A stretch of DNA of 64,000 nucleotides from Terrimonas sp. (lineage in GTDB: Bacteria > Bacteroidota > Bacteroidia > Chitinophagales > Chitinophagaceae). The stretch lies in contig NZ_QCZJ01000004.1 in NCBI RefSeq assembly GCF_003075435.1, positions 186,001-250,000 on the forward strand. The letters run 5' to 3'. Under the pieces are notes generated by a model that was not told where the DNA came from, did not search any database, and saw only the letters and a list, made by a program, of their open reading frames with translations. The position numbers and the translations under genes were made by a program. Shown piece by piece: positions 1 through 64,000 of the stretch. Every line of letters starts with the position of its first letter. Within the stretch, counting starts at the first letter, position 1.

Positions 1-539
1 ATGGTCCTTCAAACTGAAGTGTTGCGGATTTTATTCCTGCTCCATCACCTTCCTGCCAATCCAGTTCTGTTACGCTCCAGCCCTGCTTATCACCATACAT
101 GCGATACATGCGGGCAAGCATTTCAGCCCAGTCCTGGCTTTCGGTACCTCCTGCCCCGCTATTGATCTGCAATACGGCAGGCAATTCATCTTCAGGTTGA
201 TTAAGTGTGCTTTTAAATTCTGCTTCCTCAATTTTAGCTAAAGCATTTTCGTAAGCGATTTTCACTTCCTCTTCAGCGCCTTCGCCTTCTTTCCAGAACT
301 CAAATAATACGGCAAAATCTTCTATGGATGTTTGCACTTCTTCATAGAGATTTACCCAATATTCATTGAGCTTAATATCTTTCAGTATTTGTGTTGCTCT
401 CTTGTTATCATCCCAAAAACCGGGAGAAAGTGTAAGCTGTTTATCGTTGGCTACTTTATCACGTCTGTTAGCCACGTCAAAGAAACCTCCCCAACACGCC
501 AAGGGCAAGTCTCATATCTTTAAGTTGTTCCTGTGTCAT
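1..539 (-). CDS. prfB: Peptide chain release factor 2 (5' part, programmed frameshift)
   Basis: RF2 recognises UGA and UAA stop codons on the ribosome and releases the finished peptide. Reading starts at ATG 539-537 and runs 20 codons to CTT (482-480), followed by an in-frame TGA (479-477). A +1 shift resumes at GAC (478-476) and the frame then stays open to the window edge. The shifted frame gives the RF2 helical domain and the family signature NSGAGGTESQDWAEML, followed by RMYRMYGDKQGW. The gene is cut by the window edge, so the GGQ and anticodon-mimic regions are not visible. Because the zero frame is blocked, a plain ORF search misses this gene. Identification is close to certain. Confidence 0.95.
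476..492 (-). promoter_or_regulatory. prfB programmed +1 frameshift site
   Basis: On the minus strand the order is GGGGAGG, TTT, CTT, TGA, C: a Shine-Dalgarno-like stimulator, the slippery CTT codon, the in-frame UGA and a following C. This is the classical RF2 autoregulatory site: when RF2 is scarce the ribosome pauses at UGA and slips forward by one base. It is notable because the rest of this genome shows little use of Shine-Dalgarno sequences. Confidence 0.95.
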
Positions 540-545
540 AGGGTG

Positions 546-553
546 CAAAAGTA
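546..553 (-). promoter_or_regulatory. Bacteroidota-type -7 promoter element for prfB
   Basis: TACTTTTG on the minus strand fits TAnnTTTG and lies 6 bases before the prfB start codon. That implies a very short or absent 5' leader. No clear -33 element was seen. Confidence 0.55.
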
Positions 554-617
554 GGGGAAATATCCGGAGGAATAAGTGTTATTCAAAATTTATGCAGTGA
601 ATATGCTTCACACAATT

Positions 618-805
618 ATGAATAGCACACGGAATACACGGATAGTGATGAATAACGCGGGTACACTTCGTGAATATCTGTTACATCCGTTTCATCCGCG
701 ATCCATTCTTCGCACAATGATGAATAACATACGGAATACACGGAAAGTATAAAATAGCACGGATATACTTCGGGAATATCTGTTACAAAAGTTTTATTCG
801 TGCCA
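618..805. repeat. Imperfect tandem intergenic repeat, two copies
   Basis: Two diverged copies of an approximately 85-base unit lie near 618-700 and 720-805. Both carry the words ACGGAATACACGGA, then TACACTTC or TATACTTC, then GAATATCTGTTACA. The surrounding region 540-876 holds no convincing gene; the minus-strand open frame across it is only the repeat translated. Both copies have the same orientation. Confidence 0.7.
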
Positions 806-876
806 GGCATTACTTACAACAATCCTTCTTTATAAATAATCCTTTAATAAAGTTCAGGATAGATATTACAATTGTT

Positions 877-1773
877 TTACCGCTCATTGCTTTTTTTTGA
901 CAGTGCATTTAAAAAATAATACTCATACCGCAGCATCCACGATGATGTATTAAACCTGCTCATACTACCCGTAAGCTGGGTACGGTATGCAATATCTACT
1001 CTTGATATAGAGTTGAATATAAATTGGATTCCCGGCGCTATGTCAATAAAGTTTCCTTTTTTATCTAATGATGAACCTGCCAGGAATTCTGTATACAAAT
1101 TTAAGTTAGTTTGTTTGTAGTTTTTGTATGTTCTCGGCAGCAACAGGTAACCTGCAGATAAACTATAGCCCATCATATGATTACTGATACCAGGTGCTGT
1201 TGGTGAACTTATGTTCTTCCATCGGTTGTTATAAGTTACGGTACCTGAAATGGCTAACTTATGCAATAATTGTGTAGCAGTTATTCCTGTGTTGAAACCG
1301 CTGTTGTTGCCGTCAGGTTCAATTTCATCACTGTATATTTTATAGGTTTCTTCATGCACCTGGTTATTTATATAATGCAGTTTTGTGTGAGTAATAAAAG
1401 CAGGGTTTTTTATGATGCTAACCTTTCCTGACGCGGCCATCCTGAAATGAGAATGAAGGTTGTCAACCGACAGGAACCGGTATTTGCCATATACAGCACC
1501 GCCTTCAAACATAAATTTTTGGGTAAACATATTTGAGGCATACAGGTTGCCGTGTATCATGAAATTTTTACTGATACCAAACATGAGCTCAGGTTCAATC
1601 CTGTAACTGTACGATTTATCAAATGGCATTGGCATCAGTTTGTTGGTAAGCCGTATACCAAAACTTTTTGCAGGCATATTGCTTGCGGGCTCGGTCATTA
1701 TATAAAGTTCCTGTGCCGATGTATACTGTATGCACAGGCAAAGAAAGATAATAAAGCTAAATTGTTTATGCAT
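877..1773 (-). CDS. Putative outer-membrane beta-barrel protein
   Basis: A secreted protein of 298 residues. I chose ATG 1773 because it directly precedes a good signal peptide ending in YTSAQ; the longer frame would start at a TTG inside an inverted repeat. The mature part is rich in alternating aromatic and polar residues and ends in aromatic-rich strands (SSWMLRYEYYFL), as expected of an outer-membrane barrel. No catalytic motif is visible. It lies downstream of the HMA-domain gene on the same strand, and barrel proteins of this sort often accompany such small metal-related genes in Bacteroidota, so a role in metal handling is possible. The function is not established. Confidence 0.65.
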   Translation of the reverse strand: MHKQFSFIIFLCLCIQYTSAQELYIMTEPASNMPAKSFGIRLTNKLMPMPFDKSYSYRIEPELMFGISKNFMIHGNLYASNMFTQKFMFEGGAVYGKYRFLSVDNLHSHFRMAASGKVSIIKNPAFITHTKLHYINNQVHEETYKIYSDEIEPDGNNSGFNTGITATQLLHKLAISGTVTYNNRWKNISSPTAPGISNHMMGYSLSAGYLLLPRTYKNYKQTNLNLYTEFLAGSSLDKKGNFIDIAPGIQFIFNSISRVDIAYRTQLTGSMSRFNTSSWMLRYEYYFLNALSKKSNER

Positions 1774-1793
1774 TGCTGATGATTGAAATGTCG

Positions 1794-1860
1794 AATGGGC
1801 AATAGGCAATTGTTAAGAACTGACTCGCTATTCACCATTCACTATTGCCTATTGCCCATT
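1794..1860. repeat. Perfect 17-bp inverted repeat between two genes
   Basis: Arms 1794-1810 and 1844-1860 are exact reverse complements built from the words AATGGGCAATAGGCAAT and its complement, with a 33-base loop. It fills the gap between the HMA-protein gene and the barrel gene. There is no T-tract on either side, so it is not a typical intrinsic terminator. Similar words recur near 60381-60405. Confidence 0.8.
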
Positions 1861-1867
1861 GCCTGTC

Positions 1868-2416
1868 CTAAATAGTTACATGATACACTCTCTGAGCGGC
1901 AGAATTATCTTTTTTTACGTTGCAGCAATCGGCCATATAGCCAGTTTTAAAGCACTCCATTGGGGTGGCGTTGCTGAATTTTTTATAGGCTTTGGCAGTT
2001 AAAAAATCTTTGTCAACAACCAGTATTTTTTTCTCGCCTGAAATGACCTGCTCTTTAACATTCACAAAATGGATATTTATGCCATCAAGGTTAATATGCG
2101 CGTCATTTTTTATTTGCTGCTGGTTGAAATTGGCATACACCCAAAGATTCGCTACTGAAAAACCTGCATCAGCTACTTTCTTTTTCAATAAATCAAAATC
2201 TGGTTTTGTGCCTGGTTTAAAAACAATAGAAAACATATTGTTGTTGATGTCTGTTTCAACAGATTCAACAAAAATGAGTGTTTTTAAAGCGGTATTGATA
2301 GACTTGCTGCACATAGAGCAGGTTAATCCGCTTGCCTGTAGATCAGCTTTAACTACCTGGCTGCTGGCAGCAAATGAAAATGAAAGGAATGCTATGATCA
2401 GAATTAAATTTTTCAT
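1868..2416 (-). CDS. Periplasmic heavy-metal-associated (HMA) domain protein
   Basis: 182 residues with a signal peptide ending near SFAASSQ. Residues 22-90 form an HMA-like domain with the metal-binding motif GLTCSMCSKSI (CxxC), which in this family binds Cu(I) or another soft metal. The C-terminal part is a second region with further cysteines (MECFKTGYMADCC) that could add metal ligands. The gene lies between the HYC_CC_PP gene upstream and the barrel gene downstream, all on the minus strand. Role inferred: periplasmic copper or soft-metal binding or transfer. It is not the P-type ATPase itself, and none is present nearby. Confidence 0.8.
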   Translation of the reverse strand: MKNLILIIAFLSFSFAASSQVVKADLQASGLTCSMCSKSINTALKTLIFVESVETDINNNMFSIVFKPGTKPDFDLLKKKVADAGFSVANLWVYANFNQQQIKNDAHINLDGINIHFVNVKEQVISGEKKILVVDKDFLTAKAYKKFSNATPMECFKTGYMADCCNVKKDNSAAQRVYHVTI

Positions 2417-2531
2417 ACAATGTTTTTTAGAAAATGATAATTACAGGTTATATAAATTATGACCCTGTGTTGCTTTATGATAAATGCACCTTGATGTCAT
2501 GTTAACTAAAGCATGTCGGTACGTTGTCGAT

Positions 2532-2570
2532 AAATGTGAGACGTAATATTTGTTTGCGTGCCTCACATTT
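2532..2570. repeat. 9-bp inverted repeat between metal-related genes
   Basis: AAATGTGAG (2532-2540) and CTCACATTT (2562-2570) pair perfectly around a 21-base loop. It lies in the 192-base gap after the HYC_CC_PP gene. No T-run follows on either strand, so it is more likely a small repeat or operator than a terminator. Confidence 0.5.
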
Positions 2571-2608
2571 CACGTTTGACATAACATTAGCGTACATTCA
2601 GCATAATA

Positions 2609-3025
2609 TCAAATTCTGAAAACAGCGTATAAAATGGAGCGTGATGGGGGATTCACTCCCGGCGGATGTGAATTATTATAAGGTTTAAAGGCAGTGTAAA
2701 AATGCTGCTGCAATAAAGTTGCTTCAGTATAATCATGCTCCTGTAAAAGCGGCTTTAATGCAGGGAGCTTAAAGTGAATAGCTGCAACTGAATTTTGAAC
2801 ATTTTCAAGTTTTACAACCTGTATATTGTCGTGGCAGCAACCGGAATTATCCATTCCGCAATTATCGCAGTGGTTTGAAGCAGTAGCGGCATGATATTTA
2901 ACACCAGCCGGCTTACCCATGCAATAATGCGTATTAATTACTAAACCGCAGGAAACTGCGAAATAAATAAAGGTGATTAATATGGTCGTAAATTGTTTCA
3001 AACCTGTTACAAAGGTATTACTCAA
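2609..3025 (-). CDS. HYC_CC_PP family protein (putative metal-related)
   Basis: 138 residues. One N-terminal hydrophobic segment (about residues 13-33) is followed by the three diagnostic motifs: THYCMG, a cysteine cluster CDNCGMDNSGCC, and SHPPG. These match the Bacteroidota family named HYC_CC_PP, whose function is unproven but whose cysteine and histidine content suggests metal binding. The frame has no ATG before the membrane segment, and an in-frame TAA lies two codons upstream of TTG 3025-3023, so a TTG start is the best choice. It follows the porin gene by 27 bases on the same strand and precedes the HMA gene. Confidence 0.75.
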   Translation of the reverse strand: MSNTFVTGLKQFTTILITFIYFAVSCGLVINTHYCMGKPAGVKYHAATASNHCDNCGMDNSGCCHDNIQVVKLENVQNSVAAIHFKLPALKPLLQEHDYTEATLLQQHFYTAFKPYNNSHPPGVNPPSRSILYAVFRI

Positions 3026-3052
3026 TGCTTACAAGTACAAACATTCAAGTAT

Positions 3053-5062
3053 TTAATTAACAAAGTTCCAGAAAATACCCAGTTTAAATAATAAACCCTG
3101 GTATGGATATAACGGCGCGGCCATATTATTATTGGTGAAAGTGAAGCCGTCAAAGTTTACCGTGTTTAAATTTTCGAGCCGTACAAAACCGCTGAAGCTC
3201 CTGATGCGAAAATGAACAAATGCCGCGATATCAGGCAGATTGGAAATTTTAATGCTGTCCTGCGGAAAGAACTGTCCCAGCAGCGGCGAATAATTGTCCG
3301 GCGTATAGGCGGTATAATATCTTGTATCTAACCCGGTGGCAAGCACCAGGTTCCTGAAAAATCTTCCCTGGAACACAAAACGGTTACGCGTATACGCTAA
3401 TGGTATATTTACAGGCGTGTTCCCTGCAGTTTTCTGTATAACGATATCGGTATACCAATGCCAGTGCGTGCCTATCGGGAAATCTTTGCTTGCTTTTATT
3501 TGCAACACATTGAATAAATCTGCTTGTTCAGCTTCGTAAAAATTTTTGAGATAAGTATAATTGCCCATCAGGTAGTAATGCCCGCTTAAATCCATTTTAA
3601 GAGAAGGCAGTTGCAGGGAAGCAAACAGGTGCGTAATATTTTCTTTGTTGGTACCGTTTACTGGCGCTTTGACCGGAAAGGAAGTATAATTTCTTAAAAG
3701 GTAAGAAGGCGTTTTGTTCACATTTTGAAAACCAACCTGCAGCGAACCTATTTTTTTACTTAATAAACGTTCAAGACTTATAAATGCACTGTAATCTCCG
3801 GCATTAAACCCGGTTACGTATAAATGACCATACGCTTCTATATCCCATTTTTGATTTTTTGTGTGATTCCGGTATTCACCATGGAGAAAAATATTGTAAG
3901 GCCGGTCCCGCACGGTATCTTGCCATTGCAGCGCTAAGTTTTGAACACTTACGCCAACTTTTAAAAATTGTTGCTGGTTTTTTATATCAGGGAACTGGTA
4001 GATAGAAAGATCATTAATGATCTCCCTCCACCGGTTGCTGTACGAAACAGTATCCCGTATATCGTGAATAGTAATATTATAATTCTGCGCGTAAAAAGAG
4101 GCGTCAGGGTATACGTTTTGAAATAAATATTTGTAAGTGTTATACTGAATGGTATGCTCAAACCTGAAACGCGGGTAAAACAATTTTATAACAGTTGAGT
4201 CTGTTACCAAAGAATCCTTTTTCCCAAAATCATATTGTTGCCTGATAAGCAATTTAAGCTGGTTATACCTGTTGCCGGTTTTAAGCGCAGCATTAAATAT
4301 ATCTGTAGAATAAAGAGAGCTGTCTGAAATATTGATGGGTATATTAAATCTGGTATTATATACGCCGGTTTTGCTGGTAAGAAAAGTATCACTTCGTATA
4401 CCACCGTTTTCTGCCGATTGCAGGCTGTTGCTTAGCCCGATAAAATATATACCGTATCGCTTATTGGGAGATTGATAATAGGTGTTGAATCTTAAGTTGG
4501 AATGATTGGTATTCTGGCTTTTAAAAAAACCCGGTGCATTGATAAGCCGGAACTGAAAGGCGAAGTTCCAGTTTGGCTTAACGTTTTGTGTGTGCAGCAC
4601 CTGTATAAACTGTTCCGAGCCGCTGCCTATCTGGTAGTCGAGCTCGGTAAAAGGCCGGGTTGTATTAAAAAATCTGGTTTGTTCTATAGTTAAGGCATAA
4701 GGATCCAGTGCATGAAAACCAGCATCCCAGCCTGGCTTCATGTTAGGATTAAACAGCAATGAAGTAACCGCAGTGCCATTATTGCCTAGCCAGATATACT
4801 CAGGCTTCAGCGGAACCTTAATAGAATAATCAATGAGCGATGAATCAAACGTGTAAGAGCGTACAGAATCAATATACTTAAAACGGATACTTACGGAATC
4901 TAAAAAAGGATCACGGTGCTCAAATTTTATGGAATCACCGCCGCCCCTGCCGCCACCTCCGATATTTCTTAAATTATTCAGCCTGCCCGGCAACTGTCCG
5001 AATACGTCAGCAGCAGCGAATATGAATAAACCTGTAATTATATATGGTAGTACTTTTTTCAA
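3053..5062 (-). CDS. Putative porin, Porin_10 type
   Basis: 669 residues with a signal peptide ending in ADVFGQ. A glycine-rich stretch (GGGGRGGG, near residues 36-43) follows the signal, then a long beta-rich body with repeated strands such as YRNHTKNQKWDIEAYG and a terminal strand ending LGIFWNFVN. Length and texture match the Bacteroidota putative porin family (Pfam Porin_10), predicted to form a large outer-membrane barrel. The substrate is unknown. It lies between purine nucleoside phosphorylase upstream and the HYC_CC_PP gene downstream, all on the minus strand, so cotranscription is possible but the 74-base gap after the phosphorylase could hold its own promoter. Confidence 0.75.
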   Translation of the reverse strand: MKKVLPYIITGLFIFAAADVFGQLPGRLNNLRNIGGGGRGGGDSIKFEHRDPFLDSVSIRFKYIDSVRSYTFDSSLIDYSIKVPLKPEYIWLGNNGTAVTSLLFNPNMKPGWDAGFHALDPYALTIEQTRFFNTTRPFTELDYQIGSGSEQFIQVLHTQNVKPNWNFAFQFRLINAPGFFKSQNTNHSNLRFNTYYQSPNKRYGIYFIGLSNSLQSAENGGIRSDTFLTSKTGVYNTRFNIPINISDSSLYSTDIFNAALKTGNRYNQLKLLIRQQYDFGKKDSLVTDSTVIKLFYPRFRFEHTIQYNTYKYLFQNVYPDASFYAQNYNITIHDIRDTVSYSNRWREIINDLSIYQFPDIKNQQQFLKVGVSVQNLALQWQDTVRDRPYNIFLHGEYRNHTKNQKWDIEAYGHLYVTGFNAGDYSAFISLERLLSKKIGSLQVGFQNVNKTPSYLLRNYTSFPVKAPVNGTNKENITHLFASLQLPSLKMDLSGHYYLMGNYTYLKNFYEAEQADLFNVLQIKASKDFPIGTHWHWYTDIVIQKTAGNTPVNIPLAYTRNRFVFQGRFFRNLVLATGLDTRYYTAYTPDNYSPLLGQFFPQDSIKISNLPDIAAFVHFRIRSFSGFVRLENLNTVNFDGFTFTNNNMAAPLYPYQGLLFKLGIFWNFVN

Positions 5063-5136
5063 AAGCAGCCTGTAGTTTTTGAGTAACGGGCGAAAATACC
5101 TGAAATGATAGTTTGATGTATAAAAAATATCATAAT

Positions 5137-5955
5137 TCAGATAGCTTTAACTAATGCTTTGAATATAGCGGAAAATTTAGGTTCTGCTTCAGCCGCGGCA
5201 TGTAAAACTTCTTCATGTGTTATGGTATTCTCTTCCTCCCTGATGCCTATATCTGTGATAATGCTCATGCCAAACACTTTTATGCCTGCATGCACTGCTA
5301 CCATAACTTCCTGCACGGTGCTCATACCTACCGCATCGCCACCCAGTAAATTGATCATTTTATACTCTGCACGGGTTTCAAAAGTTGGGCCGGTTACGCC
5401 AAAATACACGCCTTCCTTTACCGGGATATTTAATTGCTTCGCAACTTCCTTTCCTTTTTGTATTAAATCCTTTGAATAGGGCTCACTCATATCAGGAAAA
5501 CGTGGTCCAAAAGCTTCTTCATTTTTGCCAATCAACGGGTTAACTGTTGCAAAACTGATGTGATCAGTAATGATCATAAGATCACCTACTTTAAAGCCTG
5601 TGTTTACACCACCTGCTGCATTGCTGATCAGCAAAGTGTGTACGCCAAGCAGCTTCATTATACGGATTGGAAAAGCTACTTCAGCAGCAGCATATCCTTC
5701 ATAGAAATGAAATCTCCCTGCCATTGCCACTATTTTTTTGCCGGCAATCTCACCAAAAATTAATTTACCTGAATGTCCCTTAACTGTTGAAACAGGGAAA
5801 TGCGGAATATCATTATAGCTGATCTCTTTTTCAACATTAATTTCATTAACAAAATTGCCCAGCCCGCTGCCTAAAATAACCCCAACCTGCACAGTAGGTG
5901 TGTGTGCTCTTTTTATAAAAGCAACCGCCTGTTCCAGGTTTTCCGGTATCTGCAT
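5137..5955 (-). CDS. Purine nucleoside phosphorylase
   Basis: 272 residues, the normal size of trimeric PNP. The enzyme splits inosine or guanosine with phosphate to the free base and ribose-1-phosphate in purine salvage. Visible motifs: GSGLGNF near residue 30 and GHSGK (phosphate-binding), MAGRFHFYEGY, ISNAAGG, GPTFETRAEYKM and GMSTVQEVMVAVHAG, in the family order. It belongs to the PNP/MTAP family; guanosine/inosine preference rather than methylthioadenosine is inferred from the overall sequence and not proven. The protein is cytoplasmic. A TAnnTTTG element lies just upstream. Confidence 0.92.
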   Translation of the reverse strand: MQIPENLEQAVAFIKRAHTPTVQVGVILGSGLGNFVNEINVEKEISYNDIPHFPVSTVKGHSGKLIFGEIAGKKIVAMAGRFHFYEGYAAAEVAFPIRIMKLLGVHTLLISNAAGGVNTGFKVGDLMIITDHISFATVNPLIGKNEEAFGPRFPDMSEPYSKDLIQKGKEVAKQLNIPVKEGVYFGVTGPTFETRAEYKMINLLGGDAVGMSTVQEVMVAVHAGIKVFGMSIITDIGIREEENTITHEEVLHAAAEAEPKFSAIFKALVKAI

Positions 5956-5974
5956 GTATTAAAATTTATGGCGG

Positions 5975-5982
5975 CAAAGATA
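5975..5982 (-). promoter_or_regulatory. -7 promoter element for purine nucleoside phosphorylase
   Basis: TATCTTTG on the minus strand fits TAnnTTTG and ends 19 bases before the start codon at 5955. Confidence 0.55.
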
Positions 5983-6045
5983 AGGATTGCTTGTTTGTGG
6001 AGGAGTGGCTTGTATATAAAGGGCGCATTTAAAATTGTCGTACCG

Positions 6046-6078
6046 CTTTTCCCTTTCCGCGCAGCGGGGAGGGAAAAG
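6046..6078. repeat. Hairpin in intergenic region
   Basis: Arms 6046-6060 and 6064-6078 are near-perfect complements (CTTTTCCCTTTCCGC against GCGGGGAGGGAAAAG) with a 3-base loop. It lacks a following T-run. Confidence 0.6.
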
Positions 6079-6212
6079 AAAGACTTCCTGCCGGCAGCTG
6101 CCCTGTATACATATCTATTTATTCCGGCAGCGCAGTATACAAGGTGTTTACATAGCTGTAGCGCAGCGATAATACCTGCCTGCCGGTAAGCAAGTTTGTA
6201 GCATTATAGTAG

Positions 6213-6246
6213 ATATTTCATTTTCAGGTGCAGCGCACCGAAATAT
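6213..6246. repeat. Bulged hairpin in intergenic region
   Basis: ATATTTC (6213-6219) pairs with GAAATAT (6240-6246), enclosing a second perfect stem GGTGC (6227-6231) with GCACC (6235-6239) around a 3-base loop. A 7-base bulge lies on one side only. It may be a mobile palindromic unit. Confidence 0.55.
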
Positions 6247-6750
6247 TGAAACATAAATGCGCTGGGTTAATATTACGCCGCTCTGCGGTTTGCTTCCTGT
6301 TATTTTTCCTGTTGCTACAAATATTAAGGTAAGCTGCACCCGCGCTGCCCAGCCATTCTCCTTAGTAAAATATCTCCTTGCGTATACTGCGTAGTTGCCG
6401 GCAGGCAGGGGTGAGGCAACTAAATATGCAGCGAAAATTATATATACACTTTGCTGCACGTTCTGGTTACCAGGCTAAGTTCGTTTTATATGTACAATCC
6501 TCAGCATATTTCAAATCATACAATATTCCTTTACAAAAATCAAACCTTATAACCTTAGTAACGACACGTGAAACTTAGCTCAACCTTATTATATTATTGC
6601 ATCTCGTTTCAATACTAAGGGTTTAAGAAAATGCTATTACAGGCTGTCTTCCCTGATATCGGGATATTTGGTTAGGTGCGTTGGTGTATATCCCTTGTTT
6701 CGCAGACGCGCCTGCGGGGCTAATTTTAAATACGCCCTTTATAAAAGCAA

Positions 6751-6778
6751 AAACCCGGATTGCTCCGGGCTTTTTGTT
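6751..6778. terminator. Bidirectional intrinsic terminator
   Basis: CCCGGA (6754-6759) and TCCGGG (6764-6769) form a stem with loop TTGC, with an A-run on the left and a T-run on the right. It can end minus-strand transcription from the lipoprotein gene. Confidence 0.75.
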
Positions 6779-6805
6779 GTTTTATGGATTTGGGTTAGTA
6801 TGTCA

Positions 6806-7267
6806 TTAATCATTTTGGGGAATACCGGTTAAAGTATATACTTCTTTAATTGTTTTGCCACTGCTTTTGTCTGTTTTGTTAAAATCAATCTGGGCCGATT
6901 TACTGGTTGTGATTGTAACCCTCAGCACGGAATTGCCCTGTACAATATCTGTGTTTTCAACCAATTGGAAAATATAACCATTTGAAGATGTTTCAGGACT
7001 TACTAAAGGAAACTGATACGATTTGTTTGCAACAGAAGCGGTAGTATTTACTGTAATAATTGCTTTCTTGTCTTTATAAACAACATCAAAACTGCTGTTA
7101 TCATCTGTTCCTGTTGTTTTAACTCCGTCAACGGTCTGTTCCCAGCTAAGTTTTCCTCCTGAATAATGATCAGCGACTCTGTTGATACCTTCTTTGGGAG
7201 CAGTGCTTTCTTTTTTTGAGCAGGAAAAAAATACAATAGAGAGGATGAGAAAAGAAAGGTATCTCAT
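6806..7267 (-). CDS. Small lipoprotein of unknown function
   Basis: 153 residues. The N-terminus MRYLSFLILSIVFFSC is a lipoprotein signal peptide with the lipobox ending at Cys16, followed by charged SKKES. The mature part is polar, beta-rich and threonine/serine-rich, with no recognised motif. It is expected to be attached to a membrane facing the periplasm. The gene stands alone and is followed on its strand by the terminator at 6751-6778. I do not recognise a family. Confidence 0.7.
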   Translation of the reverse strand: MRYLSFLILSIVFFSCSKKESTAPKEGINRVADHYSGGKLSWEQTVDGVKTTGTDDNSSFDVVYKDKKAIITVNTTASVANKSYQFPLVSPETSSNGYIFQLVENTDIVQGNSVLRVTITTSKSAQIDFNKTDKSSGKTIKEVYTLTGIPQND

Positions 7268-7443
7268 GGATATTTTTTTTCTACAACGTAAGTTGTTGTG
7301 AAACTATTGTGTATTTATTAAAGAAATGATAATGATTATTGCTTAAGCCAGTTATCATATATCAGTTAATAGCTCAAAAATCCGTTTTTTATAATAATCT
7401 TTTTACATTCAGCATTAAATATTCAACTCCTAAGCCATAATAT

Positions 7444-7593
7444 ATGATTGCTAAAAAATTAAAGCTATTTTTATTCGCGATTGTATTGCCCGCATTGCTG
7501 CTGGTAGCTTTGAGTTACCTGCAAAAAGGTAATGATGCTAAAGCCGGTAAAGAAGCAGCCGGGTATAATAACAAAGCGGATGAACATCAATGA
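7444..7593 (+). CDS. Small membrane peptide, 49 residues
   Basis: A short frame from ATG 7444 to TGA 7591-7593. Residues 1-8 are basic (MIAKKLKL), residues 9-26 form one hydrophobic helix (FLFAIVLPALLLVALSYL), and the tail is polar and charged (GNDAKAGKEAAGYNNKADEHQ). This N-in single-span layout is typical of real small membrane proteins. An inverted repeat followed by a T-rich run overlaps the 3' end, giving the transcript a sensible end. No homologue is recalled and no clear -7 element was found, so it remains a candidate. Confidence 0.5.
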   Translation: MIAKKLKLFLFAIVLPALLLVALSYLQKGNDAKAGKEAAGYNNKADEHQ

Positions 7594-7612
7594 TCACCCG
7601 CTTTGTTTGTTT
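7571..7612. terminator. Terminator hairpin overlapping a small gene's end
   Basis: ACAAAGCGG (7571-7579) and CCGCTTTGT (7598-7606) are exact complements, followed by TTGTTTT on the plus strand. It overlaps the last codons of the 49-residue frame and could also serve the convergent DUF2911 gene. Confidence 0.6.
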
Positions 7613-7623
7613 TATTGAGTAAA

Positions 7624-8454
7624 TTATTTAACTGATTCTATCAGCTTTTTGTTAAGCGTTACATAATCATCGTTTTTAGCTTTTGTAGCTAACTCAATAG
7701 ATTTATTAGCCGTTGCAATAGCTTCTTTCTTTTTGCCAAGTTTAGCTTCGCATTTTGCTTTTTGATGAAGCACCCAAAAAGCTTCAGGATTTTGCTGGGC
7801 AGCTTTATCAAACCAGGTTAAGGCGGTATTCAGATCTTTACCTTTTTCAAGGTAATATACCGCGGCATTGTAATAAGGGAAATTCTCTTTTCCTTTCAGG
7901 CTTTCAATCTGTGCATTGATTTTTGCATCAACCTCGGTTGTTACAGGGATTACAGCAAGCTTTCTGTCCCAGCCTATCATCAAATTAAGGCTGTTGCCGG
8001 TAATATTATCAAATAGCATGGTGAAAGATTCAAGCGAAAAGTCAAGATCAATAGGGTTTACTTTAATACGGATCACATCCTGGTCTTGTTTGTAAGCAGC
8101 AGGGCTTGTAACATCTAATTGTTTGGTAATAATAACTGTCCATTGATACGCTTCAGGAATAGTTAATAAACCGTATTTGCCGGCAGGAACTTTTTGTCCG
8201 CCAAAAATAACATCATCCCCAAAGGTGATGGTTGTTGCTCCATTAGCGCCTGTGCGCCATACTTTACCATAAGGCACAAGATCACCCCATATTGTTCTGC
8301 CTTTTACTGCGGGGCGGGAATAGGATAATTCAATGGATGATAAACCGAACTCCTGCTTAACCGTTTGAAGAGGAGATGGGGCAGGTGTTTTTAATTGCGC
8401 CATGCCGGCACAAGCAAAACCTGTAAAAGCGGCAAGTAAAAAGAATTTTTTCAT
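7624..8454 (-). CDS. DUF2911 protein with C-terminal TPR-like repeats
   Basis: 276 residues with a signal peptide ending AGMAQ. Residues about 25-170 match DUF2911, with the hallmark run SRPAVKGRTIWGDLVPYGKVWRTGAN and the downstream word AGKYGLLTIP. Residues about 190-275 are helical and TPR-like (YYNAAVYYLEKGKDLNTALTW, then KAKCEAKLGKKKEAIATANKS). The family is common in Bacteroidota and its function is unknown. The protein is predicted to be periplasmic. The gene is monocistronic, convergent with the small membrane peptide. Confidence 0.85.
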   Translation of the reverse strand: MKKFFLLAAFTGFACAGMAQLKTPAPSPLQTVKQEFGLSSIELSYSRPAVKGRTIWGDLVPYGKVWRTGANGATTITFGDDVIFGGQKVPAGKYGLLTIPEAYQWTVIITKQLDVTSPAAYKQDQDVIRIKVNPIDLDFSLESFTMLFDNITGNSLNLMIGWDRKLAVIPVTTEVDAKINAQIESLKGKENFPYYNAAVYYLEKGKDLNTALTWFDKAAQQNPEAFWVLHQKAKCEAKLGKKKEAIATANKSIELATKAKNDDYVTLNKKLIESVK

Positions 8455-8571
8455 GTTGTTTCTTTTGCTTTTATAAAATTGATAATAGATTAAATAAGGG
8501 TAAACTCTTCAGAATTTTTATTATGCGGCGAAGATAACAGATACGATAATAACAGGCGAAAATTATTCTTT

Positions 8572-9909
8572 TCAGAATTGTAATGTAACAGTAATTTTTT
8601 TAGGTGTGGTTCCCCTGGTCAGTTTCCACTTTGGTCCTTCCCTGATCAGCCTTATCGCTTCTTTCTCACATAAAGGGCATGTTGAGCTTTCAATAATGAA
8701 ATCTGATACGTTTCCCCATTTGTTTACGGTAAAAGACAATTCTACAGAACCCATCAGTTTATTATAACCCTGTTGTGGAAGGCGTTCGTTATTTAAGAGA
8801 TAAAGATCATAATTGCTCCAACCGTCGGCAGGCTCGGCATCAGGTTCATCCTCATCAGCTTTTTCAGCACTTCCGGTTATTTTCTTTTTGGATTCTTTAC
8901 CATAGCCAACAACAACTACTTCAGATAAATCCTGTTGGAGAGCTTTTAAGCTGATGGTATTAGACGTTTTCCCGGAATGCAATGTAAAGTCTTCGGCTTT
9001 AAAACCAACAGATTTAACCTGCACCACCATTTGCGTGTCGCCACTCATAAGTGTGAAATTTCCGTGGGCATCGGTATATGCATAAGTGCCTGTGCCTGGA
9101 ATAGTAATGTTCGCAAATGGCAGAGGTTTATGCTGATCATCGGTTATCTTTCCTTTAAATATATATGCGGGAAGAGATGGCGCGGCATTCCTGTTTCCCG
9201 GGGCACGCTCAGCATTGCTTACGGCAGATCTGTTTTTAAAATTATCTGCTGCCTGTATTTCTGCTTTTTTTGCAACAGCTTTATCCTCCTGCTGTGCAAT
9301 GCCTTTTAATGGCACAGGCGCAGTTGCGATATCATTTTCATTTGCTTCCGCATCTGCCGCTGCTGCAACAGGCTTTTGTGCTTTCTTCGGCTTAGCCGGA
9401 GATGTTACGTGCCCTGCTGGCGGTATGTTTTCGGTTACGGGTAACTGTGATATATCTTCTTCTTTGGGAGATGTTTTTGCATCAGGCACAGAATCCTGTA
9501 ATGCAGGAGCCGCTGCCGGAGATTTTTCTTCCTGTTCAGCGGTTGGTAATTGAGCTTCTTTTTTTTGTGCGATACTGTTTTCAGCAGAGGGTTTAAGCCA
9601 TATCCAGGTAGCTGTTGCCCCAAGCAGGATAAAGATAGCCGCGGCTGCTACCCAGCTTATTTTTTTATACAGCGGAATAATTTTTACGGGTTCATCTTTT
9701 TTTTCAAGCCTTTCTTTGAGCTCTTTTATATCGGCAGGTATGGAAGCAAGAGGAGTGCCGGTATATCCTTCCAGTGCCTCAGCAAGGAAAGGATCTTCCA
9801 GCGATGCTTTTTCAAAAGCATGCATTTCGGCGGGCGTCATCTGCTTATGCAGGTAACGCTGAATATCTTCCGCGGTATAATGCTCCGTATGTTTGTGCTT
9901 TTCCTCCAT
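8572..9909 (-). CDS. Anti-sigma-like / CarboxypepD_reg / TonB-C fusion protein
   Basis: 445 residues. Residues 1-80 are a cytoplasmic helical region (YTAEDIQRYLHKQMTPAEMHAFEKA) like the N-termini of Bacteroidota anti-sigma proteins. One membrane span lies at 85-105. A long Ala/Pro/Lys/Glu linker (106-245) would cross the periplasm. Residues 251-325 are a CarboxypepD_reg domain, residues 329-337 read SEVVVVGYG, the word usually seen at the N-terminus of SusC receptors, and residues 384-445 form a TonB C-terminal domain containing a CPLC pair (411-414). The start codon shares one base with the sigma-factor stop (TAATG), implying translational coupling. Inferred role: membrane partner of that sigma factor that contacts outer-membrane proteins. 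Confidence 0.75.
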   Translation of the reverse strand: MEEKHKHTEHYTAEDIQRYLHKQMTPAEMHAFEKASLEDPFLAEALEGYTGTPLASIPADIKELKERLEKKDEPVKIIPLYKKISWVAAAAIFILLGATATWIWLKPSAENSIAQKKEAQLPTAEQEEKSPAAAPALQDSVPDAKTSPKEEDISQLPVTENIPPAGHVTSPAKPKKAQKPVAAAADAEANENDIATAPVPLKGIAQQEDKAVAKKAEIQAADNFKNRSAVSNAERAPGNRNAAPSLPAYIFKGKITDDQHKPLPFANITIPGTGTYAYTDAHGNFTLMSGDTQMVVQVKSVGFKAEDFTLHSGKTSNTISLKALQQDLSEVVVVGYGKESKKKITGSAEKADEDEPDAEPADGWSNYDLYLLNNERLPQQGYNKLMGSVELSFTVNKWGNVSDFIIESSTCPLCEKEAIRLIREGPKWKLTRGTTPKKITVTLQF

Positions 9910-10481
9910 TATTCATCCTCTTTATCCATGCATATTTTTAAATTTCGCCTGCCATTTTGTATATAGCTTCTTACTTTATTCCAGTCGTGGCCGGTTATTT
10001 CCACTATTTCTTCATAGCATTTTTGCTTCAGGTAAAACAGTTCAATCGTTTCTTTCTGCTGGGGCGAAAGTGTATCTAAACATTTTCCCAGTTTGCTGAA
10101 CTGTTCTTCTTTCTCCAGCATGCCATTCAGATGCACTGTTTCCACAGATTGCATATAATCCGGGTTAAATTCGGTGGTTTTAAGGTTTTTAGGCGTTCGC
10201 AACTGCATAAGGCAGTAGTTTTTGGTTAAGGTATGCAACCAGCTTTTAAAGTTGCTCACTTCATGTACCTGCAATTTTTGTACAAGTTCTTCAAAAATGC
10301 TCATAACCGCATCTTTGCTGCGTTCCTGTTCTTTAAAATACTTTAAACAAACACCATATACAAGCTCCATATGGCGCTGGTACAGCGCGGAAAGTACCTG
10401 CATGTTGTTGGTTTGCTTATATTTTTCCAGCAGTTCAGTATCGGTGCTGTCCTTAAACGATATGTCTTTAATAAAGGTCAA
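9909..10481 (-). CDS. ECF-type RNA polymerase sigma factor
   Basis: 190 residues. Region 2 covers about residues 37-96 (LVYGVCLKYFKEQERSKDAV ... NFKSWLHTLTKNYCL) and region 4 about 128-180 (LSPQQKETIELFYLKQKCYEEIVEITG ... VRSYIQNGRRNLK). It would direct RNA polymerase to a stress or surface regulon. Start: the frame opens with TTG at 10481-10479, an in-frame TAA lies four codons upstream, and the next ATG would remove part of region 2, so TTG (or another non-ATG codon here) is likely the true start. It overlaps the downstream anti-sigma-like gene by one base and lies about 1.2 kb from the divergent vWA gene. Confidence 0.85.
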   Translation of the reverse strand: MTFIKDISFKDSTDTELLEKYKQTNNMQVLSALYQRHMELVYGVCLKYFKEQERSKDAVMSIFEELVQKLQVHEVSNFKSWLHTLTKNYCLMQLRTPKNLKTTEFNPDYMQSVETVHLNGMLEKEEQFSKLGKCLDTLSPQQKETIELFYLKQKCYEEIVEITGHDWNKVRSYIQNGRRNLKICMDKEDE

Positions 10482-10693
10482 TGGCGCTTAAAAGCGAAAG
10501 TTAAGGATGTATATGTTAAAAGCCAAGTGGATGGTTGTGAGCGGCTGAAGGAGATTGTATCAGTTTGCAATAATGCATGCCGGTTCTGTCATCCCGAACG
10601 GGCAACACGGAGGCTGTAGTTAATCGCACTGACGCAGGTAAGAGATATGCCGGGCATTGTACTTATACTCAACATTTGCATTACTGTCCAACA

Positions 10694-10881
10694 GATTGCT
10701 TCACCCGCCGCAAGGTACTTTTAATTCAATCTTCGTACGGGCGGGTTCGCAATGACGATGAGCGTGTTTGTTTTTTACTATCAGCACTGAATCAAAGTAT
10801 ATAACTACTCAACCTCTGCATCGTCATTGCGAGCCGCTTAATCAAGCTCAAAACATAAACCTGCTTCGCGGCGAAGCAATC
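10694..10881 (+). repeat. 188-bp dispersed repeat, copy A
   Basis: The unit has two arms. The left arm (10694-10757) runs from GATTGCTTCACCCGCC to GGCGGGTTCGCAATGACG. The right arm (10822-10881) runs from CGTCATTGCGAGCCGC to GCGGCGAAGCAATC, so the arm ends are inverted relative to each other. A linker (10758-10821) joins them. Copy B has exactly the same length and about a dozen mismatches. Confidence 0.85.
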
Positions 10882-10950
10882 TCATTGCAAAATCTTACCC
10901 CGTCACAAAAAGATAACATTAACTTAGCAAAACAACTTAATGCTAATACT

Positions 10951-11250
10951 ATGAACAAAGGGGGATGCGTATATATCATTACCAACAAAAATTTTACAGT
11001 TTTATATACTGGTGTTACTTCGGATTTAATACTAAGGATTCAACAACACAAAGAAAAATTCTACCCGGATTCATTTACAGCTAAGTATAATTGTTTCATA
11101 CTGGTTTATTATAAATTTTTTCCTTCTATTGAAGAAGCGATTTTTGAAGAGAAAAGAATTAAGGCAGGCAACAGGGCAAAAAAAATAAAATTAATAGAGG
11201 GAGTAAATCCCGATTGGAATGATTTATGGGAGGAAATAAAGCAATGGTAA
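10951..11250 (+). CDS. GIY-YIG nuclease family protein
   Basis: 99 residues. I start it at ATG 10951 because the longer open frame upstream (from 10768) is just repeat copy A translated. The GIY-YIG core is clear: VYIITNKNFTVLYTGVTSDL (residues 7-26), then RIQQHK, a likely catalytic glutamate in EEAIFEEKRIK, and the C-terminal NPDWNDLW. This is the short UPF0213/YhbQ-like class of single-domain nucleases. The gene is exactly bracketed by two direct 188-bp repeat copies, with 69 bases before it and 12 after. DNA cleavage activity is known for the wider family; the substrate here is unknown. Confidence 0.85.
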   Translation: MNKGGCVYIITNKNFTVLYTGVTSDLILRIQQHKEKFYPDSFTAKYNCFILVYYKFFPSIEEAIFEEKRIKAGNRAKKIKLIEGVNPDWNDLWEEIKQW

Positions 11251-11262
11251 TGTAAAACATGA

Positions 11263-11450
11263 GATTGCTTTACCCGCCGCAAAATGCTTTCAATTCAATC
11301 TTCGTATGGGCGGGTTCGCAATGACGGTGAGCGTGTTTGTTTTTTACTATCAGCACTGAATCAAAGTATATAACTACTCAACCTCTGCATCGTCATTGCG
11401 AGCCGCATAATCAAACCCGAAACATAAACCTGCTTCGCGGCGAAGCAATC
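11263..11450 (+). repeat. 188-bp dispersed repeat, copy B
   Basis: Same length, order and orientation as copy A: left arm 11263-11326, linker, right arm 11391-11450. The linker is nearly unchanged, including the words TTTTTTACTATCAGCACTGA and ATAACTACTCAACC. It begins 12 bases after the GIY-YIG stop codon. Confidence 0.85.
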
Positions 11451-11471
11451 CCATTCCTGAAGTTCATTAAA

Positions 11472-11535
11472 GATTGTTTCACCCGCCGCAAGGTACTTTT
11501 AATTCAATCTTCGTATGGCCGGGTTTGCAATGACG
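11472..11535 (+). repeat. 64-bp left arm only of the dispersed repeat, copy C
   Basis: A solo left arm with the same 64-base length as those of A and B, starting GATTGTTTCACCCGCC and ending TTTGCAATGACG. The bases after it (GAAAAGAGTGATTT) match those beside copy D. The rest of the stretch 11536-11704 shows no gene; it holds the vWA 5' region. Confidence 0.75.
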
Positions 11536-11704
11536 AAAAGAGTGATTTGATTTTACTACCAGTACTTAGGCAGAGTGTCATTTCTTATAATTTTCAAATA
11601 TCAACAACCAATACCTTAACAGCATAAAAAAATATTTCCCCCTTTTATGTATTCCCTTTTTCCGCTGCATCCATCTTCATACAAAATCATTAAAACTGTT
11701 TTTT

Positions 11705-13660
11705 ATGAAGTACATATTTTTCTTCAACGCGATAGTGCTCACATTTTTAATGGCTTTTATGCCTGAAGACCCGTTTACTGTAAACGGTAAAGTAACAGAC
11801 ACCAACGGAAACGTGATTGCCTATGTTGGCATTGCCGAAAAGGGAACCGGCAATATTACCCAGACAGATAATAATGGCGCGTTTACCATAACAGTAAAAA
11901 AGGAAAACGCGGTATTGATATTTTCTTATGTTGGCTATGAAACGCAGGAAGTAAAGGTTGCCGGCAAATCGAATCTCAATATTATTATGGTGCCTGCAAT
12001 TCGGAAGCTCGAAGAAGTTGTGGTGATAGGATACGGCACACAGAAAAAGAAAGACATTATAGGAGCTGCACAGGAGTATAAAGCCTCTGCCGTGTTGCAA
12101 GGAAAAGCAAACGGTGTATACGTAAGACGTGCTCCGGCTCCTGCCAGCCGCATGTACGACAAAGCGGAGTATAATTTGTATGACCAGGAGGATGAAGGCT
12201 ATAACACAGAAGATTATAACGGTATAACCGAAAACAGGTTTCTAACGGTAAAAGATAATCCCCTTTCTACTTTTTCAATTGATGTGGACGCAGCTTCTTA
12301 CAGTAATATCCGCCGTTTTTTGAATAATGGACAACTACCACCTGCTGGAGCAGTGCGTATAGAGGAAATGATCAATTACTTTCATTACGATTACGCGCAA
12401 CCGAAAGATGATAAGCCTTTTGCCATTCATACGGAAATAGCTGAATCGCCCTGGAACGCAGCGCACAGGCTTGTGCTGGTAAGCCTGCAGGGAAAGAAAA
12501 TACCAACAGAAAATATTCCTGCATCCAATCTTACTTTTCTGATAGATGTTTCCGGCTCAATGCAGGATGAAAATAAATTGCCGCTTGTAAAACAATCAAT
12601 GAAATTACTGGTTGACCAGATGCGTGAGCAGGATAAAGTGGCGATAGTAGTATATGCAGGTAATGCGGGACTGGTATTGCCTCCAACCAGTGGAGCTAAC
12701 AAACAAACCATTAAAGACGCTATTGAAAAATTAGAAGCAGGCGGATCAACCGCAGGTGGTGAAGGTATAATGCTGGCATATAAAGTTGCCGGTGAAAATT
12801 TTATTAAAGGTGGTAATAACCGTGTTGTTCTTTGCTCCGATGGCGATTTTAACGTTGGTATGAGCAGCGATGCTGAAATGGAAAAGCTGATTGAACAAAA
12901 GAAAAAAATGGGCATTTTTTTAACAGTGCTGGGATATGGAATGGGTAATTACAAAGACAATAAAATGCAGATACTTGCGGATAAGGGTAACGGTAATCAC
13001 GCTTATATTGACAATATGAGCGAAGCAAAAAAAGTACTGGTAAGCGAATTTGGCGGTACGATGTTTACCATTGCCAAAGATGTGAAGCTGCAGGTGGAAT
13101 TTAATCCCTCAAAAGTGCAGGCATACCGGCTGATAGGTTATGAAAACCGTATGCTGAATAAGGAAGATTTTAATAATGATAAAAAAGACGCCGGTGAAAT
13201 GGGCAGCGGGCATACCGTAACTGCTTTGTATGAAGTAATACCCGTTGGCGTAAAAAGTGACTTTGTTGAAAAAGTTGATGCACTGAAGTATCAGAAAAAT
13301 TCCGGTGATATAAATAATCACTCTCCTGAATTAATGACGGTGAAATTCCGTTATAAAAACCCGGATGCAGATGTAAGCAAATTGATTGAGCATGCGGTGT
13401 CAGATGAGCATATTGCATTACGCAATACTTCTGATAACTTCAGGTTTGCCGCTGCTGTAGCACAGTTCGGTATGTTGCTGCGCGATTCTGAGTTTAAACG
13501 AAATGCATCTTTCAATAATACCTTGTCATTAGCAAGCTCCGCATTGGGCAGTGATGAAGAAGGTTATCGCAAAGAATTTGTGCAACTGGTGCAGAAAGCC
13601 GGTGGGCTTGCGAAGAAAATATCAAAACACAAACGTGATGATATTGCAGGACGGGAATAA
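11705..13660 (+). CDS. von Willebrand factor A protein (YfbK-like) with CarboxypepD_reg domain
   Basis: 651 residues. An N-terminal signal or anchor (1-20) is followed by a CarboxypepD_reg domain (about 24-97), then EEVVVIGYG (103-111), the word typical of SusC-type receptors. A low-complexity Tyr/Asp/Glu linker leads to the von Willebrand N-terminal domain (about 180-265), the vWA domain with MIDAS motif DVSGS (281-285) and the CSDGDFNVG strand, and a C-terminal DUF3520-like part. The family resembles YfbK proteins. Predicted location: cell envelope, binding a partner through a metal-dependent site. It shares the CarboxypepD_reg plus EVVVxGYG module with the anti-sigma/TonB protein across the repeats, suggesting a joint role. 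Confidence 0.85.
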   Translation: MKYIFFFNAIVLTFLMAFMPEDPFTVNGKVTDTNGNVIAYVGIAEKGTGNITQTDNNGAFTITVKKENAVLIFSYVGYETQEVKVAGKSNLNIIMVPAIRKLEEVVVIGYGTQKKKDIIGAAQEYKASAVLQGKANGVYVRRAPAPASRMYDKAEYNLYDQEDEGYNTEDYNGITENRFLTVKDNPLSTFSIDVDAASYSNIRRFLNNGQLPPAGAVRIEEMINYFHYDYAQPKDDKPFAIHTEIAESPWNAAHRLVLVSLQGKKIPTENIPASNLTFLIDVSGSMQDENKLPLVKQSMKLLVDQMREQDKVAIVVYAGNAGLVLPPTSGANKQTIKDAIEKLEAGGSTAGGEGIMLAYKVAGENFIKGGNNRVVLCSDGDFNVGMSSDAEMEKLIEQKKKMGIFLTVLGYGMGNYKDNKMQILADKGNGNHAYIDNMSEAKKVLVSEFGGTMFTIAKDVKLQVEFNPSKVQAYRLIGYENRMLNKEDFNNDKKDAGEMGSGHTVTALYEVIPVGVKSDFVEKVDALKYQKNSGDINNHSPELMTVKFRYKNPDADVSKLIEHAVSDEHIALRNTSDNFRFAAAVAQFGMLLRDSEFKRNASFNNTLSLASSALGSDEEGYRKEFVQLVQKAGGLAKKISKHKRDDIAGRE

Positions 13661-13675
13661 TCTATGAATATGGAG

Positions 13676-13703
13676 GGTGCGGATAATATATTCCGCACCT
13701 TTT
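13676..13703 (+). terminator. Intrinsic terminator of the vWA gene
   Basis: GGTGCGGA (13676-13683) and TCCGCACC (13692-13699) form a perfect 8-bp stem with an 8-base loop, followed by TTTT. Confidence 0.85.
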
Positions 13704-13710
13704 AATAGCA

Positions 13711-14499
13711 TTAACTATTGTCAACTTCATCCTTTTTAAATATTGCTTCCAGCATATTATACAGTTCCGGATGTTTTCTTTGCATCAGGTCTGGCCGTTC
13801 AAAAAAATATTCTGACACAACTGCAAAAAATTCCGCCTGGTTGGTGGCGCCATAGGGGTTGATGTCAGATCTATCCTGCATAATATCCTTAATGTTTTTC
13901 CGCATCATTTCAACCCAGGGTAAAATATACCGGTGCTGTAAAAATACCTCAGGTATACCGTCTGTATCGCCATCTGTTTTATCGATCAGGTGTACAAATT
14001 CATGAAGCGCAGTATTGTTTTTATCTGTTTTGTTGCTGAAACCTTCTCTTAATGCATGCTTTGAAAGTATCATTACGTGGTTCAAAGCGCCGGAGCCGAT
14101 CATGCCCATAACAGGACGGTCGTTGCCGGTTTGTTCGAACTGTTCGTTAAAAGTTTCAGGGTATAATAATATTTCGTGCAGGTTGATATATTCCCAATCC
14201 GGAAATGCGAATATGGGGATGATAGCGCTTGCGCCAATCAATACCCTGTCAATATCTTCTACTTCAGTACCAACCCCTGTTATTCTTACAGAAGATAAAA
14301 AATGCTGTACTCTTTCCTCGAATTGTAATTTATATGGTTCGCTTAATTTTTGATAGAACATAACATTTTGCAGAAGTAATATTTTGTAATCGCCTGGTAA
14401 TTCTTCAATAAATTTTTTCTTCCTGCTTTTAGCAGAAAGGCGGAAGAGAAATGCAAACAATGCTGTTGCAAAAAGAAAGAATATGATTATGTTCTGCAT
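13711..14499 (-). CDS. MtfA-like zinc-dependent peptidase (M90)
   Basis: 262 residues. One N-terminal membrane span (3-20) precedes a cytoplasmic-type domain. Residues near 160-172 read ALHEFVHLID, the HExxH zinc site, and a downstream NQAEFFAVVSEYFFE supplies the expected glutamate ligand. Both match the peptidase M90/MtfA family. In E. coli MtfA modulates glucose transport through Mlc; that partner is not evident here, so only the peptidase class can be inferred. The extra membrane anchor is common in Bacteroidota members. The gene is convergent with the vWA gene and separated from it by a terminator. Confidence 0.85.
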   Translation of the reverse strand: MQNIIIFFLFATALFAFLFRLSAKSRKKKFIEELPGDYKILLLQNVMFYQKLSEPYKLQFEERVQHFLSSVRITGVGTEVEDIDRVLIGASAIIPIFAFPDWEYINLHEILLYPETFNEQFEQTGNDRPVMGMIGSGALNHVMILSKHALREGFSNKTDKNNTALHEFVHLIDKTDGDTDGIPEVFLQHRYILPWVEMMRKNIKDIMQDRSDINPYGATNQAEFFAVVSEYFFERPDLMQRKHPELYNMLEAIFKKDEVDNS

Positions 14500-14592
14500 A
14501 TGAGAGCAAGGTAATAAAATAGTAAGAGAGGAAGAGCGTAAGGAATCACCAACTTAACTTTAATGCTGACAATAAAATGAAATCACTCTTTT

Positions 14593-14656
14593 CGTCATTG
14601 AGGGTCCGCCCGTATGAAGATTGAATTAAAAGTACCTTGCGGAGGGTGAAGCAATC
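14593..14656 (-). repeat. 64-bp arm of the dispersed repeat, copy D (inverted)
   Basis: Reads on the minus strand as the left arm of copies A-C (GATTGCTTCACCCTCCGC ... TCAATGACG). Similarity to copy A continues outside the arm: CTCAACATTTGCATTACTG is found next to both D and A. Copy D and copy C face each other around the vWA and MtfA-like genes. Confidence 0.75.
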
Positions 14657-14751
14657 TGTTGGGTGGGCAGTAATGCAAATGTTGAGCATTGGTAATATTG
14701 CCCGGCAGATATCTCTCCCGCCAGAAGATGCCTTAACTTAATATAACGTAA

Positions 14752-14855
14752 AGGCGGGATCGATATGACGCATAGCCTCATCCATATTTTAAACCCACCG
14801 GCATGAAGATTGAGTTTAAAAGCATGTTACAGCGGTGAAGCAATTTTCCTGGCTT
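14752..14855 (-). repeat. Degenerate copy E of the dispersed repeat
   Basis: Words GGCGGGATCGATATGACG (from 14752) and, further on, ATGAAGATTGAGTTTAAAAGCATG ending in GTGAAGCAAT resemble the arms of copy D but are decayed. The whole gap 14500-14990 holds only these repeats and the 5' region of the next gene. Confidence 0.5.
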
Positions 14856-14990
14856 TCAGCAGTTGAGAATACTGTCTCTAACCCGAAACGGTTTTTATTT
14901 TCTTAATGTTTTAATCACGCTTATGCTGATATTATTTATTAACTTCCAGACCTGTAATAAACGGTCGTTTTTATTTTTAAAAAATTCCAT

Positions 14991-16088
14991 ATGAGCAATC
15001 TTTCACGGAGAAACGTCATTAAGTCGTTAACGCTTGCAGGTGCGGGCGCTATTATATCACCAAAAATATTATGGTCGTTTCCTAAAAAGAAAGATAAGCT
15101 TGGTGTGGCATTGGTAGGGCTGGGATATTACAGCACAGATCTGCTTGCGCCGGCATTGCAGCAAACAAAGCATTGCTACCTGGCGGGCATAGTAACCGGC
15201 ACGCCTTCCAAAGCAGATACCTGGAAGCTAAAATATAATATTCCTGATAAGAATATTTATAACTACCAGAATTTTCACGAGATAGCCAATAACGATGATA
15301 TTGATGTGGTATATGTGGTGTTACCACCTTCTATGCATGAAGAATATGTGGTGAAAGCCGCAAACGCAGGTAAGCATGTGTGGTGTGAAAAGCCGATGGC
15401 AATGACAGAAGCTGAATGTGCCCGGATGATTGAAGCCTGCAAAAAAAATAAACGAAAGCTGGCGATCGGGTATCGCTTACAGCATGAGCCTAATACAAAG
15501 GAGTATAGAAGAATAGTAAATAATAAGTTGCTTGGTAAAGTATTAAAATTAGAAGATGCTGCGGGATATGTTGATAACAGAACCAATCACTGGAAACAAA
15601 CCAGGGAGTTGGGCGGTGGTGTTATGCTTGATATGGGCGTGTACGCAATACAGGGAGCGAGATTAGGAACAGGAATGGAACCATTGTCTGTTGTCTCCGC
15701 AAAAACTTCTACGACAAGACCGCATATTTATAAAGATGGTTTGGCAGAAACCGCTATTGCTACATTGGAGTTTCCTGGTGGAGTAATGGCAAACATCAAA
15801 ACCAGTTTTGGTGAAAATGTAAACTTTATGAATATAACCTGTGAGAAAGGGATTATAGCAATGGCGCCATATTCAGCGTATGCCGGTGTAAAGGGGAAAA
15901 GCCCGCTAGGTGATATAAATACGCCTTATGAAACACCCTGGCAACAGGCAAACCAGATGGATGATGACGCGCAATCCATTATGAATAATAAGCCAATGCT
16001 TGTGCCGGGGGAAGAAGGTTTACGGGATATCAGGATTGTGGAAGCTATTCTGAAATCAGCAGATACAGGTCGGTCTGTTAAATTGTGA
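14991..16088 (+). CDS. Gfo/Idh/MocA family oxidoreductase
   Basis: 365 residues. It begins with a Tat-like signal (SRRNVIKSLTLAGAGA), so it is probably exported to the periplasm folded with its cofactor. The N-terminal Rossmann fold shows GVALVGLGYYS near residues 38-48, then VVLPPSMHEEYVVKAANAGKHVWCEKPMA, in which the EKP motif marks the family. The C-terminal alpha/beta domain carries GGGVMLDMGVYAI. Members act on sugars or sugar derivatives with NAD(P); glycosidase-like members also exist. The substrate cannot be read from the sequence. It stands alone between repeats and the metalloprotease. Confidence 0.9.
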   Translation: MSNLSRRNVIKSLTLAGAGAIISPKILWSFPKKKDKLGVALVGLGYYSTDLLAPALQQTKHCYLAGIVTGTPSKADTWKLKYNIPDKNIYNYQNFHEIANNDDIDVVYVVLPPSMHEEYVVKAANAGKHVWCEKPMAMTEAECARMIEACKKNKRKLAIGYRLQHEPNTKEYRRIVNNKLLGKVLKLEDAAGYVDNRTNHWKQTRELGGGVMLDMGVYAIQGARLGTGMEPLSVVSAKTSTTRPHIYKDGLAETAIATLEFPGGVMANIKTSFGENVNFMNITCEKGIIAMAPYSAYAGVKGKSPLGDINTPYETPWQQANQMDDDAQSIMNNKPMLVPGEEGLRDIRIVEAILKSADTGRSVKL

Positions 16089-16215
16089 CCTGAAATAATG
16101 TTGTGATTCCCCCTTTTTTATAACTACGGTTACTGCTGTTAATTTTTTTGCAGCGTATTATCTTATCTTGTGTTGTCGCTGTTACTGCATTGATAAGCAC
16201 ATCAAACCGGATTTT

Positions 16216-19200
16216 ATGAAAAGACCGCCAAAACTATTATTGCTTTGCCTTTTTTTTGTATCGCTCCAACATATTCTTTTTGCTCAAACCAATAAATTTT
16301 ATGCTGATTACGATTCTCCGGGTATTTCAAAAAGAGGGGCAGAAATAACAAATGACATTAAGAAATACAGGATCGTAAAGCAGGATATCTCAGCTATACA
16401 ATCTTTCCGTCAATCTTCAGTTGAAAAAAAGACGTCCAAAAATGAACGGGTTGGTGTTATCTCAATACCATTGGAAAATAATACGGATGTAGAGTTCAAT
16501 ATATCACCTGTTAAAACTTTATCAGAAGAATCGAAATCGGTTTTCACCCAGATACAAACTTATACCGGCATTTCTGCAGACGGCAGAATGAAGCTCAGGC
16601 TTACACTCTCGCAACTTGGCATGATGGGTTCGGTGAGGAATAAGGATGAAGGCACTCTTCATTATTTTACTATCCTTGATAACCGGCAGCCGGATGTGTT
16701 GATAAGTTTTAATGCCGCTGATGTTGTTGCTCCGTTGCCCATAACCTGTGGAACAAATGATATCAGTGCTTTGCAGGAAGATGTGGCAGGCTTGATTCCC
16801 TCAAAACGTACATCAGGTGATTGTATGTTACGTACATATCGCTTTGCTGTTTCTGCAACGGGTGAGTATACGCAGTGGGCAGGCAATCAAAGCAACGCGG
16901 TTGCTTTGATTACAGCTACAGTAAATAATATTAATGAGATATATGAAAATGATTTTACCATTCATTTTTCACTTGTAGCACAGTTGTCTAATATATATAC
17001 TGATACAGCCGCAGATCCTTTTCTTACAGGAAAGGTATTAAATAGTAGTACTATTATTCAGAATAATGAGGCATTGAATAATAATACCGGTGCAGCTAAT
17101 TATGATGTAGGAATAGTATTTGGTTATGGCTGGAGCGGTGGACTTGCCAGCTTAAATGCAACCTGTACAAATGGTAAGGGCCAGGCTGGCGGTGGGCTGA
17201 ATTCGGGGTTTACTTTAGGTTCTTCCGGATCAATATTTGATAATGTTATTGCACACGAAGTAGGGCATCAATTTTCAGCCACCCATACCATGGCTGCCAG
17301 CAACGGGGGATGCGGTGCAAATCTACAAGCTACTACTGGTTGGGAGCCTGGCGGGGGTTCTACCATTATGGCTTATGCAGGCACCTGCAGCGGAAATGCA
17401 TATCAATCCAGTTCAGATAATTATTTTCATGGAGGATCAATAGCGCAGGTACAAAATTTTGTAATAAACGGTAATGGAAAATTATGCGGAGCAAAAACTT
17501 CTTCGGGAAATAATGCTCCGGCTGTTACAGTTGCATCACTGTCTTACAATATTCCTCACAGTACACCTTTTGTATTAACTGCTGATGCAACTGATGCAGA
17601 TGAAGATAATGTGCTTACGTATAACTGGGAACAGGTGGATGCTGTAGGAGGCACAGGTATATCCACACCGCCGCAATCCTCGTCAACCAGTGGACCGCAG
17701 TTTCGCTCTTTTATACCATCTGCTTCATCTGAAAGATATTTTCCCAGGAGAGAAGTGCTGCTTGACAGAGCCAATGGTACGTATGACGTACTGCCGGCAG
17801 TAGCGCGTACATTACATTTTAAAGTAATGGTAAGAGATAATAATGAAGGGTCAGGCTGTCTGGCTTATGAAGATGTAACAGTGAATGTGCAAAATTGTGG
17901 TGCTTTTGAAATTACCAATCTCTTAACCCCTGATGCTTTTGTAGCTAATGGAACAAATACAATGGCAATAACCTGGAATACTGCTACAGCTTGTATAGCG
18001 ATGCCTGCAATAGATATTTTATTTTCTACTGATGGTGGAATGACGTACCCATACACCATATTATCCAGTACGGCTAATGATGGAGCTGAAACTTTTATTG
18101 TGCCCAACCTGCCAACAGATAAAGGCCGGTTTATGATAAGGTCTGTGGGTAATATTTACTATAATATCAATGCTGCCGATATAACCATTGTATCAGGTTG
18201 TATTGCCAGCGGAACATCTATTACGCCTGCAACGGATTTTACTGCACCCGGCGCCGGCGACGCTTCGTTAAACCTTATTGAATCTCCGGTATATGGTTCC
18301 TCAATAAGTTTACCCATTACCGGCACTATTACAACAACTGATTTGCCGGGCAATCTTTCTTTTTATGATAATACTGTTTCTTCATGCAAAGGTCCCAGCA
18401 ATAGCAACTATTATGATATAATCAATTTCTACCCTTCTGTAAGCGGGAACTATACATTCCGTTTGGTCTCTCCAACATCAAACGGTATCATTACTCATAT
18501 TTATGTTGACAATTATTTGCCAAACGAGGTTTGTGCCAATTTCATAGCATCTTCCGGAAAAAAACTTACAGCTGAAGGAAACACTGTAACACTGTCAAAT
18601 GAAGTAACGGCTTCATTAACGGCAGGGTTAAAATATGTACTTGTTGTTTCTTCATTCAGTCATTCAACTCCTGCGCTACCTGCTGATTATTCCATTAACC
18701 TGGTCTCAACTCCTGCAGGTGGCGGGATATATTCCGGCAAAATAAATCCGGGACTTAATTACGGTTATGTTATAGTTGATAACAGCACCGGAAATATTGT
18801 TGATATAAAAGTTGTTGCAGACCTCACAGATCATACCAGGTATCTTTCAGATAAAGCATATACAATTTATGGTATTTCGTCTTCTGCAACGGCGGCATCG
18901 CTATCATCTCAATATGCCGGCAGTTCATTTAATGATCTAAGAACAGATGTAAATGAACAGGCAGGCGGTTTATGCGCACAACTTTCTTCCAATAGCAGGA
19001 GAGTGGCGATAGGCAATGCTGTGTTGCCGGCAGATATGCTGAGTTTCTATGGTAAATTGATCAACAACTACCAGGCTTCGCTTTCGTGGAATGTGTCTTT
19101 TGAATATAATGTAAAGGCGTATGTTTTGGAGCGCAGCATTGATGGAGTATCATTTGTTGATGCGGGAAGTGTTGCGCCGTATAACCTGAACAGTGCTGTA

Positions 19201-19584
19201 GCACAAATATATTCTTATACAGATAAATCAATCCCTGCCGGTGCTGTAAAAGTTTTTTACCGGTTAAAAATTCAGGATATAGATGGAACAACAACTTATT
19301 CACCAGTAGTAATACTTCAGTTGAACAGAAAGTGGTCTGCACGTATTTATCCAAATCCTGTTCAGCATACTGCACTTACACTTTTTGTGGATGCTTTGTC
19401 AGCAGATAAGGTAGTATTAGAAGTGGTAGATATGTCGGGCAGAGTGGTAATCAATAAACCGGTGAAACTGAATAGAGGAAATAACCGGATCATGCTTCCT
19501 GTTCAGCATTTAACCAACGGAATGTACCTGCTGCATATAAAAGGCCACGCAGAAAAAACTGTACTTAATTTTATAAAGAAATAA
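16216..19584 (+). CDS. Secreted reprolysin-like metalloprotease with T9SS sorting domain
   Basis: 1122 residues. ATG 16216 precedes a clear signal peptide (PPKLLLLCLFFVSLQHILFAQ); the frame continues 16 codons upstream without one. A propeptide (about 25-200) leads to the catalytic domain with HEVGHQFSATH at residues 347-357 (HExxHxxGxxH-like, here with Ser at the Gly position) and a Met-turn TIMAYAGTC. Ig-like and proprotein-convertase-like beta domains follow. The last 80 residues (YPNPV ... MYLLHIKGHAEKTVLNFIKK) form a type A T9SS sorting domain. It would be secreted to the surface or medium to digest protein. The closest named class is reprolysin-like peptidases of Bacteroidota. Confidence 0.88.
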   Translation: MKRPPKLLLLCLFFVSLQHILFAQTNKFYADYDSPGISKRGAEITNDIKKYRIVKQDISAIQSFRQSSVEKKTSKNERVGVISIPLENNTDVEFNISPVKTLSEESKSVFTQIQTYTGISADGRMKLRLTLSQLGMMGSVRNKDEGTLHYFTILDNRQPDVLISFNAADVVAPLPITCGTNDISALQEDVAGLIPSKRTSGDCMLRTYRFAVSATGEYTQWAGNQSNAVALITATVNNINEIYENDFTIHFSLVAQLSNIYTDTAADPFLTGKVLNSSTIIQNNEALNNNTGAANYDVGIVFGYGWSGGLASLNATCTNGKGQAGGGLNSGFTLGSSGSIFDNVIAHEVGHQFSATHTMAASNGGCGANLQATTGWEPGGGSTIMAYAGTCSGNAYQSSSDNYFHGGSIAQVQNFVINGNGKLCGAKTSSGNNAPAVTVASLSYNIPHSTPFVLTADATDADEDNVLTYNWEQVDAVGGTGISTPPQSSSTSGPQFRSFIPSASSERYFPRREVLLDRANGTYDVLPAVARTLHFKVMVRDNNEGSGCLAYEDVTVNVQNCGAFEITNLLTPDAFVANGTNTMAITWNTATACIAMPAIDILFSTDGGMTYPYTILSSTANDGAETFIVPNLPTDKGRFMIRSVGNIYYNINAADITIVSGCIASGTSITPATDFTAPGAGDASLNLIESPVYGSSISLPITGTITTTDLPGNLSFYDNTVSSCKGPSNSNYYDIINFYPSVSGNYTFRLVSPTSNGIITHIYVDNYLPNEVCANFIASSGKKLTAEGNTVTLSNEVTASLTAGLKYVLVVSSFSHSTPALPADYSINLVSTPAGGGIYSGKINPGLNYGYVIVDNSTGNIVDIKVVADLTDHTRYLSDKAYTIYGISSSATAASLSSQYAGSSFNDLRTDVNEQAGGLCAQLSSNSRRVAIGNAVLPADMLSFYGKLINNYQASLSWNVSFEYNVKAYVLERSIDGVSFVDAGSVAPYNLNSAVAQIYSYTDKSIPAGAVKVFYRLKIQDIDGTTTYSPVVILQLNRKWSARIYPNPVQHTALTLFVDALSADKVVLEVVDMSGRVVINKPVKLNRGNNRIMLPVQHLTNGMYLLHIKGHAEKTVLNFIKK

Positions 19585-19608
19585 ATTCAATGCTAAGCGG
19601 TGTTGTTA

Positions 19609-20379
19609 TTATTGCCATTGAAATGCAAAGTACTCGCATTCGCTGTCACCCAGGTTTTTTAAAGCATGTGGAATGCCACTGTTCAGGAAAATGAGGTCAC
19701 CAGGTGCTGCCTTATGAAAAGTATTTCCAATCTGCATTTCAATCTTCCCTTTTCTGATAAGGATAATTTCTTCCTGCCTGTGAGTGTGTGGTGCATGGCT
19801 TACCTGCCCTTGTTTTAGTGTTGTGGCATGCATGTCAAATTTTTCAAACAATACGGTAGGCTGAATAAAATGTTCCCTCCTGAATCCCCTGTCGGTTGTT
19901 AATACTTTTACTTCATTCCAGTCAACCATCAGTGAAGGGATAGCTTTTGTATTTGCCGTAATAGAGTCTGTACCTTTTTTTGTATACTTCAACAGGTAGT
20001 AGCTTGTTTTTTCTTTTCCGGCATTAACTGCTTCATGAATATCTCCCGGCATAGACAATGCCACACCGCCCGGCCCCAATATTTTTGTTTTACCGGCAAT
20101 GGTTACTTTAAGGCTACCTTCTTTTACAATGATCAGTTCTTCGGTATTGGCATGTTTGTGCGGAGGGTGTGCAGATCTGCCCGGTTCCAGTATAGTGATA
20201 TGGGCTTCCAAATTGGAAAGATAGGGAGTGTAACCATCCAGTATCTGTATTCTGTACCTGCTTGAATCGGTAATAACAGGCAACTCATTTACATAATATA
20301 CTTTTGAAGGAATACTATCTGCCTGAGCATACGAGATGATAGTTGCCGGCAGCAGCAAGAGTGTATATAAATATTTCAT
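19609..20379 (-). CDS. Secreted bicupin protein
   Basis: 256 residues with a signal peptide ending IISYAQ. It holds two cupin domains. The first has AHPPHKHANTEELIIVKEG (about residues 70-88) and a GDIHE second motif; the second has SHAPHTHRQEEIILIRKGKIEM and GIPHAL. Both keep the His/His/Glu/His metal set of cupins. Such periplasmic bicupins resemble glyoxylate- or quercetinase-like proteins, but the substrate is not identifiable. The gene is convergent with the metalloprotease gene (25-base gap). Confidence 0.8.
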   Translation of the reverse strand: MKYLYTLLLLPATIISYAQADSIPSKVYYVNELPVITDSSRYRIQILDGYTPYLSNLEAHITILEPGRSAHPPHKHANTEELIIVKEGSLKVTIAGKTKILGPGGVALSMPGDIHEAVNAGKEKTSYYLLKYTKKGTDSITANTKAIPSLMVDWNEVKVLTTDRGFRREHFIQPTVLFEKFDMHATTLKQGQVSHAPHTHRQEEIILIRKGKIEMQIGNTFHKAAPGDLIFLNSGIPHALKNLGDSECEYFAFQWQ

Positions 20380-20396
20380 GATGGCAGGAAGATGTT

Positions 20397-20702
20397 TTAT
20401 AAAACAATATACAAAAATACAGGCAAATCAATATAGCGGGATGGTTTAAGCATATGGTATCTGTAAAAAAAACAGATAGAAGTAAAACCAATAATGGCGA
20501 AGCATAGTAAAACCGCCCTGCTTCTTTTGCTTTCAATCCTGGAAATAAGCAATGCTATATAGATGATTAATATACCTCCTGCGATAAACATCAGCGTAGA
20601 CACAAAAGGATTGAGCCCCATTATTATACTCCCGTTCAGGAAATAAAACTCCAGTATCATAACAAGGGTTATAAGTATAAAGGCAATGATGATCTTTGTC
20701 AT
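20397..20702 (-). CDS. Small membrane protein of unknown function
   Basis: 101 residues with three hydrophobic segments (about 3-23, 31-53 and 62-80) and a basic loop RIESKRSR between the second and third. No family is recognised. It lies 17 bases upstream of the bicupin gene on the same strand, so the two may share a transcript. The divergent thioesterase begins 81 bases away. Confidence 0.6.
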   Translation of the reverse strand: MTKIIIAFILITLVMILEFYFLNGSIIMGLNPFVSTLMFIAGGILIIYIALLISRIESKRSRAVLLCFAIIGFTSICFFYRYHMLKPSRYIDLPVFLYIVL

Positions 20703-20782
20703 AATTACTGATATTAATACAGATAGGATACCAACTATTCTTTAATTTTCAATATTATTCAGGCTAAATCATAACACAGTAT

Positions 20783-21226
20783 ATGGCTAATATATGGTTC
20801 AAAAAGGAGTTTTCATTGGAAAAATTGCAGCAAACCAGTAAAGGCACAATGGCTGAATACCTGGATATTCTTTTTTCAGAAATCGGAGATAACTACATTA
20901 AAGCTACAATGCCGGTTGATCATCGTACCAGGCAACCCTATGGATTGTTACATGGCGGTGCTTCTGTTGTGCTGGCGGAAACACTGGGCAGCGTGGCCTC
21001 TTCTTTGGTAATTGACATGGAAAGATCATTGTGTGTAGGTTTGGAAATCAATGCAAACCATATCCGTGCTGTCAGAAAGGGACTGGTAACCGGAACGGCT
21101 ACCCCAATACACCTCGGGGCTTCAACACATGTGTGGGAAATTAAAATTCATGATGAGCATGGAAAGCTTGCCTGTATCAGCAGGCTTACGGTTGCTATAC
21201 TAAAGCGAAAAGACAACAATGACTGA
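20783..21226 (+). CDS. PaaI/YdiI-type hotdog thioesterase
   Basis: 147 residues, normal for the family. The hotdog fold core is seen in RQPYGLLHGGASVVLAETLGSVAS (about residues 50-73), where HGG and the following Glu65 form the catalytic region, and in NHIRAVRKGLVTGTATPIHLGASTHVWEIKI. Members hydrolyse acyl-CoA thioesters, for example DHNA-CoA in menaquinone synthesis or phenylacetyl-CoA intermediates. The sequence resembles the YdiI/MenI branch, but no menaquinone genes lie beside it except a UbiA-type enzyme 6 kb away. Cytoplasmic. Confidence 0.85.
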   Translation: MANIWFKKEFSLEKLQQTSKGTMAEYLDILFSEIGDNYIKATMPVDHRTRQPYGLLHGGASVVLAETLGSVASSLVIDMERSLCVGLEINANHIRAVRKGLVTGTATPIHLGASTHVWEIKIHDEHGKLACISRLTVAILKRKDNND

Positions 21227-21228
21227 TA

Positions 21229-22614
21229 TTACCCTATTATTTTTTTTATCCATTTTAATTTTCCCGATAGCGGGGGATATTTAATAGCAGGATCAAACCA
21301 GGTTGGCGTTTTCATAACCGGTTTGGCATGGGTAAAAGTCAGGAATCCGTATTTGCCGTGGTATGCGCCTGCTCCGCTTTGTGCTATTCCTCCAAAAGGT
21401 AAATAATGGTTAGTGAATTGCCATGCGGTATTATTAATGCAGCCGCTTCCAAAACTAATGGTATTTATCCAGAATTGTTCAGTTTGGCTGTCTCTCGTAA
21501 AAAGATAGAATGCCAACGGATTATCATTGCGTTTTACAATATTTACAGCTTCCCTGGTTGTTATATAAGAAATGACCGGTAACACAGGCCCGAAAATTTC
21601 TTCATGCAGAACAGGTGCATCTGCAGGTATGTCAACAAGAATGGTTGGTGCAATGAATAGTTCTTTGTGGTCAACTTCACCACCTGTAAAAATTTCGCCA
21701 TCACTTAAATAAGAACAAATTTTCTCAAAACGTTTTTGAGAAATAATCCTTCCGTAATCTGCACTTTGCTTTGGGTTATCTCCCCAAAAATTTTTTACAT
21801 TATCGCTTAATGCCTGCAGTAGTTTAGTTTTTACATTCTCATGCACAAGCACATAATCCGGCGCAATGCAGGTTTGTCCTGCGTTAATGAATTTTCCTAC
21901 TGCAATTCGTTTAGCCGCAATTGTTATATCCGCGTCTTCCTCTACTATAGCAGGGCTTTTTCCGCCCAGCTCTAATGTTACCGGGATAAATTTTTCCGCT
22001 GCCATTTTATAAATGCTTTTGCCAACCCCTGTGCTTCCTGTATAAAAAACATGATCAAACCGGAACGCATTCATCATTTCCGGCACAACGGTTTCTCCTT
22101 CGCCATTTATTACTTTTATATATTCTTCAGGAAAAAAATCAGTGATCATCTTTTCGATAAGTGTTGCTGTGGCCGAAGCCAGTTCGGATGGTTTTAAAAC
22201 AACACAGTTACCACCTGCTATTGCACTGATAAGCGGTATCAATACCAACTGGAGCGGGTAGTTCCATGCCCCGATGATTAATACCACACCCAAAGGGTCA
22301 TGGTATATTTTACCGGAAGAAGGAAAATTTACAAGATTGGTGCGGGCTGTTTCGGGTTTCATCCACGTTTCAAGGTTTTTAAGCGCTGTTTTCAGTTCTG
22401 ATAATACCAGCCCATTCTCAGTTACATAGCTTTCCTCTTTGCTTTTTCTTAAATCAGTATGCAGCGCATTAAAAATGGCTTCTTCGTTTTGTAAGACCAT
22501 CTCCTTCAGCTGCTTCAGTTGCTGCCGGCGAAAGGAATAATGCTTTGTTGCGCCGCTTTCAAAAAAATGGCGCATTCGTGTCAATTGGCTTATTACTACA
22601 GGCGTGTTTTGCAT
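21229..22614 (-). CDS. Aldehyde dehydrogenase, class 3-like
   Basis: 461 residues, the short form typical of class 3 (YwdH/fatty aldehyde) enzymes rather than the 500-residue class 1/2. It oxidises aldehydes to acids with NAD(P). The motifs are in order: WNYPLQLVLIPLISAIAGGN, the cofactor glycine motif FTGSTGVGKSI, catalytic Glu in TLELGGKSP, catalytic Cys in NAGQTCIAPDYVLV and EEIFGPVLPV. The C-terminal SGAGAYHGKYGFLTFTH is also class 3-like. The gene is convergent with the thioesterase (2-base gap). Confidence 0.92.
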   Translation of the reverse strand: MQNTPVVISQLTRMRHFFESGATKHYSFRRQQLKQLKEMVLQNEEAIFNALHTDLRKSKEESYVTENGLVLSELKTALKNLETWMKPETARTNLVNFPSSGKIYHDPLGVVLIIGAWNYPLQLVLIPLISAIAGGNCVVLKPSELASATATLIEKMITDFFPEEYIKVINGEGETVVPEMMNAFRFDHVFYTGSTGVGKSIYKMAAEKFIPVTLELGGKSPAIVEEDADITIAAKRIAVGKFINAGQTCIAPDYVLVHENVKTKLLQALSDNVKNFWGDNPKQSADYGRIISQKRFEKICSYLSDGEIFTGGEVDHKELFIAPTILVDIPADAPVLHEEIFGPVLPVISYITTREAVNIVKRNDNPLAFYLFTRDSQTEQFWINTISFGSGCINNTAWQFTNHYLPFGGIAQSGAGAYHGKYGFLTFTHAKPVMKTPTWFDPAIKYPPLSGKLKWIKKIIG

Positions 22615-22655
22615 ACAGCAGGTATTGAATTTTTAAAATGAACCCCCGTTTACAA

Positions 22656-23279
22656 TTACTGCCCGGCGGTTTTTAATACATCTTTTATAGATGGAAAAGT
22701 ATTCCTGAGTTTTTCGCCGATAGCGTCCTTGTTAACCCAGGTTATTTCGAAAATATCTTCTTCTGTTTGCGGTGTAGTCTTTTGATTAGAAGATGCATTC
22801 ATCAGGTACCAGTAAGATTCTTTAAGAATATGTTTTCCAAAATCATTATAAGTATGATAGGTGGTTATGAGAAAGTGTTGAACAGTAATGTTTTTTAAAC
22901 CGGTTTCTTCTTCCACTTCCCTTATCGCGCAGGATTTAAGGTTTTCTCCTTCTTCCAGCTTGCCTTTGGGTAAATCCCATTTACCTCTTCTGAAGATCAT
23001 TAATGTTTCTCCTTTTTCATTTTTTACCAAACCGCCCGCAGCCAGTATGATGGTAAAATGCTTCCAGAACATTTTTTTTAGCTTTTCAATATCTTCACTG
23101 TAAAGAATACCTGAATGAAAATCAGGTTTGGCAATTTCATGCAATAGTGATTTTATTGCCGGTGTTGTAACCTCGTCAATAAATATGGCATCAGGATGAT
23201 GGCGATGTGCTTCAATGGTGCTGTTTATTTCATCGCAAAGAAAAACAGGCTTATCATCAAAGTATATTTTCAATACCAT
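22656..23279 (-). CDS. NUDIX hydrolase
   Basis: 207 residues counted from ATG 23279; the longer frame would begin with a TTG in the pyrE promoter region. The Nudix box is intact: GKLEEGENLKSCAIREVEEETGL (GX5EX7REUXEEXGU), so it should hydrolyse a nucleoside-diphosphate-linked compound with Mg2+. The N-terminal 80 residues are a family-specific extension (IYFDDKPVFLCDEI). The substrate is unknown. Its start and that of pyrE are only 26 bases apart and divergent, so their promoters must overlap. Confidence 0.88.
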   Translation of the reverse strand: MVLKIYFDDKPVFLCDEINSTIEAHRHHPDAIFIDEVTTPAIKSLLHEIAKPDFHSGILYSEDIEKLKKMFWKHFTIILAAGGLVKNEKGETLMIFRRGKWDLPKGKLEEGENLKSCAIREVEEETGLKNITVQHFLITTYHTYNDFGKHILKESYWYLMNASSNQKTTPQTEEDIFEITWVNKDAIGEKLRNTFPSIKDVLKTAGQ

Positions 23280-23305
23280 AATTTCAATTGTATTATTTTC
23301 GCAGC

Positions 23306-23938
23306 ATGACAAACGAAAAAGCCGTCGCCGAAAAGCTGCTACAAATTAATGCTATCCGGCTGAATCCCCAACAACCTTTTACATGGGCGTCCGGGTGGAA
23401 AAGTCCTATCTATTGTGATAACCGTAAAACATTATCATTTCCCTATATCAGGGATTTTGTAAAATCTGAGCTATGCAATGTGATTTTTGAAAGTTTCCCG
23501 GATGCGGATCTGTTGGCCGGCGTTGCTACTGCCGGTATTGCATGGGGCGCCATGGCAGCGGACCAGTTAAAGCTTCCTTTTATTTATGTAAGACCTAAGC
23601 CCAAAGAACATGGTTTGGGTAACCAGATCGAAGGATATTATGAAGCAGGGCAAAAAGTTGTGGTGGTGGAAGACCTTATTTCAACCGGTAAAAGCAGCCT
23701 GCAGGTTTGTGATGTGCTGAAGCAGCAGGGGTTACAGGTGGAAGGAATGGTATCAATATTTACCTATGGTTTTGACGTAGCCGCGGAGGCGTTCGCAAAA
23801 GCAGGGGTTACGCTTAAATCGCTTACTAACTACAACACGCTGATAGCGCTTGCACTGGAAAAGAATATTGTAACGGCAGATAATGAAAATACCTTGTTAA
23901 ACTGGCGGGAAAACCCGGCGCAATGGACAGGTGCATAA
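23306..23938 (+). CDS. pyrE: Orotate phosphoribosyltransferase
   Basis: 210 residues from ATG 23306. The enzyme joins orotate and PRPP to make OMP in pyrimidine synthesis. The PRPP-binding motif VVVVEDLISTGKSSLQVC (about residues 115-132) is clear, and the earlier WASGWKSPIYCDNRKTLSFP and RPKPKEHGLGNQIEG are characteristic of PyrE. It acts as a cytoplasmic dimer. The gene is not linked to other pyr genes here. The short leader (TATTTTCG 14 bases before the start) suggests an almost leaderless transcript. Confidence 0.95.
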   Translation: MTNEKAVAEKLLQINAIRLNPQQPFTWASGWKSPIYCDNRKTLSFPYIRDFVKSELCNVIFESFPDADLLAGVATAGIAWGAMAADQLKLPFIYVRPKPKEHGLGNQIEGYYEAGQKVVVVEDLISTGKSSLQVCDVLKQQGLQVEGMVSIFTYGFDVAAEAFAKAGVTLKSLTNYNTLIALALEKNIVTADNENTLLNWRENPAQWTGA

Positions 23939-23999
23939 ACTGTTGTTTAAGAAATTGTGTATCTTTCTGTATTATAATTAAACCAGTAAAACTATACCA

Positions 24000-24350
24000 A
24001 TGAAAAGAATATTCGTTCTCCTCGCATTTATCTGCGGAATAACAATGAGTGTAAATGCGCAGCAACCTAAAAAACCGGTTACGGTAAAAATTTCAACGCC
24101 AACTGTACAATGTGAGCAGTGCAAAAAAAAGATTGAAAATTATATGAAGCAGGAGGAGGGGATATCTAAAATCAATGTTGACTTTAAAAGAAAAGTTACT
24201 ACAATTACTTACCTGCCTGAAAGAACAAATATTGAAAATGTAAAAACCGGCATTGCCAATGCAGGATACGACGCTGATGATGTAAAGGCAAATGAAGATT
24301 CTTATAAAGCACTGCCCACCTGTTGTAAAAAACCGGAAGATCAGAAATAG
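24000..24350 (+). CDS. Small periplasmic HMA-domain protein
   Basis: 116 residues with a signal peptide ending MSVNAQ. The HMA domain covers about residues 27-95, with the metal site in TVQCEQCKKKIENYM (CxxC) and the usual beta-alpha-beta pattern. A second cysteine pair lies at LPTCCKKPE near the C-terminus. A soft-metal (probably copper) binding role is inferred from the family. It is a single gene, not linked to the HMA gene near 2 kb, and is followed by a 7-bp stem (24384-24409) without a T-run. Confidence 0.8.
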   Translation: MKRIFVLLAFICGITMSVNAQQPKKPVTVKISTPTVQCEQCKKKIENYMKQEEGISKINVDFKRKVTTITYLPERTNIENVKTGIANAGYDADDVKANEDSYKALPTCCKKPEDQK

Positions 24351-24447
24351 GGTACGGATTTTTGAAAATACTGATAATGAGAAGAGGCTGTCTTTTAACG
24401 GGCAGCCTCGTGGGTTTATAGGCATGCAAACATTGCTGATTTTAAAA

Positions 24448-24484
24448 AAAACTGTGCTCGAAGCTTGCGCTTCAAGACACAGTT
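24448..24484 (-). terminator. Strong intrinsic terminator, minus strand
   Basis: AACTGTG ... GAAGC with GCTTC ... CACAGTT form a stem of about 15 pairs with one bulge and loop GCAA, followed on the minus strand by a run of eight T. It ends the candidate RNA and any read-through from the AraC gene. Confidence 0.85.
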
Positions 24485-24626
24485 AACCGTGAAACCCCTC
24501 AATCCATCGGTTTTTCACCGGAGTTACAGAATATGATTTTAAAAAGCGATGTTATTGTGCAAACAAGGTTTCACAGGGCACTGATCGCATTAATAAGTTC
24601 CAATGGATTGAGGATTATTTCAAATG
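24450..24626 (-). ncRNA. Candidate structured RNA, 6S-like in layout
   Basis: On the minus strand a TAnnTTTG promoter element is followed by about 175 bases ending in a strong intrinsic terminator. The two ends pair: CCTCAATCCATTGG (24613-24600) with CCGATGGATTGAGG (24510-24497). All 14 pairs form in the minus-strand RNA (one as G-U), whereas the plus-strand version has an A-C mismatch. An inner stem GCGAT/ATCGC closes a loop containing GTGCCCTG. A long closing stem around a large central loop is the 6S RNA layout, and CCCTG near the loop occurs in some 6S RNAs. No frame codes across it. The 6S label is only a hypothesis. Confidence 0.5.
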
Positions 24627-24631
24627 CGGTG

Positions 24632-24639
24632 CAAAGATA
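24632..24639 (-). promoter_or_regulatory. -7 promoter element for the candidate RNA
   Basis: TATCTTTG on the minus strand fits TAnnTTTG. The AraC stop codon is about 90 bases upstream, leaving room for an independent promoter. No good -33 TTTG is seen. Confidence 0.5.
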
Positions 24640-24731
24640 TAGGGGTAAACAGGCTTGCTGTTAGCCCACTGAGGCATAATATTGCTCCTAAAAGACACTG
24701 TTAAAGGGAAGTTGTATTTGAAACCGGAAGA

Positions 24732-25733
24732 TTAATTGCTGTTGATTTTGCCAGGGGTAATTTTAAATTTACTCTTAAAGGCTCTTGAAAATTTGCTGAG
24801 ATTATTATAGCCCAGCAGGTATCCTACTTCTGATACATTCATTTTTCGTTTTTCAAGCAATTCTTTAGCCTTATACATCCGCACATTTTTGTAGTATTGA
24901 TAATAAGACTGACCAAACATTTGCCTGAATAATTTTTTAAACTTGGTAGGAGACATGCCTGTTCTCTTCGCCATTTCTTCTATAGGAGGACACCCGAGCT
25001 TGTATCCTTCGGATAATTGCTTTCTTACTTCTTTGAGTTTCACAACGTCATCAGGGTGAATTTTGACAACATCGGAAGCATTTCTTTGTTCAATCCTGCT
25101 TAATATCTGGTAACAAAACTCAAGCGTTCTTGAATGTATGAGAAGATTATTAAGCCTGTCATCATTCATTTCTTCGTCAATATCTTTAAGCATCTGAAGC
25201 AGGGATGCATCAAGATATTCCACATGGTAAATGGGTTTGTCCTTATCAATAATTGATTGAAGCAGGTCGTGTTGCCTTTCGGGTTGCCTCGCTATAAAAT
25301 CTTTAACCCTGTCGTGAGAAATAATAATGTATATGACATGATAATTTTTTCCCGGCTCAATAAAAAATGAAGAAGAAAGCAAAGGAGAGCTGAAGTATAT
25401 TCCTTCCTCGCTGGTATAGCCTAATTCAAATTGTTGATCAGTAATAGTAGTTTCTATAGATTGCTCACCCAGGTTCGATAAAAGTATATAATGACCTTTA
25501 TCAAAATCAGGTACCGGGTCGCGTTCAAATATCACAGGTTGGTGAAAAAATGCTTTCATTTTCCGCACGCCAAGTCCCCAGTCAATATCTACTTTATAAA
25601 TGGTGCCTTTACCAATTTCATTATCAAACGACAGGCTGTTTTCATTAATAGTAGCCTTTAATGAAGCAGTAACCTCCGGAAGCCATGTGCCCGGATTTGT
25701 ATAATGAATGATCAAAGGCTCTTGCATACCCAT
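24732..25733 (-). CDS. AraC family transcriptional regulator
   Basis: 333 residues. The C-terminal 100 residues form the double helix-turn-helix: IEEMAKRTGMSPTKFKKLFRQMFGQSYYQYYKNVRMYKAKELL followed by NVSEVGYLLGYNNLSKFSRAFKSKFKITPGKI. The N-terminal 220 residues are a ligand- or partner-sensing region without a recognised enzyme motif. Two ATG codons (25733 and 25727) are equally possible. The target is unknown. The neighbours are the candidate RNA downstream and the azurin gene upstream in the opposite direction; the 342-base gap 25734-26075 shows no gene apart from the azurin promoter. Confidence 0.88.
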   Translation of the reverse strand: MGMQEPLIIHYTNPGTWLPEVTASLKATINENSLSFDNEIGKGTIYKVDIDWGLGVRKMKAFFHQPVIFERDPVPDFDKGHYILLSNLGEQSIETTITDQQFELGYTSEEGIYFSSPLLSSSFFIEPGKNYHVIYIIISHDRVKDFIARQPERQHDLLQSIIDKDKPIYHVEYLDASLLQMLKDIDEEMNDDRLNNLLIHSRTLEFCYQILSRIEQRNASDVVKIHPDDVVKLKEVRKQLSEGYKLGCPPIEEMAKRTGMSPTKFKKLFRQMFGQSYYQYYKNVRMYKAKELLEKRKMNVSEVGYLLGYNNLSKFSRAFKSKFKITPGKINSN

Positions 25734-26049
25734 ACGTTTGGAAAATGGTGTTACTGCAGGCTAAAGAAGATAATTGCTTGCATATTAAAAATACGCAAAA
25801 TAATCAGTAGAAGGTAAGTATGTTCACCCGGAGAAAGCGCAGAAGTGTTTGCCCTCTTCCTGCTCTCCATACCTCTTCTTCAGAAATCCATACAGCACCG
25901 GTGCGTGGTGGTGCGGTCTTCTGCTTATGAATACACATCACGCACATACACTGAAAGTTACTGCTGCAACAAAGGCAAAAGAAAAGCGTGATGCATTGTT
26001 TTCATAATAAAACCTCTATAATTTTCCTTTTCCTTTCAGATTTGCGCCG

Positions 26050-26057
26050 TACATTTG
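26050..26057 (+). promoter_or_regulatory. -7 promoter element for azurin gene
   Basis: TACATTTG fits TAnnTTTG and ends 18 bases before the start codon at 26076. Confidence 0.6.
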
Positions 26058-26075
26058 CAAAAAATTTTTTAAGCC

Positions 26076-26594
26076 ATGAAATTAATTAAATACGCAATGA
26101 TTGCCGGTGTTGTAAGTCTTGCAGCATGCGGTGGTGGCGATGAGTCAAAGAAAGCTGACCAGCCTGCCGAAGAGCCAAAAACAGAAACGCCTGCAGAAAC
26201 TACTGCTCCTGCTTCTGATGAGGCAGTTCTTGAAATTACAGGTAATGATTTAATGAAGTTTGACAAAGCAGAGCTTCGCGCCAAAGCAGGTCAGAAAGTT
26301 AAAATTACTTTACACCATGAAGGTAAACTTGCTAAAGAAGCAATGGGACATAACCTGGTGATACTGAAATCAGGTACTGATATTGCTGCTTTTGCTGCAA
26401 AAGCTGTTGACGCAAAAGCAACAGAGTATATTCCTGCATCAGAATCTGCAAATATTATAGCGCATACCAAACTTATTGGTGGTGGCGAAAGCGATACTAT
26501 TGAATTTACTGCTCCTGCAGCAGGCACTTATCCTTTTATCTGTAGTTTCCCCGGTCACTACGGATTTATGAAAGGTGAATTTATTGTAGAGTAA
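26076..26594 (+). CDS. Azurin-like cupredoxin lipoprotein
   Basis: 172 residues. A lipoprotein signal ends at SLAAC (Cys19), followed by a Lys/Glu/Thr/Pro linker (about 20-50). The azurin domain covers residues 50-172. The copper ligands are visible: His in EAMGHNLVIL, then Cys, His and Met in FICSFPGHYGFMKG. It is a periplasmic type 1 copper electron carrier tethered to a membrane; the electron partners are unknown. It is monocistronic with its own promoter and terminator. Charge-rich linkers of this type are common in Bacteroidota lipoproteins. Confidence 0.92.
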   Translation: MKLIKYAMIAGVVSLAACGGGDESKKADQPAEEPKTETPAETTAPASDEAVLEITGNDLMKFDKAELRAKAGQKVKITLHHEGKLAKEAMGHNLVILKSGTDIAAFAAKAVDAKATEYIPASESANIIAHTKLIGGGESDTIEFTAPAAGTYPFICSFPGHYGFMKGEFIVE

Positions 26595-26617
26595 TCACTA
26601 TAATAACACTGCTATAA

Positions 26618-26648
26618 CAAAGCCCACTGCTGAATACAGTGGGTTTTG
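26618..26648 (+). terminator. Intrinsic terminator of azurin gene
   Basis: CCCACTG (26623-26629) and CAGTGGG (26637-26643) form a perfect stem, extended by weaker A-T pairs, then TTTTG. Confidence 0.85.
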
Positions 26649-26650
26649 TA

Positions 26651-26680
26651 TTTGTATAAATCAACCAATTTGTACATTTG
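26651..26680 (+). promoter_or_regulatory. Complete Bacteroidota promoter for UbiA-type gene
   Basis: TTTG (26651-26654), an 18-base spacer and TACATTTG (26673-26680) match the -33/-7 consensus. The start codon at 26685 lies 4 bases further, so the transcript may be leaderless. This supports the 26685 start over the upstream ATG at 26646, which lies ahead of the promoter. Confidence 0.7.
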
Positions 26681-26684
26681 TACG

Positions 26685-27608
26685 ATGTCAACCGTTAAAA
26701 ATTACCTTTCCCTTATAAAGTTTTCCCATACCATATTTGCAATGCCCTTTGCGATGATCGGTTTTTGCCTGGGCTTTTTTAATCAATCTCCTTTTTCTCA
26801 CCAGGAAACGTCTGATTACACTATCAGTTGGGGGTGGAGCGAAATGGTTCTATATTCGTACATATTCAAAAAATTATTTCTCGTAGTCCTTTGCATGGTT
26901 TTCGCCCGCTCGGCCGCAATGGCATTTAACCGCTATCTTGATAAAAGCTTTGACGCAAAAAACCCCAGGACGGCGATAAGAGAAATTCCGGTGGGAATAA
27001 TCAAAGCTAACAGCGCGTTGTTGTTCACTATTGTTTGCAGTGTACTTTTTATTGTTACTACATTTTTTATCAATAAGCTTTGTTTTTTTTTAGCACCTGT
27101 GGCATTATTGGTTGTGCTGGGGTATAGCTATACCAAAAGATTTACAGCTTTATGTCACCTGGTGTTAGGTTTGGGGTTAAGCCTTGCACCTATCGGCGCT
27201 TATCTTGCAGTTGCAAACAGGTTCGATTGGTTGCCTGTTCTGTTTTCCTTTGCTGTGTTATTTTGGGTAAGTGGGTTTGATATTATTTATGCCCTGCAGG
27301 ATGAAGAGTTTGACAAATCGAACGATCTTCATTCCATACCAGCCGCCCTTGGTAAAACAAGAGCATTAAGGGTTTCAGAGCTACTGCATATATTATCCGC
27401 GCTGCTTGTTATAATTGCGGGAATATATGGCAGCTTCGGGTTGTTTTACTGGATGGGTGTAGCGGTTTTTGCCGGTATGCTTATTTACCAGCATTCTATT
27501 GTAAAACCCAATGATCTGAGGCGTGTGAATATTGCATTCATGACGGCGAACGGTATTGCAAGTGTTGTGTTTGCTGTGTTTGTGATAGGAGATATGTTTT
27601 TGAAATAG
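26685..27608 (+). CDS. UbiA-family prenyltransferase
   Basis: 307 residues, all membrane. The two aspartate-rich motifs that bind the prenyl diphosphate are present: NRYLDKSFDAKNPRT (about residues 84-98) and YALQDEEFDKSNDLHSIP (about 199-216). Eight to nine hydrophobic helices are visible. The family attaches a polyprenyl chain to an aromatic acceptor, such as 4-hydroxybenzoate or a menaquinone precursor. Bacteroidota make menaquinone, so a role there, possibly MqnP-like, is a reasonable inference. The CPBP gene follows 42 bases later and may be cotranscribed. Confidence 0.88.
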   Translation: MSTVKNYLSLIKFSHTIFAMPFAMIGFCLGFFNQSPFSHQETSDYTISWGWSEMVLYSYIFKKLFLVVLCMVFARSAAMAFNRYLDKSFDAKNPRTAIREIPVGIIKANSALLFTIVCSVLFIVTTFFINKLCFFLAPVALLVVLGYSYTKRFTALCHLVLGLGLSLAPIGAYLAVANRFDWLPVLFSFAVLFWVSGFDIIYALQDEEFDKSNDLHSIPAALGKTRALRVSELLHILSALLVIIAGIYGSFGLFYWMGVAVFAGMLIYQHSIVKPNDLRRVNIAFMTANGIASVVFAVFVIGDMFLK

Positions 27609-27649
27609 CATTGCATATAATTCAACTGATATATTTCTAAACCCTGTTT

Positions 27650-28831
27650 ATGGCTTATCAATCTTCGCTTAAAAGAGCGCTTATTACCGGAGGTATATAT
27701 ACGCTGCTCCTGTCAATGCTTTTCATTTTAATAGCATCAACCTATAGTACTGCGTCAGCAATTTTTCTTGCCCTTCCGTTTTTTGTAATACTGTATTTTA
27801 TCTTTTTTACACTGGGCAGACCGCAGGTGTCTGGCTGGCTGCGGGAGCGGATGCAGGGAGATATCAGGTATATTATGTTATTCCCGCTTTTATTGATCGT
27901 GGTGTATTACGGGTATATCATACTTAATGGTGATAATCCATTTATGGGAACAGTTTTTCTTGTACCGTATCTTTTATTTTTTCCTGTGTTGGTTTTTGCT
28001 GTAAAAAACAGCAAGAGCCCGCAAATTAACTGGGTTGATTTCCTTACGTTTGTCCTTTTCTTTTTCCCGGTAACATTGGTAAAAATAAATATTGATGCTG
28101 ATCTGCCTTACAAAAGCGGCACTTTTGATTCTGTGTACCGTATTGCCGTAATGCTCACCGCGATTTTTGCATTTGTTATCGTCAGGAATCTTGAAGATAC
28201 AGGCTGTTATCCTGTTTTCAGGTGGAAATACCTTTTTACCACGCTATGGGTTTGGATTGCATTTTACCTTTTTGTTTTTGCCATTGGTTATGGTGTAGAT
28301 TTTATCAGGTTATCTGCAGATCGTCAACTCAACTACCCTTACATAGAAAAAACAGGTATCCGGTTTATTGCCATTTTTTTGCATACTGCTTTATTTGAGG
28401 AGCTGGTTTTTCGTGGATTATTACAAAATATGTTGGGTAAGCGCATTGGGCAGGCGGCTTTCTGGAAAGCCGGGTGGCGCTGGGGTTTAATTATACTTAT
28501 ACCGGTTGCGTTGCTTGCCGGTTACACTTTAAAAGGAGGCATGCATTGGTTTCCTGCGCTTATAACAATGCTGTTGTTTGGAGTTGCTTACGGGTTGGAA
28601 AAAAAGCCTGTTGGCAGAATGGGTGATTATACGGCGCTCGCAATCACAAGCGTGATTTTTGGGTTGGTGCATTATCATTCCGGGTCAATCATATTTACCG
28701 GATTGGCCTGCATAGGCGGCTGGGCTTACGGATACGTATACCTGAAAACGAAAAATGTTTTTTATTGTGCCTTACTGCATGCTTTGGTAAATACTTCACC
28801 ACTTATTTTTGGGCTTGAGCTGGCTAAATAA
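27650..28831 (+). CDS. CPBP family intramembrane protease
   Basis: 393 residues with about ten hydrophobic helices. The CPBP (Abi/CAAX) region lies at about residues 245-380: EELVFRGLLQNML carries the EExxxR motif, FGLVHYHSG the second motif with histidine, and HALVNT the third. These form the active site of the Rce1-like intramembrane glutamate protease family. The substrate is unknown. The N-terminal 200 residues are an additional set of membrane helices. The gene lies between the UbiA-type gene and ruvX on the same strand. Confidence 0.85.
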   Translation: MAYQSSLKRALITGGIYTLLLSMLFILIASTYSTASAIFLALPFFVILYFIFFTLGRPQVSGWLRERMQGDIRYIMLFPLLLIVVYYGYIILNGDNPFMGTVFLVPYLLFFPVLVFAVKNSKSPQINWVDFLTFVLFFFPVTLVKINIDADLPYKSGTFDSVYRIAVMLTAIFAFVIVRNLEDTGCYPVFRWKYLFTTLWVWIAFYLFVFAIGYGVDFIRLSADRQLNYPYIEKTGIRFIAIFLHTALFEELVFRGLLQNMLGKRIGQAAFWKAGWRWGLIILIPVALLAGYTLKGGMHWFPALITMLLFGVAYGLEKKPVGRMGDYTALAITSVIFGLVHYHSGSIIFTGLACIGGWAYGYVYLKTKNVFYCALLHALVNTSPLIFGLELAK

Positions 28832-28876
28832 TCGGCGCTGGTATGCACCTGCCGGCTTTAAAGTCGCTCAGCTTTG

Positions 28877-28884
28877 TATATTTG
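28877..28884 (+). promoter_or_regulatory. -7 promoter element for ruvX
   Basis: TATATTTG fits TAnnTTTG. A transcript start a few bases later would lie at or after ATG 28888, favouring ATG 28900. Confidence 0.6.
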
Positions 28885-28899
28885 CGCATGGCTCGCATA

Positions 28900-29310
28900 A
28901 TGGCTATTGATTACGGACTAAAGCGCACCGGCATCGCTGTTACAGATCCTTTGCAGATCATTGCAAGCGGGTTAACTACAGTTGAATCGCCGCAACTCAT
29001 TAATTTCCTGACTGGCTATTTTCAGAAAGAAGAAGTAGAAAAGATAATAATAGGTGAACCCAAAAACCTGGATGATTCCGATACGCATGCTACCCCGTTA
29101 GTGAAAAAAATAATTGAGCGTATTAAAAAGAGCTTTCCCGCTATACCCGTTGAAACCGTTGATGAACGGTACACTTCAAGTATGGCTAAGCAGGCTATGA
29201 TTGATATGGGAATGAAAAAAAAGCAACGGCGTGATAAAGGAACTGTTGATGAAATAGCAGCCACCATTATGCTGCAGGAGTATATGCAGAGGAATGGCAG
29301 CCTGCTGTGA
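28900..29310 (+). CDS. ruvX: Holliday junction resolvase-like RuvX/YqgF
   Basis: 136 residues from ATG 28900. The next upstream ATG (28888) adds four residues but lies almost on the promoter, and the longest frame (28843) starts before it. The RNase H-like fold shows MAIDYGLKRTGIAVTDP at the start (catalytic Asp in DYG), IIIGEPKNLD, VDERYTS and a C-terminal DKGTVDEIAA with further acidic residues. The family acts in pre-16S rRNA 5'-end maturation and possibly on Holliday junctions. Cytoplasmic. It is a usual single-copy housekeeping gene. Confidence 0.9.
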   Translation: MAIDYGLKRTGIAVTDPLQIIASGLTTVESPQLINFLTGYFQKEEVEKIIIGEPKNLDDSDTHATPLVKKIIERIKKSFPAIPVETVDERYTSSMAKQAMIDMGMKKKQRRDKGTVDEIAATIMLQEYMQRNGSLL

Positions 29311-29342
29311 GTTATGGGCTGCAGTTTATGTTCTTAAACCCC

Positions 29343-29360
29343 AAACTACAAACCATAAAC
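29343..29360. repeat. Intergenic word complementary to one at 33881
   Basis: AAACTACAAACCATAAAC reads on the plus strand as the near reverse complement of the word GGTTTGTAGTTTATAG at 33881-33896. Such simple self-complementary words recur between genes in this window. Confidence 0.45.
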
Positions 29361-29377
29361 AATAGCTTTCTCCTCAT

Positions 29378-29385
29378 TATCTTTG
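29378..29385 (+). promoter_or_regulatory. -7 promoter element for M20 amidohydrolase
   Basis: TATCTTTG fits TAnnTTTG, 4 bases before the start codon at 29390, so the transcript is probably leaderless or nearly so. Confidence 0.55.
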
Positions 29386-29389
29386 TGCA

Positions 29390-30571
29390 ATGTTAAAAGA
29401 GAAGATAAAAGCGCTGGCATCGCAATATGCACCTGAATTGATAGCTATACGTCATCATATTCATGCGAATCCCGAATTGAGCTATAAAGAGTTTGAAACA
29501 TCAAAATTTGTGCAGGATAAATTATCTGCTTTACATATTCCTTTTGAGATAAAAGCAACAACAGGCGTTGTTGGGTTGCTGAAAGGAAAAAATCCTGGTA
29601 AAAGGATTATTGCATTACGTGCTGATATGGATGCGTTACCCATAACTGAAGAAAATGATGTGCCTTATAAATCCAGGAACCCCGGCGTAATGCACGCCTG
29701 CGGGCATGATGTGCATACTACCTGTTTGTTGGGAGCTGCAAAGATTTTGAATGAAACAAAAAATGATTGGGAAGGAACTATTAAGTTCATTTTTCAACCA
29801 GGGGAAGAAAAAAATCCGGGAGGGGCGAGCTTGATGATTAAAGAAGGTGTGCTGGAAAATCCAAAGCCTTCGGCTATATTAGGATTACATGTGCACCCCC
29901 AGCTTGAAACAGGAAAATACCGCTTCCGCGGAGGTAAGATAATGGCGAGCGCTGATGAAATATACATCACGATAAAAAGTAAAGGAGGGCATGCCGCTGC
30001 TCCGCAACAAACAGCTGATACTATACTTATTGCTGCTCAACTGGTGGTGGCATTGCAGCAGATCATCAGCAGAAACCGGAACCCTTTTTCGCCATCGGTA
30101 TTATCTATAACATCTTTTCAGGGTGGCTATACCACTAACGTTATTCCGAGCGAAGTGAAGCTGATGGGCACTTTCAGGGCTATGGATGAACAATGGCGTT
30201 TTGAAGCGCATACGCTTATCCGTAAGTTGGCTACAGAGCTTGTACATAGCATGGGTGCTGAGATAGATCTTCATATAGATGTAGGCTACCCCACTGTATA
30301 TAATGACGAAAAGCTTAATACTGTTGTAGAATCCTTTGCTGCAGATTACGCCGGTGCTTCGAATATAGAGGAGTCTGAGTTGAGAATGGGCGCCGAAGAT
30401 TTCGGTTATTATTCGCAGGTTATTCCCGGTTGTTTTTACAGGCTTGGAGCAGGTAATGTGAGCAAGGGGATAATATCAGGCGTGCACACACCAACTTTTA
30501 ATATTGATGAGGATGCTATAGAACTTGGTGCGGGTATGATGGCCTGGTTGGGTGCAACGGTGCAAATCTGA
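29390..30571 (+). CDS. M20 family amidohydrolase
   Basis: 393 residues, standard for the M20D group (N-acyl-amino acid or hippurate hydrolases). The metal and catalytic sites are clear: ALRADMDALPI (about residues 77-87), MHACGHDVHTTCLLGAAKIL, catalytic Glu in FQPGEEKNPGGASLMI and His in GLHVHPQLE. The last metal ligand is in SGVHTPTFNIDEDAI. The dimerisation domain lies in the middle (KGGHAAAPQQTADTI). It removes an acyl group from an amino acid or peptide; the natural substrate is unknown. No signal peptide, so cytoplasmic. It is a single gene. Confidence 0.92.
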   Translation: MLKEKIKALASQYAPELIAIRHHIHANPELSYKEFETSKFVQDKLSALHIPFEIKATTGVVGLLKGKNPGKRIIALRADMDALPITEENDVPYKSRNPGVMHACGHDVHTTCLLGAAKILNETKNDWEGTIKFIFQPGEEKNPGGASLMIKEGVLENPKPSAILGLHVHPQLETGKYRFRGGKIMASADEIYITIKSKGGHAAAPQQTADTILIAAQLVVALQQIISRNRNPFSPSVLSITSFQGGYTTNVIPSEVKLMGTFRAMDEQWRFEAHTLIRKLATELVHSMGAEIDLHIDVGYPTVYNDEKLNTVVESFAADYAGASNIEESELRMGAEDFGYYSQVIPGCFYRLGAGNVSKGIISGVHTPTFNIDEDAIELGAGMMAWLGATVQI

Positions 30572-30573
30572 AA

Positions 30574-30770
30574 ATCTGAGATTGAATGGCAGGCTGGTCC
30601 ACAGGGCGAAGCATACCTTAATAAGAGAATCTATATAAGCAAATCATTTAAACTCACTTCTAACATATTTTTGAATAAACGCGGGAAATGAGACAATGAT
30701 CTTTTAAAATACGCTGCAGGAAAAGCTTTTACATTTTCAGGGAGCCTCTCCTTACGCTCCAATCTCAGAT
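30574..30770. repeat. 11-bp inverted repeat bracketing a gap
   Basis: ATCTGAGATTG (30574-30584) and CAATCTCAGAT (30760-30770) are exact complements at the two ends of the gap between the convergent M20 and membrane-protein genes. The right arm covers the stop codon of the minus-strand gene. Nothing else was seen in this gap. Confidence 0.45.
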
Positions 30771-31244
30771 CTTCTTCCCTGCCATATATCCTCTCAATAA
30801 CTGGAAACTAAGCATCACATTAGCTGCCACACCAATACTGAAGAGGAGAGAGAATATGCCTGTGAATTTGATAGCTGCTACTATATCAAATCCTTCTGGC
30901 TTAAAGGGCAATGTAATTTGTTTTGCTGCTTCAGGTGCATTCTGAATGATCATCACTGCGCTCATTATATTCATGATGGCAAAAAACAAAGCCACAAATC
31001 CAACCATTCTTAATCCTCCTGATGTCTGGTTGCTCAATGGTATTTCAGGATTAAGTATGCTTTTTCTTAATTGCAGTGTAGCATAACTGTGTAAAACGAT
31101 TGAGCCTGTAAGTACAACAGACAGGAGCATAGTTAATGCTCCGGCTGACATTAATGTGCCTATCAAACCACCCAGCACCAGTATTCCTGCAATAATTATA
31201 TTGATCCAGGAAAGGACATTCGTTATTTTTAACGCGGTTTTCAT
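30765..31244 (-). CDS. Four-helix membrane protein of unknown function
   Basis: 159 residues with four hydrophobic segments at about 10-33, 36-54, 76-100 and 128-150. No catalytic motif or family is recognised. It starts 5 bases after the aspS stop codon on the same strand and is almost certainly cotranscribed with aspS, though there is no known functional link. Confidence 0.7.
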   Translation of the reverse strand: MKTALKITNVLSWINIIIAGILVLGGLIGTLMSAGALTMLLSVVLTGSIVLHSYATLQLRKSILNPEIPLSNQTSGGLRMVGFVALFFAIMNIMSAVMIIQNAPEAAKQITLPFKPEGFDIVAAIKFTGIFSLLFSIGVAANVMLSFQLLRGYMAGKKI

Positions 31245-31249
31245 GCGTA

Positions 31250-33097
31250 CTATTTATCTTTTAAAATAATTGAAAGCTCATCCAGTTGTTTATCATCTAT
31301 TGTTGAAGGAGCATCAAGCATTACATCACGGCCGCTGTTGTTTTTAGGGAAAGCAATAAAATCGCGTATGCTTTCACTGCCACCGAGTATAGCACAAAGC
31401 CTGTCGAAGCCAAAAGCAATGCCACCATGCGGAGGAGCGCCATATTCAAATGCCCCTAATAAAAACCCGAATTTGTGAATAGCTTCATCATGACTCATAC
31501 CCAGCGCCGCAAACATTTTTTCCTGTAATGCTCTCTGGAATATCCTTATAGAGCCACCGCCAATTTCATTTCCGTTCAATACCATATCATAAGCATTCGC
31601 TTTGATGTTGGCATAAGGATGCGCAAGGTAATTGGCAGCATCTTTTATTACCGGCGAATTGCTGATCATCGTTGCTATATCAGATGGCTTTGGCGATGTA
31701 AACGGATGATGCCTTGCTACCCAACGGCCTGCCTGTCCGCCAGTCAGGTTATCTTCTTCGCTGTATTCAAACAAAGGAAAATCAAGCACCCACAACAATT
31801 TAAACTCATCCTCTTTTCTAAGCCCCAGTTTTTTGCCCATTTCCAGTCGTAATTCACTGATAGCCTTACGCGTTCTTTCTTCCGCACCGGCAAGTATCAA
31901 TATAAGGTCGCCGGCGTTAGCCTGTGCTGCACCGGCTATAGCTTTTAATTGCTCTTCAGTAAAAAACTTATCAAAACTACTTTTATATGTTCCATCAGCA
32001 TTACATTTTATAAAGGCGAGCCCCTTCATGCCGATCTGTGGTCGTTTAACCCATTCCGTTAGTTCATCTGTTTGTTTGCGGCTGTATTCGCTGCACCCGG
32101 GCACTGCTATAGCTACCACAGTCTCGGCTTCATCAAATACTTTAAACCCTGCAGGTAATCCATTTGCTATTGCAGGTGTTTTTGAAGGAAAAGTATATGC
32201 AGGAAATTTGAGATTAGCCATCTGCATTCCAAAGCGGATATCGGGCTTGTCATTTCCATATTGCCACATGGCTTCTTCCCAGGTCATGCGTTCAACAGCA
32301 TCTGTGTAGCTTATACCTTTTACTTCTTTAAAAATGTATTTGATCAGCCCTTCAAACATATTCAATATGTCTTCCTGTTCCACAAAGCTCATTTCACAAT
32401 CTATCTGTGTAAACTCGGGCTGGCGGTCGGCGCGCAAATCCTCGTCTCTGAAACATTTTACAACCTGGTAATAGCGGTCGTAACCACTCACCATTAATAA
32501 TTGCTTAAAAGTTTGCGGGCTTTGGGGCAAGGCATAAAATTGTCCCTCATTCATGCGGGAAGGAACCACAAAATCCCTGGCGCCTTCGGGGGTAGATTTA
32601 ATGAGAAAAGGTGTTTCAATATCCATGAAACCATTTTCATGCAGGTAATTTCTCGCAGCCCTGTTTACCGCATATCGCAGCTCAAGGTTTTGTTTTACCA
32701 CGTTGCGCCTTAAATCGAGATAACGATATTTCATCCGCAGATCATCACCTCCATCAGTATCATCCTGTATGGTAAATGGCGGGGTAACAGATTTATTTAA
32801 AATAGTGAATGATGTAACGGTTATTTCAATATCACCTGTTAGCAGTTGAGGATTTTTACTGCTACGTTCCTTAACGGTTCCGGTTACCTGCAATACAAAT
32901 TCACGGCCTAAGGGATTGTTTTCAAGTTCCCGGTTTAGTTCTTCTCCAAACAAAAGTTGTGTTATGCCATAACGGTCGCGGAGGTCAACAAAAGTAATAG
33001 CGCCAAATTTCCTGATGGTTTGCACCCAGCCTGCCAGTGTAACTGTTTTGCCTGCTTCCTGTATGCTCAATGCTCCACATGTATGTGTTCTGTACAT
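31250..33097 (-). CDS. aspS: Aspartate--tRNA ligase
   Basis: 615 residues, in the range of bacterial AspRS. It charges tRNA-Asp. The N-terminal OB-fold anticodon domain shows [22 protein letters not shown]. The class II catalytic core has motif 2 [20 protein letters not shown] and motif 3 [15 protein letters not shown]. The bacterial GAD insertion lies between (about residues 290-425). The C-terminal [16 protein letters not shown] is typical of bacterial AspRS. Whether it is discriminating cannot be judged here. Confidence 0.96.
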
Positions 33098-33117
33098 CCT
33101 GCTTTTTTTAAGGACAG

Positions 33118-33125
33118 CAAAGGTA
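33118..33125 (-). promoter_or_regulatory. -7 promoter element for aspS
   Basis: TACCTTTG on the minus strand fits TAnnTTTG and ends 20 bases before the start codon at 33097. Confidence 0.55.
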
Positions 33126-33342
33126 ATAAAATAGTAAGTAGTAAGTGGTTGCGGATTGCAGGTTTCGGGTTACATGTTTCGGGTTGCTGCTTACAGGCAG
33201 ATGGTTCTTTTAAAAGATGATCAGGGATATGCAGATGAACGGAGCGTCGCCTCAAATGTGCAATCAGGGGTATAACGATGGCTTCATAAAAAATAAAACT
33301 ACCTGCACCTGCTATGTGTATTATACACCGCCGGGTACAACG

Positions 33343-33861
33343 CTATTTACCTTTCATTATTTTTCCTGCTTCAAACTTCAACGCGTCGAGCACTACAAAA
33401 TGCAGCGACGTTTTAGGATCGGCGTCGAGCAATTCAAGCATACGTTTACTTAATTCAATACCAGGTGCATTGGCGGGGAGCGTGCCGGCTAACTGGTGAA
33501 TAATAAAAATATTCTGTTCTTTCAGATTGGTTAATGCTTCCCATACCTGGTTTGATACATATAACTGCTGGGAGAGGTTATATTCATACTCCTGCTTAAT
33601 GCTTTCAACCAGCAATGATTGATATACGCCTACCTGCATATCGGCAGGAGATATACGGGAGAGCAGGTTTTTTAATGAAATACGTTCGGTTAATATAGTA
33701 AGGCGCTCATAAGCCTGCAACTGCAATGCTGAATCGGCAACAGATTTTTTTTCCAGCTCTTTACCAATTTTTATATCAGTTCTGTATGTAAAAAAATACA
33801 GGGCAAGAAAACAGATTATAATCACTACAGCAATAATAATAATGGCGGTGTTGCTCAGCAT
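33343..33861 (-). CDS. Membrane-anchored protein of unknown function
   Basis: 172 residues. One N-terminal membrane span (5-27, IIIIAVVIIICFLALYFF) is followed by a long helical cytoplasmic-type region (residues 40-172) rich in Leu, Glu and Lys. The segment SQQLYVSNQVWEALTNLKEQNIF is well suited to helical packing. It resembles a conserved Bacteroidota family (I believe of the DUF7935 type), with no known function. It lies downstream of the lrp-type gene on the same strand, 82 bases away. Confidence 0.7.
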   Translation of the reverse strand: MLSNTAIIIIAVVIIICFLALYFFTYRTDIKIGKELEKKSVADSALQLQAYERLTILTERISLKNLLSRISPADMQVGVYQSLLVESIKQEYEYNLSQQLYVSNQVWEALTNLKEQNIFIIHQLAGTLPANAPGIELSKRMLELLDADPKTSLHFVVLDALKFEAGKIMKGK

Positions 33862-33880
33862 ATGTATAGTTTGTTGTTTT

Positions 33881-33940
33881 TGGTTTGTAGTTTATAGTTG
33901 AGGGTTCCCGGTTTGAAGTTTGTAACGATAAACCATAAAC
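33881..33940. repeat. Intergenic low-complexity repeat words
   Basis: GGTTTGTAGTTTATAG followed by GGTTTGAAGTTTGTAACG and GATAAACCATAAAC. The last word complements parts of the first, so the gap may fold. It is unlike the coding sequence around it. A similar run (GGTTTCGGGTTACATGTTTCGGGTTGC-like words) lies at 33147-33190. Confidence 0.45.
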
Positions 33941-33943
33941 GCT

Positions 33944-34444
33944 TTAATACACCAGCTGGTGCGTTTGTTTTATCACTCCCATCACAAATACGCTCTGCAC
34001 ATTACCTATATTATCCGCTTCACTCAGTTTATTTACATGAAAATTATAATAGTCATCCATGTTTTCTGCCATAACCTTCAGCATAAAATCAAAGTCGCCT
34101 GAAATATTATAGCACTCCACCACTTCATTCATTTCCTGGATGGCTTTTATAAACTTAGCCCCGGCTGTTTTATTGTGTTGTTTTAAAGAGACATAGCATA
34201 TTACCATCAACCCTTTTTTCACCTTTGCATGATCAAGCAGGGTAGCATATTGCTTTATCACACCTGCTTCTTCCATTCGTTTTATTCTTTCATGCACAGG
34301 CGTTGTGCTCAGGTGAACGGTGTCTGATATTTCTCTTACGGTAGCCCTCGCATTTTGCTGCAATAGCCTGAGTATCGCCATGTCCTTATCATCCAGCACC
34401 GGTGCAGGCAAAGGCAGATTTTCTTTTTGCACGGCTTTTTTCAT
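33944..34444 (-). CDS. Lrp/AsnC family transcriptional regulator
   Basis: 166 residues from ATG 34444; the frame extends two codons to a TTG. The winged helix is DDKDMAILRLLQQNARATVREISDTVHLSTTPVHERIKRMEEAGVI (about residues 19-63), followed by the RAM ligand-binding domain (about 75-155) with CYNISGDFDFMLKV. It binds amino acids and controls genes of amino acid metabolism. It is divergent from ahcY with back-to-back promoters about 32 bases apart, so it may regulate that methyl-cycle gene as well as itself. Confidence 0.9.
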   Translation of the reverse strand: MKKAVQKENLPLPAPVLDDKDMAILRLLQQNARATVREISDTVHLSTTPVHERIKRMEEAGVIKQYATLLDHAKVKKGLMVICYVSLKQHNKTAGAKFIKAIQEMNEVVECYNISGDFDFMLKVMAENMDDYYNFHVNKLSEADNIGNVQSVFVMGVIKQTHQLVY

Positions 34445-34494
34445 GTGCAACTATAATTTTGTTCTTTTTAAATAGAAAAAACAGGTATTTGTTC

Positions 34495-34502
34495 CAAATA
34501 TA
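34495..34502 (-). promoter_or_regulatory. -7 promoter element for the Lrp-type gene
   Basis: TATATTTG on the minus strand fits TAnnTTTG. It lies 50 bases before ATG 34444. Confidence 0.5.
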
Positions 34503-34534
34503 CGATCAATGACTAATATTCTGTTCTGTAATTG

Positions 34535-34542
34535 TAGTTTTG
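34535..34542 (+). promoter_or_regulatory. -7 promoter element for ahcY
   Basis: TAGTTTTG fits TAnnTTTG. The implied leader is about 50 bases; no riboswitch fold was recognised in it. Confidence 0.5.
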
Positions 34543-34598
34543 CTGCCTGATTCTTTTATAAAACAGATCTTCTTCAATATTTAAAAAACATTTAAATC

Positions 34599-35927
34599 AT
34601 GTCAACAGCATCTAAATCAACTATTGATTTTACGTTGCCTTACAAGGTAAAAGATATTAGCCTGGCAGCCTGGGGCCGCAAAGAGATTAAATTAGCTGAA
34701 GCTGAAATGCCCGGGCTGATGGCCATACGCGAAGAATACCGCGCCGCCCAGCCACTTAAAGGCGCAAGAGTAGCTGGTTGTCTTCACATGACCATTCAAA
34801 CCGCTGTTTTAATTGAAACATTAATTGCCCTGGGCGCTGAAGTAAAATGGAGCTCCTGCAATATATTTTCCACACAGGATCATGCCGCAGCCGCTATCGC
34901 TGCCGCAGGCATTGGTGTATATGCATGGAAAGGACAATCCAACGAAGAGGCTGAATGGTGCATTGAGCAAACCTTATTTTTCGGCAGCCCTGACCGCCCG
35001 TTGAATATGATCCTTGATGATGGTGGTGATCTTACCAATATTGTATTTGATAAATATCCTGAGCTTATTCAGCATGTAAAAGGATTAAGCGAAGAAACCA
35101 CTACCGGCGTTCACCGTTTATACGAAAGAATGCAAAAGGGTACATTGCCTATTCCTGCTATCAACGTAAACGACTCTGTTACCAAATCAAAATTTGATAA
35201 CAAGTACGGTTGTAAAGAAAGTTTAGTGGATTCTATCCGCCGCGCCACTGATGTAATGCTTGCAGGTAAAGTAGCTGTTGTGGGTGGTTATGGTGATGTG
35301 GGCAAGGGTTCTGCTGCTTCACTGGCAGGTGCAGGTTGCCGTGTAATCGTTACCGAAATTGATCCTATCTGCGCTTTGCAGGCAGCAATGGATGGTTTTG
35401 AAGTGAAGAAAATGATTGATGCGGTTAAAGAAGCTGATATTATTGTAACAGCAAGCGGCTGCCGCGACCTCATAACCGGCGAACACTTTAAACTGATGAA
35501 GGATAAAGCTATTGTTTGTAATATAGGCCACTTTGATATTGAAATTGACGTAGCATGGCTGAACAAAAATTACGGCAATACAAAAGATACCATCAAACCG
35601 CAGGTAGATTTATATACTATTGACGGCAAAGACATCATCCTGCTGGCTGAAGGCCGCCTGGTTAACCTGGGTTGTGCAACCGGTCACCCAAGCTTTGTAA
35701 TGAGTAATTCATTTACCAATCAAACGCTTGCCCAGATTGAGTTGTGGACAAATCACAAAAGCTACGAAAACAAGGTATATGTGTTACCAAAACATCTTGA
35801 TGAAAAAGTAGCCCGTTTACACCTTAAGAAAATTGGCGTTGAGCTGGATGTGTTAACTACTGCACAGTCAGATTATCTCGGCATATCCAAAGAAGGTCCG
35901 TTTAAACCTGAACATTACAGGTATTAA
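34599..35927 (+). CDS. ahcY: Adenosylhomocysteinase
   Basis: 442 residues. It splits S-adenosylhomocysteine to adenosine and homocysteine, keeping methylation reactions going. The NAD-binding motif is [22 protein letters not shown] (about residues 227-248). Substrate-site words [30 protein letters not shown] and [10 protein letters not shown] are all present, and the C-terminal KPEHYRY is the conserved end that closes the neighbouring NAD site. Its promoter faces that of the Lrp-type gene. A terminator follows. Confidence 0.96.
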
Positions 35928-35952
35928 AATAAATAGTTTGAATAGTTTAGAA

Positions 35953-35978
35953 AGCCTCCAAAACAATGGGGGCTTTTT
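35953..35978 (+). terminator. Intrinsic terminator of ahcY
   Basis: AGCCTCC (35953-35959) pairs with GGGGGCT (35968-35974) with one G-U, followed by a T-run. Confidence 0.8.
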
Positions 35979-36192
35979 GATGTATGGGTACATTTTTTGG
36001 CTTTTTGATTTAATACAGTTAACTTCATTACAAATTATTCCTTAATCCATTTCATATCTTGTAAAGCCTTCTCAAAAAAGGGGAAATCCCTGTTTTTTAT
36101 CTCTCTTTTTAATATAGTTTCAAATACCCTGTAGAAGACATTCGTCTCTTTCGTGCCTGTTTAATCATTTTTTAAACTTAAAAACTTGCTTT

Positions 36193-37218
36193 ATGAACTA
36201 CAGGTTTTACACACTGCTTTCCATTTGCTTTTTTTTCATGGTATCTGTTAGCAACGCTAAAATTTTCCGGGTAGGTTATACCGGCCCGCAGGTAACGGGT
36301 ACGGATTATGCGGATTTCCAGTCAGCACATGATGAAGCCGATCCGGGAGATACATTATTGTTTTACCCGGGTAATACCTATACTGGTAATGCCAGTAAGC
36401 CATTGGTATATATGGGGTACGGTTATTTTGTGTCGGGGACTGATGCTAATACAGGGTTACAATTAATTACCGGAAACTTAGGTTTGGTAATTCATCTTTT
36501 GGCAGGTAGTGAGGAAAGCAGCTTTGAAGGAATTGGGGATAATAATGGATATCTGCAGCTTTATGTAGATGTTCCTATAAATGATATTACAGTCCGCCGT
36601 TGTAATACTGTATATGTGTATTCCAGCATTTCTGGAGATTGCTCCAACTGGCAGATAATACAGAGCTATAATGTTGTAATTCATCCCTCCGGCAATGGTG
36701 GGACAACGCGCCTTTTGAATTTAAGAGTAGAGAATTGTCATCTTTCATATTTTGATCTACGCAATTTACCTGCCGGTAGTAGTGGGCAGGTAAGTAATTG
36801 TGTAATAAACGGAGGAGTAGATTTAACAGGCGCCAGTATTTATTTTCTGAATAATGTTTGCTATGGTGCATCATTCACGGGTGCAGCGGGAACACTGTTT
36901 GAAAATAATCTGTTCGACTTTGCTGAAGGTGCATATGATATTACCGGTGGCACAGACAATCAGTTTAGTGTAGATATGTCTAATGTTTTTGTAGGTTCTA
37001 CAGGCAACAGCACCGATGGCCAGTGGCAATTAAAAGCCGGCAGCCCGGCTATTGGCGCCGGTGCCGGCGGCACTGATTGCGGTATGTTCGGTGGCACAAA
37101 TCCTTACCGTTTATCAGGCATTCCATCTATACCGGTATTTTATAAGCTTACCGCGCCAAGCCGCACAGCTACAACCAACCCTTACACTATTACATTTAGT
37201 GTTAAGAGTAATAATTAA
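36193..37218 (+). CDS. Secreted beta-helix-like protein
   Basis: 341 residues with a signal peptide ending MVSVSNA. The mature part opens with GTDYADFQSAHDEADPGDTLLFYPGNTY, the usual start of a right-handed parallel beta-helix (pectate lyase-like). Short repeating strands (VRRCNTVYV, LRVENCHLSYF, NCVINGGVDL, ENNLFDF) follow, and the end LKAGSPAIGAGAGGTDCGMFGG is typical of choice-of-anchor or beta-helix proteins. No catalytic residues are identifiable, and there is no T9SS sorting domain. The next gene starts 22 bases later and is probably in the same operon. Confidence 0.7.
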   Translation: MNYRFYTLLSICFFFMVSVSNAKIFRVGYTGPQVTGTDYADFQSAHDEADPGDTLLFYPGNTYTGNASKPLVYMGYGYFVSGTDANTGLQLITGNLGLVIHLLAGSEESSFEGIGDNNGYLQLYVDVPINDITVRRCNTVYVYSSISGDCSNWQIIQSYNVVIHPSGNGGTTRLLNLRVENCHLSYFDLRNLPAGSSGQVSNCVINGGVDLTGASIYFLNNVCYGASFTGAAGTLFENNLFDFAEGAYDITGGTDNQFSVDMSNVFVGSTGNSTDGQWQLKAGSPAIGAGAGGTDCGMFGGTNPYRLSGIPSIPVFYKLTAPSRTATTNPYTITFSVKSNN

Positions 37219-37240
37219 TATCACCATCAATACAAATGCC

Positions 37241-38566
37241 ATGAAAAATTTTTTCTCAAAACATGGGTGGTGGTGTATGTGTTTGCTCGCGGTTTCAGCA
37301 TTCGGTCAATCCAATATAACAAGGGTTGAATATTTTATAGATGCTGATCCCGGGTATGGAAATGGTACTTCCATCACAATACCTGCCTCGAACAATATAG
37401 CTGATCATACATTCGATATTAACCCAGCCATACTCAACCCGGGCGTGCATGTAGTAAGCATTCGTGCTATTGATGCAGATGGAAAGTGGAGTTATAATTA
37501 CCGCTGGCTTATTATAAAGCCATACGATGATCTTGAAGGACCGGGATCGCTGGTTAATATAACCCGTGTTGAATATTATATTGATGCAGACCCGGGATAT
37601 GGTAACGGAACTGAAATTACCATATCACCAGGTACCAACCTTGTTGATCAGGCATTTAATATTAATCCTATCTCATTGTCCCAGGGCGTGCATATAGTAG
37701 GATTGAGAGCGAGGGATGCTAATGGCAACTGGAGCCATGACAACCGCTGGCTGATCATAAAGCCTTATGATGACCTTGAGGGGCCGGGATCGCAGGGAAA
37801 TATAGTACACGTGGAGTATTATATTGATACTGATCCTGGTTACGGAAATGCCACCCCCGTAACAATAACCGCAGGAACTGATCTCAGCGATATTCAGTTA
37901 AATGTAAATTCCGGAGCTCTAACAGCAGGAGATCATGTGCTTGCTATTCGTTCTTTAGATGCCAATGGCCGCTGGAGTCACGATAATTTGTGGGAATTTG
38001 AAGTTTCATCAACATTGCCTGTAGACTTATTGAATTTTGGAGCAAGGTATACCAATGACGTTGTTGTACTGGATTGGAAAACCGCTTCAGAACAAAATGC
38101 ATCTCATTTTATAGTGGAACGTAGTGACAATGGTATTTCATTTATACCGGTTGGTAAAGTGGCAGCTTCCGGAAGCAGTAATGCGGTAAGGAATTATTCA
38201 TTTAATGATGAAACAGCTATAGGTACCGGCTCATTAAAATTATACTACCGGTTAAAACAGGTAGATTTAGACGAAAAGTTTGAATACAGTAAAATAGTCA
38301 GTGTAACGCTTCCCGAACAGGCATTGTTCACTGTTGGTCCTAACCCGGCTGCGAATAATATCAGTTTGCGGTATAGAGTTTCAAACAACAGCGGCAGGGC
38401 TTTGGTACAAATTAGCGATATGAATGGTAAAAAAGTTGTTGAACAAAGTATTTCCGCGGGAACAAATATGCACACTATAAATATAGTAAACCTGGCAAAG
38501 GGGGCTTATATACTTACATTAATTGATAAAGAAGCAAGATTTACAAAACGTTTTGTAAAACAATAA
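37241..38566 (+). CDS. T9SS surface protein with three tandem 81-residue repeats
   Basis: 441 residues from ATG 37241; the open frame extends far upstream but only into the previous gene's codons. A signal peptide ends at FGQ. Three repeats follow at residues 25-105, 106-186 and 187-255 (DNA period 243 bases from 37313), each beginning with VEYYIDADPGYGNG-like sequence and ending with a RWLIIKPYDDLEGPGS-like hinge. A beta domain (260-355) and a type A T9SS sorting domain (last 80 residues, VGPNPAANNISLRY ... RFVKQ) complete it. It is likely exported to the surface. Its function is unknown; it shares a transcript with the beta-helix protein. Confidence 0.75.
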   Translation: MKNFFSKHGWWCMCLLAVSAFGQSNITRVEYFIDADPGYGNGTSITIPASNNIADHTFDINPAILNPGVHVVSIRAIDADGKWSYNYRWLIIKPYDDLEGPGSLVNITRVEYYIDADPGYGNGTEITISPGTNLVDQAFNINPISLSQGVHIVGLRARDANGNWSHDNRWLIIKPYDDLEGPGSQGNIVHVEYYIDTDPGYGNATPVTITAGTDLSDIQLNVNSGALTAGDHVLAIRSLDANGRWSHDNLWEFEVSSTLPVDLLNFGARYTNDVVVLDWKTASEQNASHFIVERSDNGISFIPVGKVAASGSSNAVRNYSFNDETAIGTGSLKLYYRLKQVDLDEKFEYSKIVSVTLPEQALFTVGPNPAANNISLRYRVSNNSGRALVQISDMNGKKVVEQSISAGTNMHTINIVNLAKGAYILTLIDKEARFTKRFVKQ

Positions 38567-38586
38567 AACAGCATTGTATCATTATT

Positions 38587-38626
38587 CCGCTGTCTGCAGA
38601 TTCAAAATAGCAGGCAGCGGTTTTTT
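38587..38626 (+). terminator. Intrinsic terminator after the repeat-protein gene
   Basis: CCGCTGTCTGC (38587-38597) and GCAGGCAGCGG (38610-38620) pair along 11 bases with one G-U, followed by six T. Confidence 0.85.
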
Positions 38627-38731
38627 ATTTTACACCTGTGAATCGTCTTAAACTTTTCATCGTTTAAACATTACTCACTCCCTTCAAATCCGTATATTGC
38701 CTGTAAAATTCCGCAATAAACCAACTAATTC

Positions 38732-40360
38732 ATGACATCCCATTTTGAAAACATCAGTCGTGGCGCTTTGGGCATGTGTTTTTTAATACTCGTTTGTTAT
38801 TTACTCAGCAATAATAAAAAAGCAATAAACTGGAAACTGGTAGGCATCGGTATTTTTGCACAGGTAATGTTTGCGATGGGAGTGCTCAATACCAAAATTG
38901 CAGGGCAGCCTGTATTTTGGGTGTTGTTCGGTGCCATATTGCTGTATATCATCTTTAATAAATTACAACGTATTGTAAAAAGTACAGAACCGTTTAACTA
39001 CAATGGCATCGCATTGGCCATAGCCTGGCAACTCATCTTTTTTTTCGGAATGATAAGAAGCACAAGCTTTGCTAATACAGGTATGGCCATTTTACTGAGC
39101 ATTGCCGGTATAGCTTTTATCATAAAGTTTTTAAAGCGCAACACCGAATTATTAAAATGGTCAATACTGGCAAACGCGGTCATTCTTTGTATTTCCATCT
39201 ATACCGGAATATGCAATCCCGACATCTTTAAAGTCTTTCTTGGAGGCGTATCGTCTGCTTTTGTGGAGCTGCTTAACCTGAGCCACAAGGGAACTGAGTT
39301 TTTATTTGGCAGCATTGCAGACGACAAACAGAGTTGGGGTTATATTTTTGCAGTACAGGTATTGCCTAATATAATTTTCTTTGCCGCGCTTTCTTCAATC
39401 CTTTATTACCTTGGCATTCTTCAGAAAATTGTATATGTTTTCGCCTACCTGCTTAATAAGATGAATATTTCCGGCGCGGAAAGTCTATCAACAGCAGCTA
39501 ATATTTTTCTCGGGCAAACAGAAGCGCCATTAATGATCCGCCCCTACCTCGAGAAAATGACACGCAGTGAAATACTCTGTATAATGGTTGGGGGGATGGC
39601 CAATACAGCCGGAAGCGTGCTGGCTGCCTATGTAGGCTTTTTAGGCGGTTCGGATCCTGCACAGCAAAATTATTTCGCATTGCATATGCTCAGCCAGTCT
39701 ATTATGAGTGCGCCGGCCGCTATTGTATGCTCAAAACTGCTTTTCCCACAGGCACATAGCGAAGAAGTATCCAAAGACTTAACTATACCCAAAGAAAAAT
39801 TAGGTGATAATTTTTTAGACGCTTTATCGCTTGGTACTACTGACGGATTGAAACTGGCTGTGAACGTTGGAGCTATGCTGATTGTATTTACCGCCATGAT
39901 GTATGTGGTAAATGCCCTGCTTGGCTGGGCAGGCAATATCACTAATGTCAATGCACAAATTGCAGCGGCTACAGGAGGGCGTTATAATGAACTTTCTTTA
40001 CAAATGATATTCGGCTACGTATTTGCACCTGTTGCCTGGTTGATTGGGGTTGCAAAAGCGGATATGGTTGCCATAGGTCAATTATTGGGAGAAAAAACGA
40101 TCCTGAACGAATTTGTGGCCTATATTTCCCTGGGTAAAATGAAAGCTGGCAATGTAATTACCGACCCTAAATCATTGCTGATTGCAACTTATGCGCTTTG
40201 CGGTTTTGCCAATTTTGCTTCCATTGGTATTCAGATTGGAGGTATAAGTCAACTGGCGCCCAACCAGCGCAGGAACCTAACGGAATTAGGCGTAAAAGCT
40301 TTGATAGGCGGAACTATTGCCTGCCTTATGTGCGGATGTATTGCGGGAATGCTGATGTAG
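38732..40360 (+). CDS. Concentrative nucleoside transporter (NupC/CNT family)
   Basis: 542 residues, longer than NupC (about 400) because of an extra set of N-terminal helices (1-160). The CNT core begins near residue 165: SSAFVELLNLSHKGTEFLFGS, then AANIFLGQTEAPLMIRPYLEKMTRSEILCIMVGGMANTAGSVLAAYVGFLG, which carries the nucleoside-binding GQTEAP motif and the GG..NTAGS stretch of the family. It imports nucleosides with Na+ or H+. The N-terminal extension is found in many Bacteroidota members. Monocistronic. Confidence 0.92.
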   Translation: MTSHFENISRGALGMCFLILVCYLLSNNKKAINWKLVGIGIFAQVMFAMGVLNTKIAGQPVFWVLFGAILLYIIFNKLQRIVKSTEPFNYNGIALAIAWQLIFFFGMIRSTSFANTGMAILLSIAGIAFIIKFLKRNTELLKWSILANAVILCISIYTGICNPDIFKVFLGGVSSAFVELLNLSHKGTEFLFGSIADDKQSWGYIFAVQVLPNIIFFAALSSILYYLGILQKIVYVFAYLLNKMNISGAESLSTAANIFLGQTEAPLMIRPYLEKMTRSEILCIMVGGMANTAGSVLAAYVGFLGGSDPAQQNYFALHMLSQSIMSAPAAIVCSKLLFPQAHSEEVSKDLTIPKEKLGDNFLDALSLGTTDGLKLAVNVGAMLIVFTAMMYVVNALLGWAGNITNVNAQIAAATGGRYNELSLQMIFGYVFAPVAWLIGVAKADMVAIGQLLGEKTILNEFVAYISLGKMKAGNVITDPKSLLIATYALCGFANFASIGIQIGGISQLAPNQRRNLTELGVKALIGGTIACLMCGCIAGMLM

Positions 40361-40364
40361 ATGT

Positions 40365-40525
40365 GGGCTGTCAGCTGTCAGCCTTCAGCCTTAAAGCTCA
40401 CAGCCTGCTGTTTTTGTAAACCTGTAAGATGCTGTGTTTATAATCTTAAAGGGTTGCCGCCTGGCTACGCAGCGTTCAAATCTTATAGATTTCGCCGGGT
40501 TAATGGCTGAAAGCTGAAAGCTGAC
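40365..40525. repeat. Inverted low-complexity repeat after the transporter
   Basis: GGCTGTCAGCTGTCAGCC with TTCAGCC (40365-40391) is broadly complementary to GGCTGAAAGCTGAAAGCTGACC (40504-40525). Between them lie other short words such as AAACCTGTAAGAT and AAATCTTATAGATTT. The gap 40361-40595 has no gene. Confidence 0.5.
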
Positions 40526-40595
40526 CACCAATTTTCTGTATAATTGCATTATTATCCTGCTGCTATAAGAAAATGAAATAGTTAAACTTTTTTTT

Positions 40596-42797
40596 GTGAA
40601 TAGAACTTTTATATTACGCTATATAATACCACTGCTTTTTTGTTTTGGCTGGTATGCTGCATCATCCCAGGATAACAGCATAAGATATCGCGGCTGCGTT
40701 ACCGGCGATGTGATGGAAAAATATTTTCAAAAACACCCGCAGGAAAAAATTGCTTTTGAAAAACGGCAACAGGATTTTCAAAAAAAATATGAACTGGTAA
40801 GAAAGCAACGGCAGGGTTTGCAGGCGCAGCAAAGAGTGAATGCTACAGTTACTATTCCTGTTATTGTGCATATTTTAATGGAAGATCCCTCACAGGTTAC
40901 CGACGACCAGGTACAAAGCCAGCTTGATGTACTGAATGCTGATTATGCCGGACTAAATGCAGATTCCGTTAATATACCTGCTGCCTTTAAATCAAGATTT
41001 GGCAAGAGCGAACTGCGGTTTTGCCTTGCACAACGCACGCCGCAAGGGGCACCTGCCACCGGTATTGAAAGGATAACTTCTGTTACCAAATCGCTACCGG
41101 GCGAAAATGACCCGGTGAAATACTCGGCAATGGGAGGCGTTGATGCCTGGGATGTAAATAAGTATCTCAATATATGGGTGTGTGAAATGGATGATGAGAA
41201 TGATCTTGGCTACACATTTATGCCCGGTCTTGGTATTGCTGCCGGAGAAAGAGGATTTGTAACAGCTTACCATGCATTTGGAACAATAGGCTCTGCAAGA
41301 GCTCCCTTTAATAAAGGCAGAACCGCTACACATGAAATAGGGCATTTTTTTAATCTTTCGCATATCTGGGGTGCTAACAGTTGTAATGTTGAATCTTGTA
41401 GTGATTCGGATAACGTTGATGATACTCCAAACCAGTATGTATGTTTTTTTGGAACTCCCGAGTATCCTAAAACAGATAACTGCACTGCTGCAGCTCCGGG
41501 TGTTATGTTTATGAATTATATGGATTATGTAGATGACGCGGCGATGTGCCTTTTCACTATTGGGCAGACAGACAGGATGGCTTCAGCAATGAATTCTTTT
41601 GCTGAGTTAACGCCGCTTCTGTCTTCCAATGGTTGTGTTCCGCCATTATTATATAGTAATGATGTGGAAGTACAACGTATAGCTTCTCCTGATAATATCA
41701 TTCTCAATTGCGCAACTTCATTTACACCCCAATTGCATATTAAAAATATTGGAAGCGCAACCTTAACCTCTGTAAATATTAATACGGTTGTAGACGGGCA
41801 GGCTCCATCTGTAAAAACAGTTACGCTTTCATTACCGTCATTACAAACGACTACCATTTCAGGAGATGCGGTTGCAGTCAGCGCAGGTCATCATTCCATA
41901 AAAATATATACTACCCTGCCCAATGGCTCGGCAGATCAGTTTGTGGCTAATGATACCGCTACCAGCATCTTTTCTGTAACAGGAAACGCAGGCACTCCTT
42001 TATCTGAAGGTTTTGAATCAACCGCAATGCCTCCGCAGGATTGGGGTATAGGAAATACCAGCGATATAAAAGAATATAACCCGGTAAGGGTAACCGGCGT
42101 TTCGCATTCAGGTAATGCATCAGTTAAGTTTGATAACTATCATTACCAGTTATTTGGTAAAAACGCTATACTTAACAGCCCGGAACTGGCTATTCCTATC
42201 GCAGCGGATTCCGTAAAAGTAACCTTTTGGCGGGCTGCCGCCAAGGCTTCTTTGGCCAGCAACGATTCTCTTGTTGTTGAATATTCAACAGACTGTGGTC
42301 AAACTTTTGTAGCTGCATATAAAAAAGGCGGTAATGATCTGAAAACAAAAGCAGATAATACCAGCGCAGATTATGTGCCTGCTGCAAGCGAATGGGTTGC
42401 CGACACACTCGACCTGTCTCCCTATATAGCAGGTAAATTTGATAAGGTGATGGTAAGGTTCAGGATTATCAATGGCTATGGCAATAATGTTTACCTGGAT
42501 GATATACGCATCTACAGCGTTACGCTTCCCCCTGCGCTTAAGCAAAAAGGATATATACTCACGCCCAATCCCACTACGGGATCATTGGTTTTACAGCATT
42601 ACAATGCTTCCACACCGCTAAAAGCCATAGCTGTGTTCAGCAGCATAGGGCAAATGGTATGGAAAGCGGAATATGAAAATGCCGGCACGTCTAATTATAT
42701 TTCTATAAACCTAAGGAACGTTTCGCGGGGCATTTATTTTGTGAAACTGGTATATAGCGATAAAACGATTGTTGAAAAAATACTCAAAATAGATTAA
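40596..42797 (+). CDS. Secreted M43 metalloprotease with T9SS sorting domain
   Basis: 733 residues from GTG 40596; the frame has no ATG before the signal peptide (FILRYIIPLLFCFGWYAASSQ), so GTG is the real start. The pappalysin-like catalytic domain holds HEIGHFFNLSH at residues 246-256 and the Met-turn FMNYMDYVDDAAM. Central beta-rich CARDB-like and MAM-like regions follow (about 345-650), then a type A T9SS sorting domain (LTPNPTTG ... IYFVKLVYSDKTIVEKILKID). It is a secreted zinc endopeptidase. The gap 42798-43005 has no gene apart from the araR promoter. Confidence 0.9.
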   Translation: MNRTFILRYIIPLLFCFGWYAASSQDNSIRYRGCVTGDVMEKYFQKHPQEKIAFEKRQQDFQKKYELVRKQRQGLQAQQRVNATVTIPVIVHILMEDPSQVTDDQVQSQLDVLNADYAGLNADSVNIPAAFKSRFGKSELRFCLAQRTPQGAPATGIERITSVTKSLPGENDPVKYSAMGGVDAWDVNKYLNIWVCEMDDENDLGYTFMPGLGIAAGERGFVTAYHAFGTIGSARAPFNKGRTATHEIGHFFNLSHIWGANSCNVESCSDSDNVDDTPNQYVCFFGTPEYPKTDNCTAAAPGVMFMNYMDYVDDAAMCLFTIGQTDRMASAMNSFAELTPLLSSNGCVPPLLYSNDVEVQRIASPDNIILNCATSFTPQLHIKNIGSATLTSVNINTVVDGQAPSVKTVTLSLPSLQTTTISGDAVAVSAGHHSIKIYTTLPNGSADQFVANDTATSIFSVTGNAGTPLSEGFESTAMPPQDWGIGNTSDIKEYNPVRVTGVSHSGNASVKFDNYHYQLFGKNAILNSPELAIPIAADSVKVTFWRAAAKASLASNDSLVVEYSTDCGQTFVAAYKKGGNDLKTKADNTSADYVPAASEWVADTLDLSPYIAGKFDKVMVRFRIINGYGNNVYLDDIRIYSVTLPPALKQKGYILTPNPTTGSLVLQHYNASTPLKAIAVFSSIGQMVWKAEYENAGTSNYISINLRNVSRGIYFVKLVYSDKTIVEKILKID

Positions 42798-42963
42798 CTC
42801 CTTCTGCCGGGTAAATTCCAGGTTTTCGCTGGTTAGTGGATATGTCAGCCAGGTCGGCGCCGTGACTGCATGTCTACGCCTGCTTTCAGCGCAGAAGTCT
42901 GAATTCCTCCCCTCTGCGTTGCCGAAACATTATTCAATAGATTTATATAATTTGATAAAACTC

Positions 42964-42971
42964 TATATTTG
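42964..42971 (+). promoter_or_regulatory. -7 promoter element for the AraR-like gene
   Basis: TATATTTG fits TAnnTTTG, 34 bases before the start codon at 43006. Confidence 0.5.
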
Positions 42972-43005
42972 GTGAATTATTTTGCCCTTGTAAAACCCAC
43001 ATTTA

Positions 43006-43716
43006 ATGAAGCTGAATTATTATTCTCACAAAAACAAAATGCTCGTTGCGGTTGATTGCATCATTTTTGGTTTTGATGGATCGCAGCTGAATGTGCTTCT
43101 TATTAAACGCGGGTTTGAACCTGAAAGAGGTAAATGGAGTTTGATGGGCGGATTTGTGCATAAAGACGAAACCGCAGAAGCTGCTGCAGCCAGGGTACTT
43201 AAAATACTCACAGGATTAAGTGATGTATACATGGAGCAACTGCATGCCTTCACAGATATAAACCGCGATCCGATTGAAAGAACGATATCACTTGTATTTT
43301 CAAGTTTGATTGATATTAACCAGTATAAGGAGCAACTGAGTGATGATTATGAAGCACACTGGTTTCCAATAAATGAAATGCCCCAGCTTATTTTCGATCA
43401 CCAGAAAATGGTGGAAATGGCAAAACAGAAGCTCAGGTATAAAGCTGCTTTCCATCCTATAGTATTTGAACTGTTGCCTGAAAAATTCACGTTGCCGCAA
43501 CTGCAGATATTGTATGAGGGCATTTATAACCAGCTTATGGATAAAAGAAATTTCAGCCGTAAAATTCTCTCCACGGGCCTGCTCGTTAAGCAAAAAGATA
43601 AAGAGAAAGCCAGCTCCAAACGAGGAGCTTTTTACTTTAAGCTTGATAAACGGAAATACCAGGCAAAACTCAATGCCTTCCTTAATTTTATCCCCAACCC
43701 GGATAATCTCAATTAA
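43006..43716 (+). CDS. araR: Nudix-type arabinose regulator (AraR-like)
   Basis: 236 residues. The N-terminal Nudix fold (about 8-140) has GKWSLMGGFVHKDETAEAAAARVLKILTGL, in which the REUXEEXG glutamates are replaced (RVLKILTG), so hydrolysis is unlikely. The C-terminal part (about 150-236) is a winged helix: LPQLQILYEGIYNQLMDKRNFSRKIL, then GLLVKQ and KRGAFYFKLDKRKY. This is the architecture of the Bacteroides thetaiotaomicron AraR/NrtR-like regulators. Its location immediately before araB, araD, araA and a symporter makes control of arabinose use the natural inference. It may bind a sugar or sugar phosphate. Confidence 0.88.
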   Translation: MKLNYYSHKNKMLVAVDCIIFGFDGSQLNVLLIKRGFEPERGKWSLMGGFVHKDETAEAAAARVLKILTGLSDVYMEQLHAFTDINRDPIERTISLVFSSLIDINQYKEQLSDDYEAHWFPINEMPQLIFDHQKMVEMAKQKLRYKAAFHPIVFELLPEKFTLPQLQILYEGIYNQLMDKRNFSRKILSTGLLVKQKDKEKASSKRGAFYFKLDKRKYQAKLNAFLNFIPNPDNLN

Positions 43717-43741
43717 AATAATGTGAAATTTGAAATAATAA

Positions 43742-43756
43742 GTGTTAATTTGACAC
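43742..43756 (+). promoter_or_regulatory. Candidate AraR operator and promoter before araB
   Basis: GTGTTAATTTGACAC is a 15-base palindrome of the form GTGTnAAnTTnACAC. It includes TAATTTG, close to the -7 promoter element, and lies 16 bases before the araB start. A repressor bound here would block initiation. No second clear copy was found before araR. Confidence 0.4.
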
Positions 43757-43772
43757 CGATTTTCAAAAAATT

Positions 43773-45410
43773 ATGCCACAAGATTGCTTTGTTATAGGAG
43801 TGGATTACGGTACTGATTCCGTACGCTCCGTTATTGTAAATGCTGCTAATGGTAATGAAATCAGCTCTTCTGTTTTTTATTATCCCCGCTGGAAGGATGG
43901 CTTGTATTGCGATCCTCTAACCAACCAGTTTCGTCAGCATCCGCTGGATTATGTGGAAGGGCTGGAACATACCATCAAATCCTGCATTAACCAGGCCGGC
44001 GCCACTGTAGCTGAAAATATAAAAGCTATTTCGGTTGATACCACAGGGTCAACACCGGTAGCGGTTGATAAAACAGGTACACCCCTGGCTATGCTTTCCG
44101 CGTTTCAAAATAATCCCAATGCAATGTTTGTATTGTGGAAAGATCATACAGCTACCGGAGAGGCTGCCCAAATTAACGCGCATGCTGAAAAATTTGCTAC
44201 CAATTACCTGCAGTTTGTAGGTGGTATATACTCCTCAGAATGGTTTTGGGCAAAACTGCTGCATGTTCTGCGGGCAGATAAAGAAGTAAGAGAAGCCTGC
44301 TACTCCTGGGTAGAACATTGCGACTGGATCCCGTTCCTGCTAACAGGAGGCACAGATGTACACAAGGTGAAAAGAGGCGTTTGCTCAGCAGGCCATAAAG
44401 CGCTTTGGGCTGCTGCATTTAACGGTTTGCCGCCCAATAATTTCTTTTCATCACTAGATCCGTTATTAGATGGATTTACTTCAAGACTTTTTACCGATAC
44501 GTATACTGCAGACCAGGCAGCCGGAACCATTTCAGCGGAATGGTCGCAACGACTTGGCCTGCCCAAAGGCGTAGTGATAGGTGTTGGCGCTTTTGATGCA
44601 CATATGGGTGCCGTTGGCGGACAGATTGAACCATACCATCTCAGCAGGGTGATGGGCACTTCTACCTGCGATATGCTGGTAGCGCCGGTTGATGAAGTGA
44701 AAGACATTCTTGTAAACGGCATTTGCGGCCAGGTTCCAGGTTCAATTATTCCCGGCATGATGGGGCTCGAAGCCGGGCAAAGCGCATTTGGCGATGTATT
44801 TGCCTGGTTTAAAAATATATTAAGCTGGCCGATACAAAAGTTTATTACAGATGAAACACAAAGAAATGCCGCTACTGAAAAGATCATCGCTGCGTTGAGT
44901 GAAGAAGCCGCTAAGCTTCCATTGAATGAAAAAGATGAACTGGCAATAGACTGGCTGAATGGGAGAAGAACACCCGATGCCAACCAGTTACTGAAAGGCG
45001 CAATAACACAATTAAATCTGGGTACAGATGCGCCACGTATATTTAAAGCATTGAATGAAGCCATTTGTTTTGGCGCAAGAGCAATCATTGAACGATTTAT
45101 TGACCAGGGTATTCCGGTAAAAGGTTTGATAGGACTGGGAGGTGTTGCACGCAAATCACCATTCACTATGCAAACCCTGGCAGATATTGCCAATATGCAG
45201 ATACGCATTCATAAATCTGAACAAACCTGTGCCATTGGCGCCGCTATGTTTGCGGCAACAGCCGCAGGTATATATAGTAAAGTGGAAGATGCTATGCAGG
45301 CAATGGGACAGGGATTTGATAAAGTGTATACACCTGATGCAACAAAAGTGGAGATATATAACAAACGCTACAAGGCGTATAAAAAGCTTGGAAAATTTTT
45401 GGAGCTATGA
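43773..45410 (+). CDS. araB: L-ribulokinase
   Basis: 545 residues. It phosphorylates L-ribulose to L-ribulose-5-phosphate. The FGGY kinase fold starts with FVIGVDYGTDSVRSVIVNA, and the family words WKDHTATGEAAQIN, SSEWFWAKLLHVLRADKEV, VEHCDWIPFLLTG and GLIGLGGVARKSPFTMQTLADI are those of AraB-type enzymes. The second step of the arabinose pathway is thus encoded first in this group. An 86-base gap with an inverted repeat follows before araD. Confidence 0.95.
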   Translation: MPQDCFVIGVDYGTDSVRSVIVNAANGNEISSSVFYYPRWKDGLYCDPLTNQFRQHPLDYVEGLEHTIKSCINQAGATVAENIKAISVDTTGSTPVAVDKTGTPLAMLSAFQNNPNAMFVLWKDHTATGEAAQINAHAEKFATNYLQFVGGIYSSEWFWAKLLHVLRADKEVREACYSWVEHCDWIPFLLTGGTDVHKVKRGVCSAGHKALWAAAFNGLPPNNFFSSLDPLLDGFTSRLFTDTYTADQAAGTISAEWSQRLGLPKGVVIGVGAFDAHMGAVGGQIEPYHLSRVMGTSTCDMLVAPVDEVKDILVNGICGQVPGSIIPGMMGLEAGQSAFGDVFAWFKNILSWPIQKFITDETQRNAATEKIIAALSEEAAKLPLNEKDELAIDWLNGRRTPDANQLLKGAITQLNLGTDAPRIFKALNEAICFGARAIIERFIDQGIPVKGLIGLGGVARKSPFTMQTLADIANMQIRIHKSEQTCAIGAAMFAATAAGIYSKVEDAMQAMGQGFDKVYTPDATKVEIYNKRYKAYKKLGKFLEL

Positions 45411-45421
45411 ATGGTCACATA

Positions 45422-45478
45422 TCAGCTATCAGCAAAGCATTGGCCGCTGATGGCTGATGGCTGAATGCTGATAGCTGA
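45422..45478. repeat. Perfect 13-bp inverted repeat between araB and araD
   Basis: TCAGCTATCAGCA (45422-45434) and TGCTGATAGCTGA (45466-45478) are exact complements, with tandem GCTGATG words in the loop. It lacks a T-run and lies inside the operon, so it could affect mRNA stability or be a mobile palindrome. Confidence 0.75.
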
Positions 45479-45496
45479 CCGCTAAAAACCAACATC

Positions 45497-46192
45497 ATGA
45501 ACTACAATCATATACGCGAAGCAGCTTACAAGGCAAACATGCAATTGCCGGAGCTGGGATTGGTGCTTTTTACTTTTGGTAATGTAAGCGCTGTTGACAG
45601 AACGCTTGGTGTGTTTGCTATTAAACCAAGTGGTGTTCCTTATAATGAGCTATCACCTGCCAAAATGGTGATTGTGGATTTTGATGGCAATACAGTGGAG
45701 GGCAATCTACGTCCTTCTTCAGATACATTAACACATGCTGTATTGTATAAACATTGGATAAATATCGGGGGTATTGTTCATACCCATTCCACATACGCTA
45801 CGGCATGGGCACAATCGCAAAGAGATATTCCTATTTTCGGCACAACACATGCTGATCATAATACCGTTGATATTCCCTGTGCACCACCCATGGACGATGA
45901 AATGATAAAAGGCAATTATGAATATGAAACGGGTTTCCAGATCATGAACTGTTTTAAAGAAAAGGAATTGAATTATGAAGAAGTGGAAATGATACTGGTT
46001 GGCAATCATGCGCCTTTTACCTGGGGCAAAACACCGGAAAAGGCAGTATACAACAGCGCGGTACTGGAAAGCATTGCACAGATGGCTTATCTCACCGGGC
46101 AAATCAATCCTAAAGCGCCGAGACTGAAAAATGCGCTCATTAAAAAACATTTTGAACGCAAACATGGCCCGGATAGTTATTACGGTCAATAG
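45497..46192 (+). CDS. araD: L-ribulose-5-phosphate 4-epimerase
   Basis: 231 residues, the usual length. It converts L-ribulose-5-phosphate to D-xylulose-5-phosphate, feeding the pentose phosphate pathway. The class II aldolase fold shows [41 protein letters not shown] and the zinc histidines in [16 protein letters not shown], with the third in [13 protein letters not shown]. The gene lies 86 bases after araB and 35 bases before araA in one transcription unit. Confidence 0.95.
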
Positions 46193-46227
46193 TATTTTAT
46201 ATATTTTATCTAAGACTATATCACTAT

Positions 46228-47730
46228 ATGAAAGATTTCAGCACACACGAAGTTTGGTTTATTACAGGAAGTCAGCATTTGTATGGAGAAGAAACCTTAC
46301 AGCAGGTAGCCACACATGCGCAAACCATCGCCGCCTATTTAGATAAATCCCCTATAATACCGGTAAATATTGTTTGGAAGCCAACCGTAAAAACACCGGA
46401 AGAAATATACGCGGTTTGCCAGGAAGCCAATGCTGCTAAAAATTGTATAGGTATCATTGCGTGGATGCATACATTTTCGCCGGCTAAAATGTGGATCAAT
46501 GGTTTAAAGATCCTGCATAAACCTTTATTGCATTTACATACACAATTTAACCGCGATATTCCCTGGAGTGATATTGATATGGACTTTATGAACCTGAACC
46601 AGAGTGCACATGGCGACAGGGAATTTGGCTTTATGGTGAGCCGTATGCGTATCAACCGTAAAGTGGTTGTTGGTTATTGGCAGGATACTGAAGTGCTGGA
46701 TGATATAATTGTATGGGTTCGCGCTGCCGCCGGCTGGAACGACTGGCAGGGTGCAAAATTTGTACGCTTTGGTGATAATATGCGATACGTTGCTGTTACC
46801 GATGGCGATAAAGTAGAAGCAGAATATAAATTCGGTTACGCTGTAAATACACATGGCATTGGCGATCTTGTTCGTGTGATCGATGCCGTTAGTGATAAGG
46901 CTATTGATGACCTGGTAAGCGAATACCAGGATAGTTATACACTGGCAAAATCATTAACCAGGGGAAGTGAGCAGCACCAATCCTTACGTGAAGCAGCTAA
47001 AATTGAATTGGGGTTAAGATCATTTTTGAAAGATGGGAATTTCAAAGGGTTTTCAGATACGTTCGAGGACCTGCATGGCATGGTGCAATTGCCCGGACTG
47101 GCGGTACAACGTTTAATGGCAGATGGCTATGGCTTTGCCGGTGAAGGCGACTGGAAAACCGCGGCGCTGGTAAGAGCAATGAAAACAATGGCAACAGGCT
47201 TAAAAGGCGGTAACTCATTCATGGAAGATTATACTTATCATTTTGATCCTGCCAACTCCCTGGTATTAGGTTCTCACATGCTTGAAATTTGTCCATCCAT
47301 TGCTAACGGAAAACCAAGCTGTGAAATACATGCATTAGGTATTGGCGGAAAGGCAGATCCTGTAAGGCTGGTGTTTAACTCCGGCGCCGGTGCGGCTATT
47401 AATGCTTCTGTAGTTGATATGGGCAACCGTTTCCGTTTGCTGGTGAATGAAGTGGAAGCAGTAGCGCCCGTGAATGACTTGCCAAAGTTGCCAGTGGCCA
47501 GGGTTTTATGGAAACCGTATCCTGATATGAAAACGGGTTGCGCCGCATGGATATTAGCCGGCGGGGCGCATCATACGTGCTATAGCCAAAACTTAACTGC
47601 AGCGCACTTGCAGGATTTTGCTGAAATGGCCGGAATTGAATTTGTTCTTATCGGTAAAAACACTAATCTTTATCAATTCAAAAACGAATTGCGCTGGAGC
47701 GATGTATATTACCAACTCAATAAAGCTTAA
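46228..47730 (+). CDS. araA: L-arabinose isomerase
   Basis: 500 residues, exactly typical of AraA. It converts L-arabinose to L-ribulose, the first pathway step. Characteristic words: [20 protein letters not shown] at the start, [38 protein letters not shown] and GAHHTCYS. The Mn2+ ligands should be the conserved glutamates and histidines around residues 300-450 (for example FMEDYTYHF and the downstream SHMLEICP). The product pairs with araB and araD on each side. Confidence 0.96.
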
Positions 47731-47768
47731 TTCAATATATCAACATTTTTAAAACTGATTGACTTGTT

Positions 47769-49463
47769 ATGAAAAATGGACTGCTGCTTCCTGATTACCT
47801 CGTGTTCTTTATTTACTTCATAATTGTTGCTTCCTATGGATACTGGATTTACCAGCGAAAGAAAAAGGCACAGGTGGATACTCACGACTTTTTTCTTGCA
47901 GAAGGCTCTCTAACCTGGTGGGCAATCGGCGCTTCCCTTATCGCATCAAATATTTCCGCCGAACAGTTTATAGGTATGAGTGGCGACGGTTTTTTTGCAG
48001 GCGTGGCTATTGCCGCTTATGAATGGATAGCAGCCCTTGCACTTATTATCATTGCTGTTTGGTTTATGCCGGTATATCTTAAAAACAAGATATACACAAT
48101 GCCGCAGTTTTTAAAAACTAGGTATAATGAAAGTGTCTCTCTGATCATGGCGATATTCTGGTTGTTCCTGTATGTGTTTGTTAATCTTACTTCTATATTA
48201 TATCTCGGCGCCTTAGCCATTAACGGGTTGCTTGGTGGCGGGTACCTCCATTTGATCATGGTATTATTATCCATCTTCGCCATCATTATTACGTTGGGAG
48301 GAATGAAGGTGATAGGATATACGGATGTAATACAGGTATCTGTGTTGATTATTGGTGGTTTGGCTACCACCCTGCTTGCATTAAATATTGTGAGCGATAA
48401 AGTTGGAACAGGCGCCGGCATATTCGATGGCTTTAATACATTATTGAAAGATGCGCCAGAGCATTTTCATATGATATTTGATAAGCCAACACCTGAATCA
48501 TCCCAGATTGAAATTGATAAATATCTTATTCTTCCCGGTATTGCCATGTATTTTGCAGGTCAGTGGATTGTGAACCTTAATTATTGGGGATGTAACCAAT
48601 ACATTACACAGCGTGCATTGGGCGCTGATTTAAAAACCGCACGTACAGGTATTTTATTCGCAGGTATGCTTAAGCTGATGATGCCGATTATTGTAATGTT
48701 ACCTGGGATAGCGGCGTATGTATTGCATAAGAATGGTCATCTTCCCCAGTTGACAGGCGGGAAAGATGGCGCTTATTCAGCCATGTTAAGCTTTTTGCCA
48801 ACGGGTTTAAAAGGGCTTTCTGTTGCGGCGCTTACTGCTGCTATAGTAGCTTCGCTGGCAGGTAAAGCAAACAGTATATCTACCATTTTCACGCTCGATA
48901 TCTATAAAAAATATATTAAGAAAGAAGCTGACGAAAAGAAACTGGTTTGGATAGGACGGGTAACCATCATAGCATCTATGGTAATTGCTATTTTATTTAC
49001 CTGGAATGATTTACTGGGTATTGGCGGCGAAGGCGGATTTACATTTATCCAGAAATATACCGGTTTTATCAGCCCTGGTGTATTCGCAATGTTCATACTC
49101 GGTATGTTCTGGAAAAGAACAACCGGTGCTGCTGCTATTGCCGGTTTAATTACAGGATTGGTAATGGCAATTATTTTCAATAACTATGCACCACAGTGGT
49201 TTGGCAATGAAACATTATTGTATACCGCCTTCCCAACAATGGAAAACGGCGTGCAGGTATGGCGTATCCCATTCCTTATCTGTATGGGTTGGGCATTTGT
49301 GTTTACCGTAATTGTGATGGTGGTATTCAGTCTTGCAGGTACTAAAATAAATCCAAAAGCATTTGCATTGGATAAGCAAATGTTCAAGCTCCAACCTTCC
49401 ATACTTACCATGATCGTAATTATGCTGTTGATCCTGGTTGCGCTGTATGCGAAGTTCTGGTAG
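47769..49463 (+). CDS. Sodium/solute symporter, probable arabinose transporter
   Basis: 564 residues with about 13-14 membrane helices, matching the SSS family. The Na+ site region is seen in WWAIGASLIASNISAEQFIGMSGDGF (first core helix), and the later GLSVAALTAAIVASLAGKANSISTIFTLDIYKKYIKKEA is the conserved family signature. The closest texture is that of the SglT/galactose type. Position as the last gene of the araBDA unit, 38 bases after araA, points to L-arabinose uptake; the substrate is inferred from context only. No clear terminator follows; instead repeats start about 10 bases later. Confidence 0.88.
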   Translation: MKNGLLLPDYLVFFIYFIIVASYGYWIYQRKKKAQVDTHDFFLAEGSLTWWAIGASLIASNISAEQFIGMSGDGFFAGVAIAAYEWIAALALIIIAVWFMPVYLKNKIYTMPQFLKTRYNESVSLIMAIFWLFLYVFVNLTSILYLGALAINGLLGGGYLHLIMVLLSIFAIIITLGGMKVIGYTDVIQVSVLIIGGLATTLLALNIVSDKVGTGAGIFDGFNTLLKDAPEHFHMIFDKPTPESSQIEIDKYLILPGIAMYFAGQWIVNLNYWGCNQYITQRALGADLKTARTGILFAGMLKLMMPIIVMLPGIAAYVLHKNGHLPQLTGGKDGAYSAMLSFLPTGLKGLSVAALTAAIVASLAGKANSISTIFTLDIYKKYIKKEADEKKLVWIGRVTIIASMVIAILFTWNDLLGIGGEGGFTFIQKYTGFISPGVFAMFILGMFWKRTTGAAAIAGLITGLVMAIIFNNYAPQWFGNETLLYTAFPTMENGVQVWRIPFLICMGWAFVFTVIVMVVFSLAGTKINPKAFALDKQMFKLQPSILTMIVIMLLILVALYAKFW

Positions 49464-49929
49464 AGGTACCACAAAACACACAAAGAAGGCACAAAAGGCA
49501 CAAAAACACCAGGGATTTAGCTTTTAGAAAACCTAAAACAAATTGCAGCAGTTACAAGAGATTGCTTCGCCCGCCGCAATATGCCTTCAACTCAAATCTT
49601 CATGCGGGCGGGCTCGCAAAGACGCGGGAGTGTTTGAGTTTTGCAGTCAGCGTTAAAGCAAGGTTTGTAATTGCTCAACATCCCGGACAATACTATCAGT
49701 ACTGAATCAAAGTGTAAAGCTATTCAGTCTTTCAGTCGTCCTTGCGAGCCCGCCTCAACCACTTATAAATATCAGGTTGATATGCGGGCGAATCTCAGTT
49801 CTTTTGTCTGGCTCCTTTTATTACTTAAGTATATATATTTATCTTTTAAGGTTAAAGTATCTTTTTAAAACGAAATCCCTGACAAAAACACTTTGTGTCC
49901 CTTTGTGCAATTCCACAAAACCACAATAA
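49464..49929. repeat. Repeat-filled gap with dispersed repeat copy F
   Basis: No gene. The left arm of the dispersed repeat lies at 49560-49624 (GATTGCTTCGCCCGCC ... GCGGGCTCGCAAAGACG), linker words at 49693-49730 (TATCAGTACTGAATCAAAGTG) and part of the right arm at 49737-49755 (CGTCCTTGCGAGCCCGCC). The gap is bordered by complementary words: CACAAAGAAGGCACAAAAGG near 49480 and CTTTGTGTCCCTTTGTGC near 49891. The plus-strand open frame at 49671 is repeat sequence only. Confidence 0.7.
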
Positions 49930-50472
49930 TCACTTCAACTTAAATTCCTTTGTCAGCTCCCACAATACTATGCCTGCGGCAACAGATATATTCAGGGAAT
50001 GTTTCATACCCATCTGAGGAATTTCAATGCAACCATCACAAAGTTTCAGCACTTCGGCGTCAACGCCACTAACTTCATTGCCAAATATAACAGCAGCTTT
50101 TTCCTTCTCCGGCAAGTGAAGGGTTGAAATTTTGTCGAGTAATATACTGCCTTCAACCTGTTCAACAGCCCATATACGATAACCGGTAGCTTTTAGTTCC
50201 TGTACCGCTTCTGTTGTTGTATTGTAATATTTCCAATGCACGGTTTCTGTGGCGCCCAAAGCTGTTTTCTGTATATCCCTGTGGGGTGGCTTAGGCGTGT
50301 AGCCGCATAAATAAACACCTTCAATAAGAAATGCATCTGCCGTTCGGAATACGCTGCCCACATTGTGCATGCTGCGCACATTATCTAACACAGCAATTAC
50401 AGGCGTTTTATCAGAAGCCTTAAATGCTTCCACCGATTTTCGGTTAAGTTCGTCCATGGTTAATTTGCGCAT
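49930..50472 (-). CDS. TrmH/SpoU-type RNA methyltransferase
   Basis: 180 residues. The SPOUT fold motifs are clear: LDNVRSMHNVGSVFRTADAF (motif 1, with the catalytic Arg), AVIFGNEVSGVDAEVL (motif 2) and IEIPQMGMKHSLNISVAAGIVLWEL (motif 3, knotted SAM site). It would 2'-O-methylate a ribose in tRNA or rRNA. The short length lacks the extra N-terminal substrate domain of RlmB, so a tRNA target is plausible but unproven. Confidence 0.88.
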   Translation of the reverse strand: MRKLTMDELNRKSVEAFKASDKTPVIAVLDNVRSMHNVGSVFRTADAFLIEGVYLCGYTPKPPHRDIQKTALGATETVHWKYYNTTTEAVQELKATGYRIWAVEQVEGSILLDKISTLHLPEKEKAAVIFGNEVSGVDAEVLKLCDGCIEIPQMGMKHSLNISVAAGIVLWELTKEFKLK

Positions 50473-50663
50473 AGCGCAAAGAAAGTAAAAGTTTTAATGC
50501 GGAAAACTGTGGTATACTCAGCCTGCTGCACGAATGCTGCTCAATGATATACAGTACAAGCGAGCGTGGCAAGGAACGATGCTACCTGCACTGTGGCCGG
50601 CTACATAAAATATATACTTTAATTTTGGGGAAACTTAGGGGAAATAGTTGCGGTACAGTTCAT

Positions 50664-50671
50664 TAAATTTG
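50664..50671 (+). promoter_or_regulatory. -7 promoter element for mutS
   Basis: TAAATTTG fits TAnnTTTG, 10 bases before the start codon at 50682. Confidence 0.55.
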
Positions 50672-50681
50672 CCACCCCAGT

Positions 50682-53285
50682 ATGGCAAAAGCAAGTTCAG
50701 ATACTCCGTTAATGCAGCAGCACCGCGCAATAAAGCAGCGCTACCCGGATGCGATTTTATTGTTCAGGGTTGGCGATTTTTACGAAACCTTTGGTGAAGA
50801 CGCGATCGTAACATCGCAGGTGCTTGGTATTACGCTCACCAAAAGAAATAATGGTGCGGCATCATCATCCGAACTGGCAGGCTTTCCGCATCACGCATTA
50901 GATACTTATTTGCATAAACTTGTAAAAGCAGGTTATCGCGTAGCTATATGCGATCAGCTTGAAGACCCGAAAGCAGCCAAAGGAATTGTGAAACGCGGTG
51001 TAACGGAAATGGTTACACCGGGTGTTGCTACCAATGATAAACTGCTTGAGCACAACAGCAATAATTTTTTGGCAGGTGTTTATTTTGGAGAACATATAGT
51101 AGGTACTGCCTTCCTTGATATATCAACCGGCGAATTTTTTGTGGCGGAAGGAAATGCGGAATACGCGGATAAATTGTTGCAGAGCCTCAAGCCGGCGGAA
51201 GTTGTTTTTCAACGCAGTTTTCAAAAGCATTTTAAAGAAACCTTCGGCACAAAATTTTATACCTATACTTTAGAGAGCTGGCTGTTTGAAGAAAAATATG
51301 CCACAGAAAGTTTGCTGAAACATTTTGGCACACATTCGCTTAAAGGATATGGTGTAGAAAATATGCATGCCGGTATTATTGCGGCCGGCGCGGTATTGCA
51401 TTACCTGAAAGATACAGAGCATCCTAATCTTCAGCATATCACTTCCATTCAGCGCATTGATAAGGATGAACATTTATGGATGGACCGGTTTACCATCCGC
51501 AACCTGGAATTGCTGGGCACCGGCGTGGATAGCGGGCATACATTACAGAAAGTAATGGATAATACGGTTTCTCCTATGGGTGCCCGTTTACTGAGGCGAT
51601 GGCTGGTATTGCCGCTAAAGGATATGGCAGGCATTAATGAGCGGCTGAATCTTGTGGAGTATTTTATTAAAGAAGTTGATCTACGTACAAAGATCATTCA
51701 GCATATTAAACAATGCGGCGATATTGAACGGCTGGTAAGTAAAATACCCTTAAAAAAAATAAACCCACGCGAAATAAAGCATATAGCCCGCGGATTACAG
51801 CATATACAGGAAGTAAAAAACAGTTGTATAAACAGCAGCAATGCTTACCTTAAGCGGTTGGCCGACAGCCTGAATCCCTGTACATATATAGCTGAAAAAA
51901 TAAACAAGGAGATCACGGAAAACCCGCCGGTACAGGCAAATAAAGGTGGCATGATCAACACAGAGGTGCATGCTGAACTGGATGAGCTAAGAAGCATTGC
52001 TACTAACGGCAAAGATTACTTGCTGGATCTGCAACAGAAAGAAATGCAGGCAACAGGCATATCTTCTTTAAAAGTGAGCTATAACAATGTGTTTGGTTAT
52101 TACCTTGAAGTGACTAACTCACACAAAAGCAAAGTGCCTGAAAGCTGGATACGAAAACAAACGCTGGCAAATGCGGAAAGATATATTACGCCGGAGCTAA
52201 AACATTACGAGGAAAAAATAACCGGGGCCGAAGAAAAAATATTCCAGATTGAATTGGAATTATATGATAAGCTGCTGGTTGAATTGCAGGATTATATTGC
52301 ACCGATGCAATTGAATGGAAACATACTGGCAATACTGGATTGCCTGCTGTGCTTTGCAGGTAACGCGCTGCAGTATAATTATAAAAAACCGGAGATGCAC
52401 GATGGAGCGGCATTAACGCTGAAAGACAGCCGGCACCCGGTTATTGAACGTTACCTGCCCTCTGACGAACAATATATTACCAACGATATTATACTCGACC
52501 CGGACAGCCAGCAGATCATTATACTTACCGGGCCCAACATGAGTGGTAAAAGCGCATTGCTCAGGCAAACCGCGCTGATCACACTAATGGCGCACACCGG
52601 AAGTTTTGTGCCGGCATCTGCTGCAAGCATACCTGTTACAGATAAAATATTTACCAGGGTTGGAGCATCCGACAATTTAAGCGGCGGCGAATCAACTTTT
52701 ATGGTAGAGATGAATGAAACAGCCAGCATTATCAATAATATTTCGGCGGCCAGCCTGATATTGCTCGATGAAATAGGCAGGGGAACATCTACGTACGATG
52801 GTATTTCGATAGCATGGAGCATAGCGGAGTTTCTGCATAATTCACCGCACAAACCCAAAACATTATTTGCTACGCATTACCACGAGCTGAATGAACTGGA
52901 AAATAAGCTTCCCCGTATTAAGAACTATCACATCACCAATAAAGAAGCAGGCAATAAAATTATTTTTCTCCGCAAATTAGCACCGGGGGGAAGCACGCAC
53001 AGCTTTGGTATACATGTGGCTAAAATGGCCGGTATGCCTCCTGCGTTGATTGACCGCGCCAATGCGGTGCTAAAGCAACTGGAAGAAAAGCATGGAGATG
53101 GCGGACCCGATATATCTTCTGCCGTAAAGCAACTGGCAATACCGCAAATGCAACTTTCTATTTTTGATGCACACAGCGAAACTTTTGATGAAATAAGAAA
53201 GCTGCTGGAAACTACTGATATTAACCGGCTTACCCCCGTGGAAGCATTATTGAAGTTGAATGAGATTAAGGGAATGCTGAAGTAA
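50682..53285 (+). CDS. mutS: DNA mismatch repair protein MutS
   Basis: 867 residues, the full MutS1 length. It binds base mismatches and starts repair with MutL. The N-terminal mismatch-binding motif is GDFYETFGEDA (residues 31-41, with Phe33 and Glu35). Connector, core and clamp domains follow, then the ATPase: Walker A TGPNMSGKSALLRQ, Walker B ASLILLDEIGRGTSTYDGISIAWSIAEF and signature-type SGGESTFMVEM, then TLFATHYHELNEL. The C-terminal IDRANAVLKQLEEKH is the helix-turn-helix dimer region. No anomalies are visible. Confidence 0.97.
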   Translation: MAKASSDTPLMQQHRAIKQRYPDAILLFRVGDFYETFGEDAIVTSQVLGITLTKRNNGAASSSELAGFPHHALDTYLHKLVKAGYRVAICDQLEDPKAAKGIVKRGVTEMVTPGVATNDKLLEHNSNNFLAGVYFGEHIVGTAFLDISTGEFFVAEGNAEYADKLLQSLKPAEVVFQRSFQKHFKETFGTKFYTYTLESWLFEEKYATESLLKHFGTHSLKGYGVENMHAGIIAAGAVLHYLKDTEHPNLQHITSIQRIDKDEHLWMDRFTIRNLELLGTGVDSGHTLQKVMDNTVSPMGARLLRRWLVLPLKDMAGINERLNLVEYFIKEVDLRTKIIQHIKQCGDIERLVSKIPLKKINPREIKHIARGLQHIQEVKNSCINSSNAYLKRLADSLNPCTYIAEKINKEITENPPVQANKGGMINTEVHAELDELRSIATNGKDYLLDLQQKEMQATGISSLKVSYNNVFGYYLEVTNSHKSKVPESWIRKQTLANAERYITPELKHYEEKITGAEEKIFQIELELYDKLLVELQDYIAPMQLNGNILAILDCLLCFAGNALQYNYKKPEMHDGAALTLKDSRHPVIERYLPSDEQYITNDIILDPDSQQIIILTGPNMSGKSALLRQTALITLMAHTGSFVPASAASIPVTDKIFTRVGASDNLSGGESTFMVEMNETASIINNISAASLILLDEIGRGTSTYDGISIAWSIAEFLHNSPHKPKTLFATHYHELNELENKLPRIKNYHITNKEAGNKIIFLRKLAPGGSTHSFGIHVAKMAGMPPALIDRANAVLKQLEEKHGDGGPDISSAVKQLAIPQMQLSIFDAHSETFDEIRKLLETTDINRLTPVEALLKLNEIKGMLK

Positions 53286-53379
53286 TGTGAGAATGTGGAA
53301 ATGTGAGAATGAGTGAACCGGGAAAGTTGTTTGGAGATCAGGGGGAACGTATCAGTAAATCAGTTAATCATAGGTAGTT

Positions 53380-54081
53380 ATGGGATTAGATAGTGTTGAA
53401 ATATTAATGAAAGTAGAAAACACTTTCGGTATTAAAATCCCTGACCATGAGGCTGAAAAAATTATAACTATAGGTGATTTTCATAATGCTGTATGGAAGC
53501 ATCTTTCGGGAAAAGATAGTGAAGGGTGTAGATCCCAAACGTTATTTTATCGCCTGAGAAAAGGATTTCAGGATTATTTTAATGTACCTTATTCAGAAAT
53601 TTTATTAAATACCTCACCCGAAAATATTTTTCCTGAAGAAAAGCGCCGGGAGCACTATTATGATTTTGCGATAAGTACTGGCTTAGCTTTACCTCAACTT
53701 GTTTTAACTAGACCATGGGCTAATTTTCTGAATACAACAGGATTTTTATTTATTGCCGGCGGAGCGGTTACCTCTAATATGCTTATATTTTTTTACAATC
53801 AATCAAAATGGTTACTACTTATTCCTGTTGCTGGTATATGTACAACTATTCTGCTTTCTTATTCATTAAATTCAAAGCGTACCCGAATACCTTTAAAAAC
53901 ACTGCGTGCTTTTACTGAACAAACGCTTATGCTGAATTTCGCTGCCATGCATTCCGATGAAGGTGCCAACAGAAAGGAAATGGAATTTGTTATAAACCAT
54001 ATTATTTCAGATATGGCTGGTGTAGATATTGAAGAAATTACACCAGGCAAGAAAATAGCTGATGATTTGGGCATTGATTGA
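53380..54081 (+). CDS. Membrane protein with a permuted acyl carrier protein-like fold
   Basis: 233 residues. The start is fixed by an in-frame TAG three codons upstream. Residues 1-44 (MGLDSVEILMKVENTFGIKIPD, then EAEKIITIGDF) align with the second half of acyl carrier protein, from the phosphopantetheine serine onward; the serine position falls on Gly2. Residues 203-233 (INHIISDMAGVDIEEITPG ... DDLGID) align with the first half of ACP and stop just before that serine. Between them are a charged region (45-110) and two membrane spans (about 118-138 and 144-162). So the two ACP halves occur in swapped order, with no attachment serine. Function unknown. It lies 95 bases after mutS. Confidence 0.7.
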   Translation: MGLDSVEILMKVENTFGIKIPDHEAEKIITIGDFHNAVWKHLSGKDSEGCRSQTLFYRLRKGFQDYFNVPYSEILLNTSPENIFPEEKRREHYYDFAISTGLALPQLVLTRPWANFLNTTGFLFIAGGAVTSNMLIFFYNQSKWLLLIPVAGICTTILLSYSLNSKRTRIPLKTLRAFTEQTLMLNFAAMHSDEGANRKEMEFVINHIISDMAGVDIEEITPGKKIADDLGID

Positions 54082-54186
54082 ACTGTCAGTAGTTAACGGC
54101 AATAAGTACATTACGTTGATTACCCGACCTGCTTTTGCTTTCTCCCGTCCATCCATATTTTCCCGATTCCACAATCCCATTTCGCT

Positions 54187-54194
54187 TATATTTG
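54187..54194 (+). promoter_or_regulatory. -7 promoter element for the ABC ATPase gene
   Basis: TATATTTG fits TAnnTTTG, 27 bases before the start codon at 54222. The gap after the permuted-ACP gene holds nothing else recognisable. Confidence 0.5.
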
Positions 54195-54221
54195 TTTCAG
54201 GAACATCTATAATAACTATTT

Positions 54222-54926
54222 ATGCACTCAATCATTCACCTGGATAATATCAGGAAAAGCTACTTTATGGGAAGACAGGAGTTACAGGTGCTGAAGGGTA
54301 TATCACTCGATATCCGGAAAAACGAATATGTAGCGCTGATGGGACCTTCAGGTTCAGGAAAAAGTACTTTGATGAATATTCTCGGTTGCCTTGATTCGCC
54401 AACCGGCGGAGACTATTACCTGAATGGTCACCAGGTTAGTAAAATGGCAGATAATGATCTTGCAGAAATTCGTAATAAAGAAATAGGTTTTGTGTTTCAG
54501 CAATTTAACTTATTACCAAGATTAACTGCCGCGGAAAACGTGGCCTTGCCACTTATATATTCCGGTATTCCTAAAAAGCAGCGTACTGAAATGGCAATGC
54601 ATGTATTAGAGCAGGTTGATCTTGCCGACAGAAGCCATCATAAACCAAATGAATTAAGTGGTGGTCAGTGCCAGCGTGTAGCCATAGCAAGAGCATTGGT
54701 CAATAATCCTTCGCTGGTTTTGGCAGATGAACCAACAGGTAATCTCGATACAAAAACCTCTTACGAGATCATGAACATTTTCAGCAAAATACAGGAAGCC
54801 GGAAATACAATTGTGCTGGTTACACATGAAGAAGATATCGCTAATTACTCCAAACGAATAGTGCGCTTACGCGATGGCGTTATAGAAAGTGACAGGAAGG
54901 TGGAGAAGGCTGCTGTTGCAGGGTAA
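54222..54926 (+). CDS. ABC transporter ATP-binding protein (MacB/LolD type)
   Basis: 234 residues. Walker [21 protein letters not shown]-loop [12 protein letters not shown], signature [15 protein letters not shown], Walker [14 protein letters not shown] and the switch histidine VTHEEDIA are all present. The word GNLDTKTS and the short length mark the MacB/LolD/FtsE group, which drives substrate extraction from the membrane or periplasmic efflux through a separate permease. No permease is adjacent here. The next gene (adenosyltransferase) starts 10 bases later. Confidence 0.9.
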
Positions 54927-54936
54927 ATCATCCCTT

Positions 54937-55488
54937 ATGGCTATAAGAATTTATACAAAAACCGGTGATAAGGGAAGCACATCCCTTATCGGGGGGACTA
55001 AAGTGTCTAAATCTCACCTGCGTATAGAAGCATACGGAACGGTTGATGAACTGAATGCACATATAGGTTTGTGCAGGGATATACTCACGGATAATAACAG
55101 CCGTAATACACTGCAAAAAATCCAGAACGATCTTTTTGTAACTGGCTCTTTGCTGGCTTGCGATCCGCAGAAGGATATTAAGATGGCATTGCCGGAAATT
55201 GCTGAAAGCGATATTGCTTTATTAGAGAAAGAAATAGACCGGATGGATAGTGTGTTGCCAGCCATGAAATATTTTATTCTGCCGGGAGGAGATATTGCCA
55301 TCTCTCAATTACATATTGCCCGCTGTATCTGCCGCCGTGCAGAGAGGTGTTGTGTGCGGCTTGATGAAGCATCAAAGGTAAACCCAGCCATTTTAAAATA
55401 TCTCAACCGCCTGAGTGATTATCTTTTTGTATTGGCACGTTATACCGGCCATCTTAATAAGATTGAAGATATACCGTGGAAGCCTTAA
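54937..55488 (+). CDS. Cob(I)yrinic acid a,c-diamide adenosyltransferase (PduO type)
   Basis: 183 residues from ATG 54937; the frame extends 16 codons upstream into the previous gene. It transfers the adenosyl group from ATP to cob(I)alamin. The ATP-binding N-terminus IYTKTGDKGSTSLIGG, the EAYGTVDELNAHIG helix and CICRRAERCCVRL near residue 128 are the PduO/MMAB motifs. It follows the ABC ATPase gene by 10 bases, so they form an operon, although a shared cobalamin role is only a guess. Its stop is one base from that of the convergent TPR gene. Confidence 0.93.
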   Translation: MAIRIYTKTGDKGSTSLIGGTKVSKSHLRIEAYGTVDELNAHIGLCRDILTDNNSRNTLQKIQNDLFVTGSLLACDPQKDIKMALPEIAESDIALLEKEIDRMDSVLPAMKYFILPGGDIAISQLHIARCICRRAERCCVRLDEASKVNPAILKYLNRLSDYLFVLARYTGHLNKIEDIPWKP

Positions 55489-55489
55489 A

Positions 55490-56593
55490 TTACCTTTTTT
55501 TCAGGTCCGGGATAGCCTCATATAGCTCATCAACATAGGCCTGTTTAAATTTTCCCGTTTTTCTATATTGCTCAATAACCGCATTTGCCTTGTCATAATT
55601 TCCTTTTCCGGCATATGTAACAACAAGTTGCTGCATGTTTAAACCATTAGACGGGTCATATTGAAACGCTTTCTCAAAAGCCACATTTGCGTCATCAACT
55701 TTTTCAGCAAGCATATAGAAAACTCCTTTGTAATAGTTAAGAAAAGGATCACCTCCGGTAAGACTATCTAATTTGTTGATGGCATTAATTCCTTTTTCCA
55801 TTTCCTTTTTAATATAATAAGCATCCAGCATTAGCAAATAAATATTTGATTCGTTGGGATAAATTTTAGCAAATGATTCAATTGCGGAGATATAATTGTC
55901 TGTATCGACATGCTGGCAGGCCTGAATATAAATTGTCTGAATAGCTTTGTTCTTCTTTATTTCACCTGTTTGCGATTCAACAAGTTTTTTTATTTCTGTA
56001 TAAGCGCCTTTTTGTTGAAGTGTTCTTAATTGAGTAATGAAATTTACCTTTTCTTGTGCCTGGGGATCTATGGATGATTTGGATATGATATCATTTAACA
56101 ATGCCGCTAAAGTTGCGCTTAATTCCTCTCCTGTCAAATAAATGTATATATCAGCAGCCTTTACAGTATCCTTTACTTTATAAAGAAGGAAATCATGATA
56201 ATTTAAACCGCCATCTCCAAACATCCGGAAAAGAACATGTGTTTCATTATTTTTCTGATAGGTACGAACCAGGCTATAACTACCGTTTGCAATACTATTT
56301 ATTATCTGGGCTCCCATTTGATTAAGATTAAACCCCTGTTGAAAGCCTGCCATAACAGCAGGGTCTTTAGAAATCTCACTTTTTGAAGAAATTCTCTTCA
56401 TTAGTTCGGGCATATAAATAATGGTAGAAAAAACTGCAGGATTATTGCTATTGATGGATGTTTCTAATTTTTCGGCGAGTTTTTTTGCTTCATCTACGCT
56501 TACAGCATAGGATTGTGCAAAAGACCAGGCAGTTGTGGATAGGGTAAATAATGCTAAGGCTATGATCTTTTTTGACATTATTGTGTTTTTCAT
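55490..56593 (-). CDS. Secreted TPR-repeat protein
   Basis: 367 residues with a signal peptide ending TAWSFAQ. Two ATG codons (56593 and 56578) are possible. The N-terminal half (about 25-180) has no recognised family. The C-terminal half (about 190-365) contains TPR-like helix pairs: YIQACQHVDTDNYISAIESFAKIYPN, LNYYKGVFYMLAEKVDDANVAFEKAFQYDP and QQLVVTYAGKGNYDKANAVIEQ. It is probably periplasmic and a protein-protein adaptor. Its function is unknown. It is followed by the convergent adenosyltransferase gene. Confidence 0.7.
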   Translation of the reverse strand: MKNTIMSKKIIALALFTLSTTAWSFAQSYAVSVDEAKKLAEKLETSINSNNPAVFSTIIYMPELMKRISSKSEISKDPAVMAGFQQGFNLNQMGAQIINSIANGSYSLVRTYQKNNETHVLFRMFGDGGLNYHDFLLYKVKDTVKAADIYIYLTGEELSATLAALLNDIISKSSIDPQAQEKVNFITQLRTLQQKGAYTEIKKLVESQTGEIKKNKAIQTIYIQACQHVDTDNYISAIESFAKIYPNESNIYLLMLDAYYIKKEMEKGINAINKLDSLTGGDPFLNYYKGVFYMLAEKVDDANVAFEKAFQYDPSNGLNMQQLVVTYAGKGNYDKANAVIEQYRKTGKFKQAYVDELYEAIPDLKKR

Positions 56594-56625
56594 TTAACGA
56601 ATTTTAAGATGCATCAGGTATAATT

Positions 56626-57276
56626 TTAAACCATCTTCCCATCTTTCATATGCAAAACCCTGTCGCTCATCTGGGCTAATTCTTCATTATGGGTTACAAT
56701 CAGAAAGGTCTGTCCGTGCCTGTTTCTCAGATCAACAAAAAGCTTATGCAGTTCCCGGGCATTTTGAGAATCAAGGTTGCCGGTAGGTTCATCAGCAAAA
56801 ACAATATCAGGCTTGTTAATAAGTGACCGGGCTACAGCCACGCGCTGCTGTTCTCCACCGGAAAGGGCGTTGGGTTTATTATCAATGCGGTCGTTAAGCC
56901 CAAGCGTTTCCAGCAACTCTTTTGCCCTTGCCTCAACTTCTTTCTTTTTTTTGCCTGCAAGCCAGCCCGGAATACATACATTTTCCAGCGCTGTAAATTC
57001 CGGAAGCAGGTGGTGAAACTGAAAAACGAAGCCCATGTGCTTATTCCGGAATGATGCCAGCTTTTTGCCTGCCAGGGTATCTACCCGCTCATTCTTCAGG
57101 AAAATTTCTCCACTGTCTGGACTGTCGAGCGTACCAATAATATGAAGTAAAGTGCTTTTGCCTGCCCCTGAAGAACCGATGATACTTACAATTTCGCCCT
57201 GGTTTATATCAAGGCTTACCCCTTTCAGCACCTGCAGGTTACCATAGGATTTTACAATGTTTTTGGCTGATAACAT
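56626..57276 (-). CDS. lolD: Lipoprotein-releasing ABC transporter ATPase (LolD type)
   Basis: 216 residues. Walker [21 protein letters not shown]-loop [16 protein letters not shown], signature [15 protein letters not shown], Walker [15 protein letters not shown] and VTHNEELAQ are all present. The pattern [14 protein letters not shown] and [13 protein letters not shown] is closest to LolD, which powers release of lipoproteins from the inner membrane. No LolC/E permease gene is adjacent. It lies 32 bases upstream of the TPR-protein gene on the same strand. Confidence 0.85.
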
Positions 57277-57396
57277 TACCGCGTATTAGGTTGTTTAAGA
57301 CGGGAAATTAAGCAATAGTGTTCATAAATGCCCAATGCCGCATGCAATAAAAAAATCGGCTGCCCGTTCACCTTTTTTTGAGCGTGAATAAGTGAA

Positions 57397-57427
57397 TTTG
57401 GAAATTACGTGCTAAACTTTACTTTTG
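57397..57427 (+). promoter_or_regulatory. Complete Bacteroidota promoter for the DUF2795 gene
   Basis: TTTG (57397-57400), a 19-base spacer and TACTTTTG (57420-57427) fit the -33/-7 consensus well. The start codon lies 72 bases further. Confidence 0.7.
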
Positions 57428-57499
57428 CGGAAAATTTGCAGGGTATAAAGCCTGTAAAACCGGAAAGAAATCTGATCATCCATAAAATTAAAATAGACA

Positions 57500-57721
57500 A
57501 TGTTCTGGACACTTGAACTGGCATCCTACCTGGAAGACGCTCCCTGGCCCGCCACAAAAGATGAATTGATTGATTATTCCATTCGTAGCGGTGCGCCTAT
57601 CGAGGTGATAGAAAACCTGCAGGAGCTGGAAGACGAAGGTGAGATATATGAAGGTATTGATGATATTTGGCCTGATTACCCATCTCAGGAAGACTTCTTC
57701 TTTAATGAAGATGAGTATTAA
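57500..57721 (+). CDS. DUF2795-type small acidic protein
   Basis: 73 residues. The whole chain, from MFWTLELASYLEDAPWPATKDELIDYSIRSG to the acidic end YPSQEDFFFNEDEY, matches the DUF2795 type found as a single-copy gene in Bacteroidota. It is helical and strongly acidic, so cytoplasmic. Function unknown. The complete promoter upstream and the terminator downstream support a stand-alone gene. Confidence 0.85.
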   Translation: MFWTLELASYLEDAPWPATKDELIDYSIRSGAPIEVIENLQELEDEGEIYEGIDDIWPDYPSQEDFFFNEDEY

Positions 57722-57750
57722 TCAGTCCAGCATTATCCACACTTATGTCA

Positions 57751-57776
57751 ACCGTTCTTTGCAGAGCGGTTTTTCG
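57751..57776 (+). terminator. Intrinsic terminator of the DUF2795 gene
   Basis: ACCGTTCT (57751-57758) and AGAGCGGT (57763-57770) pair with one G-U around loop TTGC, followed by a T-run. The following gap to 58052 shows a second weaker stem (57841-57883) and no gene. Confidence 0.8.
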
Positions 57777-58052
57777 TTTTGATATTTCCTCCATATGCTT
57801 CATGGAACTTTCCCTTTATCAATTAAATAACCCTTTTATAACAAACCTGCCGCTGATTTTCAGGCAGCTTGTTTTAAATTGAACTCCGGATCCCCACTTG
57901 TGAAAGCGTGCTGCTTACAGCTGTTTCGATGTTTGCTGATTTGTTTATTACGGTAATTAACTTAAATAACCCGCGCATGCATACAATATCGGCGGAATAA
58001 ATACTTTTAAAGATATGCACTGATATCATGCAAAGTGTGTTGACCAGTTACT

Positions 58053-60305
58053 ATGAAATATATTTTTATATCGTGTTTGTGGATTTGCTGTTTATGGGGT
58101 GGTGTATATGCACAGCATAGCTCCAGACCAAAAATAGGGCTGACACTTAGCGGCGGTGGAGCTAAAGGGCTGGCGCATATAGGTATATTAAAGGCAATAG
58201 ATTCGGCGGGCTTGAATATAGACTATATTACCGGCACAAGCATGGGCAGCGTAATTGGCGGTTTATATGCTGCCGGTTATTCGGCAGACACTATTGAAAG
58301 AATAGCAAAAACAATGGATTGGGATCTGTTGCTCAGCAATCAATCTTCGCTGCAAAGTATATTCATGGCTGAGAAAGACGAATATTCCAAATATATTGTA
58401 GAGCTTCCCTGGCAAAATCACAGGTTTAACCTGCCAACCGGTATTCTTGAAGGGCAGGAACTCTGGTTAAAATTTGCCGAATTATTTTTCCCTGTTTGTA
58501 ATGTAAAAGATTTTTCAAAACTCAGTATCCCTTTTAAATGCATAGCAACAGATGTTGGTACAGGAGAAGCCGTAGTAATGGAATCCGGGGAAATAGTTTC
58601 GTCTATACGTTCCAGCATGGCAATTCCGTCTTTTTTTACGGCGGTTAATATGCAGGAAAGAAGGTTGATTGATGGAGGAGTGGTACGAAATTTTCCTGTA
58701 CAGGATGTAAAACGAATGGGCGCTGATATTGTTATAGGAAGTAATGTTTCAACAGGTTTGCTGAGCTCTAATAATGTACGCAACGCGATACAGGTATTAT
58801 TGCAGGTAGCATTTTTTCGCGAAGCGGAAGATCATAAAACCGAGATACCGCTTTGCGATATTTATGTTAATCATAACCTGGAAAAATACAATATGGGCAG
58901 TTTCGGCCAGGCAATTGATATTCTTGATGCCGGTATTGAAAGAGGAAAAGAATTATACCCGGCCTTTAAAAAACTTTCTGATTCACTGGATGCTATTTAT
59001 GGTCCCCAGCCGCTTAAAGCTAATCGTTTGCCATCTACGGAAAAAGTAAAAATAACTTCTTTTGAGATCAGCAGCCTGAAAAATACAACGATAGAATTTT
59101 TCATTAATACACTAAACCTGAAAACAGGCGAATGGTATACGGCAACAGATATATCCCGTATGATACGCCACGCCTTTGGTACAAGATATTACAACCGCAT
59201 ATTGTATTCCCTGCACGAGCAACCAGACGGCAGCTATAAAATTATTTTTGATGTAATTGAAAATCCCCTCACGTTCGCCAAAGTAGGATTACATTATGAT
59301 AAATTCAGCGGCATCAGTGCTATTATAAATCTTACTACCAGAAATTTTCTGATCAGTAATTCAAGAGACCTTGTTACAATAAATATCGGTGATAATTTTC
59401 GTGTACGTGGTGAGCATCTGCAGTATATTGGCAGGCATAAAAATGTAACAGCATCACTCAGTGCCCAGTATGATAGATTTAGTGTAAGCACATACAATGA
59501 TTTTATTGCAGAAAAGCCATTTAGTCAGTCTGGTTTATTTAAAAGACAGTATGCAAGGTTTGATGGTAATATCGGTTTTTCGGCAGACAGGAGGTTTGCA
59601 ATTGGTGTAGGCGCAAGAGAAGAAATTGTAAAGTACAACCCTGTAATAGCATCAAACTTTGAATTTAAAGGAACCGTTAGCATGCCGACTGCCTACGGGT
59701 TTATTAAATATAATTCGCTGGATAAAAGAATTTTTCCTAATAAAGGTGTCAGGATAGATGCGGAAGCAGGTTGGGTATTCAGGCAAAATATAAACGTGTC
59801 TGTGTTGAGAGATGGAGATCCATACCCGGAGGCGGTTTCTGCCATTTCAACACAACCTTATCTCAGAACGTCATTCAGCCTGGAATCTTACTATCGTGTG
59901 CTTCGCAGGTTAACGGCAATAGCATCAACACAGGCGGGTGCTAATTTCAACTACACCAACAATATTATGAACGAGTTTTCGATAGGGGGTGTTTTGCCGC
60001 TTTATAATAACCAGGTTACGTTTATCGGGCTGCCGGAAGGCTCAATATATACACCCACTGTTGCGGCTTTTATGGGGGGCTTCAGGTATGAGTTTTTGTC
60101 GAACACTTATGCTACCGCCAAAGCAAATGTGTTGTTTACCAATCTTATTAATAAGAGTGTATTCTTCAATAATCCTGATTTTATGTCGGGGTATGGACTT
60201 TCTTTCGGTTACAACTTTGCATTAGGCCCGCTTGAAGTAGGCGCTATGTATAGCGACAGGTCTGGTAAAATATATTCTACAGTAAGTTTTGGGGTAAGCT
60301 TTTGA
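58053..60305 (+). CDS. Patatin-like phospholipase fused to an Omp85-type barrel
   Basis: 750 residues. A signal peptide ends at VYAQ. The patatin domain (27-320) has the oxyanion motif SGGGAKG (33-39), catalytic Ser63 in GTSMGS (61-66) and catalytic Asp207 in DGG. After a POTRA-like region (about 330-420), residues about 430-750 form an outer-membrane barrel of the BamA/Omp85 kind, ending in an aromatic strand (TVSFGVSF). This matches the PlpD/type Vd autotransporter architecture, in which a lipase is carried out by its own barrel. The lipid substrate is unknown. The gene is monocistronic. Confidence 0.9.
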   Translation: MKYIFISCLWICCLWGGVYAQHSSRPKIGLTLSGGGAKGLAHIGILKAIDSAGLNIDYITGTSMGSVIGGLYAAGYSADTIERIAKTMDWDLLLSNQSSLQSIFMAEKDEYSKYIVELPWQNHRFNLPTGILEGQELWLKFAELFFPVCNVKDFSKLSIPFKCIATDVGTGEAVVMESGEIVSSIRSSMAIPSFFTAVNMQERRLIDGGVVRNFPVQDVKRMGADIVIGSNVSTGLLSSNNVRNAIQVLLQVAFFREAEDHKTEIPLCDIYVNHNLEKYNMGSFGQAIDILDAGIERGKELYPAFKKLSDSLDAIYGPQPLKANRLPSTEKVKITSFEISSLKNTTIEFFINTLNLKTGEWYTATDISRMIRHAFGTRYYNRILYSLHEQPDGSYKIIFDVIENPLTFAKVGLHYDKFSGISAIINLTTRNFLISNSRDLVTINIGDNFRVRGEHLQYIGRHKNVTASLSAQYDRFSVSTYNDFIAEKPFSQSGLFKRQYARFDGNIGFSADRRFAIGVGAREEIVKYNPVIASNFEFKGTVSMPTAYGFIKYNSLDKRIFPNKGVRIDAEAGWVFRQNINVSVLRDGDPYPEAVSAISTQPYLRTSFSLESYYRVLRRLTAIASTQAGANFNYTNNIMNEFSIGGVLPLYNNQVTFIGLPEGSIYTPTVAAFMGGFRYEFLSNTYATAKANVLFTNLINKSVFFNNPDFMSGYGLSFGYNFALGPLEVGAMYSDRSGKIYSTVSFGVSF

Positions 60306-60380
60306 TGGAGGGTGGAAAGTTTGTGCTGCAAGACACAGGGGTTCACGATGATTCCGGTTGCAGGTTGTAAGTTTTACACT

Positions 60381-60405
60381 TCACCATTGCCTGTTCACTA
60401 TTGAG
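60381..60405. repeat. Intergenic repeat words
   Basis: CACCATTGCCTGTTCACTATTG resembles the words in the 1794-1860 inverted repeat. The gap between the convergent patatin and arginase-fold genes holds no gene. Confidence 0.4.
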
Positions 60406-60413
60406 GTATTGCG

Positions 60414-61472
60414 TTATTGTTTACGGTTCACTTTTATAAAATTACTCACCAGTTCGCTCACCAGCTTTGCGGCAAAAGCATTCGACTGGCCATTGACCAA
60501 TTGTGCGGCGCCTTCGCAAATATGCAGGTAAGCAATATGGGGATAGTATGCAGTGAAGTTAATATATTGTCTTGCCTGTAAGGCAGTAAAGCCTGAAGGG
60601 TTTGACGAGCTGGAGAGCATTTGCTCAATGCAATCCATATCTAATTCTATACCGGTAAAAGATTCTTCTGTAAACGATATTGCCTGCACAATCGCCTGCC
60701 GGAAATTAAGTTTTTCGCGTAAGCTTATGTCTTCAAAAGTTGAGTATTGAATATTTATATTACTGTATAAATCATCCATTACACGCTGGCTATTGTAATT
60801 TTCCTGTAAGCCGATAACAGCGTATTTTTTAAGAAAACCCTCTTCCATAGCATAACGAAAGCTATTGCCACTATGTCGGCCTTCTGCAATACGGTAACCG
60901 GAGTGAGCATCAGCATTCATCACATTGATTGCCGCGCTGGCTAGTTTTCCTGCTCTCTGCAATCCCTTAGCTGCGCCTTTAATCAGCGGGTATGCGTTAT
61001 TGTGACCACCGCCAATAATAATTGGTATTTTACCTGCCGAGCTGATTGCTTTTACCATGTTTTCTACTTCATTGTCTATAATATTGGCAACTGCATGCCT
61101 GCAGGCGTCAATCAATTCATCCTGGTTTTTAGCGTTGGCGGTAATAAGCGATTTGATATCACTGAAATCGAAATAACCTGATAATATTACTTCTTCTCCT
61201 GTAAATGCATCTGTGCTCTGCATATTACACAAGGCCTGCAAAAAAGGGAGCCAGATCGTTTCTGTTCCACCCACACCGTAATTTGCTCTCACGCCAATAT
61301 CTTCAGGTATACCTACAATAACATATTGCGCTTTTGATTGTGATAAAGCATCTGCCAGGGGCATATCAGGTAAATGCTGAAAACATTCTCCAAGCTTGGT
61401 TTCAAAGCGTCTTAAACGGGTGATGCTTAAAATGTCCTGCCGTTTATACAATTTAAAATAAGGATATGCCAT
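60414..61472 (-). CDS. Arginase/formimidoylglutamase-fold protein
   Basis: 352 residues from ATG 61472, chosen because the 54 codons before it have no domain content. Arginase-fold motifs are present but altered: PIIIGGGHNNAYP, NADAHSGYR and GIELDMDCIE. In the second motif the usual DAHxD reads DAHSG, so one Mn2+ ligand is replaced by glycine. The N-terminal YVIVGIPEDIGVRANYGVGGTETIWLPFL matches formimidoylglutamase-like members, which release formamide from histidine breakdown products. Bacteroidota carry several such paralogues. Activity is uncertain because of the altered metal site. Confidence 0.75.
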   Translation of the reverse strand: MAYPYFKLYKRQDILSITRLRRFETKLGECFQHLPDMPLADALSQSKAQYVIVGIPEDIGVRANYGVGGTETIWLPFLQALCNMQSTDAFTGEEVILSGYFDFSDIKSLITANAKNQDELIDACRHAVANIIDNEVENMVKAISSAGKIPIIIGGGHNNAYPLIKGAAKGLQRAGKLASAAINVMNADAHSGYRIAEGRHSGNSFRYAMEEGFLKKYAVIGLQENYNSQRVMDDLYSNINIQYSTFEDISLREKLNFRQAIVQAISFTEESFTGIELDMDCIEQMLSSSSNPSGFTALQARQYINFTAYYPHIAYLHICEGAAQLVNGQSNAFAAKLVSELVSNFIKVNRKQ

Positions 61473-61725
61473 GATGTGAGATATTTGAATAAATATAAGT
61501 ATAGTTTTATTCACACCGATACCTTGCCGGGAATTTGAGCTATTGCGGAATATCTGATCTCCTGAGGGCTTCAAAATGCAAATTGCCTTACCAGAAACCA
61601 ACTGATATTTTAAGTTTGTTTCAGCGGCGCTCAAAGATGATGCAAGGGTGCGGAATTTATAGGTTTATGCATACTTTTATGCCTTTCTTCAAATGTGCCG
61701 GAATCTTTATTTAAATTTTACTTCT

Positions 61726-63543
61726 ATGCTTAAATACTCCCTGGTTTTATCACTACTTTTTTTTTCATTGTTTGCTTTCTCTCAAAAAAAAGCATCACAG
61801 GCTGATAAAAGACTGGACGGATTGGAAACAGCGCTTGAAAAATTGCTGAAAGACTGGAATGCTGCCGGTTTTGCTGTTGCTATAGTAGAAAAAAATAAAA
61901 CCATTTACAGCAAAGGTTTCGGCTATCGGGATGTTGAAAAAAAATTACCTGTTACGCCCAATACCTTATTTGCTATTGGCTCCTGCACCAAAGCGTTTAC
62001 CGCATCATTGCTGGGATTGCTTCGCAAAGACGGGAAAGTTGAATTTGATAAACCTGTAAGAACATATTTGCCTGAACTGAAGTTTTATAATGATGTAATG
62101 GATAACCTGGTCACTGCCCGTGATATGATGTCGCACAGAACCGGGCTGCCACGTCATGATTTTTCCTGGTATTTGTTTCCCACAACCAGGGATAGTTCTA
62201 TATATAATATCCGCTATTTTCAACCTACTGCCTCGGTGAGAGAAATATGGCAGTATAATAATTTCATGTTTGCCGCACAGGGCGTTCTGGCTGAAAAGCT
62301 ATACGCAAAAAAATGGGAGCAACTCATAAAAGAAAAATTTTTTGATTCGCTTGATATGAAAAAATCTACCTGCTATATAGATGATTTAAGAAAAAGTGAG
62401 GACGCCGCAAAAGGGTACGGATTGTTTAAAGACAGCATCATCAGGGAGATGGATTATTATGATATTGGAGGGATGGGGCCTGCCGGAAGTATAAACAGCA
62501 GTGTAAATGAAATGGCGAATTGGGTAAAGGCCTGGATAAATAAAGGCGAATATAACGGCAGAAAGATACTGCCTGATAATTACATAACTGAGGCTATCAG
62601 CTCGCAGGTAAGTATTCCCGGTGCGCTGCCAACCAGTGAAAATCCCGATATACACTTTGCTACTTACGGGCTTGGCTGGTTTTTGCAATCCTACCGGGGA
62701 CATTATTGTGTTTCACACGGTGGAAATATTGATGGGTTCAGCGCTCTTACCAGTTTTTATCCTTCTGATAGTATTGGCGTGATCGTTTTGGCTAATCAAA
62801 ATGCTTCTCCTGTTCCTTCCCTTGTTCAAAAAATAGTGGCTGACAGAATGCTGAAGCTTCCGCGCAAAGACTGGAATGCACTCAGGCTGAAAGATAAAGC
62901 TAAGAATAAGGAGAACCAGAAAGAGGAAGAAAAGATAAAATCAAAACCCAATATTACCTATGCGCCGCCAACGCATAAAACAAAAGATTACGAAGGATTG
63001 TATTCATATAATGGGTATGGCACAATTGATATTGTTTCTAAGAATGATTCTCTTTTTGTTTTGCTTAAAAACAAAACCTACTGGTTAAAACATGCTACTT
63101 ATGATGTATTTTATTTGTATGATGTAGATAGACGTTATGGAATTGACACCAGCGATCAAAGCAATTTTGCGGTACAGTTTGTGATAAATAAGATCGGTGA
63201 AATTGAATCCCTGGAAACGGAATTACAGTTTGGGTTACCGGCCTTTGTGTTTAAGAAAGTGCCCAAACCTTTACCTGTAGCTGCGGAAACACTGAAGAAA
63301 TACGAAGGTGAATATGTATTGGGAGGAATGACCACAAAAGTATATGTAAAAGACAACTCGGTATTATATGTGGTTGTGCCGGGGCAACCGGAATATGAAA
63401 CCGTACCGGTAGGTAATGAGGAGTTCAAATTAAAAATACTGTCAGGGTATAGTGTTAAGTTCCTGTTGAATGATAAAGGTGATGTAGAAGCAATGAACTT
63501 TATTCAACCCAATGGAACGTTTAAGGCAACAAAAAAGAAATGA
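61726..63543 (+). CDS. Class C beta-lactamase-like serine hydrolase
   Basis: 605 residues from ATG 61726; the frame extends 11 codons further without a signal. A signal peptide ends FAFSQ. Catalytic SxxK is SCTK (Ser86, Lys89), then WQYNNFMFAAQG (YxN) and CVSHGGNIDGFSALT (HxG). The C-terminal 170 residues match the DUF3471-type domain common in Bacteroidota hydrolases. It may be a peptidase or esterase acting in the periplasm rather than a true beta-lactamase; the substrate is unknown. Confidence 0.88.
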   Translation: MLKYSLVLSLLFFSLFAFSQKKASQADKRLDGLETALEKLLKDWNAAGFAVAIVEKNKTIYSKGFGYRDVEKKLPVTPNTLFAIGSCTKAFTASLLGLLRKDGKVEFDKPVRTYLPELKFYNDVMDNLVTARDMMSHRTGLPRHDFSWYLFPTTRDSSIYNIRYFQPTASVREIWQYNNFMFAAQGVLAEKLYAKKWEQLIKEKFFDSLDMKKSTCYIDDLRKSEDAAKGYGLFKDSIIREMDYYDIGGMGPAGSINSSVNEMANWVKAWINKGEYNGRKILPDNYITEAISSQVSIPGALPTSENPDIHFATYGLGWFLQSYRGHYCVSHGGNIDGFSALTSFYPSDSIGVIVLANQNASPVPSLVQKIVADRMLKLPRKDWNALRLKDKAKNKENQKEEEKIKSKPNITYAPPTHKTKDYEGLYSYNGYGTIDIVSKNDSLFVLLKNKTYWLKHATYDVFYLYDVDRRYGIDTSDQSNFAVQFVINKIGEIESLETELQFGLPAFVFKKVPKPLPVAAETLKKYEGEYVLGGMTTKVYVKDNSVLYVVVPGQPEYETVPVGNEEFKLKILSGYSVKFLLNDKGDVEAMNFIQPNGTFKATKKK

Positions 63544-63565
63544 TAATTACTGTAGTAAATAAAAT

Positions 63566-64000
63566 ATGAATATTACCATAAGACGGGCATTAAAAGAAGA
63601 TTGCGCAAGATTATTAGAGCTGGTTAAAGAGCTTGCATTATATGAGCGTGCGCCGCAGGAAGTAACCGTAACCATGCAACATTTTGAAGAGAGTGGCTTT
63701 GGAAAAAATCCGGTATGGTGGGCTTTTGTTGCAGAGAGTGATAATGTGGTTATGGGATTTGCATTGTATTATATCAGGTATTCAACGTGGAAGGGGCAGG
63801 CAATGTATCTTGAAGATATTTTGGTAACCAGTGATATGCGTGGAAAAGGTATCGGCAATTTGCTTTTTGAAAGATTGTTTGAAGAAGCGAAAGAAAAAGG
63901 ATTCAATCGTATTTGCTGGCAGGTACTGGACTGGAATGAGCCTGCCATAAATTTCTACAAAAAATACAATGCATCTTTTGATGGCGAATGGATTAATTGT
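63566..64000 (+). CDS. GNAT family N-acetyltransferase (3' end cut off)
   Basis: 145 residues are visible and the frame remains open at the window edge. The GNAT fold shows MNITIRRALKEDCARLLELVKELA at the start, the acetyl-CoA loop VTSDMRGKGIGNLLFERL and CWQVLDWNEPAINFYKKYNA near the end. The pattern is closest to spermidine/diamine acetyltransferase-like GNATs, but the substrate is not certain. It begins 22 bases after the hydrolase gene on the same strand. Confidence 0.88.
   Translation, partial: MNITIRRALKEDCARLLELVKELALYERAPQEVTVTMQHFEESGFGKNPVWWAFVAESDNVVMGFALYYIRYSTWKGQAMYLEDILVTSDMRGKGIGNLLFERLFEEAKEKGFNRICWQVLDWNEPAINFYKKYNASFDGEWINC

What the first reader, a model, noticed from the sequence alone, without database searches (positions are those of the whole stretch)
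10694..11450. GIY-YIG nuclease gene exactly bracketed by two direct 188-bp repeat copies
Copies A (10694-10881) and B (11263-11450) have identical length, the same orientation and few mismatches, and the only gene between them is a 99-residue GIY-YIG nuclease. The copies have inverted arm ends (GATTGCTTC ... CGCAATGACG). Solo or partial copies elsewhere in the window (C, D, E, F) show that the element disperses. A small nuclease inside repeats it might cut or help to move recalls REP-associated transposases, but with a GIY-YIG enzyme. A bracketed unit of this kind could move as a block. This is an inference, not a known system that I can name.
Basis: partly seen in the sequence, partly recalled or inferred. 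Interest (0 to 1): 0.75.

Follow-up and report, generated by a model that had tools for sequence, protein, structure and literature searches.

The report
GIY-YIG nuclease genes paired with REPs
A tiny DNA-cutting enzyme gene sits inside an array of short palindromic repeats, and its relatives in many bacterial groups sit in the same setting with a matching repeat type, which makes this enzyme a candidate for the missing partner of a widespread repeat class.

Summary
Copies A and B are junction pieces of an array of CGTC-tagged hairpin repeats (REPs) in alternating orientation, period 209 bp. The 99-residue GIY-YIG gene fills the centre of one repeat unit (381 bp instead of 21 bp). Nine of nine relatives that hold both neighbouring genes side by side have neither nuclease nor strict REP there.

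Across 240 nuclease loci (239 distinct copies), 163 have a strict REP within 350 bp on both sides, 47 on one, 30 on none. Of 73 loci with full flanks, 66% are bracketed on both sides, against 3% of 277 neighbouring ORFs and 0 of 30 uvrC. A gene's two sides share a stem in 60 of 73 cases; comparisons with diverged paralogues in the same genome match in 13 of 119. Stem type follows the protein tree.

CGTC REPs were published as apparently lacking a dedicated transposase (PMC3733652). My reading: this GIY-YIG subfamily is their dedicated nuclease, working like RAYT-REP with an unrelated enzyme. Association and pairing are shown; recognition, cutting and movement are inferred. Against: some REP-rich genomes lack the gene. 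Eight searches of an open-licence library listed no paper making the link.

The parts
10694..10757 (-). REP hairpin (CGTC-ATTGC-GA...GCAAT-C), left member of copy A
10758..10821 (.). 64-bp spacer between facing CGTC tags
10822..10881 (+). REP hairpin, tail towards the gene, right member of copy A
10882..11262 (.). 381-bp centre holding the nuclease cassette; gene-less units have 21-22 bp here
10951..11250 (+). GIY-YIG nuclease, 99 aa
11263..11326 (-). REP hairpin, tail towards the gene, left member of copy B
11327..11390 (.). 64-bp spacer between facing CGTC tags
11391..11450 (+). REP hairpin, right member of copy B
11451..11471 (.). 21-bp centre of the gene-less unit
11472..11535 (-). REP hairpin (degenerate), end of array
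14593..14656 (+). dispersed degenerate REP of the same type
49560..49624 (-). dispersed degenerate REP of the same type

Best explanation
The gene is the cognate nuclease of the REP family around it. I propose that it recognises the folded REP hairpin (CGTC or TGTC tag, 5-bp stem, then GA), with the variable stem letters setting specificity, and cuts at or next to it. Repair of the break from another REP-bearing copy then multiplies REP units into arrays and new places, and can put the nuclease gene into the spacer of a REP unit, so that it ends up bracketed by REP copies. Most REPs would be non-autonomous riders. Shown: the anatomy, the association in many bacterial groups, paralogue-specific pairing, phylogenetic signal, empty sites, conserved active-site residues. 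Inferred: hairpin recognition, cutting, repair-driven spread.
For: REP density 7.19 per kb within 150 bp of the gene against 0.20 at 3.5-5 kb, 80 loci. Both-side bracketing 48 of 73 against 8 of 277 control ORFs and 1.0% of shuffled flanks, 0 of 30 uvrC. Motif-free direct-repeat flanks 52% of 233 against 0.4% of 284 controls. Own-side stem match 60 of 73, against 13 of 119 for paralogues under 80% identity and 9 of 10 for closer ones; 0 of 5000 permutations reach 60. Stem changes on the protein tree 63 against a shuffled mean of 93.1, minimum 89. GA follows the stem in 501 of 643 REPs although the motif did not ask for it. ATTGC REPs and gene co-occur: gene in 108 of 129 genomes with such REPs and 120 of 266 without. 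Empty sites. Nuclease cassette in place of a 21-bp centre. Active-site-type residues 99-100% in 233-239 proteins.
Against: 28 ATTTC-type REPs in the window's genome, whose two family genes are flanked by other types. 21 of 129 genomes of the phylum with ATTGC REPs have no family gene at E 1e-6, one (G013) with 445 copies; nine of the 21 were rechecked with every candidate scored: two have weak hits (G168 3.5e-6; G204 2.3e-5 with a stop), G013 and G213 nothing better than 0.06 and 0.46, five nothing. G002 has 3 ATTGC and 8 ATTTC REPs and only a gene with a stop at E 9.2e-9. Outside the ATTGC type, nearest protein relatives share the exact stem in 33 of 96 cases. The gene lies between REP tails in 64, between tags in 53 and in mixed orientation in 46 of 163 loci, so no single unit is fixed. 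No target-site duplication or exact junction was obtained. The five window hairpins fold at best modestly better than shuffles (z -1.4 to -1.7, one +0.3). The motif is permissive: 25% of control ORFs have a match on some side.
Confidence: 0.62

Rival explanations
1. Homing only: REPs have another origin and are just the landing site. The nuclease cuts cognate REPs and its gene is copied in by break repair; it does not spread REPs.
For: The nuclease fills the centre of a REP unit. One Sphingobium site exists with no tagged REP, with a solo double-tagged palindrome, and as REP-gene-REP. GIY-YIG homing endonucleases are an established kind (recalled).
Against: Gene and ATTGC REPs co-occur (108 of 129 against 120 of 266), which fits nuclease-dependent REPs, though homing into REPs also predicts a correlation. 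In Azospirillum the insert carries a REP pair on each side, and the three empty relatives have no strict REP there.
Confidence: 0.22
2. Hitchhiking: the gene sits in REP-rich, neutral intergenic DNA, and local duplication makes the two flanks alike.
For: Tandem REP arrays without any gene exist in the same genome. Local duplication alone would make flanks match each other.
Against: Neighbouring ORFs, and uvrC in genomes that have the family, are rarely or never bracketed (8 of 277, 0 of 30). Close paralogues at other places share the stem (9 of 10 comparisons) and stem follows the protein tree.
Confidence: 0.08
3. Host-serving pair: the nuclease trims or controls REP hairpins (DNA or RNA) for the cell, and mobility is incidental.
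For: One Caulobacter COG2827 gene was reported with an SOS box and a repair role was suggested (PMC1839093, passages).
Against: Scattered presence (228 of 395 genomes) with up to 12 matches in a genome, in-frame stops in 5 of 80 copies and an insert between sufB and sufC look like a selfish element.
Confidence: 0.08

Closest known systems
RAYT / TnpA-REP with GTAG REPs (REPtron, REPIN)
   Same: Small nuclease gene flanked by its own dispersed REP family; repeat type goes with enzyme type.
   Different: Enzyme is a GIY-YIG nuclease, not an HUH tyrosine transposase; tag is mostly CGTC/TGTC, not GTAG.
CGTC-tagged REPs (Di Nocera 2013, PMC3733652; include dRS3 and RPE-4/RPE-6)
   Same: CGTC tag with TGTC and CCTC variants, stem usually beginning A-T, dimers; the paper names A. 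lipoferum, S. meliloti, R. palustris and Neisseriae, where REP-flanked nucleases were found here.
   Different: The paper says they apparently lack a dedicated transposase; window REPs have a 5-bp outer stem and long loops.
UPF0213 / COG2827 small GIY-YIG proteins (1zg2, 1ywl)
   Same: Sequence (E 2e-8 and 2e-4) and fold (1zg2 the only PDB match under E 0.001).
   Different: Structures deposited as hypothetical proteins; their own genes were not checked for REP flanks.
GIY-YIG homing endonucleases (I-TevI)
   Same: Catalytic domain; only a weak sequence match to 1mk0 (E 0.46).
   Different: No extra DNA-binding domain in 99 residues; sits in REP arrays, not in introns.

Membership tests
RAYT / TnpA-REP | HUH tyrosine transposase | tested here: not met
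   GIY-YIG only
RAYT / TnpA-REP | REPs with GT[AG]G tag beside the gene | tested here: not met
   Window REPs carry CGTC. The 643-REP set (CGTC 282, TGTC 254, AGTC 66, GGTC 41) was selected on GTC, so it tests the first letter only; GTAG REPs were not searched for
RAYT / TnpA-REP | Gene flanked by its own REP family | tested here: met
RAYT / TnpA-REP | Enzyme cleaves cognate REP | not testable with these tools
   needs purified protein
CGTC-tagged REPs | Terminal CGTC (TGTC, CCTC variants) | tested here: met
CGTC-tagged REPs | 8-9 bp stem, 4-5 nt loop | tested here: not met
   Window REPs: 5-bp outer stem, long loop. Several alphaproteobacterial loci and the Neisseria locus agree with the published form
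CGTC-tagged REPs | Dispersed copies | tested here: met
   14 exact ATTGC-type and 28 exact ATTTC-type REPs in the genome
UPF0213 / COG2827 | Stand-alone GIY-YIG domain of about 100 aa | tested here: met
   no COG library was scanned
GIY-YIG homing endonuclease | Active-site residues kept | tested here: met
   (roles recalled from I-TevI)
GIY-YIG homing endonuclease | Separate DNA-binding domain | tested here: not met
   99 aa, one domain
GIY-YIG homing endonuclease | Cuts the empty allele | not testable with these tools
   needs purified protein or genetics
Insertion sequence | Target-site duplication at exact ends | tested here: inconclusive
   Flanks too diverged in Azospirillum and window relatives

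The most novel reading that the evidence does not exclude
A class of mobile DNA spread over many bacterial phyla in which a single-domain GIY-YIG nuclease, without any transposase, spreads short CGTC/TGTC-tagged hairpins (including Neisseria dRS3 and related families) by hairpin-specific cutting and repair, with specificity written in a few stem letters that co-evolve with the protein.
Probability: 0.45. Interest if true: 0.93.

Novelty: new variant of a known kind. Interest (0 to 1): 0.86.

Why it matters
One of the two large REP superfamilies described in 2013 was left without a dedicated enzyme (PMC3733652). A candidate enzyme, with natural pairs and natural specificity variants inside single genomes, makes that question directly testable.

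Tried and rejected
Exact junctions from four 50-kb Sphingobium plasmid stretches: no clean insertion of the relevant REP type found. A strict ATTGC-only search missed loci that use other stems, so a stem-agnostic motif was used from then on. Strict one-to-one dependence of REPs on the nuclease was rejected (G000 ATTTC type, G013, G002). ATTAC REPs as evidence in the genus were downgraded on recount: they occur in G001, G010 and G011 only, which have ATTAC-flanked genes, but half or more of the matches are flanks of the gene in two of the three (away from the gene: G001 2 of 4, G011 3 of 5, G010 0 of 1), and G008 and G009 have ATTAC-like but non-matching flanks. Phages: no match to the window protein at E 1e-5. 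Rfam: nothing near a gathering score. Whether G007 carries its nuclease at another place was only partly settled: L010 matched the own genome over the gene and REPs, not over other flanks. On recount L016 and L021 are the same copy, so 240 loci are 239 copies.

Literature: ten searches, eight of them joining GIY-YIG to REP terms. None of the rows listed appears by title and abstract start to make the link; the lists were cut (20 of 21, 20 of 46, 20 of 58, 15 of 29, 2 of 3 shown), only open-licence papers are held, no preprints. Read: PMC3733652 (abstract and passages, part 1 of 4 of section 4, section 6); PMC12306157, PMC6006769, PMC1839093 (passages only).

Full report
1. The locus. Copies A (10694-10881) and B (11263-11450) are real, same-strand and 94% identical, with a third partial copy at 11472-11566. 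The gene between A and B is a 99-aa PF01541 GIY-YIG protein at 10951-11250 (no NCBIfam family at E 0.001). Each 188-bp copy consists of two inverted hairpin repeats, CGTC-ATTGC-GA...GCAAT-C, 60-64 nt long, with facing tags and a 64-bp spacer. The arrangement is an alternating array; the step is 209 bp where no gene is present. In gene-less units in the window and in two other arrays of the genome the centre between facing tails is 21-22 bp; in one unit of the window it is 381 bp and holds the nuclease. So A and B are junction pieces of an array. The 188-bp query gives 50 matches in the genome, some of which are ATTTC-type REPs with shared inner sequence; exact long-loop ATTGC REPs number 14, four of them in the window array. 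The genome has one gene of this clade and one diverged family member, L007.

2. Empty site in the window. The neighbours are a sigma-factor-like gene (9909-10481) and a gene at 11705-13660 (names by my reading of the sequences). Nine relatives in the genus hold both neighbours side by side, with 106-348 bp between them, no nuclease and no strict REP (the tenth locus, L310, is cut off, and G009 has only a distant homologue of the second gene). Flanking sequence aligns with the nearest relative, G007, up to about 10540 and again from 11642; exact ends are not resolved.

3. Association. The genus search found family genes in 11 of 12 genomes at E 1e-6. With a stem-agnostic motif (xGTC-A-N4, loop, complement, C), flanks of both clades show REPs, with different stems. 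The record titles name Bacteroidetes, Alpha- and Gammaproteobacteria, Chlorobiota, Planctomycetes, Campylobacteraceae, Anabaena, Chloroflexi, Fibrobacter, Omnitrophota, Woesebacteria and others; many are metagenome bins, so single assignments may be wrong. Motif density falls from 7.19 per kb within 150 bp of the gene to 0.20 per kb at 3.5-5 kb. Of the 80, 72 have at least one strict match within 400 bp (L093's overlaps the gene and looks like chance). Read by eye, the eight others and L093 carry degenerate REPs on both sides, except L105, which has one downstream only.

4. Numbers and controls. With 240 loci from all searches (239 distinct copies, L016 and L021 being the same one; the more distant GIY-YIG loci L008, L009 and L026 left out), strict REPs (now also with CCTC tags or a G-initial stem) lie within 350 bp on both sides in 163, on one side in 47, on none in 30. 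For the 73 of the 80 loci with full flanks: either side 65, both 48. Control ORFs more than 1 kb away in the same loci: either 70 of 277, both 8. Shuffled flanks of the 240 loci: 16.5% and 1.0%. Without any motif, upstream and downstream 300-bp flanks align as direct repeats at score 30 or more in 52% of 233 loci (12% inverted), against 0.4% of 284 control ORFs; among 135 loci at 30 or more, direct beats inverted 114 to 20 with one tie. Of the 163 two-sided loci, 43 have single REPs with tails towards the gene on both sides, and 38 have dimers on both sides, 27 of them in the same order.

5. Pairing. In 39 genomes with two or more fetched loci (G011, S. meliloti and named genomes with two loci were not entered), a gene's own upstream and downstream REPs share a stem in 60 of 73 cases; comparisons between paralogues under 80% identity match in 13 of 119, at 80% or more in 9 of 10; 0 of 5000 within-genome permutations reach 60 (mean 37.7, maximum 50). 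Over all 163 two-sided loci the two sides share a stem in 142. Same stem rises from 4% of protein pairs at 40-45% identity to 69% above 80%; nearest relatives share the stem in 92 of 168 against a shuffled mean of 34.8 (maximum 52), but only 33 of 96 outside the ATTGC type. On a protein tree the stem changes 63 times against 93.1 shuffled (minimum 89); without ATTGC rows 55 against 72.1 (minimum 65). Local duplication could explain flank matching, but not the match between close paralogues elsewhere or the signal on the tree.

6. Distribution. In 395 genomes of the window's phylum, 228 have the gene at E 1e-6 (at most 12 candidates per genome were scored) and 129 have exact ATTGC REPs. The gene is in 108 of these 129 and in 120 of the other 266 (tallied by eye; Fisher p 6e-14; genomes are not independent). 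Of the 21 exceptions nine were rechecked with every candidate scored: G168 and G204 have weak hits, G013 (445 REPs) and six others nothing convincing; the G013 candidate is a partial match in a longer reading frame. Twelve were not rechecked. In the genus, ATTTC REPs (28) occur in the window's genome, which has no ATTTC-flanked gene. Loss of the gene or cross-recognition could explain such cases; neither was tested.

7. Other insertions. Azospirillum lipoferum 4B has REP pair-nuclease-REP pair between sufB and sufC; A. oryzae, A. ramasamyi and strain B510 lack it and have no strict REP there (one of the four lipoferum REPs is imperfect). On Sphingobium plasmids one site exists as REP-nuclease-REP (three aligned; seven records cover at least 99% of the query), as a solo double-tagged palindrome (TomTYG64; an imperfect one in TomTYG74), and without a tagged REP (TomTYG72; TomTYG65, which has an untagged palindrome). 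The solo form may be a target or a deletion scar; direction is not known.

8. Enzyme. Active-site-type residues (two Tyr, Gly, Arg, His, Glu, Asn) are kept in 99-100% of 233-239 proteins (catalytic roles recalled from I-TevI). The model has pLDDT 95.7. By fold it matches UPF0213 BH0048 at E 6e-4; Slx1 follows at E 0.01 and worse and UvrC at 0.3; by sequence UPF0213 proteins at 2e-8 and 2e-4, UvrC at 0.02. Slx1 works on branched DNA (entry titles), which fits a hairpin substrate but does not show one.

9. REP form. Among 643 distinct REPs selected on GTC-A and a 5-bp complement, GA follows the stem in 501, stem letters 3 and 4 vary most, and loop length has quartiles 12, 18 and 32 (range set by the motif). 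A kept stem with a variable loop favours recognition of a folded hairpin over a fixed-length duplex site (inference). The window hairpins fold at best modestly better than shuffles.

10. Known work. Di Nocera et al. 2013 (PMC3733652) defined CGTC REPs, include dRS3 and two Rickettsia repeats, and state that they apparently lack a dedicated transposase. REP-flanked nucleases appear here in A. lipoferum, S. meliloti, R. palustris and Neisseria (dRS3-like flanks), which the paper names. My searches listed no paper that makes the link, within an open-licence library and cut lists.

Noticed in passing
G000 C1:400704-402722: Tandem array of ATTTC-type REPs, step about 185 bp, in a genome with no ATTTC-flanked nuclease found.
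   Followed up: no
G013: 445 exact ATTGC-type REPs in a single-contig genome with no convincing family nuclease.
   Followed up: partly
window 14708-14770: A REP with an ATATC stem close to the dispersed ATTGC-type copy at 14593-14656.
   Followed up: no
L142 2869-3487: Nuclease insert splits the sufB-sufC gene pair in Azospirillum lipoferum 4B.
   Followed up: yes
L138 3034-3273: Nuclease annotated as 'excinuclease ABC subunit C' on a Sphingobium plasmid, a likely misannotation.
   Followed up: partly
L259 (Sphingobium plasmid stretch): A different palindromic insert (CTTCGACAGGCTCAG type), present in TomMM7A and TomTYG74 and absent in TomTYG46.
   Followed up: no
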